Shown here: positions 1 to 42,100 of the stretch, piece after piece
Numbering within the stretch: position 1 is the stretch's first letter
How the letters are laid out: each line of letters begins with the position of its first letter
Assembly (NCBI GenBank): GCA_013204185.1
Contig: JABMOI010000266.1
Span: 1 to 42,100, forward strand
From: a bacterium
GTDB lineage: Bacteria; Bacteroidota; Rhodothermia; Rhodothermales; UBA10348
DNA: 42,100 nucleotides
Reading direction: 5' to 3'
Program-made: the position numbers and the translations under genes
Notes under the pieces: model-generated
Database searches by the model: none
Told to the model about the DNA's origin: nothing
What the model saw: only the letters and a program-made list of their open reading frames with translations

Positions 1-41
1 CACCCCTCTCTCGTATCAAAAGTGATGTATGGGTCGTTGAT

Positions 42-491
42 CTATAAAAAGCCCAGCTCCAGTTTGGCTTCATCCGACATCATGTCAGGAGTAAAGGGAG
101 GTTCGAATGTGATGTCGACCAACGCATCTTCGACTCCCTGTACGTGACGAACTCGCTGCTCAACTTGCCCCGGAAGGAAGCCGGCCGCTGGGCAGTTCGG
201 AGTGGTGAGCGTCATCGAAATAGTGACTGTTCGATCGGGGTTGATGGTGATACCGTAAATCAAGCCAAGATCATACACGTTGACGGGAATCTCAGGGTCG
301 TAAACCGTTTTAATGGCTTCAACAATTTTAGACTCTAGTTCCGCATCGGATAACTCGTATTCTCCTCCAGCGGCCTGAATTGCTTGATTGGCCGCCAAGG
401 CCGAGCTGGCCTCTACTCTATGGCCAGAAGGAGTTGATCCAGAACCTTTGTCTGAAGCCGCATCCTGTAAAATCGTTTGAAAATCAAGCAT
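42..491 (-). CDS. sufT: SufT-like MIP18/DUF59 Fe-S assembly protein
   Basis: A 149-residue cytosolic protein of the MIP18 (DUF59) family, which helps mature Fe-S proteins. The family core spans about residues 47-140. It contains the signature DPEIPVNVYDLGLIY and, further on, TTPNCPAAGFLP with the single conserved cysteine. The first ~45 residues are a low-complexity Ser/Gly/Ala leader with no evident domain. It is the last gene of the suf operon and starts 32 bases after sufE. Its position and motifs make SufT more likely than the related ApbC-linked DUF59 proteins. The exact role of SufT (cluster transfer versus assembly) is not resolved in the family. No clear terminator hairpin is visible in the 41 bases between its stop and the window edge. 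Confidence 0.88.
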   Translation of the reverse strand: MLDFQTILQDAASDKGSGSTPSGHRVEASSALAANQAIQAAGGEYELSDAELESKIVEAIKTVYDPEIPVNVYDLGLIYGITINPDRTVTISMTLTTPNCPAAGFLPGQVEQRVRHVQGVEDALVDITFEPPFTPDMMSDEAKLELGFL

Positions 492-523
492 GTCTGGTCG
501 TATTAGGGTGAATCTGATTCGGG

Positions 524-967
524 CTAGGATCGAATGGAATCAGATGCCTGAATAGCAGCAGCATACAACTTAATCTGCTTAATCATGGCATCGAGCCCAT
601 TTTTGCGGGTGGGAGAAAGGTGTTCTTTCAATTCAAGCTCTTCCAAAAAGGAAAGCTCTGATTGCAATATTTCTGATACATCGGAGTGATTTAGGACGCG
701 CAATAAGATCGCAATCAGGCCTTTTGTGATCTGAGCGTCTGAATCGGCCTTGAACCAAATATCTCGACCCTGACTACAGGGTTGAAGCCAAACCTGTGAC
801 TGGCATCCTTGAATCTTATGTGTTTCGGTCCGGAAGGCGTCATCAATTGGTTCGAGTTCTTTACCTAAATCAATGACATACTGGTACTTATCCATCCAAT
901 CGTCGAACAGTTCAAATTCCTCAACGAGAGATTGAGCTCGAGACAATATGGTTGTAGGGGCCGTCAT
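524..967 (-). CDS. sufE: SufE sulfur acceptor for SufS
   Basis: A 147-residue SufE family protein. It takes the persulfide sulfur from the cysteine desulfurase SufS and hands it to the SufBCD scaffold in the cytosol. The acceptor cysteine is Cys55 in the motif KIQGCQSQVW, which aligns with Cys51 of E. coli SufE. The length is close to the family norm. The start codon overlaps the sufS stop as ATGA, so the two partners are probably translationally coupled. The operon therefore uses a SufE-type rather than a SufU-type sulfur relay. I am confident of the family and of the start. Confidence 0.95.
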   Translation of the reverse strand: MTAPTTILSRAQSLVEEFELFDDWMDKYQYVIDLGKELEPIDDAFRTETHKIQGCQSQVWLQPCSQGRDIWFKADSDAQITKGLIAILLRVLNHSDVSEILQSELSFLEELELKEHLSPTRKNGLDAMIKQIKLYAAAIQASDSIRS

Positions 968-2253
968 GCTAGCATTGCACCTGCTTGTCCAACGGCTTCA
1001 ACGAGCCTATCTACCTCAGATCGAGTATTGTAAAAGGCAAAGGACGCGCGCACCGTTCCTGGCACTCCTAGCAATTTCATCAAAGGTTGTGTGCAGTGAT
1101 GTCCAGTTCTCACGGCAATCCCAAATCGATCCAAGATGCTTCCTACGTCATATGGGTGCGATTTACCGACAAGAAACGAAAGCACAGAGGCTTTTTCTTG
1201 AGCTTGGCCAACAATACGTAACCCCGAAATAGAGGATAAGCCTTCTGTGGCATAGGCTAGTAAATCGGCTTCCTGGCGTTGGATCACGTCGAATCCAACC
1301 TTTTCAACATATTGGAGTGCTGCTGCAAAGCCAATGGCCCCTGCAATATGAGGCGTTCCTGCTTCAAACTTATGCGGAAGCTCATTGAATGTGGTGCCCG
1401 AAAAGTCCACCTGATCGATCATGTCGCCTCCACCTTGATAGGGAGGCATTCGGTCCAATATGGATTCCTTTCCGTAGAGAATGCCAAAACCAGTGGGTCC
1501 AAACAGTTTATGACTGGACAAGCAATAAAAGTCGACTCCTAAATCTCTCACATCAACCTGTAAATGAGGAACAGCTTGTGCTCCGTCAAGCAATACAGGA
1601 ATGTTTAGTGCATGAGCATCGGCAATGATCTGCTCTACAGGATTAATGGTTCCAAGGGAATTGGAGACGTGTGTTATCGCAACCAATTTCGTCTTTTTAG
1701 ACAGTTTGGACCGAAAATCTTGGATATCAAGCTCTCCGTCCTCTGTTACATGGGCAACCTGAAGCACTGCACCCATTTTCGAACAAATGAGCTGCCATGG
1801 CACAATGTTGGAATGATGCTCCATGGCCGAGATCAAAATCTCGTCGCCTGGTTGGAGGATCATGCCCCCCAAGCTAGAAGCAACCAGGTTGATAGACTCT
1901 GTCGTTCCCCGTGTGAAAATAATCTCACGAGTCGATCCGGCCCCAATAAACTCAGCTATTTGCTTGCGAGCTAATTCGTAGGCATCCGTTGCTCGTTGGC
2001 TGAGCGTGTGGACGCCTCTATGCACATTCGAATTGTCCTTTCGGTAATACATCTCGATTGCTTCAAGAACCGCATGAGGCTTTTGAGACGTAGCTGCGTT
2101 GTCAAGGTAGGCAAGTGGGTGACCGTGAACGCGCTGATGAAGGGTAGGGAAGTCGGCACGAATGCGATCAATAACCGCGGCATCGATCGGTTTCGAAATC
2201 TCGCCGTGAGATTTCTCTTGTTCAGTCTCAATATGCCCCGTTTTCGTATCCAA
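964..2253 (-). CDS. sufS: SufS group II cysteine desulfurase
   Basis: A PLP-dependent enzyme that removes sulfur from L-cysteine, leaving alanine and an enzyme persulfide for Fe-S cluster assembly. The PLP lysine is Lys249 in SSHKLFGP, and the persulfide cysteine is Cys387 in RTGHHCTQP, the short-loop arrangement of SufS-type enzymes. The C-terminal RASFAFYNT motif is also typical. At 429 residues it is about 20 longer than E. coli SufS because of a polar N-terminal extension. The first codon is TTG, one base after the sufD stop, with no good Shine-Dalgarno sequence. No ATG occurs in frame before the catalytic domain, so initiation may depend on coupling from sufD. Function is certain; the exact start is less so. 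Confidence 0.95.
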   Translation of the reverse strand: MDTKTGHIETEQEKSHGEISKPIDAAVIDRIRADFPTLHQRVHGHPLAYLDNAATSQKPHAVLEAIEMYYRKDNSNVHRGVHTLSQRATDAYELARKQIAEFIGAGSTREIIFTRGTTESINLVASSLGGMILQPGDEILISAMEHHSNIVPWQLICSKMGAVLQVAHVTEDGELDIQDFRSKLSKKTKLVAITHVSNSLGTINPVEQIIADAHALNIPVLLDGAQAVPHLQVDVRDLGVDFYCLSSHKLFGPTGFGILYGKESILDRMPPYQGGGDMIDQVDFSGTTFNELPHKFEAGTPHIAGAIGFAAALQYVEKVGFDVIQRQEADLLAYATEGLSSISGLRIVGQAQEKASVLSFLVGKSHPYDVGSILDRFGIAVRTGHHCTQPLMKLLGVPGTVRASFAFYNTRSEVDRLVEAVGQAGAMLA

Positions 2254-2254
2254 G

Positions 2255-3550
2255 TTATGCGCTAACCGTTAGTATTTCGTGCAATCTGCGATATAAGTAT
2301 TCCTGAACGCCATCAATATCTATCAGGTCTACCACGTCTCTGGCAAAAGCCTCTAGCAGCATTAATTTCGCTGCTTCAGGCTTAATTCCCCTTGTGCGTA
2401 GGTAGAATAACGCGTCTTCGTCGAGTTCGCCTGTCGTTGCGCCATGGCTACACTTCACATCGTCTGCGTAGATCTCAAGTTCAGGCTTCGCATAAATTTG
2501 AGCGTTTCGGTCAAGGACGATGCTCTTTGAAGACTGGTATGCATTCGTTTTTTGAGCATCTTGTCTGACTAACACTTTGCCGTTAAACACGCCGGTAGCT
2601 TCGTCAGTTACGATGCCTTTAAACATCTCATTCGAAAAGCAATTTGGCTTCGCATGATCCACGAGTGTGTGGTTGTCAATATGCATTTTGCCCTTAGCCA
2701 CGTACAGGCCGTGCAGGTGCGTTTCACACTCTTCTGCATCAGGAAGGAAGTTCAAGTTATTCCGAACCAATCCGCCACCCAAAGTGATGGTATTCGTTCT
2801 GAATTTGCTTTTTTCTGCCTGATGAACAAATAGTCCGTTTACAAACAATGCCGCGCTGTCACGCTCAATCACGGCTACATGATCGACTTCCGCTTCTTCG
2901 GCTACAAAAACTTCTACAACTCGATTTTCAAAGCTTGAGCCAGCTTCCACGTGAGAGAAGTGCTCTACGATTTCAACTTTTGATCCCTTTTCAGCTACAA
3001 TCAAAATGCGTGGCTGGACAAAGCCGTTTTCAAACAGCGCGTCGTGGTGAATCACAATTGGGCTCTTGAGATCGACTCCACTGTGAACATGAATGAAAAC
3101 CCCATCTTCTGCAAAGGCTGTTGCTAGTGCTGAAAACGGATCTCTTTCCAAAACGACAGCCGTGGAAAGGTATTGGCCAATCACATCAGAATTGGATGAA
3201 CTGGCTTCTACCAACGAACTAATGGTGAGTCCTTCACCGTATCCTTCTGGGGCCGTTGAAATCAGTTGCCCGTTTGCCGTTCTGAGATGAATGCCATCGA
3301 TATGCTCAAAAGCTGACTTTGTCGTCGTTTGAATTCGCAATGAGCTGTTTTTAAAGTGGGAATTAACCCACTTCGTAACAGGCGTATATTTGTATGATTC
3401 CGACTTTTTGCCAGGGAAACCAGCGTCCGCGAACGCTTTAATTGCCTGTCTGCGACGATTTGTCCCTGAAGAACCCGACTCGCTGGCGATTAGGCCAATT
3501 TGTTTGTCGAATTGTTCAATGAGTAGACTTTCGTTCGTTTTCATTTCCAT
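2255..3550 (-). CDS. sufD: SufD scaffold subunit
   Basis: A 431-residue SufD subunit of the SufBC2D scaffold on which Fe-S clusters are built. The C-terminal motif CSHGATTGELDEDALFYLR is diagnostic; its His369 corresponds to His360 of E. coli SufD, a cluster or iron ligand at the SufB-SufD interface. The middle is the expected right-handed beta-helix sequence, and the last ~60 residues form the helical SufC-binding tail. It lies between sufC (58-base gap) and sufS (1-base gap). Two in-frame ATG codons (Met1 and Met3) are possible starts. Confidence 0.95.
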   Translation of the reverse strand: MEMKTNESLLIEQFDKQIGLIASESGSSGTNRRRQAIKAFADAGFPGKKSESYKYTPVTKWVNSHFKNSSLRIQTTTKSAFEHIDGIHLRTANGQLISTAPEGYGEGLTISSLVEASSSNSDVIGQYLSTAVVLERDPFSALATAFAEDGVFIHVHSGVDLKSPIVIHHDALFENGFVQPRILIVAEKGSKVEIVEHFSHVEAGSSFENRVVEVFVAEEAEVDHVAVIERDSAALFVNGLFVHQAEKSKFRTNTITLGGGLVRNNLNFLPDAEECETHLHGLYVAKGKMHIDNHTLVDHAKPNCFSNEMFKGIVTDEATGVFNGKVLVRQDAQKTNAYQSSKSIVLDRNAQIYAKPELEIYADDVKCSHGATTGELDEDALFYLRTRGIKPEAAKLMLLEAFARDVVDLIDIDGVQEYLYRRLHEILTVSA

Positions 3551-3608
3551 ATTAAATACTGCTGCAGCGATAAGAGGGGACTCACAATGATTGTGTTGAT
3601 TCCTGGAC

Positions 3609-4373
3609 TTAAACGGCTAGTGATGCATCACCTTTAATCCAGTCGTATCCCTTTTCTTCCAGTTCTAATGCCAATTCTTTGCCACCAGTCATGACAATTT
3701 TACCGCCAACCAATACGTGGACAAAATCGGGAACGATATAATCCAAGAGGCGCTGATAGTGGGTGATAACGAGGAAGGAGCGATCAGGAGAACGCAACGT
3801 GTTTACGCCGTCCGCAACGATGCGGAGGGCATCAATATCAAGCCCGGAATCTGTTTCGTCCAAAATGGCGAGCTTAGGGTCCAGCATGGCCAATTGATAG
3901 ATTTCGTTACGCTTCTTTTCTCCGCCGGAAAAGCCTTCGTTCACGGCGCGAGTTTTTAACGATGGATCAAGGTGAACAAGCGCTGCTTTTTCCTTCATCA
4001 TTTTCAACAGGTCGCCAGCTGAAAGAGGATCCAATCCGCGATGCTCGCGAACAGAGCTCACGGCTTGCTTCAAGAAGTTTGACATGGAAACTCCAGGAAG
4101 TTCAATTGGATACTGAAAGGCTAGGAATAAGCCTTCCCGAGCACGAACATCGGCGTCGAGCTCTAGCAGGTCCATTCCGTCAAATGAAACGCTTCCTTCT
4201 GTGATCTCGTAGCCATCTTTTCCAGCCAAAACTGAAGCCAGCGTGCTTTTTCCGGACCCATTGGGGCCCATAATTGCATGAACTTCGCCAGCTCCAATCT
4301 TCAAATTGAGGCCTTTAAGAATTTCAGTTCCATCTTCTTCAATAGAAACGTGAAGGTTATTGATCTCTAACAT
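3609..4373 (-). CDS. sufC: SufC Fe-S assembly ATPase
   Basis: A 254-residue ABC-type ATPase that drives conformational change in the SufBC2D scaffold. The Walker A motif GPNGSGKST is at residues 36-44. The ABC signature FSGGEKKR is at about 148-155, the Walker B LAILDETDSGLD at 168-179, and the switch histidine at His205. The EGFSGGEKKRNE context and the DETDSGLD variant separate SufC from ordinary transport ATPases. It has no membrane segments. It sits second in the operon, 49 bases after sufB. Confidence 0.97.
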   Translation of the reverse strand: MLEINNLHVSIEEDGTEILKGLNLKIGAGEVHAIMGPNGSGKSTLASVLAGKDGYEITEGSVSFDGMDLLELDADVRAREGLFLAFQYPIELPGVSMSNFLKQAVSSVREHRGLDPLSAGDLLKMMKEKAALVHLDPSLKTRAVNEGFSGGEKKRNEIYQLAMLDPKLAILDETDSGLDIDALRIVADGVNTLRSPDRSFLVITHYQRLLDYIVPDFVHVLVGGKIVMTGGKELALELEEKGYDWIKGDASLAV

Positions 4374-4422
4374 GTTCTTCTGTTCGTTTTAACAATTCTA
4401 AAGCTTGGATTCGCCACCGGGG

Positions 4423-5883
4423 TTATCCCACGCTTCCTTCTAATTCGATAGCAAGCAGGTTGCGTGCCTCAACAGCAAATTCCATTGGCAGTTGCGCCAA
4501 AATCTCTTTGCAGAATCCGTTTACAATGAGTTTGATCGCGTCGATCTCACTAATTCCACGCTGCTTGCAGTAGAAAATCTGATCCTCGCCAACTTTCGAG
4601 GTAGTGGCCTCATGTTCGACCTTTGCCGAAGGATTGGATATTTCGAGGTACGGATAGGTGTGCGCTCCGCAGCGATCGCCAAGCAACATGGAGTCGCACT
4701 GGCTAAAGTTTCTGGCGTTTTCTGCATTTCGATTCACGCGAACCAAACCGCGATACGCATTTTGGCTATTTCCTGCTGAAATACCTTTTGAAATGATGGT
4801 AGATGAGGTGTTTTTCCCCAAATGAATCATTTTAGTGCCTGTGTCGGCTTGCTGCCTTCCCTTGGTGAAAGCAACTGAATAAAACTCACCGACTGAGTGA
4901 TCGCCCTTCAAGATGCAAGAAGGATATTTCCAGGTAATGGAAGAGCCTGTTTCTAACTGAGTCCAGCTAATTTTTGAGCGGTCGCCTTCGCAAATGCCGC
5001 GCTTGGTCACAAAATTGAAAATGCCTCCCACTCCTTCGGCGTTGCCCGGATACCAGTTTTGAATGGTAGAATATTTTACTTCTGCATCGTCCATTGCCAA
5101 AATCTCGACCACAGCGGCATGCAACTGGTTTTCATCTCGTTGGGGAGCGGTGCAGCCTTCTAGATACGAGACATAAGACCCTTCATCCGCAATAATGAGT
5201 GTGCGCTCGAATTGGCCGGTGCCAGATTCGTTTATTCGGAAATAGGTAGATAATTCTACAGGGCAACGTACTCCTTTCGGGATGTAACAGAAGGAACCAT
5301 CAGAGAACACGGCAGAGTTTAGCGCTGCGTAGTAGTTGTCTGTATAAGGAACCACACGGCCGAGGTATTTTTTTACTAGGTCGGGGTGTTTCTGAACAGC
5401 TTCTCCAAAGGAGCAGAAAATGATTCCGTTTTTATCGAGTTCTGCGTTGAATGTGGTTGTCACAGATACAGAATCCATGACCACGTCAACAACTATACCA
5501 ACAAGTCTCTCTTGCTCTTGTACCGGAATGCCAAGACGCTTGAACGTATTCAGGAGTTCAGGGTCTACCTCATTGAGCGATTCGTATTCAGGGCGCTGCT
5601 TGGGGGCAGAATAATAGGAGATGCCCTGAAGATCAATTTTCGGAATCGTGAGATGAGCCCACTCTGGAGTCTTTTCAGATTCCATCAATGAAACGAAATG
5701 GTTGTAAGCCTTTAGCCTCCATTCCAAAAGCCATTCGGGCTCATTCTTTTTGGCCGAAATAAAACGGACGGTTTCCTCATTAAGGCCAATCTTGGCCTTG
5801 TCAGATTCGATGTCTGTGTAGAATCCGTACTTGTATTCGCTATCGGCTACTTTGTGGAGTAGTTCGGTACTGTTGTCGCTCAT
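4423..5883 (-). CDS. sufB: SufB scaffold subunit
   Basis: A 486-residue SufB, the sulfur-accepting core of the SufBC2D scaffold. The motif SQCDSMLLG carries Cys396, equivalent to Cys405 of E. coli Suf[19 protein letters not shown] carries His424 and Glu425 at the SufB-SufD interface. The length matches the family. It is the first gene of the operon, and the next gene upstream (an A-type carrier) is divergent. No SufR/Rrf2 regulator gene accompanies the operon. Confidence 0.97.
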
Positions 5884-6121
5884 AGAGGCCTTTGGTCAGA
5901 CTATTTATGCTTCTCCGTTCTAAAAACGGAGTTTCAGCATGCTTAATTAGAATGAGTCTAAATAAGGATTATTCGCGATATAGTTTCTGGGGTGAAGTGG
6001 AAATGACTCGTTCTTCACACGTATGGAGCAAAATGGCCGATTTCGGGAACCCCTTGGACGAAAAAGGGTGGATGGGCCTAGGACACAGTGACCAGTACAC
6101 GTAGAATAAATCAGAAAAAGA
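5884..6121. promoter_or_regulatory. Divergent control region between sufB and the A-type carrier gene
   Basis: This 238-base region must hold the promoters of both the suf operon (minus) and the carrier gene (plus). Two small symmetrical elements are visible. One is a hairpin CTCCGTT/AACGGAG with a 5-base loop (5913-5931), which would lie in the sufB leader. The other is an inverted repeat TTAGA-N5-TCTAA (5947-5961), about 65 bases upstream of sufB, which could be an operator. I find no full match to the Bacteroidota promoter consensus on either strand and no recognisable IscR or Fur site. Assignment as a control region rests on gene arrangement. Confidence 0.4.
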
Positions 6122-6475
6122 ATGTCATCCTCAATCGAAGTACCCGTATTGCAAATCAGTGAAGCTGCTCTTGGCAAATTGCGGGAAACAATTCAAAAGG
6201 AAGGGATTGACCTTGAATCCAACTTTTTGCGTGTGGCTGTAGTACCTGGCGGGTGTTCAGGCCTCGCCTATGAACTCGGGTGGGATACCACCAAGCGCTC
6301 CAACGACTTAGTCGTTGAGGAAAGCGATCTACGCGTATTAGTTGATGAGCGAAGTGCTGCCTATCTAGAAGGAACGGAGCTCCATTTTTCTGATGGGCTA
6401 GAGGGCAAAGGGTTTCACTTCAACAACCCACAGGCAATACGTAACTGTGCCTGTGGAGAGAGTTTTGGGCTCTAA
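6122..6475 (+). CDS. A-type Fe-S carrier (HesB/IscA/SufA family)
   Basis: A 117-residue A-type carrier that receives Fe-S clusters from the scaffold and delivers them to target apoproteins. The three ligand cysteines are present: Cys45 in PGGCSGLAYEL, and Cys109 and Cys111 in the C-terminal NCACGESFGL. It is transcribed divergently from the suf operon, so it probably plays the SufA role, although it is not in the operon. The window has a second family member at 15688-16035. Sequence alone does not tell which of the two is the general carrier and which is specialised. The Shine-Dalgarno sequence is only a weak purine run just before the ATG. Confidence 0.92.
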   Translation: MSSSIEVPVLQISEAALGKLRETIQKEGIDLESNFLRVAVVPGGCSGLAYELGWDTTKRSNDLVVEESDLRVLVDERSAAYLEGTELHFSDGLEGKGFHFNNPQAIRNCACGESFGL

Positions 6476-6500
6476 AGACCGTTAGCGAAGCACGCGAGGC

Positions 6501-7028
6501 TTAAGGCGCATCGGAGGCATCGAGCGCAGTCCATTGAATTTGGTCGCCCTCCGTTAGGCCCACGGAATCCACATATCCAGCTTCCACCTCAAGTACATAC
6601 TGAGCGGGGCCATCGGATAATACGGTGTCTAGGCTCATTGGCTGGACATATTTGGAAATGCTTTGAACGCTTCCATCGGTTCGGATAAAAACCAAGTCTA
6701 ATGCTAGACGTGTGTTGGCCATCCAAAATCCCTGCTGCGTCTCACTCTCAAAAATAAACAACATCCCTGAATCGGCTGGAAGTTTATCCCGTTGCATCAG
6801 GCCGCGTGTCCGAGATGAGTCGGAATCGGCTATTTCAATGGCTATCTCGCGGAATACAACACCGTCACGGGACATCGTAAGCGATCCGTGTTTAGTAAAC
6901 GGAACGTTGATATGATCCTCAGCCGCGGTATCGACAGCTGGTTGATTTTCAGAGGAGCACCCTGAAATACTCCAAAACAAAAGAAAACAGCAGCCAAGAA
7001 CTCCTGCTAAAATGTTCTTCGTTCCCAT
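6501..7028 (-). CDS. DUF192 lipoprotein, second of a tandem pair
   Basis: A 175-residue predicted lipoprotein. A hydrophobic signal segment ends in the lipobox SISGC, with the lipidated cysteine at Cys24. The rest is one DUF192 domain, recognised from RGLMQRDKLP, SGMLFIF, FWMANTRLALDLVF and GPAQYVLEVEAGY. DUF192 proteins have no established biochemical function. The lipobox predicts a membrane anchor facing the periplasm. The gene overlaps the preceding DUF192 gene by 22 bases. The two proteins share all core motifs and probably arose by tandem duplication, but their signal peptides and linkers have diverged. Confidence 0.85.
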   Translation of the reverse strand: MGTKNILAGVLGCCFLLFWSISGCSSENQPAVDTAAEDHINVPFTKHGSLTMSRDGVVFREIAIEIADSDSSRTRGLMQRDKLPADSGMLFIFESETQQGFWMANTRLALDLVFIRTDGSVQSISKYVQPMSLDTVLSDGPAQYVLEVEAGYVDSVGLTEGDQIQWTALDASDAP

Positions 7029-7519
7029 GAAATTCGGTCGTTGTCTGTAATTGAAAATTTATCTGTGTAGCCGGCTCGAACCTCAACGACATACTGAGCA
7101 GGTCCCGTTGAAAGGATTTGCTCCTCCGAATAGGGAGACGTTCGTTTTACGATGTTGACGATCTCGCCCGATTCATCAACAAAGAGTATATCGAGTGCCA
7201 ACGCGGTGTTCTTCATCCAAAAAGACCGCATCGAGGGAGCCGCGTCAACGAACAACATGCCTCCTTTATCGGGCAAGGAGCGGCGATACATGAGGCCAGT
7301 AGCTTGAGCTTCGGGACTTTCGGCTATTTCGATGAAGATACGCGCTGAAATACTGCTATCTGGGCGAATAAAATCCAGAACACCGTCCGGTCTAAAAGGG
7401 ATATCCTCACCCACATTGTTGGCTGGCGAATCAGACTTTGAACAACCCGAGAGCAGCAAGAGCGCGAAAAGCGCTACGCATCCTCGGAGGGCAATAATTT
7501 TGCTGTCACTGTATCGCAT
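7007..7519 (-). CDS. DUF192 lipoprotein, first of a tandem pair
   Basis: A 170-residue predicted lipoprotein with a basic/hydrophobic signal segment and the lipobox LLSGC (Cys26), followed by one DUF192 domain. The domain motifs are TGLMYRRSLPDKGGMLF, SFWMKNTALALDILFV and GPAQYVVEVRAGY. The start ATG lies 46 bases inside the end of hemW. It has a GGAAAA purine stretch a suitable distance upstream, which supports this start despite the overlap. It is probably translated by coupling with hemW. Function is unknown, and the link to haem metabolism is contextual only. Confidence 0.85.
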   Translation of the reverse strand: MRYSDSKIIALRGCVALFALLLLSGCSKSDSPANNVGEDIPFRPDGVLDFIRPDSSISARIFIEIAESPEAQATGLMYRRSLPDKGGMLFVDAAPSMRSFWMKNTALALDILFVDESGEIVNIVKRTSPYSEEQILSTGPAQYVVEVRAGYTDKFSITDNDRISWERRTF

Positions 7520-8631
7520 AAAGTTTTTCCGAGATCTGTAAGTCGAATCAGTTGATTTCGTATAGGATAAATTAAACCGCCTTCCTCGAGGTCAGCCAAG
7601 TCTTGTAGTCGCTCGGTGAGCAGGTCAACGCCATACTTTTCTTCCAGTTCATTCAAGCTCAAGCCATCTTGAGTTCTAAGCTTTAGCATGATGTGTTCAT
7701 CGGCTAGCATGTCAAGGCTCAAATGTTCTTTGTCCTCAACTGGAGCCACGTACTGGAGCAAAAGGGCCTCGTATCGCTTGATGTTGCGCACGTTTGACCA
7801 GCGCTCGGCTGGCAAGCCATTCCACCAAAACGAATGGGCAGAAGGGCCACAACCGATATAATTCTCGTGAGACCAGTACCTATGGTTGTGGACGGCTTTA
7901 TAACCGGGCCGGGCGAAGCTTGAAATCTCGTAATGGTCGTACCCGCGGCCGGTAAGGTAGTCCATTGTGAAGGCGAACTGATTCATGGACTCCTCGTCGT
8001 CCACGGGGATCACCAGGCCACGCTCCACCTGGTTTGCGAGCGGTGTCGATTCCTCTACCGTCAAGTTGTAGGTCGAAATATGAGGCACCTCAAAGGATTG
8101 CGCGATATCTAGGTTGGCAGACCAGTATTCAGAAGGCTGCCCAGGTACGCCAAAGATGAGGTCAATGGAGAAGTTGTTAAAGCCTTCGCTTCGAACGTCG
8201 CTTATAACCCTTTTTGCTTGAACGCTGTCATGAACCCGATTCATGAACTTTAGGTCGTCATCGAAGAAGGATTGAATGCCAATTGAGAGTCTATCTATTC
8301 CGATATTTTTTAGGCCTCGGAGGTAGTCTGAGGAAGCGTCCTCGGGATTTATCTCGAACGTCGTTTCTAGCACATTCGACGCGTCAAAATGTGTATTGAT
8401 GGCCTCAATAATGCGTTCTAAATCTGGGATAGCGAGCTGAGAAGGTGTTCCTCCGCCAAAATAAATGGTCTCAATAGGTTCTAGCTTTCCATAAACGGCG
8501 CCCCTGATCTCAATTTCTCGACATAAGGCCTCGACAAACCCAGCATGTGTTTTCTGGGTCGTTACAAAATAGAAATCACAATAGGTGCACCGTTGTGAAC
8601 AGAACGGGATGTGGATATATAAACCAGCCAC
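7474..8631 (-). CDS. hemW: HemW-like radical SAM haem chaperone
   Basis: A 385-residue radical SAM protein. The 4Fe-4S/SAM motif is CSQRCTYC (Cys11, Cys15, Cys18), close to the N-terminus as in HemW. It is followed by YFGGGTPSQL and by ERRL-type central sequence. HemW resembles coproporphyrinogen III dehydrogenase HemN, but the family binds haem and inserts it into respiratory enzymes. The short N-terminus before the cysteine motif and the HemW-type C-terminal winged-helix sequence (DEHIMLKLRTQDG) favour HemW over HemN. The start codon is GTG. It is followed by two overlapping DUF192 genes and preceded 35 bases earlier by a small outer-membrane-type gene. Confidence 0.88.
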   Translation of the reverse strand: MAGLYIHIPFCSQRCTYCDFYFVTTQKTHAGFVEALCREIEIRGAVYGKLEPIETIYFGGGTPSQLAIPDLERIIEAINTHFDASNVLETTFEINPEDASSDYLRGLKNIGIDRLSIGIQSFFDDDLKFMNRVHDSVQAKRVISDVRSEGFNNFSIDLIFGVPGQPSEYWSANLDIAQSFEVPHISTYNLTVEESTPLANQVERGLVIPVDDEESMNQFAFTMDYLTGRGYDHYEISSFARPGYKAVHNHRYWSHENYIGCGPSAHSFWWNGLPAERWSNVRNIKRYEALLLQYVAPVEDKEHLSLDMLADEHIMLKLRTQDGLSLNELEEKYGVDLLTERLQDLADLEEGGLIYPIRNQLIRLTDLGKTLCDTVTAKLLPSEDA

Positions 8632-8666
8632 GAAGGGTGTGTTGAAATAAAGGGGAAGGGAAGAGC

Positions 8667-9176
8667 CTAAAAAATAATTCCGATGCGGAAGGGGATTGCT
8701 ACTCCCACGTCACTGCTACCAATAACCAAAGCGGGGTCTATTTCATAAAACAATACCGACTCTCTCAGTGCCCTAACCCAACCTATTCCCAAATGAATGG
8801 TAGGGCCTTCGAGTGTATTCGGTCTGTCGTTTGTGTTTATATAAGCGCCCATACCCCCAATCAGGTAAGAGGCCCGTTCGACACCAGGCATCGTGACGAT
8901 GAGGGAAACTTGAGGATCAATCACATAGGTCGCGTCGTCGCGCCCGTTCAAAATGAAGCCTGACATCCCCAAATCGAGAGCGAGCGATAAATCTGCATTC
9001 ACAGCGGAAGAAATACGTCCCCGAAACCCCATGCCGAGGCCGTCTTCACTGCTCAACAGCGTATTGAATCCAATTCCAAATCGCGCATTTGACAATTGAG
9101 CCCAGGACGATGAAGCGCAAAGCACAACAAAGAGAGCGATAAACGAGAAACGGCGAAGAATGCCTGAAACGTGCAT
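8667..9176 (-). CDS. Small secreted protein, probably an outer-membrane beta-barrel
   Basis: A 169-residue protein with a clear signal peptide (basic RR, hydrophobic core, cleavage after about ...SSSWA). The mature part alternates polar and hydrophobic residues with many glycines (for example GFRGRISSAVNADLSLALDLGMSGF). It ends in a phenylalanine, as many beta-barrel outer-membrane proteins do. Size and pattern fit an 8-strand barrel. I recognise no named family. It lies 35 bases upstream of hemW on the same strand and may share its transcript. Confidence 0.6.
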   Translation of the reverse strand: MHVSGILRRFSFIALFVVLCASSSWAQLSNARFGIGFNTLLSSEDGLGMGFRGRISSAVNADLSLALDLGMSGFILNGRDDATYVIDPQVSLIVTMPGVERASYLIGGMGAYINTNDRPNTLEGPTIHLGIGWVRALRESVLFYEIDPALVIGSSDVGVAIPFRIGIIF

Positions 9177-9204
9177 AGATTCGTGGATCGAAGGTTAATT
9201 CCGG

Positions 9205-9235
9205 TTTGATGGGCGCAATCCGAGTCGTACTTTTG
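9205..9235 (+). promoter_or_regulatory. Bacteroidota-type promoter of the etfBA-fixCX operon
   Basis: The sequence shows TTTG at 9205-9208, a 19-base spacer, and TACTTTTG at 9228-9235. This matches the -33 TTTG / -7 TAnnTTTG pattern known for the Bacteroidota primary sigma factor. Transcription would begin near 9242, giving a leader of about 100 bases before etfB. The same element with the same 19-base spacing and identical -7 box occurs upstream of ggt on the other strand. Confidence 0.65.
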
Positions 9236-9344
9236 AGCCCTTGAAAGGATGCGCACAAGTTAGCGTAACTGGTCGCATTTATGCGGAAAGTCGCACGCGC
9301 TCTAATCGACCAATGACAAGATAGTAAAAAGAGAGAATCGCGCG

Positions 9345-10070
9345 ATGAAATTCTGCGTGTGTATTAAGCAAGTTCCTGACGTCCAAGCTTCGGTTCAAAC
9401 CGGTAGAATGGTTCTCAATGCCTACGATGCTTCGGCTGTTGAGGAGGCACTCGTAATTACTGGGGACGCCGGCGGCGGCGAAATTGACCTGGTGCTCATT
9501 GGACCATCTTCGGCCACAGAGACCATCAGAAAGGCGCTCGCAATGGGGGCTACCAACGCATTTCACCTTGTCGTTGAAGATGCCTCGTCCCTTGACTCAA
9601 ATGCAATAGCCCACATGCTGGCTGAGCATTTTAAAGGACACACCTACGATGCCATTCTAACGGGAAAACAATCGCAGGACACAGATTCAGGCTTGGCCGG
9701 TTCGATGCTAGCGGAATTGCTCGCCTTGCCCTACGCAACGAACGCGGTGGGTCTCAAAGCCACAGGAAATGGCCTTGAAGTTACTAGGCAAGGGGATTCT
9801 GGGCAGGAAATCATTGAGTTACCGACGCCGTGCCTGGTCTCTTGTTCAAACGACATGAACAATCCCCGTATTCCTTCTCTAAAAGGAATTATGGCTGCAA
9901 AGCGCACCCCGATCACTACGACTGAGGCTAAAACCGTGGCACCGGTAACGCTGGTTGCTCGGACTTTTCCTCCAGCCGGAAGAGAACCTGGAGTGAAATG
10001 GGAAGGAGAACCCGAAGAGATGGTATCTCAGTTAGTACAAAAACTGCAGCAAGAAGCAGGAGTCCTTTAA
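9345..10070 (+). CDS. etfB: Electron transfer flavoprotein beta subunit (FixA/EtfB)
   Basis: A 241-residue EtfB/FixA. Family motifs are CIKQVPD near the N-terminus, LNAYDASAVEEAL, ATETIRKALAMGA and the nucleotide-binding GKQSQDTDSG (107-116), then the recognition-loop region NNPRIPSLKGIMAAKR. With EtfA it forms a soluble flavoprotein heterodimer. It leads an etfB-etfA-fixC-fixX operon, the gene order of FixABCX complexes, which in some bacteria bifurcate electrons from NADH to quinone and ferredoxin/flavodoxin. The 107-116 loop matches neither the textbook non-bifurcating form (DDDCNQTG) nor the usual bifurcating form (DGDTAQVGP), so bifurcation cannot be read from this gene alone. The start is conventional, with a purine-rich upstream stretch. 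Confidence 0.93.
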   Translation: MKFCVCIKQVPDVQASVQTGRMVLNAYDASAVEEALVITGDAGGGEIDLVLIGPSSATETIRKALAMGATNAFHLVVEDASSLDSNAIAHMLAEHFKGHTYDAILTGKQSQDTDSGLAGSMLAELLALPYATNAVGLKATGNGLEVTRQGDSGQEIIELPTPCLVSCSNDMNNPRIPSLKGIMAAKRTPITTTEAKTVAPVTLVARTFPPAGREPGVKWEGEPEEMVSQLVQKLQQEAGVL

Positions 10071-10080
10071 GCGAACCTTA

Positions 10081-11064
10081 ATGATTGAAATGAACAGTAT
10101 TCTAGTCGTCCTTTCCGTTCAAGATGGCCGCATAAAGCGCAGTTCGTTCGAAGCACTTTCTCGAGCAGTTGCTGTTGGCGGACAACATGGCCTGACTGTA
10201 AATGCAGTGATTTTGCACTCCAACGCTAGTAAATTGGCGGCTGAAGCTAGTAAATATGGGGCTTCTAAGATTTTCTGCTTTGAAGATCGCGTGTTTGATT
10301 CGCATTTAAATGCTCCTCTGCTAGCTGGATTGGAGACCGCAATCGAGAAGATTCAGCCCCGTCTCGTGGTCGCGGCGTCAATGGAATCAATCAAGGATGT
10401 CTGGGGAGCGTTGGCCATTCGGGTCGATGCAGCTGTTCTTCCGGATGTGGCTAGTTTCGACGTAAACGGGGACGCAGTGGTTTGTGAGCGACCTGTTATG
10501 GCAGCTAAGGTAATGGCGGCCGTCAGCAGCAGCCACCCAAGAGTATTGGTCAGTGTGCGGTCGGGTTCGTACGAGGCCACGGAATCTGGTGGAGAATCAA
10601 GTATTGAGACCGTGCCGTTTGAAATGAGCAGCCAGACGCTGTCTGCTACGTTAAAGGAAATCGTTACAACCACCGGCGATCAAGTCGATTTATCCGAAGC
10701 AAAAGTAGTTGTTGCCGCAGGGCGTGGGGTTAAAGATGCGTCAGGAAAGGCGCTTGTTGACGAATTAGCGTCGATACTGGGGGCGGCAATTGGAGCTTCC
10801 AGAGCGGTTGTCGAAACAGGACTTTTCCCTGCTACAGCCCAAATCGGCCAAACAGGCAAAGTGGTTTCCCCCGAACTTTACTTTGCCATCGGAATTTCGG
10901 GCGCCATTCAACATGTCGCAGGAATGTCCAATTCAAAGATTATTGTTGCCATCAATAAGGACGCAGACGCACCTATATTTGACGTTGCGACGTACGGATT
11001 GGTCGGGGACTGTTTCAAAATACTCCCACTGCTTAATGCAGAACTAAGAAAAGCACTGTCCTAA
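10081..11064 (+). CDS. etfA: Electron transfer flavoprotein alpha subunit (FixB/EtfA)
   Basis: A 327-residue EtfA/FixB, which binds the electron-transferring FAD in its C-terminal domain. That domain shows GRGVK (214-218), GQTGKVVSPELY (256-267), SGAIQH (273-278) and VAINKDADAPIFDVATYGLVGD, all standard FAD contacts. It follows etfB by 10 bases and precedes fixC by 21. Two in-frame ATG codons (Met1 and Met4) are possible starts. The context indicates that electrons flow through it to FixC and the quinone pool. Confidence 0.95.
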   Translation: MIEMNSILVVLSVQDGRIKRSSFEALSRAVAVGGQHGLTVNAVILHSNASKLAAEASKYGASKIFCFEDRVFDSHLNAPLLAGLETAIEKIQPRLVVAASMESIKDVWGALAIRVDAAVLPDVASFDVNGDAVVCERPVMAAKVMAAVSSSHPRVLVSVRSGSYEATESGGESSIETVPFEMSSQTLSATLKEIVTTTGDQVDLSEAKVVVAAGRGVKDASGKALVDELASILGAAIGASRAVVETGLFPATAQIGQTGKVVSPELYFAIGISGAIQHVAGMSNSKIIVAINKDADAPIFDVATYGLVGDCFKILPLLNAELRKALS

Positions 11065-11085
11065 CGACTTTGGAAAGCCACTATT

Positions 11086-12408
11086 ATGGATGAAAAGTTT
11101 GACGCGATCATTGTAGGCGGGGGAATAGCAGGCCTTAGTGCGGCTATGACATTGGCCAAAGGTAACGCCCGTTTTCTTTTGATAGAGCGAGGCGAGTTTT
11201 GCGGTGCTAAAAACGTATCTGGTGGCGTTCTTTGGGGAAGTGATCTGGCCAAATTGGTGCCTGAATACTGGTTAGAAACGGGTGGTATCGAACGTTTTGT
11301 CAATCATCGTCGCCTCACGTTCATGGACGAACAATCGGCTTTTTCAGTTGATTTCAAGTCCGAACACTTTAATGAGCCACCTTACTCTGGAGTTACCGTT
11401 CTTCGGGCAGTGTTTGATGAGTGGCTTGCCGGGAAAGTTCAGGCTGCAATAGATGAAAGCGAACACCCAGACGAGTCTTTTTTAGCAACCGACATTTTGG
11501 TTGAGGAAGTGCTTCAGGAAAATGGGAAGGTTGTAGGCATTCGGGCCGGTGAGGAGAGATTCTACGCAGATTGTGTGATATTGGCCGAGGGCGTTAACAA
11601 TCTTTTGACGCGTCAGATTGGGCTGGAGAAAGAGTACGTACCGGTTGACCACATGGGAATTGGGGTCAAGGAAGTTCTTAAACTGGACTCAAAACGGCTT
11701 GAAGATCGGTTTCAATTGAGGGGACGTTCGGGCCTGACTAACGAATTTGTAGGATTTTGCTCCGAGGGTGTTGAAGGAGGTGGGTTTTTGTATACCAATT
11801 CTGATTCTATTTCTTTGGGATTGGTATTGGGGTTAAAAGACCTAAAAGCCAAAGAAAAAACACCCTATGATATTTTGAACACCTTTAAGGAACACCCCGC
11901 GGTTGCGGACATGATTTCTGGAGCTGAAACCGTCGAATACTCAGCTCATGCAGTTTCTACCGGCAATATTAAAGCGCTTCCCAGCGAATTATATGCTGAT
12001 GGCGTACTGATTGCTGGTGAAGCTGCTCATCTGCTGCTCAATGCAGGAAAGGCCATTCAGGGTATGGATTACGCTATGCGAAGCGGGATTCTTGCCGCAG
12101 AAACGGTGATAGAAGCCAAGAAAGCCAATGACTATACGTCAGGCATGTTAAAAAACTACCGTTCGGCTTTAGAGAACAGCTACGTACTCAAGGACATGCG
12201 TTCATTTCAAGATGCGGTGCATTTGCTGCATCAGCCTAACATGTTTGGCGCAGTTCCAAACATGATCTGTGATTTTGGGCGCCAGTTCTTCACCATCAGT
12301 GGGGAAGAGACTCCGAAAGCATCGAAAATGATGCACGCGGCAATCAAACGAAATGCGTCATACTGGGATTTGGTCAAATTGGGATTGAAAGGAGCGAGAG
12401 CGTTATGA
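11086..12408 (+). CDS. fixC: FixC-type ETF:quinone oxidoreductase flavoprotein
   Basis: A 440-residue FAD-dependent membrane-associated oxidoreductase that passes electrons from the ETF dimer to quinone. The N-terminal Rossmann motif is VGGGIAGLSAA (about 10-20), followed by the FixC-typical FCGAKNVSGGVLWG. A second FAD motif near DGVLIAGEAAHL is followed by the substrate-channel stretch KAIQGMDYAMRSG. It lacks the C-terminal 4Fe-4S domain of one-chain ETF-QO enzymes. That part is encoded separately as fixX, whose start overlaps this gene's stop as ATGA. The split form is the FixC/FixX arrangement. Confidence 0.93.
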   Translation: MDEKFDAIIVGGGIAGLSAAMTLAKGNARFLLIERGEFCGAKNVSGGVLWGSDLAKLVPEYWLETGGIERFVNHRRLTFMDEQSAFSVDFKSEHFNEPPYSGVTVLRAVFDEWLAGKVQAAIDESEHPDESFLATDILVEEVLQENGKVVGIRAGEERFYADCVILAEGVNNLLTRQIGLEKEYVPVDHMGIGVKEVLKLDSKRLEDRFQLRGRSGLTNEFVGFCSEGVEGGGFLYTNSDSISLGLVLGLKDLKAKEKTPYDILNTFKEHPAVADMISGAETVEYSAHAVSTGNIKALPSELYADGVLIAGEAAHLLLNAGKAIQGMDYAMRSGILAAETVIEAKKANDYTSGMLKNYRSALENSYVLKDMRSFQDAVHLLHQPNMFGAVPNMICDFGRQFFTISGEETPKASKMMHAAIKRNASYWDLVKLGLKGARAL

Positions 12409-12725
12409 GCGAATCAACGTCTAAAAACCGTCTCTCTGTAGCCGACCGGCTTGGGATGGTGAATTTCCGAAACCAAGCTAGAACGGAAGCAAAGCCTCAT
12501 ATAGAGGTCGATACCTCAATATGTAATTCCACGTGTGTGCACAAATGCACCACTAAAGTCTGCCCAGCCAAGTGCTATACTCTAGACGAGGAAGGTCTCG
12601 TGCACTTTCAATACGAAGACTGTATCGAGTGTGGGACCTGCATGTATGCTTGTGACCAAGGGGCCGTCACGTGGAACTACCCTCATCCTGAGGATGGAAA
12701 GGGTGTAAACTGGACGCTCGGCTAA
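12405..12725 (+). CDS. fixX: FixX-type ferredoxin
   Basis: A 106-residue ferredoxin-like partner of FixC. It has nine cysteines in two groups: five at 40, 44, 48, 53 and 57, and four at 73, 76, 79 and 83 (CIECGTCMYAC). It ends in the WNYPHPEDGKGVNW motif typical of FixX and of the Fe-S domain of ETF-QO. The cysteine content could support two 4Fe-4S clusters, although one cluster plus structural cysteines is possible. ATGA overlap with fixC implies coupled translation and equal stoichiometry. No nitrogenase or nif regulatory gene is nearby. Confidence 0.9.
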   Translation: MSESTSKNRLSVADRLGMVNFRNQARTEAKPHIEVDTSICNSTCVHKCTTKVCPAKCYTLDEEGLVHFQYEDCIECGTCMYACDQGAVTWNYPHPEDGKGVNWTLG

Positions 12726-12785
12726 AAAACGAAAGACCAAGAGACCAAAGGCTGAGTTTTATCAGGCTTTGGTCTCCCGGTCTTT
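12724..12785 (-). terminator. Long hairpin terminator downstream of clpC
   Basis: A long imperfect hairpin spans 12732-12785. AAAGACC pairs with GGTCTTT at the base; GAGACCAAAG pairs with CTTTGGTCTC above a 2-base internal loop, then CTGA with TCAG, around a GTTTTA loop. Read on the minus strand it is followed within two bases by six T residues. It is therefore a standard intrinsic terminator for clpC. On the plus strand no T-run follows, so termination of the fix operon here would be less efficient. The run of A overlaps the fixX stop codon. Confidence 0.75.
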
Positions 12786-12837
12786 GAGAGCTAGGCTTTT
12801 GAGAGCAATCGGTGAGTTGAAGTCTAAAATGAACAGA

Positions 12838-15534
12838 CTACTCTTTCTCAGACTCCTTCGTGGAACTTGATTCCGTCTCACTTTGCTCTTCTTTTGAGCT
12901 TGTTTTTGCCTTTGACTTTGTTGAAGAATCGGCATCGGCAGAATCCGCATCTACTGCTTCTTCGTCTGAACCATCGGCGCTGGAAACGGACTCTTTTTTC
13001 GAGGACTTCTTCTTTTTAGTCGCACTTTTGCGAAACGAGAGTTCGCCCTTGTCTTTCTTCTCGTCGTACGAAATGGAGATGGTCTCGTTTTCGCCAAGGT
13101 CGTGACCAAGAATGGCCTCAGCCATTGGGTCTTCGACGTATTTTTGTAGCGCACGACGCAATGGCCTTGCACCAAATTTCGCGTCGTACCCTTTGTCTAC
13201 CAAGAACTTTTTGGCCGTCTCTTCGAGTTCAACGGTCACGCCGATTTCAGCAGCACGACCAAATAACTCGGCTGCCATTAGTTCGATGATTTCGAAAATG
13301 TGCTTTTTCTCCAACGGATTAAACACAATTACGTCATCAATTCGATTCAAAAACTCAGGGTTGAAAACTCGTTTCAGCGCGTCTTCAACGGTTGCCTTCA
13401 TTGCCTGATAGTTGAACTCTGTCTCGGTTTGCGAGAAGCCAATTCCTTTACCCAGGTTTTTAATATCACGAGCTCCAATGTTCGAAGTCATGATGATAAT
13501 GGTATTCCTGAAGTCAACTTTGCGCCCCAGGCCATCGGTCAACAATCCATCGTCTAGAACTTGAAGCAGGATATTGAATACGTCAGGATGTGCCTTTTCG
13601 ATTTCATCTAACAGCACGACTGAGTAGGGCTTTCTGCGAACCTTTTCCGTGAGCTGACCACCCTCTTCGTACCCAACATACCCTGGAGGCGCCCCGACGA
13701 GTCTAGAAACAGAAAATTTCTCCATGTACTCACTCATATCAATACGAATGAGTGCATCCTGAGAGTCGAAAAGGTATTGGGTTAATTTTTTTGCCAGTTC
13801 GGTTTTCCCGACGCCCGTTGGGCCGAGGAATATGAATGAACCAATGGGCCGTTTCGGGTCCTTAAGCCCAGCTCGGGTCCGGCGAATGGCCCTAGAGAGC
13901 TTTTTAATAGCATCGTCCTGACCAATGACCTGCCCCTGCAACTCAACATCCATGTGGAGCAGTTTCCGAGTTTCAGGCTCAGAAATCTTATCAACAGGAA
14001 TGCCCGTCATCATGGCGACTACTTCAGCAATATCCTGATCGGTCACATCATAGATTTCGGATTCCGCTTTTTCTTCCCAGGTTTTTTTTGCCGTTTCTAG
14101 TTCTTCAAGGATTTTCTTTTCCTTGTCTCGAAGGCGAGCGGCCTCTTCAAACTTCTGACTTTTAACGACCTGATTCTTTTCTTCACGAACAGCTTCGATG
14201 TCCGCTTCGAGTTTTACAATTTCTCCAGGTACTTTGATATTCTTTAAATGAACTCGAGCCCCAGCTTCGTCCATTACGTCAATAGCTTTGTCTGGCAAAA
14301 ACCGATCGGAGATGTAGCGCTCAGACATTTTAACGGTTAGCACGATGGCATCGTCCGTGTATCGAACATTGTGGTGTTGTTCGTACTTATCCTTAATGTT
14401 CTTAAGGATTTCGATGGTCTCAGCGGGAGAAGCAGGGTCTACAATAATTTTTTGGAAACGACGGTCGAGTGCACCATCCTTCTCAATGTGCTGGCGATAC
14501 TCATCTAGCGTTGTAGCGCCAATGCACTGAATTTCGCCACGAGCCAAGGCCGGTTTAAACATGTTTGAAGCATCAAGACTACCTGAGGCTCCTCCAGCTC
14601 CTACAATTGTGTGGAGTTCGTCGATAAATAGAATGACGTCTGGGCTCTTTTCTAGCTCATTCATCACAGCTTTCATTCGCTCCTCAAATTGGCCGCGATA
14701 CTTGGTTCCGGCAACGAGAGCGGCTAAATCTAGCGTGACAATTCGTTTGCCATACAGCACGCGTGAAACACGGCGCTGAACAATACGGATTGCTAGTCCC
14801 TCTGCGATGGCCGTTTTACCAACGCCCGGCTCTCCAATAAGTACTGGATTGTTCTTTTTGCGGCGAGAAAGGACTTGCGCAACTCGTTCGATCTCTGCTT
14901 CACGCCCAACAACAGGATCTAATTTGTCTTCTTCAGCAAGAGAGGTGAGGTCTCTTCCAAAATTATCTAAAACGGGAGTTTTACTTTTCTCCATTTTGCC
15001 ACCTCGATCTTTTGAACCACCTGCACGACCTGAACCTGGTGCCTTACCAGGACCGCCGGTAGGGTCTCCGGATGCCGTTGGCGTAGTGGAAGATTTTCCG
15101 CTGATGATGGTGTCCAACTCTGCGCGTACCGCGTCATACGTGACAGAGAAGCCTTGCTGCAGTATCTGAGCTGCCAGGTTTTCATCGTCCCTGAGGAGAC
15201 TCAGAAGCAAATGTTCGGTGCCAATCACATCGCTCTTGTAAAGTTTGGCTTCCAGATACGTAATCTTTAAAACCTTTTCTGCCTGCTTTGTAAGCGGAAT
15301 GTTGCCGACTGTTAAGGTCCCACCCGTACTCCGAACGGTGTCCTCAATAGACTTTTTCAGCTTGAACAAGTCCGATCCAAGATTACGTAAAATCTTGACC
15401 GCGATGCCTTCTCCTTCCCGAATAATGCCCAATAAAAGGTGTTCCGTCCCAATGTAATCGTGCCCAAGGCGGATCGCCTCTTCTCGACTATAGGAGATGA
15501 CGTCTCTAACGCGATTTGAAAAATTGCCTTCCAT
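12838..15534 (-). CDS. clpC: ClpC AAA+ unfoldase of the Clp protease
   Basis: An 898-residue ClpC/HSP100 protein that unfolds substrates and feeds them to ClpP. It has an N-terminal double Clp_N domain (about 1-145) and a Gly/Pro-rich linker (150-180). The first AAA+ domain has Walker A GEPGVGKT (234-241) and Walker [11 protein letters not shown] (301-310). A UVR-type coiled middle domain (about 440-490, [11 protein letters not shown]) precedes the second AAA+ domain with GPTGVGKTE (571-579) and [11 protein letters not shown] (639-649). The ClpP-docking IGF loop is at 698-700. The middle domain and IGF loop distinguish it from ClpB. The last ~60 residues form a Lys-then-Ser/Glu/Asp-rich tail not seen in Bacillus ClpC. 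No McsA/McsB or CtsR gene is adjacent. Confidence 0.96.
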
Positions 15535-15552
15535 AAAATGCTTTCTGACTGG

Positions 15553-15576
15553 AAACGTCTAGTATCGGACGTTTTT
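15553..15576. other. Hairpin in the clpC upstream region
   Basis: AAACGTC (15553-15559) and GACGTTT (15568-15574) form a 7-base-pair stem with an 8-base loop, 20-40 bases upstream of the clpC start. It has a T-run only on the plus strand, where no gene needs terminating. On the coding strand it is more likely a leader structure or operator. The remaining ~110 bases up to the A-type carrier stop show no full promoter consensus. Confidence 0.3.
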
Positions 15577-15687
15577 ACTTTCAATTGAGCGAAGTGGCTC
15601 GAAGTCTCTTGGCCAATGACGAAACAATGCAATAACGAAACTATGCTGCGTCAAAACCCGGATTGGAGGAAGCTACCACGAGAAAAA

Positions 15688-16035
15688 CTACGACGAGAAG
15701 CTTGACCCGCACCCGCATGTTGACGTTGCATTTGGATTTTCGAATGTAAATCCGCGAGCATTTAATCCATCCTGGTAATCGACAACCGTATCCATGAGGT
15801 AAAGACCATGGCGTTTGTCCATAAAGACCAAAATGCCGTCGACTTCAAATTCCATGTCGTGATCGCGTTGCCTATCAAATCCAAGGATATAACTCATGCC
15901 TGAACAGCCGCCACCCTTTACTCCAACTCTGAGCTGGTAGCCTTCAGGGATGTTTTTGGCCGACAGGATATTGCGGATTTCCAGAGCAGCTCGCTCAGTC
16001 AATTGGATTGGGCTTTGCAGCGTTGTCGTACTCAT
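15688..16035 (-). CDS. A-type Fe-S carrier (IscA/ErpA-like), second copy
   Basis: A 115-residue A-type carrier with the three ligand cysteines Cys44 (GGGCSGMSYIL), Cys107 and Cys109 (TCGCGSSFSS). It should bind and pass on Fe-S clusters in the cytosol. The motifs KGGGCSGMSY, VDYQDGLNARGFTFENPNA and TCGCGSSF are closer to the generic IscA/ErpA pattern than those of the copy at 6122-6475. It sits between the lamin-tail gene and clpC, on their strand, with gaps of 87 and 153 bases, and is not next to other Fe-S genes. Confidence 0.92.
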   Translation of the reverse strand: MSTTTLQSPIQLTERAALEIRNILSAKNIPEGYQLRVGVKGGGCSGMSYILGFDRQRDHDMEFEVDGILVFMDKRHGLYLMDTVVDYQDGLNARGFTFENPNATSTCGCGSSFSS

Positions 16036-16122
16036 TAATCGAGTTTGATTTAGAAGAGGTATTCAATTCTTCCCGTGCAACGAAGCGCATTTTTGCCAGT
16101 TCCGAGAAAGTCTAATATGATT

Positions 16123-18483
16123 TCACGGCATCCGGCTTCTTAGGACTGAGACAGGTCGTCTGACTCGCCTTTCAAGTTTGCCGTTGCCGTCATAAAACGA
16201 CGCCACAACAAGGTAGACGCCAGTCGGGACCAATTGAGAATGTTCGTCCTTCCCATCCCATGATGTGATCGAAGAATATGTCAAGAACCGGCCTCCTTCC
16301 AACGTTCTCACGAGAAAGCCCTCTCGACTAAATACCTCAAGTTTGGCCAGGGAATTTGGCTGCCCAGCAAACATTCGAATCGTTGTTTGGGCTTCGAACT
16401 GTAAGTGTTCTGGGTAAAAGGATAGGGGGGCAACATGGAGGGAATAATTGACGGTATTCGAAGGTTCCGCCTCAATTTCAAATCCTGGGACCACACCTGG
16501 CGTGGCTCCTTCGATATGTGTTGTTGAAGTCCACGGCCCAGCGACTGCTTGTAGCGCGCCATCTAGCGGCATGTCAATGACTCTAGAAAGCGATCGTCCT
16601 TTGGAATCCGCCAGACCCGAATAGTGGTCGAAACTTGAGTAGGAAATGGTCTCTATGACGTCTCCAGAGGAGGATAGTGTCTGAAACCGATCTGCCGAGT
16701 TCGAAAGCGAAAAGGATTGCCGAATGGGCAAGAATAACGCGGTGGAAGGCTTCGCAGCAGATAGCCATGCTTCTTGAATGACCTGAAACTGGGCGCTACT
16801 ATTGTCCGATATGTTTGACGGTAGCTCATACACTACCGCCACCTGCTTTGAGTTAAGCACAAAGGGGCTGTTAATCTTAAACAGGGGACTAGAATCGCCT
16901 GTTTCATCCGGATAGCTTCTAGCTTCAACACCAAGCAGCCCAACAGGATACGGCGATGTGTTAACCAGTTCTATAAATTCGACCTGATCTGGAACTCCGT
17001 CGTATGCGTCTTCAATCGGATCAAACATGACTTCAGATACAAGAAGGGAGCCGTGCTCTGCAACCTGTTCAGTCTCGAGGGAAGAGGCCTGAAGTCCGAT
17101 AGACGTTCCAGTAGGTGTCAGGCTTGAATACCAGCCACAATATGAGGCGAGACTCCGAACTAGGGACCGTCCCTTGTGTGTCTTAAATCGCTCATCTAGG
17201 CAGTCCTGTGAGTACCTAACTGAGTCCAGCCTATTAGATCCCAACCACAATTCAAGAGGGCTACTACCGTTCGGCAGTGAAATATTCGGAATCACTCCGT
17301 GTTGCACAGGCAAAGAAGGCGCGGAAAATTGAGTGACAAAAACACTTTCAGGATCTTGAAGCCAGATTGCATTGAGTTTGGCAATGTCGTCAACGTACTC
17401 CCAGTCTTTACTCAAAGCTACATAGGACTGACCCTCGCTTATGTGAACGAGGGAATCCGGGTGGGTCAACATGAACGACTTACCCTCAATTGAAAGCTCG
17501 ACATTGCGCAGAGAGATCGGGCGTTTACTGCTAGTTGCGACGGCAATGAATTCGGGTACGGGATCAATGCGCGAAATCATCAAATCGGATAGTTCAATCT
17601 GATCGGATCCCTCCCAGAAATGCACCTCAGAAATGTAAACTTGGTCCTTTAAAGGTGGATATGCCACAAGAGCATCTTCCCTATTTCCACCATGCCCAGC
17701 GAAATCGAGGTAGTCTGAAACTGTGACTATTTCAATCATGGCAAAGGGCACATTGGTGAGAGAAATTTGATTAAAACACGGATGACCTTCAAAATAGGCG
17801 TGTTCTCCCGTACTCGTAGTTATCTCGATGGGCACCACTTGGTTCTCGGGAAGGGGCTCTGAAAACCAAATCAGAAGTCTGTCAGGATTTTCAATTTCTG
17901 CTCCTAAGACGTGAGGAGGAGATAGGTCGATTCTAAAAAGGGAGTTAGTCCGTCCTGGGGTGGCCCCATCTAAATCGATAGACCAACCCCAGTTCGATTC
18001 CCAATGGCCTGGCATGTTTTCTGACAACCGTTCCAAGGAGATGCCGCTCTTGGATTGCGAGTACCCAACTCGATCCAGAACGTCGCTACCCATGCGAACG
18101 AAAAGGGAATCGCCTCCGTTGTTCAGAGAGGGCCATGGGGAGAGCTTTAGGACGCGTGCGTTTGGGAGCATACCTGAAACCAGTTCAGGTGATTTGGCAA
18201 CAACAAGTGTGTCCCGACCGCCTGTTAGATTGAGTAGCGGAACCGGGACCCACCCGCCGGATTTGTCACGAATCTCAAGTTGACTTCTTTGGGCAGAGGC
18301 GTTTTCGGAGGGCGATAAGTCAGTCTGATCAATGATCAGTTCAATAAATTCAGATTCACCGCTTCGTGGCGCAGCGTAAATCTCATTGATGATGGCCTTC
18401 TGAATCGGTGTTACTCCAACTAACAAACAAAAAACACTCAATATCCCCATGTTTTGCGCCCTTTCTGTAATAGAGGACGTCAT
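16123..18483 (-). CDS. Large secreted lamin-tail-domain protein
   Basis: A ~786-residue secreted protein with an N-terminal hydrophobic signal (LSVFCLLVGV). At least two stretches look like lamin-tail domains: IINEIYAAP...EFIEL near the N-terminus, and LLVSEVMFDPIEDAYDG...VEFIELVNTS around 480-530. A third, weaker one begins VYISEVHFW near 280. The C-terminal ~90 residues (LEVFSREGFLVRTLEGG, SWDGKDEHSQLVPTGVYLV) form a FlgD-like Ig fold, common at the end of Bacteroidota secreted proteins. I cannot assign a catalytic role; surface attachment is plausible. The longest frame opens with GTG at 18489. I prefer ATG at 18483, but ATG at 18450 has a better GAAAGG ribosome-binding site and is possible. 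Confidence 0.75.
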   Translation of the reverse strand: MTSSITERAQNMGILSVFCLLVGVTPIQKAIINEIYAAPRSGESEFIELIIDQTDLSPSENASAQRSQLEIRDKSGGWVPVPLLNLTGGRDTLVVAKSPELVSGMLPNARVLKLSPWPSLNNGGDSLFVRMGSDVLDRVGYSQSKSGISLERLSENMPGHWESNWGWSIDLDGATPGRTNSLFRIDLSPPHVLGAEIENPDRLLIWFSEPLPENQVVPIEITTSTGEHAYFEGHPCFNQISLTNVPFAMIEIVTVSDYLDFAGHGGNREDALVAYPPLKDQVYISEVHFWEGSDQIELSDLMISRIDPVPEFIAVATSSKRPISLRNVELSIEGKSFMLTHPDSLVHISEGQSYVALSKDWEYVDDIAKLNAIWLQDPESVFVTQFSAPSLPVQHGVIPNISLPNGSSPLELWLGSNRLDSVRYSQDCLDERFKTHKGRSLVRSLASYCGWYSSLTPTGTSIGLQASSLETEQVAEHGSLLVSEVMFDPIEDAYDGVPDQVEFIELVNTSPYPVGLLGVEARSYPDETGDSSPLFKINSPFVLNSKQVAVVYELPSNISDNSSAQFQVIQEAWLSAAKPSTALFLPIRQSFSLSNSADRFQTLSSSGDVIETISYSSFDHYSGLADSKGRSLSRVIDMPLDGALQAVAGPWTSTTHIEGATPGVVPGFEIEAEPSNTVNYSLHVAPLSFYPEHLQFEAQTTIRMFAGQPNSLAKLEVFSREGFLVRTLEGGRFLTYSSITSWDGKDEHSQLVPTGVYLVVASFYDGNGKLERRVRRPVSVLRSRMP

Positions 18484-18514
18484 CGTCACTTTTGTAACAG
18501 ATTCGGGGGGCAGG

Positions 18515-18620
18515 GCCGAAGGGAGGCGCGAGCAAGGCCGAAGGGAGGCGCGAGCAAGGCCGAAGGGAGGCGCGAGCAGGGCCGAAGGGAGGGCAGGGCC
18601 GAAGGGAGGGCAGGGCCGAA
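18515..18620. repeat. G-rich tandem repeat ending at the M20 gene stop codon
   Basis: Three tandem 22-base units of the type GCCGAAGGGAGGCGCGAGCA+RG (18515-18580) are followed by two shortened 17-base units GCCGAAGGGAGGGCAGG (18581-18614) and a 6-base partial copy. The shorter form lacks an internal CGCGA-type segment. The block fills nearly the whole gap between the M20 amidohydrolase and the lamin-tail gene and ends directly at the former's stop codon. On the plus strand 18579-18615 has seven GGG runs separated by loops of 1-5 bases, a strong G-quadruplex pattern. Units are near-identical, so expansion was recent or is continuing. Confidence 0.9.
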
Positions 18621-19874
18621 CTAATTTGTTACTGAATGGGCCTGTTTCTTGAGCAGATTGATCAAGGTAGTTGCTAAAAGTCGGGCGCTTGTTGAAAGGA
18701 CCGATTCATCAATGTCAAAATTAGAATCGTGAAGCACGTGGGACGTTTCGGGGCTGTTGCAAGTACCCACACGAATCAAAGCGCCTGGGACGTGATCGAG
18801 ATAGTGGGCAAAATCTTCGGCTCCCATGGATGGGATTGGAATATTGTAAATGGCATCGGGTCCGAGAGAATCCTGAATCGTTTCGCGCAGCACGGAAATT
18901 AGACCACCATCGTTGACCACCGGCGGCGAACCATAGTCAAAGTCCACGACAACTTCAGCTCCATAAACTCGGCCAAGACGCACCGCCGTCTGTTCAATTT
19001 TGGTTTTAATCACCTCGCGTTCGCCATTCTCGGTGCACCTAAACGTTCCACCAAATTCCGCCTCAGCTGGGATGACATTGTAGGCTTCGCCAGCAAGTAG
19101 GCGACAAATGGATATTACAGCGGGTTTGCGTGCATCTGAAACTCTACCCACCAATTGGTACATAGCAATCATGATCTGGGTCGCAATCCAAATGGTATCC
19201 GTTGCTTGGTGGGGGCGAGCAGAATGGCCTGTGGAGCCCGAAACTACACGAATTCTAAACCGATCGGCAGAAGCAGTAACGGCGCCGGTCATCAATCCAT
19301 ATATCCCGCTTTTCAAGGTGGGATCAACATGCGAGGCATACACGGCCACAACATCTTTGAGTACGCCGTCTTTTATCATCAAAGGGGCGCCAGACGGCAT
19401 TCCTTCTTCATTGGGTTGGAAAAACACCCGAACAGTCCCGTGTATAATATCCCGATGGGCGTTGAGCAATAACGCCGTTCCAATAGCCATGGTGGTGTGG
19501 GCATCATGACCACAAAGGTGTGCTAAACCGGGGTTACACGACTTGTAAGGCACACTTTTGGCGTCTTCAATGGGAAGAGCATCAATGTCTGCTCGATAGG
19601 CTACAATGGGTCCTGGGTAATTCCCGACGATGTCCACATAAAGCCCAGTTGTGGCTAGCGGTCCTGAAACAACAAGGCCAAATTTTTCCAGTGTAGACCG
19701 AATGAATCGGGACGTTTCAAACTCAGCCAGGCCTATTTCTGGATTGGCATGGATATGCCGTCGGATGCCAGTGAGAAGCGTTTGAAAGGATGGGCTGTTG
19801 GCGTGTTGATCGAGATTCAGAGCGATTGGGTCCAGCGTCCCTTTAACTTCAAGGGTATCAGCTATACTTGACAT
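18621..19874 (-). CDS. M20 family amidohydrolase
   Basis: A 417-residue M20D-type metal-dependent amidohydrolase, of the hippurate / N-acyl-amino-acid / IAA-amino-acid hydrolase kind. Conserved features are RADIDALPI, the metal ligands Cys121 and His123 in LCGHDAHT, Glu156/157 in PNEEG, His182 in ASHVDP, and a late His in MGAEDFAHY. No signal peptide is seen, so it is probably cytosolic. It likely releases amino acids from N-acylated or aromatic conjugates; the substrate cannot be read from sequence. The stop codon abuts a G-rich tandem repeat. A -7 element lies about 70 bases upstream. Confidence 0.9.
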   Translation of the reverse strand: MSSIADTLEVKGTLDPIALNLDQHANSPSFQTLLTGIRRHIHANPEIGLAEFETSRFIRSTLEKFGLVVSGPLATTGLYVDIVGNYPGPIVAYRADIDALPIEDAKSVPYKSCNPGLAHLCGHDAHTTMAIGTALLLNAHRDIIHGTVRVFFQPNEEGMPSGAPLMIKDGVLKDVVAVYASHVDPTLKSGIYGLMTGAVTASADRFRIRVVSGSTGHSARPHQATDTIWIATQIMIAMYQLVGRVSDARKPAVISICRLLAGEAYNVIPAEAEFGGTFRCTENGEREVIKTKIEQTAVRLGRVYGAEVVVDFDYGSPPVVNDGGLISVLRETIQDSLGPDAIYNIPIPSMGAEDFAHYLDHVPGALIRVGTCNSPETSHVLHDSNFDIDESVLSTSARLLATTLINLLKKQAHSVTN

Positions 19875-19941
19875 AGGATGGATGAATCTGATCAGAAAAT
19901 GAATACAACAGGCCAGTATATAATCATACTAGGCCGCTTCG

Positions 19942-19949
19942 CAAATATA
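19942..19949 (-). promoter_or_regulatory. Possible -7 promoter box for the M20 amidohydrolase gene
   Basis: On the minus strand the sequence reads TATATTTG, a full match to the Bacteroidota TAnnTTTG -7 box, about 70 bases upstream of the M20 start. The -33 position has only TAGG in place of TTTG, so the promoter would be weak or need an activator. Confidence 0.35.
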
Positions 19950-19986
19950 CGGTGGATAGAAGAGTAGACCTAGCTTGAGTTTCAGT

Positions 19987-22134
19987 TTACACCATTCCGA
20001 AACGTTTTCTGAAAAACCATTCCGCCGTGAGGAGCACCATAATCAAAAACAGAAAGGGGATTTTCTGCCAAAGTCTGGATTGTGCTTTCACCAAACGACT
20101 CGTAGAACTGAGGTCCACAATCGATTCTATTTGGCTCAGAACGTTACTAACGTCTTCTGGCGCAACCACCGCTCCACCTGAACGGGCTGCGATCTGCGCC
20201 ATGAGCGCAAAGTCCGCTTTCGTATTTCTAAACTCCAAGGTTCGGGTCCCAATACTGAAGAATCCAGTATCCTCGCCCAAAATCAACTCATTTCGGGCGG
20301 CGGTTGCAGTGTACTCGTACGATCCCGCTGGCAGACTACCAACGTCAAGTGAATAGCGTCCATTCCCTACAGAACTCATTTCATACGGAAAGACTTGACC
20401 ATCGGGCGACGTCACTTGAAGAGAAAGAGCGGCGTCTGATACCGGCCTAAGCGTCTCGTCGTAGACTTCGCCTTTTAAAACCACGATCTCGCCTTCTGCA
20501 TACTCCTGTTCAGACGGTTCGACGCGCACCAAGCGATTGTCGTCCGTGGCGTAGAGCCATTGAATTGTGTTCTCTAAAACGGCTTTAAATGTAGCAGATT
20601 CCTCTTCAAGGTCTTCAGGCACATTGGTCCACTGCCAGAAACCATGAGCTAGAAAGGCAGCACTTTTTGTTTGACCAACCCGCGCAACAACAAAAAGCGG
20701 GTCGCCCAGCGCTACGCCGCGAATTACTGATGTCGCCAAGACGGTGGACGACGCAATAGATTCCCAACGACTTTCAGTGAGGGTTAATGGCGGAAGCCTG
20801 TTCCATGTGGCATTGTCACTGCGCTCACCTGTGTCGAAGATAGCGTGGGAATCGGCCAGGGGAGCGAGCACCATGGAGCCAGTAATGAAGCTCGCCCGAG
20901 GAGTTTTGAGGGAGGCCGGTAGCAAGGTGTTGAAATCGCGCTGCACGGCATTGAGATCCGTCCCTCTATCCAAAACGAATAGTAAAGGGACTCCATCCGA
21001 TACAACGCTGGCTATGGAGGCAGATGTGGCTGGAGAAGTCGCTTTTCCCGGAAATCCAATCGATACAATGAGGTCTAACTCAGAGAGATCCTGGGGAAGG
21101 TCGCCCTCGTAGAATGATCCATTCGGTGCTTGAGTTCGGAGCTCAACCTGGGCCGTTTCATCCTGTTTTAAAGCACGAGCGAAGGCTGAAACGTCGGGCG
21201 ACGGAGCACCACCCAAGATCAGAATGTTCTTCTTCTGATCAAGAACTAAAATAGACAGCGATTGAGCATTATTCCGGTTTGTAACCTCATCTTGGAAGGA
21301 ACTGACTGAAACAGAGAGGTTGTTTCGACCCACCTTAACGGCTTCAAAGCTGAGTTCGACTTCAACTTCAGTGCCTGACGCGGGAAGAGGCACGACTTTT
21401 TGGGAGAGGATTTGGGTCCCAGAGAAAAGACGAACGCTCAAGTTCTGACTCGGATAGCCGTCATTCCTAACTCGGACCAGTACCGGAACGATGGTATCGG
21501 CGAAGGTCAGTTCGTTACTAATGACTTGAACAATTCTAACATCACGCTGCTCAGAGGAATCTCCGTGTGCAATGGTGAAAATGGGTACAGGAGACCGTTC
21601 TGCGCTGTGTATTGGATTTGTGCCTGTGTTGTACAACCCATCACTTAGGAGAAGAATGGCCTTTAGCGATTCGTTCTGCAATTGAGAGGTCAGGGCCTCC
21701 AGGGCTCCAGAAATGTCCGTTCTTCCTTGACTGTAGGATACAGATTCAAGCGAATCTAGTGATCGAAGGGAGCTGCCAAAGGAATAAAAGCGCGGTTTGA
21801 GTCCATTTAAAGAGGCATCAAGTCTTTGAAGTTGTTCGTTGAGTCGTTGTCCGTTAGCTCCGGCGAGTGAATCCGAAAGCCCCATGCTTTCCGATTCGTC
21901 AACCAAAATGGCCACGGTCGGCTCTTGGTTTTCCGTAGTTGTACGCTCAAGAACGGGCTCAAATAACAGAAAGAGGATGATGGCCAACGCGACGGCCCGT
22001 AATCCCCCCAAAAACCATTTGAGAAGAGGGCGAATTTCAGGAATGGTAGTCCGGTACGTCCACCAAGAAGCCCCGACTGCAAAAATAAGCAGCAGCACGA
22101 GCAACCAAGGGCTTTGTCCAAAAGAAAGATTCAC
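19987..22134 (-). CDS. Membrane-anchored VWA-domain protein
   Basis: A 715-residue membrane protein. Two N-terminal transmembrane helices (about 9-27 and 43-60) are followed by a von Willebrand A domain with the MIDAS motif VDESESM (Asp79, Ser81, Ser83). A middle part of Ig-like and flavodoxin-like character (LILGGAPSPDVSAFARAL) comes next, then an Ig-type domain (VVLKGEVYDETLRPVSDAAL), and a final transmembrane helix with a short basic tail. This layout is widespread in Bacteroidota and Planctomycetes, without a proven function; related proteins accompany MoxR ATPases, but no MoxR gene is here. The start is GTG, 3 bases after the antiporter stop, so the two are co-transcribed. Confidence 0.8.
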   Translation of the reverse strand: MNLSFGQSPWLLVLLLIFAVGASWWTYRTTIPEIRPLLKWFLGGLRAVALAIILFLLFEPVLERTTTENQEPTVAILVDESESMGLSDSLAGANGQRLNEQLQRLDASLNGLKPRFYSFGSSLRSLDSLESVSYSQGRTDISGALEALTSQLQNESLKAILLLSDGLYNTGTNPIHSAERSPVPIFTIAHGDSSEQRDVRIVQVISNELTFADTIVPVLVRVRNDGYPSQNLSVRLFSGTQILSQKVVPLPASGTEVEVELSFEAVKVGRNNLSVSVSSFQDEVTNRNNAQSLSILVLDQKKNILILGGAPSPDVSAFARALKQDETAQVELRTQAPNGSFYEGDLPQDLSELDLIVSIGFPGKATSPATSASIASVVSDGVPLLFVLDRGTDLNAVQRDFNTLLPASLKTPRASFITGSMVLAPLADSHAIFDTGERSDNATWNRLPPLTLTESRWESIASSTVLATSVIRGVALGDPLFVVARVGQTKSAAFLAHGFWQWTNVPEDLEEESATFKAVLENTIQWLYATDDNRLVRVEPSEQEYAEGEIVVLKGEVYDETLRPVSDAALSLQVTSPDGQVFPYEMSSVGNGRYSLDVGSLPAGSYEYTATAARNELILGEDTGFFSIGTRTLEFRNTKADFALMAQIAARSGGAVVAPEDVSNVLSQIESIVDLSSTSRLVKAQSRLWQKIPFLFLIMVLLTAEWFFRKRFGMV

Positions 22135-22137
22135 GCG

Positions 22138-23133
22138 CTACAGTTGGGGGTAAATAAGCCAGATGAGATAAACTGAAAAGGCAATGAGTAAAAACACGCC
22201 ATTGGACCTAGACAAAGCATGTTTTTTTCGGGCTAAAGGATACAAAACTAATGAAAACGCAATCATCACCGGGAAATGGAATCGGATTGATTCTGATTCA
22301 ATCTCCATCGGTTGAATGACAGCGACAAAACCAATTACGAACAAAATGTTTAACATGTTGCTACCCAAGATGTTACCCACGGACATGTCGCTTTCTTTTT
22401 TCAGGGCACACATCAGTGAGGCGGCTAGCTCTGGGAGGCTGGTTCCAATTGCGACAATGGTAAGGCCTACGATTATTGGCGCTATATCAAGTAGTCGTGC
22501 AATGCCCACCGCTGAGTCGACCATCAGCCGGGCTCCAATGGCCAGCGCTGCAATGCCTCCGACAATAAGTAGAATGCGAAAGTAGGGCGCCACGGAAGGG
22601 CTGGTAACGAGGCGCTTAAAAGCGGTATCGGGAACCTCAATTTCTTCTTCTTCGACTTCGCTCGGCGAAGGACGATTTTTGGAGTGACGAATGGAATCGG
22701 TCACTATATAGGCCATAAATGCAACGAGGCCGGCAAGAAGGATGATTCCGTCAACACGAGAAATGAGACCATCCAACGATAAAAGGTAAAAAAGCCCAGT
22801 AACCGCTAACATCATGGGGTACTCTTTACGGAGAGCATCACCATCAAAGGTGAGTGGAGCAATGGCGGCGCTCACTCCCAGAATAAGGGCGATATTACTG
22901 ATATTTGACCCAATAATATTGCCAATCGCCAGACCGTCCTCACCAATAAGAACAGCAAAAAAGTTGAGCAGGAACTCAGGGATTGAGGTACCAAGAGCAA
23001 CGATGGTAAGCCCAATAATCATGGGCCGAATACCAAATCGCTTGGCTACATCTGAAGCACCTTGAACGAGCCAGTCTGCTCCTAAGTAGAGGATGCCTAA
23101 CCCAAGAATAAAAACGATGGAATGGAGCAGCAT
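22138..23133 (-). CDS. CaCA-family Ca2+/Na+ antiporter (YrbG type)
   Basis: A 331-residue inner-membrane cation exchanger with about ten transmembrane helices and the two inverted alpha-repeats of the CaCA family. The first repeat has GTSIPE (48-53) and GNIIGSN (71-77), the second GTSLPE (230-235) and GNILGSN (253-259); these glutamates and asparagines line the ion site. A short acidic cytosolic loop (about 150-172) separates the halves. The ion preference (Ca2+/Na+ or Ca2+/H+) cannot be read. It lies between cytidine deaminase (35-base gap) and the VWA protein (3-base gap). MIDAS sites bind divalent cations, so a link with the VWA protein is conceivable but unproven. Confidence 0.9.
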   Translation of the reverse strand: MLLHSIVFILGLGILYLGADWLVQGASDVAKRFGIRPMIIGLTIVALGTSIPEFLLNFFAVLIGEDGLAIGNIIGSNISNIALILGVSAAIAPLTFDGDALRKEYPMMLAVTGLFYLLSLDGLISRVDGIILLAGLVAFMAYIVTDSIRHSKNRPSPSEVEEEEIEVPDTAFKRLVTSPSVAPYFRILLIVGGIAALAIGARLMVDSAVGIARLLDIAPIIVGLTIVAIGTSLPELAASLMCALKKESDMSVGNILGSNMLNILFVIGFVAVIQPMEIESESIRFHFPVMIAFSLVLYPLARKKHALSRSNGVFLLIAFSVYLIWLIYPQL

Positions 23134-23168
23134 GCGGGAAAAAAATGCAGTGAGCTAAATGCCTTGAA

Positions 23169-23957
23169 CTAAGGGCGTTTCAATATATCGCCAGTAAAAT
23201 GCCCGGGCAGCAACTCTGTTGCTTTCATTGCTTGGGGATTTTCATCGTCAAGGTCCATCCAAACCGTTGCTTTTGGGGCAAGTTCCACTATTACTTGCCG
23301 GCACGCTCCACATGGTGTTCCGCCAGGCAATTTGGGACAGGAAACATAAACATCTGTAACGTCGCCCAATCCATAGGTAATAATGGTAGATAAGGCGTTC
23401 CGCTCCGCGCAGATTATTTGGGACCAGTCTGGATGTTCGACATTTACTCCCTGAACAACCTGGCCCTTGGTCGTGGTGATCGCGCATCCAACAGGAAAAT
23501 TTGATTCTGGGATGAAGGCTGCTTTTGCCGCTTCACGTGCGCAATTCGCTCCATCTGATGCATTTTGAATGTCGCTGGGGAAGGATACAGGCAAAAACAT
23601 GGTGGGGTCGGGATGATGAGCACCCGCAACAACTAGGATTCTAGGCGAGACCAATTCCCACTGATAAGATCCAAGCGCACTCGTGTAAGCCAGCTCTGCT
23701 TCGGTGAAAGGGACCGTGGACACGATTATCGAGAAGTCCTTGCGCTGCAACGCATAAGAAGTCGTGATCGCATTGAGGATTGGAGGGATGGTTAGTTGAA
23801 ACGAAGCATTTTCAACTCGTACGCCCCCAACCAACGCCCCGTCCTCAAGCATAATGACAACCGCTTCCTTTCTACCGGTATACGGGGAATAGGAGCGCGA
23901 GGCAATTCCTTCAGCGTGCACTTTGAGTTGGGAGAGAACTTGTTCAAATATTTCCAT
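23169..23957 (-). CDS. cdd: Two-domain cytidine deaminase, catalytic C-terminal half
   Basis: A 262-residue cytidine deaminase for pyrimidine salvage. The C-terminal half is catalytic: NFPVGCAI, VNVEHP, CAERNAL (zinc ligand Cys183, catalytic Glu185) and PCGACRQ (Cys216, Cys219). The N-terminal half has the same fold signature (SYSPYTGRKEAV, GGVRVENASF) but reads LTIPPILNAI where an active domain has CAE, so it is degenerate. In the two-domain E. coli enzyme the order is reversed (active N-terminal, degenerate C-terminal half with a very similar TLPPL motif). The zinc site here is of the Cys type rather than the E. coli His type. It is the first gene of the antiporter/VWA cluster. Confidence 0.9.
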   Translation of the reverse strand: MEIFEQVLSQLKVHAEGIASRSYSPYTGRKEAVVIMLEDGALVGGVRVENASFQLTIPPILNAITTSYALQRKDFSIIVSTVPFTEAELAYTSALGSYQWELVSPRILVVAGAHHPDPTMFLPVSFPSDIQNASDGANCAREAAKAAFIPESNFPVGCAITTTKGQVVQGVNVEHPDWSQIICAERNALSTIITYGLGDVTDVYVSCPKLPGGTPCGACRQVIVELAPKATVWMDLDDENPQAMKATELLPGHFTGDILKRP

Positions 23958-24036
23958 TGTTACCTGATCTTATGCCGGACCAAAGTACAAATATCCGTGA
24001 GTTTGGTATCAAATCCGAAAGGAGATTAAAGTTCGC

Positions 24037-24068
24037 GTTGTTTCGCTGCTAAAGATGGGCTAGTTTTG
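24037..24068 (+). promoter_or_regulatory. Promoter of the tRNA-Leu gene
   Basis: GTTG at 24037-24040, a 20-base spacer, and TAGTTTTG at 24061-24068 fit the Bacteroidota -33/-7 promoter pattern (full match in the -7 box, three of four in the -33 box). Transcription would start about 25 bases before the tRNA. Confidence 0.55.
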
Positions 24069-24098
24069 CCCTTCGCATTTGGCCACGGTCAATTGCTT

Positions 24099-24183
24099 GC
24101 CGGGATGGCGGAATAGGTAGACGCAACGGACTTAAAATCCGTTGAGCAATTTGCTCGTGCGGGTTCGAGTCCCGCTCTCGGTA
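24099..24183 (+). tRNA. tRNA-Leu (anticodon UAA)
   Basis: An 85-base class II tRNA. The acceptor stem GCCGGGA pairs with TCTCGGT (two G-U pairs), with A as discriminator; the 3' CCA is not encoded. The anticodon stem ACGGA/TCCGT encloses the loop CTTAAAA with anticodon TAA at 24133-24135, reading UUA leucine codons. A long variable arm (GAGCAA...TTGCTC) and the T arm GCGGG-TTCGAGT-CCCGC complete the structure. The variable arm and A discriminator agree with leucine identity. Confidence 0.97.
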
Positions 24184-24194
24184 CACTCGAAGAA

Positions 24195-24239
24195 AGGCTC
24201 CAAATGTGCTATTAAGGTTCATTTGGGGCCTTTTTATTT
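24195..24239 (+). terminator. Intrinsic terminator of tRNA-Leu
   Basis: AGGCTCCAAATG (24195-24206) pairs with CATTTGGGGCCT (24220-24231) with one T-G wobble and a 13-base loop. It is followed by TTTTATTT. It begins 12 bases after the tRNA 3' end. Confidence 0.8.
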
Positions 24240-24543
24240 GGAGAGTTTAAACCACAGGATCGAGCCTCCCAAAAGAAGCCCCCGAATCGAGTCATATTCC
24301 TGCGTTATTGAATCACTCCGAAAATTCACTGGAGAACCAATAGGAATGACTAAAAAAAGACCTACAAGGGCGTGCAGAAAAGTCAGGTGTTGCGGGTTTC
24401 GATCCTCGGCAACGCTTCAACCGCAGTGGAAGGCACCTTAAAACGGACATTCTACTCATCCAAAGGATGATTTACGCGCTTCTATTGATCGCTCTGCAAA
24501 TGCCTTTCACCCATTTCAATTCAACTTTCGCCTTTCAACTCAC
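24240..24543. other. Gene-free stretch with a tRNA-like 3' end remnant
   Basis: I see no convincing gene in these 304 bases between the tRNA terminator and the porin-like gene. At 24390-24412 the sequence resembles the T-arm and 3' end of the upstream tRNA-Leu: TGCGGGTT(T)CGA-TCC followed by TCGG and AAC, against TGCGGGTTCGAGTCC and TCGGTAC. It could be a decayed tRNA copy or old attachment site. A small inverted repeat (24456-24470) lies nearer the porin gene. No full promoter consensus is found. Confidence 0.4.
24456..24470. repeat. Inverted repeat TCATCC-AAA-GGATGA upstream of the porin-like gene
   Basis: A perfect 6-base inverted repeat with a 3-base centre, 74 bases before the porin-like start. 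The same arms recur just after that gene's stop (25905-25921), with a 5-base centre. It could be an operator or part of a small structured RNA. Confidence 0.4.
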
Positions 24544-25887
24544 GTGAAATCACTTTTATACACTCTCGTCCTTCTCCTGCTTAGCCTACCCGCAGTGGCT
24601 CAGTCAGGAGATGGCAAAAATGATTCTGGAGAACATGGTGTCTCCCTTGTGACCAATACGTCCTATTCATACGACATGTTGGAGATCAATCAGAACCTTA
24701 GAAAAATGGACGTTTTGCTTGACGCAAGACAGTCTGGCGCTCTACGTCCTGGTACAATCGTCTTTGGAACTTCCATTATCGCTATTGCCGATTATCAAAG
24801 CGCTACGGACAATTCTAAATTCGGATACTTGATGCGGCATCCCACCGCTGCAAATGAAATTGGGAAAACGGTTTCAGAAGCTGTACTACACTCCTTTCAG
24901 ATTGGACTGACTGGTGTGGTAAACTCTTGGATTACCACCTTCGCCGAAGTGCTGTACGATCCAGAGCAAAGCTTTGGCGCGGGTACCATCACGGCGCTGA
25001 CTCGCAACCAATTGCAGCTTAGAAAAGGCTTCGTTTTGCTTGCAGATCTAGATAAGTATCCAGTTTATATGGCCCTTGGTAAAATGGATGCACCGTTCGG
25101 ACAGACCGATGCGGTCAGCCCGTTCACCAACTCCACAATGTGGCATGCATTCGGAGGCCTCGGATATGGCGCACAATTGGGTCTGAAAACGGCTGGCTTA
25201 AACGTGTCTTTTATGGCAATTCAAGGTGGTGCTCAGTTCCGTGCTCTCAATGCTCCAGTAGAAGGCACAGCCGTGCCATCACGTCTAAACAACTACGTTG
25301 CAGATGTGAACTATACCGCATCGATCAACGAAGATTTAACGGTTCGGGTTGGCGCTTCTTACGTGCACGGTTCCACCTACTGCCAAAACTTTCCAGTCGT
25401 TCACTTCACACCGTGTGACGAGCCAAACCCTGCTCAGACTGTCTACGGTAAAGTCACGTTCCAAAACCGCATTACGGTGAAAGGTGGCTATGCTGTAACC
25501 AGAGATGAGTGGAAAGGCACGTTCAACCCAACCCCTCCACTTGATCAATTTGCTGCTTCTAAAGTCTCTTCGCTTGACGCTGGAATTCAGATCAAGTTGA
25601 ATCAGGAAGGCAAGGTGCGTTACGCCGTTTCAGGTGAATTCTCCAATTTTGTGGCGGGAGCCGAAGGTTCACCTTGGGAGCGTCAGAATCAGCTTGTTGT
25701 CGGCCTGTCCGGTACAGTTAGCACCGCCGCTAAGCTGTTTGTCGAATTGTTTAAAGTAGATGGTTATGCACCGTTGAACTTTATCAGCGGAAGCGCAGAT
25801 TTTGCTCCGTTTCCGCCAGGAACGACCCACAGTAAAGCGGATGCTAACTCAGTTGGTGTCGTAGCAGGTCTGCATGTCACGCTCTAG
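24544..25887 (+). CDS. Outer-membrane porin-like beta-barrel (LbtU-like)
   Basis: A 447-residue secreted protein. The signal peptide MKSLLYTLVLLLLSLPAVAQ is clear, and the mature part is a run of amphipathic beta strands with glycine and aromatic residues, as in a 14-18-strand barrel. The stretch LADLDKYPVYMALGKMDAPFGQ resembles LbtU-type siderophore porins and phosphate-selective porins. A short helical region (about 44-62, MLEINQNLRKMDVLLDAR) precedes the barrel. It has two cysteines in one loop region (YCQNFP...TPCDEP), which could form a disulfide. The start is GTG. Substrate unknown; siderophore or anion uptake are candidates. A strong terminator follows, so it appears to be a single-gene unit. 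Confidence 0.7.
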   Translation: MKSLLYTLVLLLLSLPAVAQSGDGKNDSGEHGVSLVTNTSYSYDMLEINQNLRKMDVLLDARQSGALRPGTIVFGTSIIAIADYQSATDNSKFGYLMRHPTAANEIGKTVSEAVLHSFQIGLTGVVNSWITTFAEVLYDPEQSFGAGTITALTRNQLQLRKGFVLLADLDKYPVYMALGKMDAPFGQTDAVSPFTNSTMWHAFGGLGYGAQLGLKTAGLNVSFMAIQGGAQFRALNAPVEGTAVPSRLNNYVADVNYTASINEDLTVRVGASYVHGSTYCQNFPVVHFTPCDEPNPAQTVYGKVTFQNRITVKGGYAVTRDEWKGTFNPTPPLDQFAASKVSSLDAGIQIKLNQEGKVRYAVSGEFSNFVAGAEGSPWERQNQLVVGLSGTVSTAAKLFVELFKVDGYAPLNFISGSADFAPFPPGTTHSKADANSVGVVAGLHVTL

Positions 25888-25904
25888 ATTAGGAAAACCA
25901 GTCC

Positions 25905-25921
25905 TCATCCTTGAAGGATGA
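25905..25921. repeat. Inverted repeat downstream of the porin-like gene
   Basis: TCATCCTT-G-AAGGATGA is a perfect 8-base inverted repeat, 18 bases after the porin-like stop. It shares its outer arms with the repeat at 24456-24470. Confidence 0.4.
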
Positions 25922-25938
25922 TGTATGGAATTGTCGGG

Positions 25939-25983
25939 AAAGGGCTGATTGCCGCAAATGCGGCAATCAGCCCTTTGTCTTTA
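25939..25983 (+). terminator. Strong intrinsic terminator after the porin-like gene
   Basis: A perfect 18-base-pair stem (25939-25956 with 25959-25976, arms opening AAAGGGCTGATTGCC) with an AA tip, GC-rich in the upper part, is followed by GTCTTTA. No mismatch occurs. The A-rich 5' and T-rich 3' sides could let it work in both directions. Confidence 0.85.
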
Positions 25984-26078
25984 TACAATTGCTTTCTCTA
26001 AGAAAAGACGCTTGCTCATTTGATGTTCGTGAGTGAACTTGACGGTCTCGCTTTTCTCCACGCCACATTCCAAAGATT

Positions 26079-29000
26079 ATGCAACGATTCGTCTCCTTTT
26101 ACTTTCTTGTCATTCTTGTGGCTTCGACTGCCTTTGCACAGGTTCAAAAAACGGCAGAGGAAGCCAAAAAGCCTGACGCTTGGGATGTTAATGCAGTTCA
26201 TGGGGAGACAAAAACCGTCGCATTTACAACCACAGAAGGAACGTGGATGACGACGGACGTGAGTCCTGACGGGAAAACCATCATTTTTGACATGATGGGG
26301 GACATTTACACCATGCCTCTCACTGGAGGGAAGGCAAAAAGGCTGACTAATGGTCAGGCTTATGACGTAACCCCTCGTTATAGCCCCGATGGCTCCAAAA
26401 TCGCATTTACTAGCGACAGAGCCGGGGGAGACAATCTTTGGGTTATGGATTTGGATGGTTCTAACGCCCAGCAGGTAACCAAGGAAGCGTTTCGTCTCGT
26501 GAACGGGCCCGCTTGGACTCCTGATGGCCAATATTTATTGGGACGGAAGCATTTCTCTTCAGAGCGTTCGCTTGGGGCTGGAGAAGTCTGGATGTATCAC
26601 ATTTCAGGGGGCGAAGGCATTCAGATCACAAAGCGTAAAAACGATCAGCAAGATCAAGGAAACGAAATCGCTGTCAGTCCAGATGGGCGCTACATCTACT
26701 TTAGCGAGGACATGAGCGGTGGCAGCACATTTGAGTACAATAAAGATCCGAATGGCCAGATTTATGTGATTCGGCGGTACGACCGCGAAACCGGCAAATT
26801 CAAAAACTTGATTACGGGCTCTGGAGGTTCGGCGCGCGCCGTCCCTTCGCCCGATGGGAAAACCATTGCATTCGTACGCCGAGTCCGTGCCGAGTCGGTG
26901 ATCTACCTGTACGACATCGAATCGGGAGCGCAGAGACCGTTATATGATGGCCTGGATCATGATCAACAAGAAGCGTGGGCCATTTTCGGCGTTTACCCGA
27001 ACTTCAATTGGACCCCCGACGGCAAAAGTCTCGTATTTTGGGCTGGAGGCCATATTAACCAGTTGGACGTGGCAACCAAAAAGAACCATGTCATTCCCTT
27101 TGAAGTGGATGTCTCCCTTGATGTTACAGCTCCAGTTCGGTTCGCTCAAGACGTGAGCCCCGCTACGTTTGAGGCCAAAATGATTCGGGATGCCATGACC
27201 TCCCCAGACGGGAAAACGCTCGCGTTTCAAGCGGTTGGGCATATCTGGGTCAAGGCTCTTCCTGGTGGAAAGCCTCGTCGTTTAACCTCTGATAATCACT
27301 TTGAATACGAGCCTTCGTTTAGTCCCGATGGAAAGCACATCGTGTATACAACGTGGAGCGATGAGGACTTGGGTGGTATATACATCGTCCCGGCAGCGGG
27401 CGGGGTGGCGAAGAAATTGAACACTAGAAAAGGGTATTACAACGAGCCACGGTTTTCACCAGACGGCGAATTGATTGTGTACCGCAGAAATAGTGGAAGC
27501 CAACTGTTAGGATCTATTTATAGCACCGAGACGGGATTGTACTGGATGAAATCTGCTGGCGGCGCCGGCACCTTGATTCAGGAAAGCGGAGAAGATGCAC
27601 GAATTGGGCCCGATGGCCGAGTCTATTTTCTAACAGGCGGCGGTCTGAGTAAAGAGTACAAAAGCGTTCGGTTGGACGGCGGCGATGAGCGCACTCATTT
27701 CAAATTGAAATACGTCACGACCCTTGTGCCATCCCCAGACTTTGAGTGGGTGGCATTTACCGAACTCCACAACGCATACGTTGCAGCCTTTCCCAAAACA
27801 GGCCAGCCTATTGAGCTCACAAAGGACACGAAAGCGTTTCCAACCAAGCAGGTCACTCGGGATGCGGGATTGTACTTGCATTGGTCTTCAGATTCTCAAA
27901 ACCTGCATTGGGTCTTGGGACCAGAGTACTTTACTCGGAGCCTAAAAAACAGCTTTACGTTCGTCGATGGCGCTCCAGAGAAACTACCAGCGATTGATTC
28001 AACAGGAGTAAACGTTGGCTTGACTGTTGCCACGGACGTGCCCTCCGGTATGGTGGCCTTTACCAACGCCAGAGTTATTACGATGGATGGCGACGAAGTG
28101 ATTGAAAACGGGACCATCCTAATTGATAGGAATCGGATTGTCGGAATTGGGAAGGACGTAGCTATTCCGGCCGGCACCAATGTTGTTGATGCGTCAGGAA
28201 AAACCATCATGCCTGGAATGGTAGACGCGCATGCCCACGCCGCTCACTTCAATGTGGGGGCGTCGCCTGAACAAAACTGGGTCTATTATGCCAACTTAGC
28301 TTACGGAGTGACTACATCTCACGACCCGTCGGCTAACACTCCGTTTGTTTTTGCACAGTCTGAATTAGTAAAAGCTGGCCTTACGGTTGGTCCTCGCATC
28401 TATTCGACCGGAACCATTCTATACGGTGCTGAAGGCGATTTCAAGGCGGTAATCAACAACATAGACGATGCTCGGTCACACCTTCGCCGGATGAAGGCAG
28501 TCGGCGCTTTTTCAATTAAGAGCTACAACCAGCCACGGCGCGAACAGCGGCAGCAGGTACTCCAAGCAGCTCGCGAATTGGAGATGATGGTTGTGCCTGA
28601 AGGTGGATCTACGCTATTTCATAACCTAACCATGATCATTGATGGGCACACCGGAATCGAACACAACATTCCGGTTGCCCCGCTTTATAACGATGCGCTT
28701 TCGGTCTGGGCTGCGACTGCTGTGGGATATACGCCGACGTTAGTGGTTAATTATGGCGGACCCAATGCTGAATTATATTGGTACCAATACACCAATGTGT
28801 GGGATCAGAAAAGGCTGCTTAACTTTACGCCACGCCCGGGTGTTGACGCTCGGTCACGCCGGCCTGTGATGGTGCCAGACGATGAATGGTTTCACATTAA
28901 AGTGGCCGAAACCGCCAAAGATTTGATCGATAGAGGAGGTAAAGTTCAATTAGGTGCGCACGGACAACGCCAAGGTCTCGGAGCGCATTGGGAGCTCTGG

Positions 29001-29312
29001 TCGTTTGTTCAGGGTGGGATGACCAATCTTGAAGCGCTTAGGTCTGCCACGATTTCAGGCGCTGAGTACTTGGGGCTCGATGGGGATTTGGGATCACTTG
29101 AAGTGGGAAAACTCGCGGATTTGGTCGTTTTGGATGCGAACCCTTTGGAGGATATTAAAAATTCCGAGTCCATCAAGTACGTCATGGTAAATGGCCGCTT
29201 GTTTGATGCGTGGAATATGAATCAAATAGGCAATCATCCCCATACTGCAGCGCCATTCTGGTGGCAGAAAAACGGGTTGGACGATTCGTTCATTTGGGAC
29301 ACAAACAATTAG
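26079..29312 (+). CDS. Secreted TolB-like propeller / amidohydrolase fusion
   Basis: A 1077-residue protein with signal peptide (cleavage after about ...ASTAFA). Residues ~45-640 hold repeated PD40/TolB-type blades with the SPDGK...IAF motif (for example at about 65, 104 and 410), forming one or more beta-propellers as in tricorn-like proteins. Residues ~665-1077 are an amidohydrolase-superfamily domain with PGMVDAHAHAAH (metal ligands His718 and His720), GIEHN, GAHGQ and the C-terminal GKLADLVVLDANPL motif of imidazolonepropionase/dipeptidase-like members. It probably hydrolyses a peptide or cyclic amide in the periplasm; the substrate is not identifiable. An aldo/keto reductase gene follows 34 bases later. 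Confidence 0.88.
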   Translation: MQRFVSFYFLVILVASTAFAQVQKTAEEAKKPDAWDVNAVHGETKTVAFTTTEGTWMTTDVSPDGKTIIFDMMGDIYTMPLTGGKAKRLTNGQAYDVTPRYSPDGSKIAFTSDRAGGDNLWVMDLDGSNAQQVTKEAFRLVNGPAWTPDGQYLLGRKHFSSERSLGAGEVWMYHISGGEGIQITKRKNDQQDQGNEIAVSPDGRYIYFSEDMSGGSTFEYNKDPNGQIYVIRRYDRETGKFKNLITGSGGSARAVPSPDGKTIAFVRRVRAESVIYLYDIESGAQRPLYDGLDHDQQEAWAIFGVYPNFNWTPDGKSLVFWAGGHINQLDVATKKNHVIPFEVDVSLDVTAPVRFAQDVSPATFEAKMIRDAMTSPDGKTLAFQAVGHIWVKALPGGKPRRLTSDNHFEYEPSFSPDGKHIVYTTWSDEDLGGIYIVPAAGGVAKKLNTRKGYYNEPRFSPDGELIVYRRNSGSQLLGSIYSTETGLYWMKSAGGAGTLIQESGEDARIGPDGRVYFLTGGGLSKEYKSVRLDGGDERTHFKLKYVTTLVPSPDFEWVAFTELHNAYVAAFPKTGQPIELTKDTKAFPTKQVTRDAGLYLHWSSDSQNLHWVLGPEYFTRSLKNSFTFVDGAPEKLPAIDSTGVNVGLTVATDVPSGMVAFTNARVITMDGDEVIENGTILIDRNRIVGIGKDVAIPAGTNVVDASGKTIMPGMVDAHAHAAHFNVGASPEQNWVYYANLAYGVTTSHDPSANTPFVFAQSELVKAGLTVGPRIYSTGTILYGAEGDFKAVINNIDDARSHLRRMKAVGAFSIKSYNQPRREQRQQVLQAARELEMMVVPEGGSTLFHNLTMIIDGHTGIEHNIPVAPLYNDALSVWAATAVGYTPTLVVNYGGPNAELYWYQYTNVWDQKRLLNFTPRPGVDARSRRPVMVPDDEWFHIKVAETAKDLIDRGGKVQLGAHGQRQGLGAHWELWSFVQGGMTNLEALRSATISGAEYLGLDGDLGSLEVGKLADLVVLDANPLEDIKNSESIKYVMVNGRLFDAWNMNQIGNHPHTAAPFWWQKNGLDDSFIWDTNN

Positions 29313-29346
29313 TCTCACTTACACCGACAATTTAACTTGAAAGGCT

Positions 29347-30324
29347 ATGCCCGTGGAAAAGCGCGTTTTTGGAAAGAAAGGTTGGAAGGTTAGCGAAATA
29401 GGCCACGGTATGTGGGGGATGGGTTCGTGGTCAGATTCAAGTGACGAAGCCTCTCTGGATGCATTGCAATTGTCGGTGGATCTCGGTTGTAATTTTTTCG
29501 ACACCGCATTTGCATACGGTGCAGGTCGATCTGAAGTGCTTCTCGGCAAAATTGTGAAAGCCAATCCAGAGAGAAAGCTTTATACCGCGACTAAAATTCC
29601 GCCCAAAAACATGAAATGGCCCTCAAAAAGGGGGTTTTTGCTGGAAGATTGTTTTCCTCCGGATCACATTCGGACCATGGTCAAGAAGAGTCTGGAGAAT
29701 GCACAACTAGATCACTTCGATCTGATGCAATTCCACGTTTGGGAAGACGCTTGGGCAGAGGATGAGCGTTGGATACGGGCAATGGACGACTTGAAATCGG
29801 AAGGGGTGATTTCGTCGGTTGGTATTTCCATAAATCGTTGGGAGCCTTGGAATGGTATCAAAACGGTTGAAAGTGGGCATATTGACGCGGTCCAAGTGAT
29901 CTATAATATTTTCGATCAAGACCCAGAGGATGAGCTTTTCCCAGCCTGTAAAGCGAACCAAGTCGCCGTGATTGCGCGCGTTCCTTTTGACGAAGGCACG
30001 CTTACGGGCAATCTGACAGTAGACTCAAAATGGCCAGAGGGGGATTGGCGGAATCTATACTTCGTGCCTGAAAACCTAGTGCCTAGCGTGGAACGGGCAG
30101 AAAAGCTGAAGTTGATTGTGCCTGAAGGAATGTCTCTTCCGGAAATGGCACTCCGATTTATTCTGAACAATCCTGATATCACGACCATTATCCCAGGAAT
30201 GCGCGCTTTAAAGCATGTTCGATCAAATATTGAGTGCTCCGTAAAAGGTCCTCTTCCGAGCGACCTCCATCATCAATTGAGAAGTCACCGCTGGGATCGG
30301 TCTCCAACGCGGTGGTCCTATTAG
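29347..30324 (+). CDS. Aldo/keto reductase
   Basis: A 325-residue cytosolic NAD(P)H-dependent aldo/keto reductase with a TIM-barrel fold. The catalytic tetrad is visible: Asp52 and Tyr57 (FDTAFAYGAG), Lys83 (TKIPP) and His130 (QFHVWEDAW). The C-terminal LRFILNNPDITTIIPGMR is the usual NADP-binding helix region. An AAAGG ribosome-binding sequence precedes the ATG closely. It probably shares the transcript of the TolB-amidohydrolase. The physiological substrate is unknown. Confidence 0.9.
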   Translation: MPVEKRVFGKKGWKVSEIGHGMWGMGSWSDSSDEASLDALQLSVDLGCNFFDTAFAYGAGRSEVLLGKIVKANPERKLYTATKIPPKNMKWPSKRGFLLEDCFPPDHIRTMVKKSLENAQLDHFDLMQFHVWEDAWAEDERWIRAMDDLKSEGVISSVGISINRWEPWNGIKTVESGHIDAVQVIYNIFDQDPEDELFPACKANQVAVIARVPFDEGTLTGNLTVDSKWPEGDWRNLYFVPENLVPSVERAEKLKLIVPEGMSLPEMALRFILNNPDITTIIPGMRALKHVRSNIECSVKGPLPSDLHHQLRSHRWDRSPTRWSY

Positions 30325-30349
30325 TCCTCAAAGTGAGTCAGAAACACCG

Positions 30350-32743
30350 TTAGCGATCTTTTCTAGCCCAAATCAAGGCCGTTTTAGCCGGGACGACAAT
30401 CCGGTTTAGAGGCGCGTCAAAGTCGGAGCCGCAATCACATCCTTCAGGGTAGATGGTCGTTCCGTCGGATAGTTGTATCCATGAACCGTCCATCACGGAA
30501 GAGACATCGAACTCGGCTTTCGATTCGGATGTGTTGATGAGCACCAGCACGCGTTCATCGGTCACATATCCCAGAAGTTGCGGGTTTTCCGGGAGAAACC
30601 ACTTGAAATAAGAGTCAGAGACCGGGTGTCCTATCGTGAACACGTCGCCTATTGAACTCGACCTCACGTGCATTAGCCCGCTCCAAAATGCCGTCATAGC
30701 AGCATAGTCCATTGGTCGAACTTCATCGGGGCCAGCCCCCACGTTATCCCAAACGAAAGCGTTTGCACGTCGAAGATTGTACGTATCTCGCTTTCCGTGA
30801 AAGTATAATTTCCCGTAAGCGGTCTCTTTGATCAACTCTTCGAGGGGGGCGTGTCCTTTTGAACGCATCATTTCTGATCCTCCATGCAACACAATCGGCC
30901 CAAGTGATGTGAAGAGCAGGGTTGCTGCAATTCGGAACTGCGCCTCGTCCACGTGTTTACGGCCATCCCAGTTCACATCAGAAAACTGATCGGCGAGAGC
31001 CCAGTTGTCGTGGATGTCGAGATAATTGATTCCCGCATTCGGGGTGGGCTCTTCTGAATACTGATTGGCGAGTGCTTGCATTGCCCGTTCACGCATGGAT
31101 CCATCGCCCCCAGCAAAACCGCGATCGGTTTTTGGGTTTTCCGGATTTGAAACGGGCCCTTTAAACGCATTTCGAGCATCGTCCTGGAAGAACGTAATGG
31201 GCGCGTCTTTTTTGTACCAACCTAGGTCTGGGTCATTAGCCACAATGGGGTCGGAGGGAGCAATCCACGGTTCTCCGTAGATAATGAGGTCCTGAGGCAG
31301 CTCATTTTTGATCCATTTGAGTGTCTGCTTATCAATTTGCCCAGCCAAATCAATTCGGAATCCATCCACACCTAGTTCCTCGACCCAATGCTTCAACTGG
31401 TCCAAAATCCACCGCTGAACCATGGGCCGGCTCTCAGACTTGACCTCGTTTCCGAAGGGACCAATTAAATTAAGCTCGGAATCAGTGCGGTAGTAATACG
31501 GCCTATCGATCGCACCAAAGTTGAACAAGAATTGGCCGCCGTCCATGTTTTCACCGGTGTGATTGGGGACCACATCGATTATGACTGAAATACCCTTTTC
31601 GTGGAAGGCGTTAATCAGGGACTTGAATTGCTCCCTTTCCGCGCCAATAGCTGCGTTTTTGGTTCGGAAGCGAGATTCCACGGCAAATGCATGAGTGGTT
31701 CTATAACCCCACTGGTAGTTTTCCTGGGAGACGCCCTGCTCAATCATGTATGGATCGTTCGAAAATGCGGCCTGCCACACATCGTCGGGGTAGTGCAGGT
31801 ACTCCTGAACGGGCAGTAAGTGGACGGTGTTAATGCCCAGTGAGGTGAGGTAGTCAAATCCGATAGGCGCTCCACGTTCATTTGTTAATCCTGGCATGGC
31901 CATGGCAGCGAACGTGCCTTTCAATTCAGGAGGAACAGGCAATTCATCGGTAAAGTCTTGAACGTGAACCTCGTAGGCGATCACATCCTCCATGGCTGGA
32001 CGTCCGCCACGAACTGACTCTGGCCTTTCTCCACCTGCATAAACCATCGCCTTTCCCCACGAATCGTCGCTAACAAGTGCATATGGATCCGTGATGTGTA
32101 CGGGGTTCGTGCTGTAGAAAAAATTGCCTTGCTCGTCTGGGCCATCAATGGTGTACGTGTAGAATACGCCGTGGTAATTGCGGGGAAATGAGATTTCCCA
32201 CACGCCATCGGCGTCTTTCAACAAGGCAATAGATGCGTCAGGCGCTGAGGTGTTTTGCTTAGAATCTGAAAACAAATGAAGTGTGACTTTCGACGCGCGA
32301 GGAGCAAAGAGACGAAAATCAGTTTGGCTTAAGTCCGCCGAAACGGTGGCGCCCAATGCTTTTGTTGAAAAGAGAGAGCTAAACCAGGCTTCTCGGCTCA
32401 CAAAAACGTGAGAACCGTCCGGCACATAAGCCAACGCGTAAAGCCGAGTTGGGTCCATAGGCCCCGCGGTATGCAACAAGACAGAATTGGAGCGATGGGG
32501 AGAAACGGAGGACAACTCAATCGGGGAGCCGCTAAAACTCGTCAATTTGAAGTCTTCAATCTGACTCGTGGCATCAATTGAGTTTCCGCCCACTTCAATA
32601 ATTCCAGCGGATACATACGCCGCATACAGCGGGGCTTCTTGAGCAAACGCGCCTTGAGTTGGGGTCAAGAACAGGACTAAATGCAGAATGAAACCTAACA
32701 AAAGTCTTGATGCAGAGATTGAATGAGAAGGAGTTGCTGGCAT
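30350..32743 (-). CDS. Secreted GH13 pullulanase-like enzyme
   Basis: A 797-residue glycoside hydrolase of family GH13, pullulanase/debranching type. A signal peptide (…TPTQGAFA) is followed by an unassigned N-terminal domain, then a CBM48-like domain (about 130-235, FRLFAPRASKVTLHLF). The catalytic barrel has region I DVVPNH (390-395), region II GFRIDLAG with nucleophile Asp465, region III YGEPW with acid/base Glu491, and region IV HDN (Asp579). The C-terminal beta domain starts near 700. The type I pullulanase motif YNWGYDP appears here as YQWGYRT (343-349). It probably cleaves alpha-1,6 or alpha-1,4 links in starch, glycogen or pullulan outside the cytoplasm. It is convergent with the aldo/keto reductase gene. 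Confidence 0.9.
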   Translation of the reverse strand: MPATPSHSISASRLLLGFILHLVLFLTPTQGAFAQEAPLYAAYVSAGIIEVGGNSIDATSQIEDFKLTSFSGSPIELSSVSPHRSNSVLLHTAGPMDPTRLYALAYVPDGSHVFVSREAWFSSLFSTKALGATVSADLSQTDFRLFAPRASKVTLHLFSDSKQNTSAPDASIALLKDADGVWEISFPRNYHGVFYTYTIDGPDEQGNFFYSTNPVHITDPYALVSDDSWGKAMVYAGGERPESVRGGRPAMEDVIAYEVHVQDFTDELPVPPELKGTFAAMAMPGLTNERGAPIGFDYLTSLGINTVHLLPVQEYLHYPDDVWQAAFSNDPYMIEQGVSQENYQWGYRTTHAFAVESRFRTKNAAIGAEREQFKSLINAFHEKGISVIIDVVPNHTGENMDGGQFLFNFGAIDRPYYYRTDSELNLIGPFGNEVKSESRPMVQRWILDQLKHWVEELGVDGFRIDLAGQIDKQTLKWIKNELPQDLIIYGEPWIAPSDPIVANDPDLGWYKKDAPITFFQDDARNAFKGPVSNPENPKTDRGFAGGDGSMRERAMQALANQYSEEPTPNAGINYLDIHDNWALADQFSDVNWDGRKHVDEAQFRIAATLLFTSLGPIVLHGGSEMMRSKGHAPLEELIKETAYGKLYFHGKRDTYNLRRANAFVWDNVGAGPDEVRPMDYAAMTAFWSGLMHVRSSSIGDVFTIGHPVSDSYFKWFLPENPQLLGYVTDERVLVLINTSESKAEFDVSSVMDGSWIQLSDGTTIYPEGCDCGSDFDAPLNRIVVPAKTALIWARKDR

Positions 32744-32783
32744 AAGCGCTTTAAACGTCTTGAAATGAGGCTGTCACAGGAGC

Positions 32784-32809
32784 AACATGATACGTTAGAA
32801 CATCATGTT
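32784..32809. promoter_or_regulatory. Operator-like inverted repeat in a divergent gap
   Basis: AACATGAT and ATCATGTT are perfect 8-base arms separated by 10 bases. The element lies 41 bases upstream of the pullulanase-like start (minus) and 127 bases upstream of the acylase (plus) in their shared 192-base gap. The ~18-base centre-to-centre spacing suits a dimeric regulator contacting two turns of DNA. A TATATTCG near-match to the -7 box sits at 32901-32908 for the acylase. Confidence 0.45.
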
Positions 32810-32935
32810 AGCCATGAATCACGCCTTACTTCGCGGGAGGTTTCAAAAGAATCCGTCCATACGGCGAAGCAAATAACTAATTCCAATTCAGTCAGAATCG
32901 TATATTCGCTATCCTCATCCAACTCCTGCTGAAAA

Positions 32936-35128
32936 ATGAAAAAAGTCCTCTTTCTGTTCTCGTTCATTCTTGTTTCTTGCTCCAGCCAAACAACCTCGTT
33001 TACGGCAGGCGAAGTCGCAGCTTGGGAGTCCCGGGCCGACAGCGTGACCGTGGTCCGAGATGAGTGGGGAATCCCGCACATTTACGGCAAGACAGATGCA
33101 GATGTTGTTTTTGGGATGCTTTATGCACAGGCCGAAGACGATTTCAATCGGATTGAAGTCAATTTCCTGAACGCAATGGGCCGCTTGGCAGAAGCCGAAG
33201 GGGAAAGCGAAATCTACCGGGACTTGAGAATGAAGTTGTTCATTGATCCGGTTGAGCTAAAGCAGATGTATGACGAGAGTCCAGAGTGGCTAACGAGTCT
33301 TATGAACGCGTGGGCAGATGGCTTGAATTACTATCTGTACACCCATCCAGAGGTAAAACCTCGCGTATTGGATCGATTTGAACCCTGGATGGCACTTTCG
33401 TTTAGCGAGGGCAGCATTGGCGGCGATATCGAACGCGTTTCTATTCGAGATCTCGAAACGTTTTACGGCGGAGATCCTGCCTCCACATTGACAATGGCTT
33501 CTAACGTGGACCCGGATTTTGTACCCGAGCCAACAGGCTCAAATGGGTTTGCAATTGCTCCATCGAATACGAAAAACGGGAATGCGCTGCTTCTCATCAA
33601 TCCTCACACTTCATTCTATTTCAGGGCTGAAGTGCACATGGTTAGCGAGGAAGGGTTGAATGCGTATGGCGCAGTGACTTGGGGGCAATTCTTTGTCTAC
33701 CAAGGCTTTAACGAAAAAACGGGTTGGATGCACACATCTTCGGCAGCCGACAACATGGACGAATTCCTCGAGACCATAGTAGAAAAGAGCGATGGGATGT
33801 ACTACCTGTATGATGGAGAGGAGCTGCCGTTAGAGAGCAAGGTGGTCACTGTGTCCTACAAAGATGGTTCGTCATTGAAAACAAAAGACTTTACCGTTTA
33901 TCGAAGTCAGCATGGGCCTATTATCAGGGCCGAGGATGGTAAATGGCTGGCATTTAAAATCATGGAGGAGCCGCTTAAAGCCCTTCAACAATCCTATTTG
34001 CGCACAAAAGCTCAGAACTACGATGAGTTCTATTCCTCCATGGAATACCACACCAACTCATCAAACAACACGGTGTATGCAGACGCTGACGGCAACATCG
34101 TGTATTTCCATTCCAATTTCATTCCGGTCAGGGATCCATCATTCGATTATACGCGGCCGGTAGATGGAAGCATTTCAGCCACAAATTGGAAAGGATTACA
34201 CAGCATTGGGGAGTCTATCCTTGTCAAGAATCCAGAGAATGGCTGGATTCAGAACACGAATAATTGGCCTTTTTCTGTGACCGGTGACTTGAGTCCAAAA
34301 CAAGCGGACTTTCCTCAATACATGAACACCACCACTGAAAATGCTCGCGGATTACATGCGCTTAGGGTGCTTGAGGGTAAAAAAGACTTCACGATTGAAT
34401 CACTTCGGGCCGCAGCCTACGATTCGTATCTCACAGCGTTCGACGAAACGCTTCCAAACCTATTCAAAGCCTACGACTCAATTGAAACCCGCGACTCTCT
34501 CAAGCAGGCAGTTTCAGAGCAAGTAACACTACTTCGGAATTGGGATCAGCGATTTGGCGAAGAATCAGTAGCGACGTCTGTAGCCATTATGTGGGCTACG
34601 GAGCTGCAAACTAGAGCTAGAAATCACGCACGAGAAGGGGGCGTTTCCCTAACTCATTTTCTGGAGTCCGGCGATCATCCGGAAATCTGGCTTGAATCCC
34701 TACTTGCAGCAAAAGACAAGCTAGAAAGAGATTTTGGATCTTGGAGTACCCCATGGGGTGAAATCAACCGGTTCCAGCGTCTAACCGGCGACATTGTGCA
34801 GCCTTTTGATGACTCCCAGCCTAGTATTCCAGTCGGGTTCACCTCTGCTACATGGGGCTCACTCGCCGCGTACGGACAGCGTACGTTCAACGATACGAAG
34901 AAAATTTACGGTACGCGTGGCAACTCGTTTGTAGCCATTGTGGAATTTGGGGACTCGCTGAACGCGATCGCTGTTACAGCTGGTGGGCAAAGTGGAGATC
35001 CCGCGAGTCCTCACTTTAATGATCAAGCACCGCTCTACGCCTCTGGCCAACTTCGTCATGTCTACTTTTACAAAAGTGACATTGAAAAACATCAAGAGGA
35101 GTCTTACAACCCAGGAAGCAGGAAATAG
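32936..35128 (+). CDS. Penicillin-acylase-family Ntn hydrolase lipoprotein
   Basis: A 730-residue member of the penicillin/acyl-homoserine-lactone acylase family. The N-terminus is a lipoprotein signal (FILVSC, lipid cysteine Cys15). The alpha part begins VTVVRDEWGIPHIYGKTDADVVFGMLYAQAEDDFNR, as in the family. The self-cleavage and nucleophile site is TGSNGFAI with Ser202 as the new N-terminus of the beta chain, followed by LLLINPHTSF. It would be cut into two chains and hydrolyse amides with an acyl group, anchored in the cell envelope. Whether it acts on N-acyl homoserine lactones, beta-lactams or lipid amides is not visible. It ends 6 bases from the convergent small gene. Confidence 0.9.
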   Translation: MKKVLFLFSFILVSCSSQTTSFTAGEVAAWESRADSVTVVRDEWGIPHIYGKTDADVVFGMLYAQAEDDFNRIEVNFLNAMGRLAEAEGESEIYRDLRMKLFIDPVELKQMYDESPEWLTSLMNAWADGLNYYLYTHPEVKPRVLDRFEPWMALSFSEGSIGGDIERVSIRDLETFYGGDPASTLTMASNVDPDFVPEPTGSNGFAIAPSNTKNGNALLLINPHTSFYFRAEVHMVSEEGLNAYGAVTWGQFFVYQGFNEKTGWMHTSSAADNMDEFLETIVEKSDGMYYLYDGEELPLESKVVTVSYKDGSSLKTKDFTVYRSQHGPIIRAEDGKWLAFKIMEEPLKALQQSYLRTKAQNYDEFYSSMEYHTNSSNNTVYADADGNIVYFHSNFIPVRDPSFDYTRPVDGSISATNWKGLHSIGESILVKNPENGWIQNTNNWPFSVTGDLSPKQADFPQYMNTTTENARGLHALRVLEGKKDFTIESLRAAAYDSYLTAFDETLPNLFKAYDSIETRDSLKQAVSEQVTLLRNWDQRFGEESVATSVAIMWATELQTRARNHAREGGVSLTHFLESGDHPEIWLESLLAAKDKLERDFGSWSTPWGEINRFQRLTGDIVQPFDDSQPSIPVGFTSATWGSLAAYGQRTFNDTKKIYGTRGNSFVAIVEFGDSLNAIAVTAGGQSGDPASPHFNDQAPLYASGQLRHVYFYKSDIEKHQEESYNPGSRK

Positions 35129-35134
35129 ACTGAG

Positions 35135-35362
35135 TTAAACCTTCCACTCGGGGTTTCTGGCCTTATGCCCATCCGGTTCTTCTCCTAGAAAGGATTGAAT
35201 CGGCTTGGGCGTGGTAACCTGCTTGATAGAAAGGGCGTGTTTGAGGGTGTCAATTTGAAGCTGAAGCTCTGAAATCTTACTGAGGAAGAACCGGCCGCCA
35301 AAAAGGACGACCAGGGCAAGAATCAGGTTGATGACGGAAAGCAAAAACTGAACGATATCCAT
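35135..35362 (-). CDS. Small single-pass membrane protein with coiled coil
   Basis: A 75-residue protein. Residues 5-25 (FLLSVINLILALVVLFGG) form one transmembrane helix. A heptad-like stretch (LSKISELQLQIDTLKHALSI, about 27-46) suggests a short coiled coil, followed by a Pro/Lys tail. I recognise no family. It starts 21 bases after the ggt stop on the same strand, so it is probably on the ggt transcript. The size, helix and operon position support a real gene, but homologues would be needed to be sure. Confidence 0.55.
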   Translation of the reverse strand: MDIVQFLLSVINLILALVVLFGGRFFLSKISELQLQIDTLKHALSIKQVTTPKPIQSFLGEEPDGHKARNPEWKV

Positions 35363-35383
35363 TGTTCACTCCAAAATGGGCTA

Positions 35384-37108
35384 TTAGTATCCTGAAGCGC
35401 GGGAGGCATAGCCCCTTGAATCTGCGCTACCGTATTTAATGCCGGTTTTCCAGTCAATCCAGATTCCCATCGCGCTTCCTTGGCCACCTCTAAAGTCGAG
35501 TTCGTGCCCCATGGACTGATACAGGCGTTGGGTATCGAGCGAGAAGTAGCCGCGTTCGAAATAGGACACATCTGGTAGCCATTGGTGGTGCATGCGAGGC
35601 GCTTCAACCGCTTCTGCAATGTTCATTCCGTGGTCAATGACGTTGAGAACGACTTGTAGAGACGTATTGATAATTGTTCTCCCGCCAGGACTTCCAATGG
35701 CCATTACAGGACGGCCATTTTGCGCCACAATGACAGGTGTCATAGACGAAAGCATTCGTTTGCCAGGAGCCGTGATGTTTGGAGGTGTTCCAATGTTGCC
35801 ACGGCGGTCGGTATGCCCAGGCTTAGGGTTGAAATCGCCCATTTCGTTGTTCAGAAGGAATCCTGCGCCTTCAACGACAATGGAGTTGCCATAGCTGTTT
35901 TCTAGGGTGTACGTCATGGAAACCGTGTTTCCGGCCTCGTCAACGACTGAAAAGTGGGTAGTTTCTTCGCTTTCATACGGCATAAACCGGTTAAAGGCGC
36001 TTGAATCGCTTGGTGAAGCCTTGCTCATGTCTATGGTTGAGCGAAGGTCGGCAGCGTGTTCTTTAGAAGTGAGCCAATCGACGGGCATGTCAGGATTGAA
36101 ATTCGGGTCCCCTACAAACTGAGCCCGATCTGCAAATCCTCTGCGCATCGCTTCTGTTAGCACGTGCAGGTAGGCCGCAGAGTTGTGCCCAAGCTCAGCC
36201 AAATTATACTCTTCTAAAATGTTGAGCATCGTGACGATGGCAACGCCGCCAGAGGAGGGAGGGGGCATCGAGTAAATATCGTAGCCACGGTAGGTGCCGT
36301 GAATGGCTGCGCGCTCTTCCGCTTCATAATCGGCTAGATCCTGTTCTGTGATTAAACCGCCGTTCTTAGCCATGAAATCAGCCAACAATCGAGCCGTTTC
36401 ACCTTTGTAAAACCCATCCGCCCCATGGTCCCTAATGCGCTCTAGCGTTGTAGCGAGGTCCCGTTGAATAAGGAGCTCGCCCGGTTCGTGGGCTACAGCC
36501 CCTTCTTTCAGAAAGGCACGGACTGTACTTTCGTAAATGGGGTCGTCCGCGGCCATTCGTTTGATGCGCTCCTCAAACCCTGTCAAGTTCCACGTAAATG
36601 GAAATCCTTCTTTAGCCAATCGGACAGCTGGTTGCACGAGTACGGCCCACGGCAAAGAACCCAATCGTTCGTGCGCTAACGCAAGTCCGGCCACGGTACC
36701 CGGAACTCCCGTCGAGGTAAGCGCCACATGGTGCTTTTCCGAGTCGATCTCTCCGTCGGTCAAAAACATCTCGGCATGAGCGGCAGCAGGCGCTTTTTCT
36801 CGAAAGTTGAAGGTCGAGACTTCGCCATCGGCGCCATGGTAGACCAAAAAGCCGCCCCCTCCGATGTTTCCGGCTGAAGGATGTACGACTGCAAGTGCAA
36901 AGGCCGTTGCAACGGCCGCATCAACGGCATTTCCGCCCTGCTGGAGAATATCTCGTCCAACTTCAGAGGCCACATATTGCACCGAGGAGACCATTCCACC
37001 ACGAGCAGGTACGGGCTCGCGCCCATGTTGAGCCGAAACGGGGACAACTAAAAAAGACAGAAGTAGGCAAAAAGTGCCTGTAGCGCGAAAGATTCTGGTC
37101 ATAGTCAT
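35384..37108 (-). CDS. ggt: Gamma-glutamyltransferase
   Basis: A secreted N-terminal-nucleophile enzyme that cleaves glutathione and other gamma-glutamyl compounds. From the start chosen here the protein is 574 residues: signal peptide (…SFLVVPVSAQ), then the large-chain motifs GGNAVDAAVATAFAL and GNIGGGGFLVYH. The autoprocessing site is EETTHFSVVD with the catalytic Thr383. PGKRMLSSMTPVIV and GSPGGRTI follow in the small chain. The reading frame extends upstream to 37159, but a full Bacteroidota promoter overlaps that extension (37138-37168), so initiation at ATG 37108 or ATG 37102 is more likely. This start also places the signal peptide at the true N-terminus. Confidence 0.93.
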   Translation of the reverse strand: MTMTRIFRATGTFCLLLSFLVVPVSAQHGREPVPARGGMVSSVQYVASEVGRDILQQGGNAVDAAVATAFALAVVHPSAGNIGGGGFLVYHGADGEVSTFNFREKAPAAAHAEMFLTDGEIDSEKHHVALTSTGVPGTVAGLALAHERLGSLPWAVLVQPAVRLAKEGFPFTWNLTGFEERIKRMAADDPIYESTVRAFLKEGAVAHEPGELLIQRDLATTLERIRDHGADGFYKGETARLLADFMAKNGGLITEQDLADYEAEERAAIHGTYRGYDIYSMPPPSSGGVAIVTMLNILEEYNLAELGHNSAAYLHVLTEAMRRGFADRAQFVGDPNFNPDMPVDWLTSKEHAADLRSTIDMSKASPSDSSAFNRFMPYESEETTHFSVVDEAGNTVSMTYTLENSYGNSIVVEGAGFLLNNEMGDFNPKPGHTDRRGNIGTPPNITAPGKRMLSSMTPVIVAQNGRPVMAIGSPGGRTIINTSLQVVLNVIDHGMNIAEAVEAPRMHHQWLPDVSYFERGYFSLDTQRLYQSMGHELDFRGGQGSAMGIWIDWKTGIKYGSADSRGYASRASGY

Positions 37109-37137
37109 GGAATGCCGAGTATGCGGATAGATTCCCG

Positions 37138-37168
37138 CAAAAGTACATTTCACGGCCAAGCTTTCAAA
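37138..37168 (-). promoter_or_regulatory. Bacteroidota-type promoter of ggt
   Basis: Reading the minus strand: TTTG (37168-37165), 19 bases, then TACTTTTG (37145-37138). Both boxes match the consensus and the spacing equals that of the etfB promoter. Transcription would start near 37131, leaving a short leader of about 20 bases before the ATG at 37108. It lies between ggt and the end of the dihydroorotate-dehydrogenase-like gene, so ggt is a separate unit. Confidence 0.65.
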
Positions 37169-37189
37169 GTTCGAACAGAGGTTTCGGTA

Positions 37190-38203
37190 CTAAAGAATAG
37201 CTCCTGTCGGATCATCTCGCCACGACTTTAAAACACGCATATAATTGGCCCGTTCAAATGCAGTAGGATCCGACACATGAATTTGGCTCATGCTTCCTTG
37301 CATTTGCTCTACGGAATCGTAGTCGTTCTCGTCAAGCCATTGATTCATAGACTCTCGAATTTCCTGTATTCGGATCATTCCATGTTGCAGGAGTTCAGAT
37401 GCCATCATAACAACGGAAGCTCCGGCCATAATTCCTTTGATTGCATCTTGGTAGGTGTGCACGCCGCTGGTTAAGGCCAGATCAGCTGGAATGCGTCCAT
37501 ACAAGAGGGCAATCCAACGTAGTGGCAAGCGCAAAGCCTCGGAACTTGATAAATGAAGCCTTGGCTGAACCTCTAGCGCCTCGATATCTATATCTGGTTG
37601 ATAAAACCGGTTGAACAGAACAATCCCGGAGGCACCTGCTTTGCACAGCTCTTGACAGAAATGGGCGGTTGCCGTCAAATACGGACTGATTTTAACAGCT
37701 ACCGGAATACTGACTGCCGATCTAACCAACCGGACCACAGCCAAGTATTGCTTTTCGATTTCACCCGCGCTGATTTCCGGATTGGTTGGAATGAAGTAGA
37801 GGTTTAATTCAATAGCCGCTGCGCCCGCTTCCTCCATTTTTCTGGCATAGTTCGTCCATCCTCCAGGAGTCGCTCCGTTTAAGCTGGCGATAATCGGAAT
37901 GTCCACCGCCGCACTAGCTCGCCTGATTTGGTTCAAATATTGATCGGGTCCCGTCAGATAGGTATCCATATCTGGGAAAAAACTTTGAGACTCCGAAAAG
38001 CTGTCCGTTCCCGCGCTGAGGTAGTGATCTAGCTCGTGGCTTTCGTGTTCAATCTGTTCTTCAAACAGGGAATACATAACGACTGCACCAGCTCCGTAGT
38101 CTTCCATAGCGCGAATGTTGTCGATCGTTTCAGATAGCGGCGAGGCGGATGGGACAATGGGCGAACGAAGATTTAAGCCCAAGTAGTTCGTGTTGAGTTT
38201 CAT
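37190..38203 (-). CDS. Dihydroorotate-dehydrogenase-like flavoprotein
   Basis: A 337-residue FMN-binding TIM-barrel protein of the dihydroorotate dehydrogenase fold. Visible motifs are LGLNLRSPIVPSASPL (N-terminal strand), IASLNGATPGGW, IPVAVKISPYL, and the FMN-phosphate region LALTSGVHTYQDAIKGIMAGA. The first ~60 residues and the middle (HELDHYLSAG) differ from true PyrD. This subgroup is often encoded next to pyruvate:ferredoxin oxidoreductase in bacteria. Here it follows nifJ by 52 bases and is probably co-transcribed. It is unlikely to be the pyrimidine-pathway enzyme; a redox role linked to PFOR is plausible but unproven. Confidence 0.85.
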   Translation of the reverse strand: MKLNTNYLGLNLRSPIVPSASPLSETIDNIRAMEDYGAGAVVMYSLFEEQIEHESHELDHYLSAGTDSFSESQSFFPDMDTYLTGPDQYLNQIRRASAAVDIPIIASLNGATPGGWTNYARKMEEAGAAAIELNLYFIPTNPEISAGEIEKQYLAVVRLVRSAVSIPVAVKISPYLTATAHFCQELCKAGASGIVLFNRFYQPDIDIEALEVQPRLHLSSSEALRLPLRWIALLYGRIPADLALTSGVHTYQDAIKGIMAGASVVMMASELLQHGMIRIQEIRESMNQWLDENDYDSVEQMQGSMSQIHVSDPTAFERANYMRVLKSWRDDPTGAIL

Positions 38204-38255
38204 GGTAGTAGAAGCGATAAAGTATTGGGAATGCGTTCAAGTCGATTGTTGAGGC

Positions 38256-41200
38256 CTACTCCGACTTAGGTGGCTTTCTTCGGCTTACGAGATTCATTCC
38301 AACTGGCTTTGGTCCAGGCTTTGGTCCAGGTGGAAGGCCCGGGGAAGACAAGGCCTCTGTTTTCCCGCTTTTCGCCAGCGCCTCGTATCGATCCCATTTT
38401 TCCAGAACTCCCTTCTGTAGCTCCTTCAAGAACCTGGCAGCATTGATTGGATCCGTTTTTTGCAGAATCCGGTATCTGTTTTCATTGTAGATGTAAGATT
38501 CCAGCGGCGCGGATGGTTTTTTGGAATCTAATTGGAAAGGATTTTTTCCAGCTAGCTTCAATTGGGGGTCAAACCGATATAGTGGCCAGTACCCTGTTGC
38601 TGTCGCTTTTTCCTGTTGTTCCATCCCTTTCGCCATGTCGATTCCGTGTGCAATACAATGGCTGTAGGCAATGATCAAGGAAGGTCCATCGTACGCTTCA
38701 GCCTCTCTCATGGCCTTGATCACTTGGTTGTCGTTGGCGCCCATAGCTACCTGTGCCACATAGATATAGCCGTAACTCATGGCAAGCATGCCTAGGTCTT
38801 TTTTAGGCGTTGCCTTGCCGCCCGCGGCAAACTTAGCCACGGCTCCGAGTCCAGTGGACTTAGAGGCCTGGCCGCCTGTATTGGAGTAAACCTCGGTATC
38901 GAGCACAATCACATTTACGTTTTTGCCACTAGCTAAGACGTGATCCAGTCCTCCATAGCCGATGTCGTATGCCCAGCCGTCCCCGCCAACAATCCAAACT
39001 GTTTTCTTTGTGAGGGTGTCTATGAGGGAGAGCAGGTCTCGGGCCTTGGGGTTATCAAGGGTAGCAAGGAGCGGCCGAACAAGGTCTAGCCGGGCTCGTT
39101 GAGCATCAATATCTTCTAGCGTTTCCTGTGCCGAAGTCAAGATCTCGGTCGCCAAGGTGTCGCCAATGTCACTTCGTAGTATTTCAACCAGTTCTTGGGC
39201 ATACTGTGCTTGTTTGTCGATTGCAAGACGCATTCCCAAACCGAACTCGGCATTGTCTTCAAACAAGGAATTGCTCCATGAAGGACCTCGTCCGGCGGAG
39301 TTTTTGCTCCACGGAGTCGTGGGCAAGTTGCCTCCATAAATACTTGAGCATCCCGTTGCATTTGCGACGACCATCCGGTCTCCAAACAATTGCGTCAGGA
39401 GTCGCAAATATGGGGTTTCTCCACATCCTGCGCATGCACTTGAAAACTCAAACAAAGGCTCAAGTAATTGCACGTCTTTGACTTTCGTGAAAGAAAGTTT
39501 AGGAGGAGGGGTGGATGCTCCATCGCCACCCGCATGTACCCGGTCCTGGAAGACAGGTAGGGTTTTGAAGAACTCCCAATTCTTTTTGTCACGGTCTAAT
39601 ATGTCCCGTTGATCCACCATGTCGAGTGCTTTGTGACCCGATCTGGATTTGTCTTTGGCCGGACAAACTTCGACGCACAGCGTACAACCTGTGCAATCCT
39701 CAGGTGATATCTGGAGCGTGTACAACTGGTCAGTTAGTTCACGCCATCCTGCAGGAGCGGTCAAAAATTCAGGAGGAGCATTTTTAACTTGCTCCGGATC
39801 CAAAATATTGGCGCGGATCACCGAGTGAGGACACACCATCACGCATTTTCCGCATTGGATACATAAATCCGCATCCCAAACAGGGATTTCCATGGCGATA
39901 TTGCGTTTTTCCCACTGGGTTGTGGCGCTTGGGTACGTGCCGTCCACGGGTAGGGCGCTGACCGGAAGGAGGTCACCTCGGCCGGCAATCATTTCGCCTG
40001 TTATGTTGCGCACGAAGTCCGGCGCGATAGAAGGCACGGGAAGCCTTAGTTCTTCCGTCGATGAAACGGTAGTAGGCACATCGACTTTGTGTAAGTGGTC
40101 TAAAGCAGCATCCACCGCCTCAAAGTTTTTAGCAACGACTGCTTCACCTCGCTTGCCGTAGGTTTTTTTGATGTAGTCTTTGATCCGCTGAATGGCCTCA
40201 TCAGGGGGGAGAATACCCGATAAAGCGAAGAAGGCCGCTTGCATAATCGTATTGATTCGCACGCCAAGACCCACGTCGCGGGCAACCTGATAGGCGTCTA
40301 CTACATAAAATGAGAGCTGTTTTTCAATGATCGTTTGCTGAACGGGGCGGGGCAGTTGGCCCCATACGTCTGCCGCCGAAAACGGGCTGTTTAGCAAAAA
40401 TGTAGCACCATGCTCAGCAAGGGAGAGCGTATCGATGCGTTCTAAGAATCCAAATTGATGAACAGCAACGAAGTTGGCTCGTGAAATGAGATAGGTAGAA
40501 TGAATCGGATCAGGTCCAAATCGAAGATGAGAGATCGTTCTTGCGCCCGCTTTTTTAGAGTCATAGACGAAATAGCCTTGCGCGTTGAAATCTGTCCCCT
40601 CGCCAATAATCTTGATTGAGTTTTTATTGGCGCCCACCGTTCCGTCTGAACCCAAGCCCCAGAAAACAGCTCGTTTTACTGATTCCGGTTCGGTTGAAAA
40701 AGACTCGTCGTACGAAAGGCTCGTATGCGTGACGTCGTCAATAATCCCGATGGTAAAGTGGTTTTTAGGGCTTTTTTTCTCGAGGTCAGAGTAAATCCCG
40801 CGTACCATGGCCGGAGTAAATTCCTTGGAGGATAGTCCATAACGTCCTCCCACAATTTTGGGCATGCTGCGCTCATCCAACGCCTCAGCAAATGCCGTAA
40901 TCACGTCCTGATACAGAGGTTCACCTGCAGAACCAGGCTCTTTCGTTCGGTCTAAGACCGAGATAGATTTGACAGAGGAGGGGATGGCGCTCAATAGATG
41001 TTTGGCCGAAAACGGACGGAACAGCCTGATTTTAAGCACGCCAACTTTCTCGCCATGTGAGTTCATCCAATGAGCGGTTTCTTCTGCGGTTTCCGCTCCG
41101 GAACCCATCAAAATAATGACGCGGTCCGCATCTGGCGCTCCGACATAGTCAAATAGACGATAGTGCCGCCCCGTTAACGTCGCAAACTGGTCCATCAACT

Positions 41201-41933
41201 GCTGTACCATTTCAGGTGTCGCATCATAGAACGGATTGCAAGATTCTCTCGCTTGGAAATAGACATCCGGGTTCTGAGCCGTTCCGCGGATAAACGGTCT
41301 GTCGGGAGTGAGCGCTCTGGCCCTGTGCTCCATTACCCGCTCCATGGGAATCATCTTTTCAATGATTTCATCATCCACAATTTCAATCTTCTGCAATTCG
41401 TGGGAGGTTCTAAACCCATCAAAAGCATGCAGAAACGGGAGGCGCGTTTCTAAAGTGGCTGCGTGGGAGATGAGCGCTAGGTCCATGACCTCTTGTACTG
41501 AGTTCGAGAACAAAATGGCCCAACCGGTACTCCTAGCCGACATCACGTCTGAATGGTCGCCGAATATGGACAGTCCCTGAGTTGCCAAGCTTCTGGCCGC
41601 GACGTGAAAGACGGTGCTGGTTAACTCTCCGGCAATCTTATACATGTTTGGAATCATGAGAAGAAGGCCTTGACTCGCGGTGAAGGTAGTCGTCAAGGAG
41701 CCAGTTTGAAGGGCTCCATGTACTGCGCCTGCTGCTCCTCCCTCTGCCTGCATCTCCACAACTTGGGGCACTGTCCCCCAAATATTACTCGCGTGTTGAG
41801 TGCTCCAAAGATCAGAAAGCTCACCCATCGGAGAAGCCGGTGTGATGGGATAAATGGCGATGACTTCGTTTGTTCGATATGCGATGTGGGCAGCAGCCTG
41901 ATTGCCGTCCATGGTAGAGAGTAGACCCTTCAT
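38256..41933 (-). CDS. nifJ: Pyruvate:ferredoxin (flavodoxin) oxidoreductase
   Basis: A 1225-residue single-chain PFOR. It oxidises pyruvate with CoA to acetyl-CoA and CO2 and reduces ferredoxin or flavodoxin. The N-terminal domain has AIYPITPASPMGE. Two ferredoxin-type 4Fe-4S motifs carry Cys691/694/697/701 and Cys747/750/753/757. The proximal cluster ligands are Cys834, Cys837, Cys862 and Cys1093. The thiamine-diphosphate motif runs from GDGWAYDIGYGG (984-995) to the NTGG at 1018-1021. All usual cofactor residues are present. The C-terminal ~40 residues are a Pro/Gly/Lys-rich tail with a duplicated GPKP. The lead gene of a pair with the dihydroorotate-dehydrogenase-like gene. Confidence 0.97.
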   Translation of the reverse strand: MKGLLSTMDGNQAAAHIAYRTNEVIAIYPITPASPMGELSDLWSTQHASNIWGTVPQVVEMQAEGGAAGAVHGALQTGSLTTTFTASQGLLLMIPNMYKIAGELTSTVFHVAARSLATQGLSIFGDHSDVMSARSTGWAILFSNSVQEVMDLALISHAATLETRLPFLHAFDGFRTSHELQKIEIVDDEIIEKMIPMERVMEHRARALTPDRPFIRGTAQNPDVYFQARESCNPFYDATPEMVQQLMDQFATLTGRHYRLFDYVGAPDADRVIILMGSGAETAEETAHWMNSHGEKVGVLKIRLFRPFSAKHLLSAIPSSVKSISVLDRTKEPGSAGEPLYQDVITAFAEALDERSMPKIVGGRYGLSSKEFTPAMVRGIYSDLEKKSPKNHFTIGIIDDVTHTSLSYDESFSTEPESVKRAVFWGLGSDGTVGANKNSIKIIGEGTDFNAQGYFVYDSKKAGARTISHLRFGPDPIHSTYLISRANFVAVHQFGFLERIDTLSLAEHGATFLLNSPFSAADVWGQLPRPVQQTIIEKQLSFYVVDAYQVARDVGLGVRINTIMQAAFFALSGILPPDEAIQRIKDYIKKTYGKRGEAVVAKNFEAVDAALDHLHKVDVPTTVSSTEELRLPVPSIAPDFVRNITGEMIAGRGDLLPVSALPVDGTYPSATTQWEKRNIAMEIPVWDADLCIQCGKCVMVCPHSVIRANILDPEQVKNAPPEFLTAPAGWRELTDQLYTLQISPEDCTGCTLCVEVCPAKDKSRSGHKALDMVDQRDILDRDKKNWEFFKTLPVFQDRVHAGGDGASTPPPKLSFTKVKDVQLLEPLFEFSSACAGCGETPYLRLLTQLFGDRMVVANATGCSSIYGGNLPTTPWSKNSAGRGPSWSNSLFEDNAEFGLGMRLAIDKQAQYAQELVEILRSDIGDTLATEILTSAQETLEDIDAQRARLDLVRPLLATLDNPKARDLLSLIDTLTKKTVWIVGGDGWAYDIGYGGLDHVLASGKNVNVIVLDTEVYSNTGGQASKSTGLGAVAKFAAGGKATPKKDLGMLAMSYGYIYVAQVAMGANDNQVIKAMREAEAYDGPSLIIAYSHCIAHGIDMAKGMEQQEKATATGYWPLYRFDPQLKLAGKNPFQLDSKKPSAPLESYIYNENRYRILQKTDPINAARFLKELQKGVLEKWDRYEALAKSGKTEALSSPGLPPGPKPGPKPVGMNLVSRRKPPKSE

Positions 41934-42100
41934 GGGAAATCTCGGTTTAGTTCTGGAGTCCTAAGATGCCGTATCTAAGTAATTGCACGGGGGCACGTTT
42001 TGGTGAGGGTCGGACGTTTGCTCGTTTGTGGGAGATCATGACACACTTGTGTAGGACGGTACACTACAAAACCGCTTTTGAGGTGAAATCGGGACAAATG
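41934..42100. other. Upstream region of nifJ at the window edge
   Basis: These 167 bases must contain the nifJ promoter. I find no full -33/-7 consensus on the minus strand and no Rex or Fur-like palindrome. A short ACACA-CT-TGTGT inverted repeat sits near 42050. The window ends in ATG, which could be the first codon of a plus-strand gene but cannot be judged. Confidence 0.3.

Follow-up and report, generated by a model that had tools for sequence, protein, structure and literature searches.

A class-wide cytidine deaminase with a degenerate domain in front of the active domain

Introduction

How does a cytidine deaminase (CDA) come to carry its dead domain before its active one, and what would such a dead domain be kept for? 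The question is raised by a gene on the minus strand, at 23169-23957, of a 42,100-nucleotide stretch of bacterial DNA (the window, class Rhodothermia, phylum Bacteroidota). According to the ORF list and the translation the gene, with ATG start and stop codon included, encodes a two-domain CDA of 262 aa, and a search with this protein matched its own genome at one place only, the gene itself.

The E. coli-type dimeric CDA (D-CDA; TIGR01355; PDB 1ctt, 6k63, 4eg2, 6l08) also has two tandem CDA domains, one of them dead. In E. coli cdd (NC_000913) HAE at 102 and PCGHC at 128 are found in the first half and TLPPLQGAL in the second, whereas in the protein of the window the dead domain is first, the active domain second, and the zinc ligand is Cys instead of His. 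The reversed order and the Cys-type site, both pointed out in an original prediction made from the sequence of the window, thus hold. The single-domain tetrameric CDA (T-CDA; TIGR01354; PDB 1jtk, 1mq0, 8x6u) shares the Cys-type zinc motif, but it is a single domain of about 15 kDa with all the site roles in one chain, whereas in the 262-aa protein a dead copy is fused and the roles are split between the halves.

Results

The protein was recognised as a CDA in Pfam, NCBIfam and PDB sequence searches, passing the CDA family profile PF00383 with 69.4 bits against a cut-off of 25. The best stretch for dCMP_cyt_deam_1 was residues 138-233 (2.8e-19 for the whole protein), and that for dCMP_cyt_deam_2 residues 9-82 (4.9e-16 for the whole protein, two stretches). 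The zinc motif of the family, C/H-x-E and P-C-x2-4-C, is present in the C-terminal half (residues 130-262; 23172-23570, minus strand, as all parts of the gene given below) as CAE at residues 183-185 (23403-23411), which holds a zinc Cys and the catalytic Glu, and as PCGAC with two zinc Cys at residues 215-219 (23301-23315), earlier given as 216-219. In the N-terminal half (residues 1-118; 23604-23957) there is no zinc motif, and LTIPPILNAI (residues 55-64; 23766-23795) replaces the CAE region, as had been proposed. Between the halves lies a linker, residues 119-129 (23571-23603), the approximate boundary of which was taken from the secondary structure of the model. On the whole protein TIGR01354, the tetrameric model, reached 120.6 bits (cut-off 113.65), a cut-off which no single place passed in the 164 genomes of the class. 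The dimeric model TIGR01355 stayed below its cut-off (73.7 against 275 bits).

In an AlphaFold2 model made from 68 aligned sequences both halves have the CDA fold (mean pLDDT 96.7, pTM 0.94), and the N-terminal half keeps it when predicted alone from 14 sequences (pLDDT 90.8, pTM 0.85), so that the proposed two CDA-fold halves are borne out by the model. T-CDAs were the best fold matches of both halves, and in sequence, too, the active half matched them best. For the isolated N-terminal half the best Z was 12.3, and E. coli CDA gave Z 10.9, aligned on its active half. Residues 130-260 matched B. subtilis CDA in VIA-align with Z 21.5 and 1.6 Å over 130 residues. The whole chain aligned with E. 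coli CDA 1ctt in sequence order, model residues 1-238 on 43-294 (VIA-align; Z 19.2, 211 residues, 3.1 Å), so the N-terminal half falls on the E. coli active half and the C-terminal half on the dead one. By this alignment the intrachain arrangement of the predicted fold is the same as in D-CDA, but the extension before the first domain is lacking, residue 1 lying on residue 43 of 1ctt. A Foldseek superposition on 1ctt was looser (7.1 Å over 224 columns, TM 0.59), which suggests that the two halves may be rotated relative to each other somewhat differently than in E. coli CDA.

The homologues sharing this order, a search for which had been recommended, amount to 68 distinct sequences, that of the window included. 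The zinc motif is found in 0/68 N-terminal halves, and C183, E185, P215, C216, C219, N172, E174 and W178 of the C-terminal half are invariant (68/68), so the layout is not due to chance. The first zinc ligand is Cys, and the site a three-Cys site (C183, C216, C219), in every sequence. The ribose-binding N172 and E174 belong to the motif NVEHPDW (residues 172-178; 23424-23444).

In the tetramer of E. faecium CDA (EfCDA), molecule C contributes Y23, A48 and F50, and molecule D F127 and L132, to the ring of residues around each active site, and the amides of A48 and F50 bind O5' (PMC11007441). The zinc Cys, E57, N44, E46 and F26 are also named for the site (PMC11007441), and we take these to be the site's own residues. 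Tyr66 of T. brucei CDA has been reported to bind the 5'-OH through its NH (PMC6686228); judged by its spacing to Asn60, it is the same position as EfCDA F50.

By alignment with the PDB sequence (numbering 2 above that of the paper), Y23, A48 and F50 of EfCDA correspond to positions 151, 176 and 178 of the active half, the counterparts of which in the dead half are 26, 51 and 53. The dead half has retained them: position 26, in a PYS or PYT motif (Y26; 23880-23882), is Tyr in 56, Phe in 10 and Trp in 2 of the 68 sequences, position 51 is Ala in 56/68, and position 53 is Phe or Tyr in 68/68, the latter two forming part of NASF (residues 50-53; 23799-23810). In the active half Tyr is found at 151 in 2/68 and Ala at 176 in 7/68, and position 178 is always Trp. 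The active half has Phe at position 154 in 65/68 sequences (Tyr in 3/68) and F254, the equivalent of EfCDA F127, in the C-terminal loop LLPGHF (residues 249-254; 23196-23213) in 68/68; the dead half is without a C-terminal Phe in the 26 rows compared. Compared with T-CDA, the active half has thus lost the Tyr of PYS and the NAS(Y/F) loop and has an invariant Trp instead. The E. coli-type enzymes (10 sequences, 8 of them gammaproteobacterial) have the same split of neighbour-supplied residues: Tyr, Ala and Phe/Tyr are each present in 10/10 dead halves, and the active half has Leu, Met or Ile at the Phe/Tyr position and a C-terminal Phe in 10/10. Their first zinc ligand is His (10/10).

Two further positions were conspicuous in the alignment. 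W178 (23424-23426) stands where single-domain CDAs have Tyr or Phe (31/31 compared), and is expected from the symmetry to point at the dead pocket. R47 of the dead half (23817-23819) is Arg in 66/68 sequences at the place of a ribose-binding Asn, with an acidic residue kept nearby at position 49 (Glu 63, Asp 5); in the E. coli dead half the place of the Asn is taken by Tyr (10/10). The Arg may close off the dead pocket or have some other binding role.

A match to the CDA family was found in 152 of the 164 genomes of the class (completeness 90% or more), and the same 12 genomes were without a match by TIGR01354. The CDA is two-domain in 151 of the 152: the match runs across both halves in 147 (in G342 from position 43), and in four others (G341, G360, G361, G366) two domains were recognised by reading the sequences. 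The sole exception, G033, has a single-domain CDA of 131 aa. Loss of the zinc motif from the N-terminal half was checked in the 68 aligned sequences and by eye in 10 two-domain proteins; the remainder are counted by span only. There was one match per genome, except for two in G341, G360, G361 and G366, where they are halves of one frame, and three in G222, which has an E. coli-type gene as well. With about one match per genome, nearly all genomes of the class seem to have no nucleoside CDA besides the dead-first one. G222 carries a dead-first CDA (L054/L135) and an E. coli-type CDA (C4:447028-447744) side by side. In family f14, genus g23 is without a CDA match in 5/5 genomes (G039, G049, G058, G399, G400) and appears to have lost the enzyme. 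The stretch between the halves is lengthened in some proteins (L154, L155, L157, L160, L161) and short in L156, so the linker varies between lineages.

The whole-genome search with the two-domain profile covered the phylum of the window. Among the matches listed for 395 genomes of the phylum, spans across both halves were confined to the class, and matches outside it started at profile position 63 or later. Reading the six least clear genomes outside the class (G072, G139, G311, G319, G434, G471) revealed no second CDA domain. Among these matches, the rest of the phylum has only single-domain CDAs and one E. coli-type enzyme; E. coli-type CDAs occur in 2/247 genomes of the phylum, one of the two belonging to the class. 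The trait is thus spread through the class and old, and not an oddity of the genome of the window. A scan of genome contigs with a single query sequence gave two loci, both from relatives. None of the 43 matching plasmid records and none of the 12 matching phage records covers 80% of the query, and no two-domain CDA was found at six viral-contig loci, where five frames measure 144-167 aa and a sixth (122 aa) matches part of the active half only.

The gene next downstream of the CDA gene, at 22138-23133 on the minus strand, encodes a protein of the Na+/Ca2+ exchanger family (Pfam PF01699), the pair spanning 22138-23957. Of 41 distinct loci examined with roughly 1.5 kb of flanking sequence (L001-L030 and eleven of L104-L133), 28 have an exchanger gene behind the CDA gene in the same orientation, and in 24 of these the two frames are separated by at most 108 bases. 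Besides the window's own, 7 of the 10 neighbour frames tested by Pfam had PF01699. We know of no functional link between CDA and a Na+/Ca2+ exchanger. On its upstream side the CDA gene is closely flanked by a tRNA-Leu (taa) gene on the plus strand (24099-24184).

The origin of the fused pair was addressed with a tree of 103 halves, comprising 26 N-terminal and 26 C-terminal halves (of the 68), 10 of each half of the E. coli-type enzymes and 31 of 36 single-domain CDAs. On all columns the dead halves of both enzyme types grouped together with support 97/98, and 82% of quartets joined the dead pair and 17% the N-terminal half with its own C-terminal half. This grouping, like the resemblance of LTIPPILNAI to TLPPLQGAL, speaks for a circular permutation of an E. 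coli-type CDA, or for loss of the outer halves from a tandem copy of it, by which both halves would derive from E. coli-type halves. It is also what would be expected if a native single-domain CDA had received an E. coli-type dead half at its N-terminus, a chimera that would reconcile the all-column tree of the N-terminal half with the single-domain affinity of the C-terminal half.

The dead-half group was, however, gone after removal of the active-site columns. Quartets without these columns gave 61.2% own pair, 26.3% dead pair and 12.5% the third arrangement, with 57% of quartets unresolved, whereas the dead pair was kept (60-85%) in 6/6 trials in which as many columns were removed at random; the shift is therefore due to the active-site columns. 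The halves of the E. coli-type enzyme, used as a control, showed no comparable own-pair pull (30/29/41%). This turn to the own pair argues against both the permutation and the chimera. The likeness of the dead halves is explained by convergent loss and by shared retention of tetramer states (PYS, ENAS-F/Y). As PY(S/T) and ENA(A/S)(F/Y) are also present in single-domain CDAs (31 rows), they are no marker of common descent of the dead halves, which again tells against a chimera.

Profile comparisons with hhalign pointed in the same direction. The C-terminal half scored 245 against single-domain CDAs and 127 against the E. coli active half on all columns, and 98 and 43, respectively, without the active-site columns; being much nearer to single-domain CDAs, and having Cys rather than His as its first zinc ligand, it is not what a permuted E. 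coli-type enzyme would lead one to expect. The rarity of E. coli-type CDAs in the phylum counts against the permutation as well. The N-terminal half scored 111 against single-domain CDAs, 83 against its own C-terminal half and 78 against the E. coli dead half on all columns. Without the active-site columns its own C-terminal half came first (67.7 over 50 columns), followed by single-domain CDAs (62.5 over 66) and the E. coli dead half (43.2 over 41), an order opposed to the chimera.

AU tests rejected none of the alternative origins tested. Pairing the N-terminal half with its own C-terminal half was unrejected on all columns (p 0.42), and with the active-site columns removed trees holding the dead halves together (p 0.49) or the own pair together (p 0.50) both scored like the free tree. 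Two results lean somewhat towards the permutation: the tree constrained to unite the two active halves exceeded the free one by 2.3 log units (AU p 0.54), and when quartets were drawn from the active half, the E. coli active half, the single-domain CDAs and the N-terminal half, the two active halves came together slightly more often (31-33%) than the active half and the single-domain CDA (20-25%), the own pair being joined in 41-49%. On balance we consider the permutation unlikely and the chimera improbable too. The most probable origin is that a single-domain CDA was duplicated in a separate event, although, given that the AU tests reject nothing and that one set of quartets tends slightly in the opposite direction, this is a preference and not a proof. 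Of the two origins in the original prediction, the independent duplication is thus favoured and the permutation is not, and the trees of halves that it had called for gave a grouping of dead halves that depends on the active-site columns.

Discussion

By alignment, the dead half keeps the residues which in a tetramer a neighbour donates, and the active half has lost those and keeps the zinc site, the ribose-binding residues and the C-terminal Phe. Such complementary losses, each made good by the other half, are characteristic of an obligate pair with one shared site, and their pattern would predict which surfaces meet. The suggestion that the dead half completes a neighbouring active site is therefore well supported by residue conservation and by the comparison with EfCDA (PMC11007441), and the dead half seems to have been retained for this contribution.

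We infer that two chains would form a dimer, a pseudo-tetramer with two working zinc sites. To each of these the active C-terminal half would give the zinc, the catalytic Glu and the ribose-binding Phe, Asn and Glu, and the dead N-terminal half, probably that of the partner chain as in E. coli, would surround the 5'-OH with its Tyr and its Ala-Ser-Phe loop; the active half of the other chain would give the C-terminal Phe. The gene product is probably a housekeeping cytidine/deoxycytidine deaminase in the form of a fused dead and active pair. It could also be imagined that the N-terminal half serves for regulation or for binding of a nucleotide, a nucleic acid or a protein and is no part of the active site, and the near-invariant R47, which replaces the ribose-binding Asn, might point to a new ligand. 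What the dead half has kept, however, are the positions which a tetramer neighbour donates in EfCDA (PMC11007441) and which the active half has lost, and we find such a role very unlikely.

Since the tetramer is symmetric, the obligate pair could give the same particle with either order of the halves: under two-fold symmetry a connection leading from the end of A into the start of B would follow the same path as one leading from the end of B into the start of A, and the order along the chain would be immaterial. A catalytic and a second, structural deaminase subunit also act together in the tRNA deaminase ADAT2/ADAT3, as described (PMC7713142), but these are two separate polypeptides acting on tRNA, and the similarity to the N-terminal half is a remote fold match (7nz7_B, Z 8.6).

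We propose that the fused pair would go back to a single duplication, no later than the base of the class, of a Cys-type CDA with one domain, and that complementary decay would then have killed the first copy. The event would be separate from that behind E. coli CDA, in which the second copy died. Taken as a whole, the explanation, i.e. a fused dead and active CDA working as a shared-site pseudo-tetramer and derived from a separate duplication with complementary decay, appears likely to us. We also lean, somewhat less firmly, towards the view that half-dead fused CDAs arose at least twice from tetrameric CDAs, in opposite order and with the same residue roles in the dead and in the active half both times.

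PF08211 was tried as a mark of a shared dead half and rejected, as it matches 208/296 genomes of the phylum, many of them with a single-domain frame, and 9/14 control genomes, B. subtilis included. In annotation, PF08211 should accordingly not be read as a dead-half marker, and it should be noted that TIGR01354 labels the protein of the window a single-domain tetrameric enzyme; the CDA of this class is neither of the textbook types.

With the dead-first CDA, the design known from dimeric CDAs has a variant that extends across the class. The possibility that the order is ordinary for a well-described clade had been raised from the start: ordinary in distribution it is, but no description of an inverted CDA, or of the enzyme of this clade, was found in the open-access literature searched.

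The enzyme provides a second case, probably independent, of the change from a homotetramer to a dimer of fused dead and active domains, and it lets one ask which outcomes of such a change are inevitable. The identical partition of residues in the two orders provides a clear rule that can be tested. If the two origins are true, nature would have replicated the conversion of a homo-oligomer into an obligate catalytic and pseudo-catalytic pair, and it would be symmetry, not chain order, that sets the outcome.
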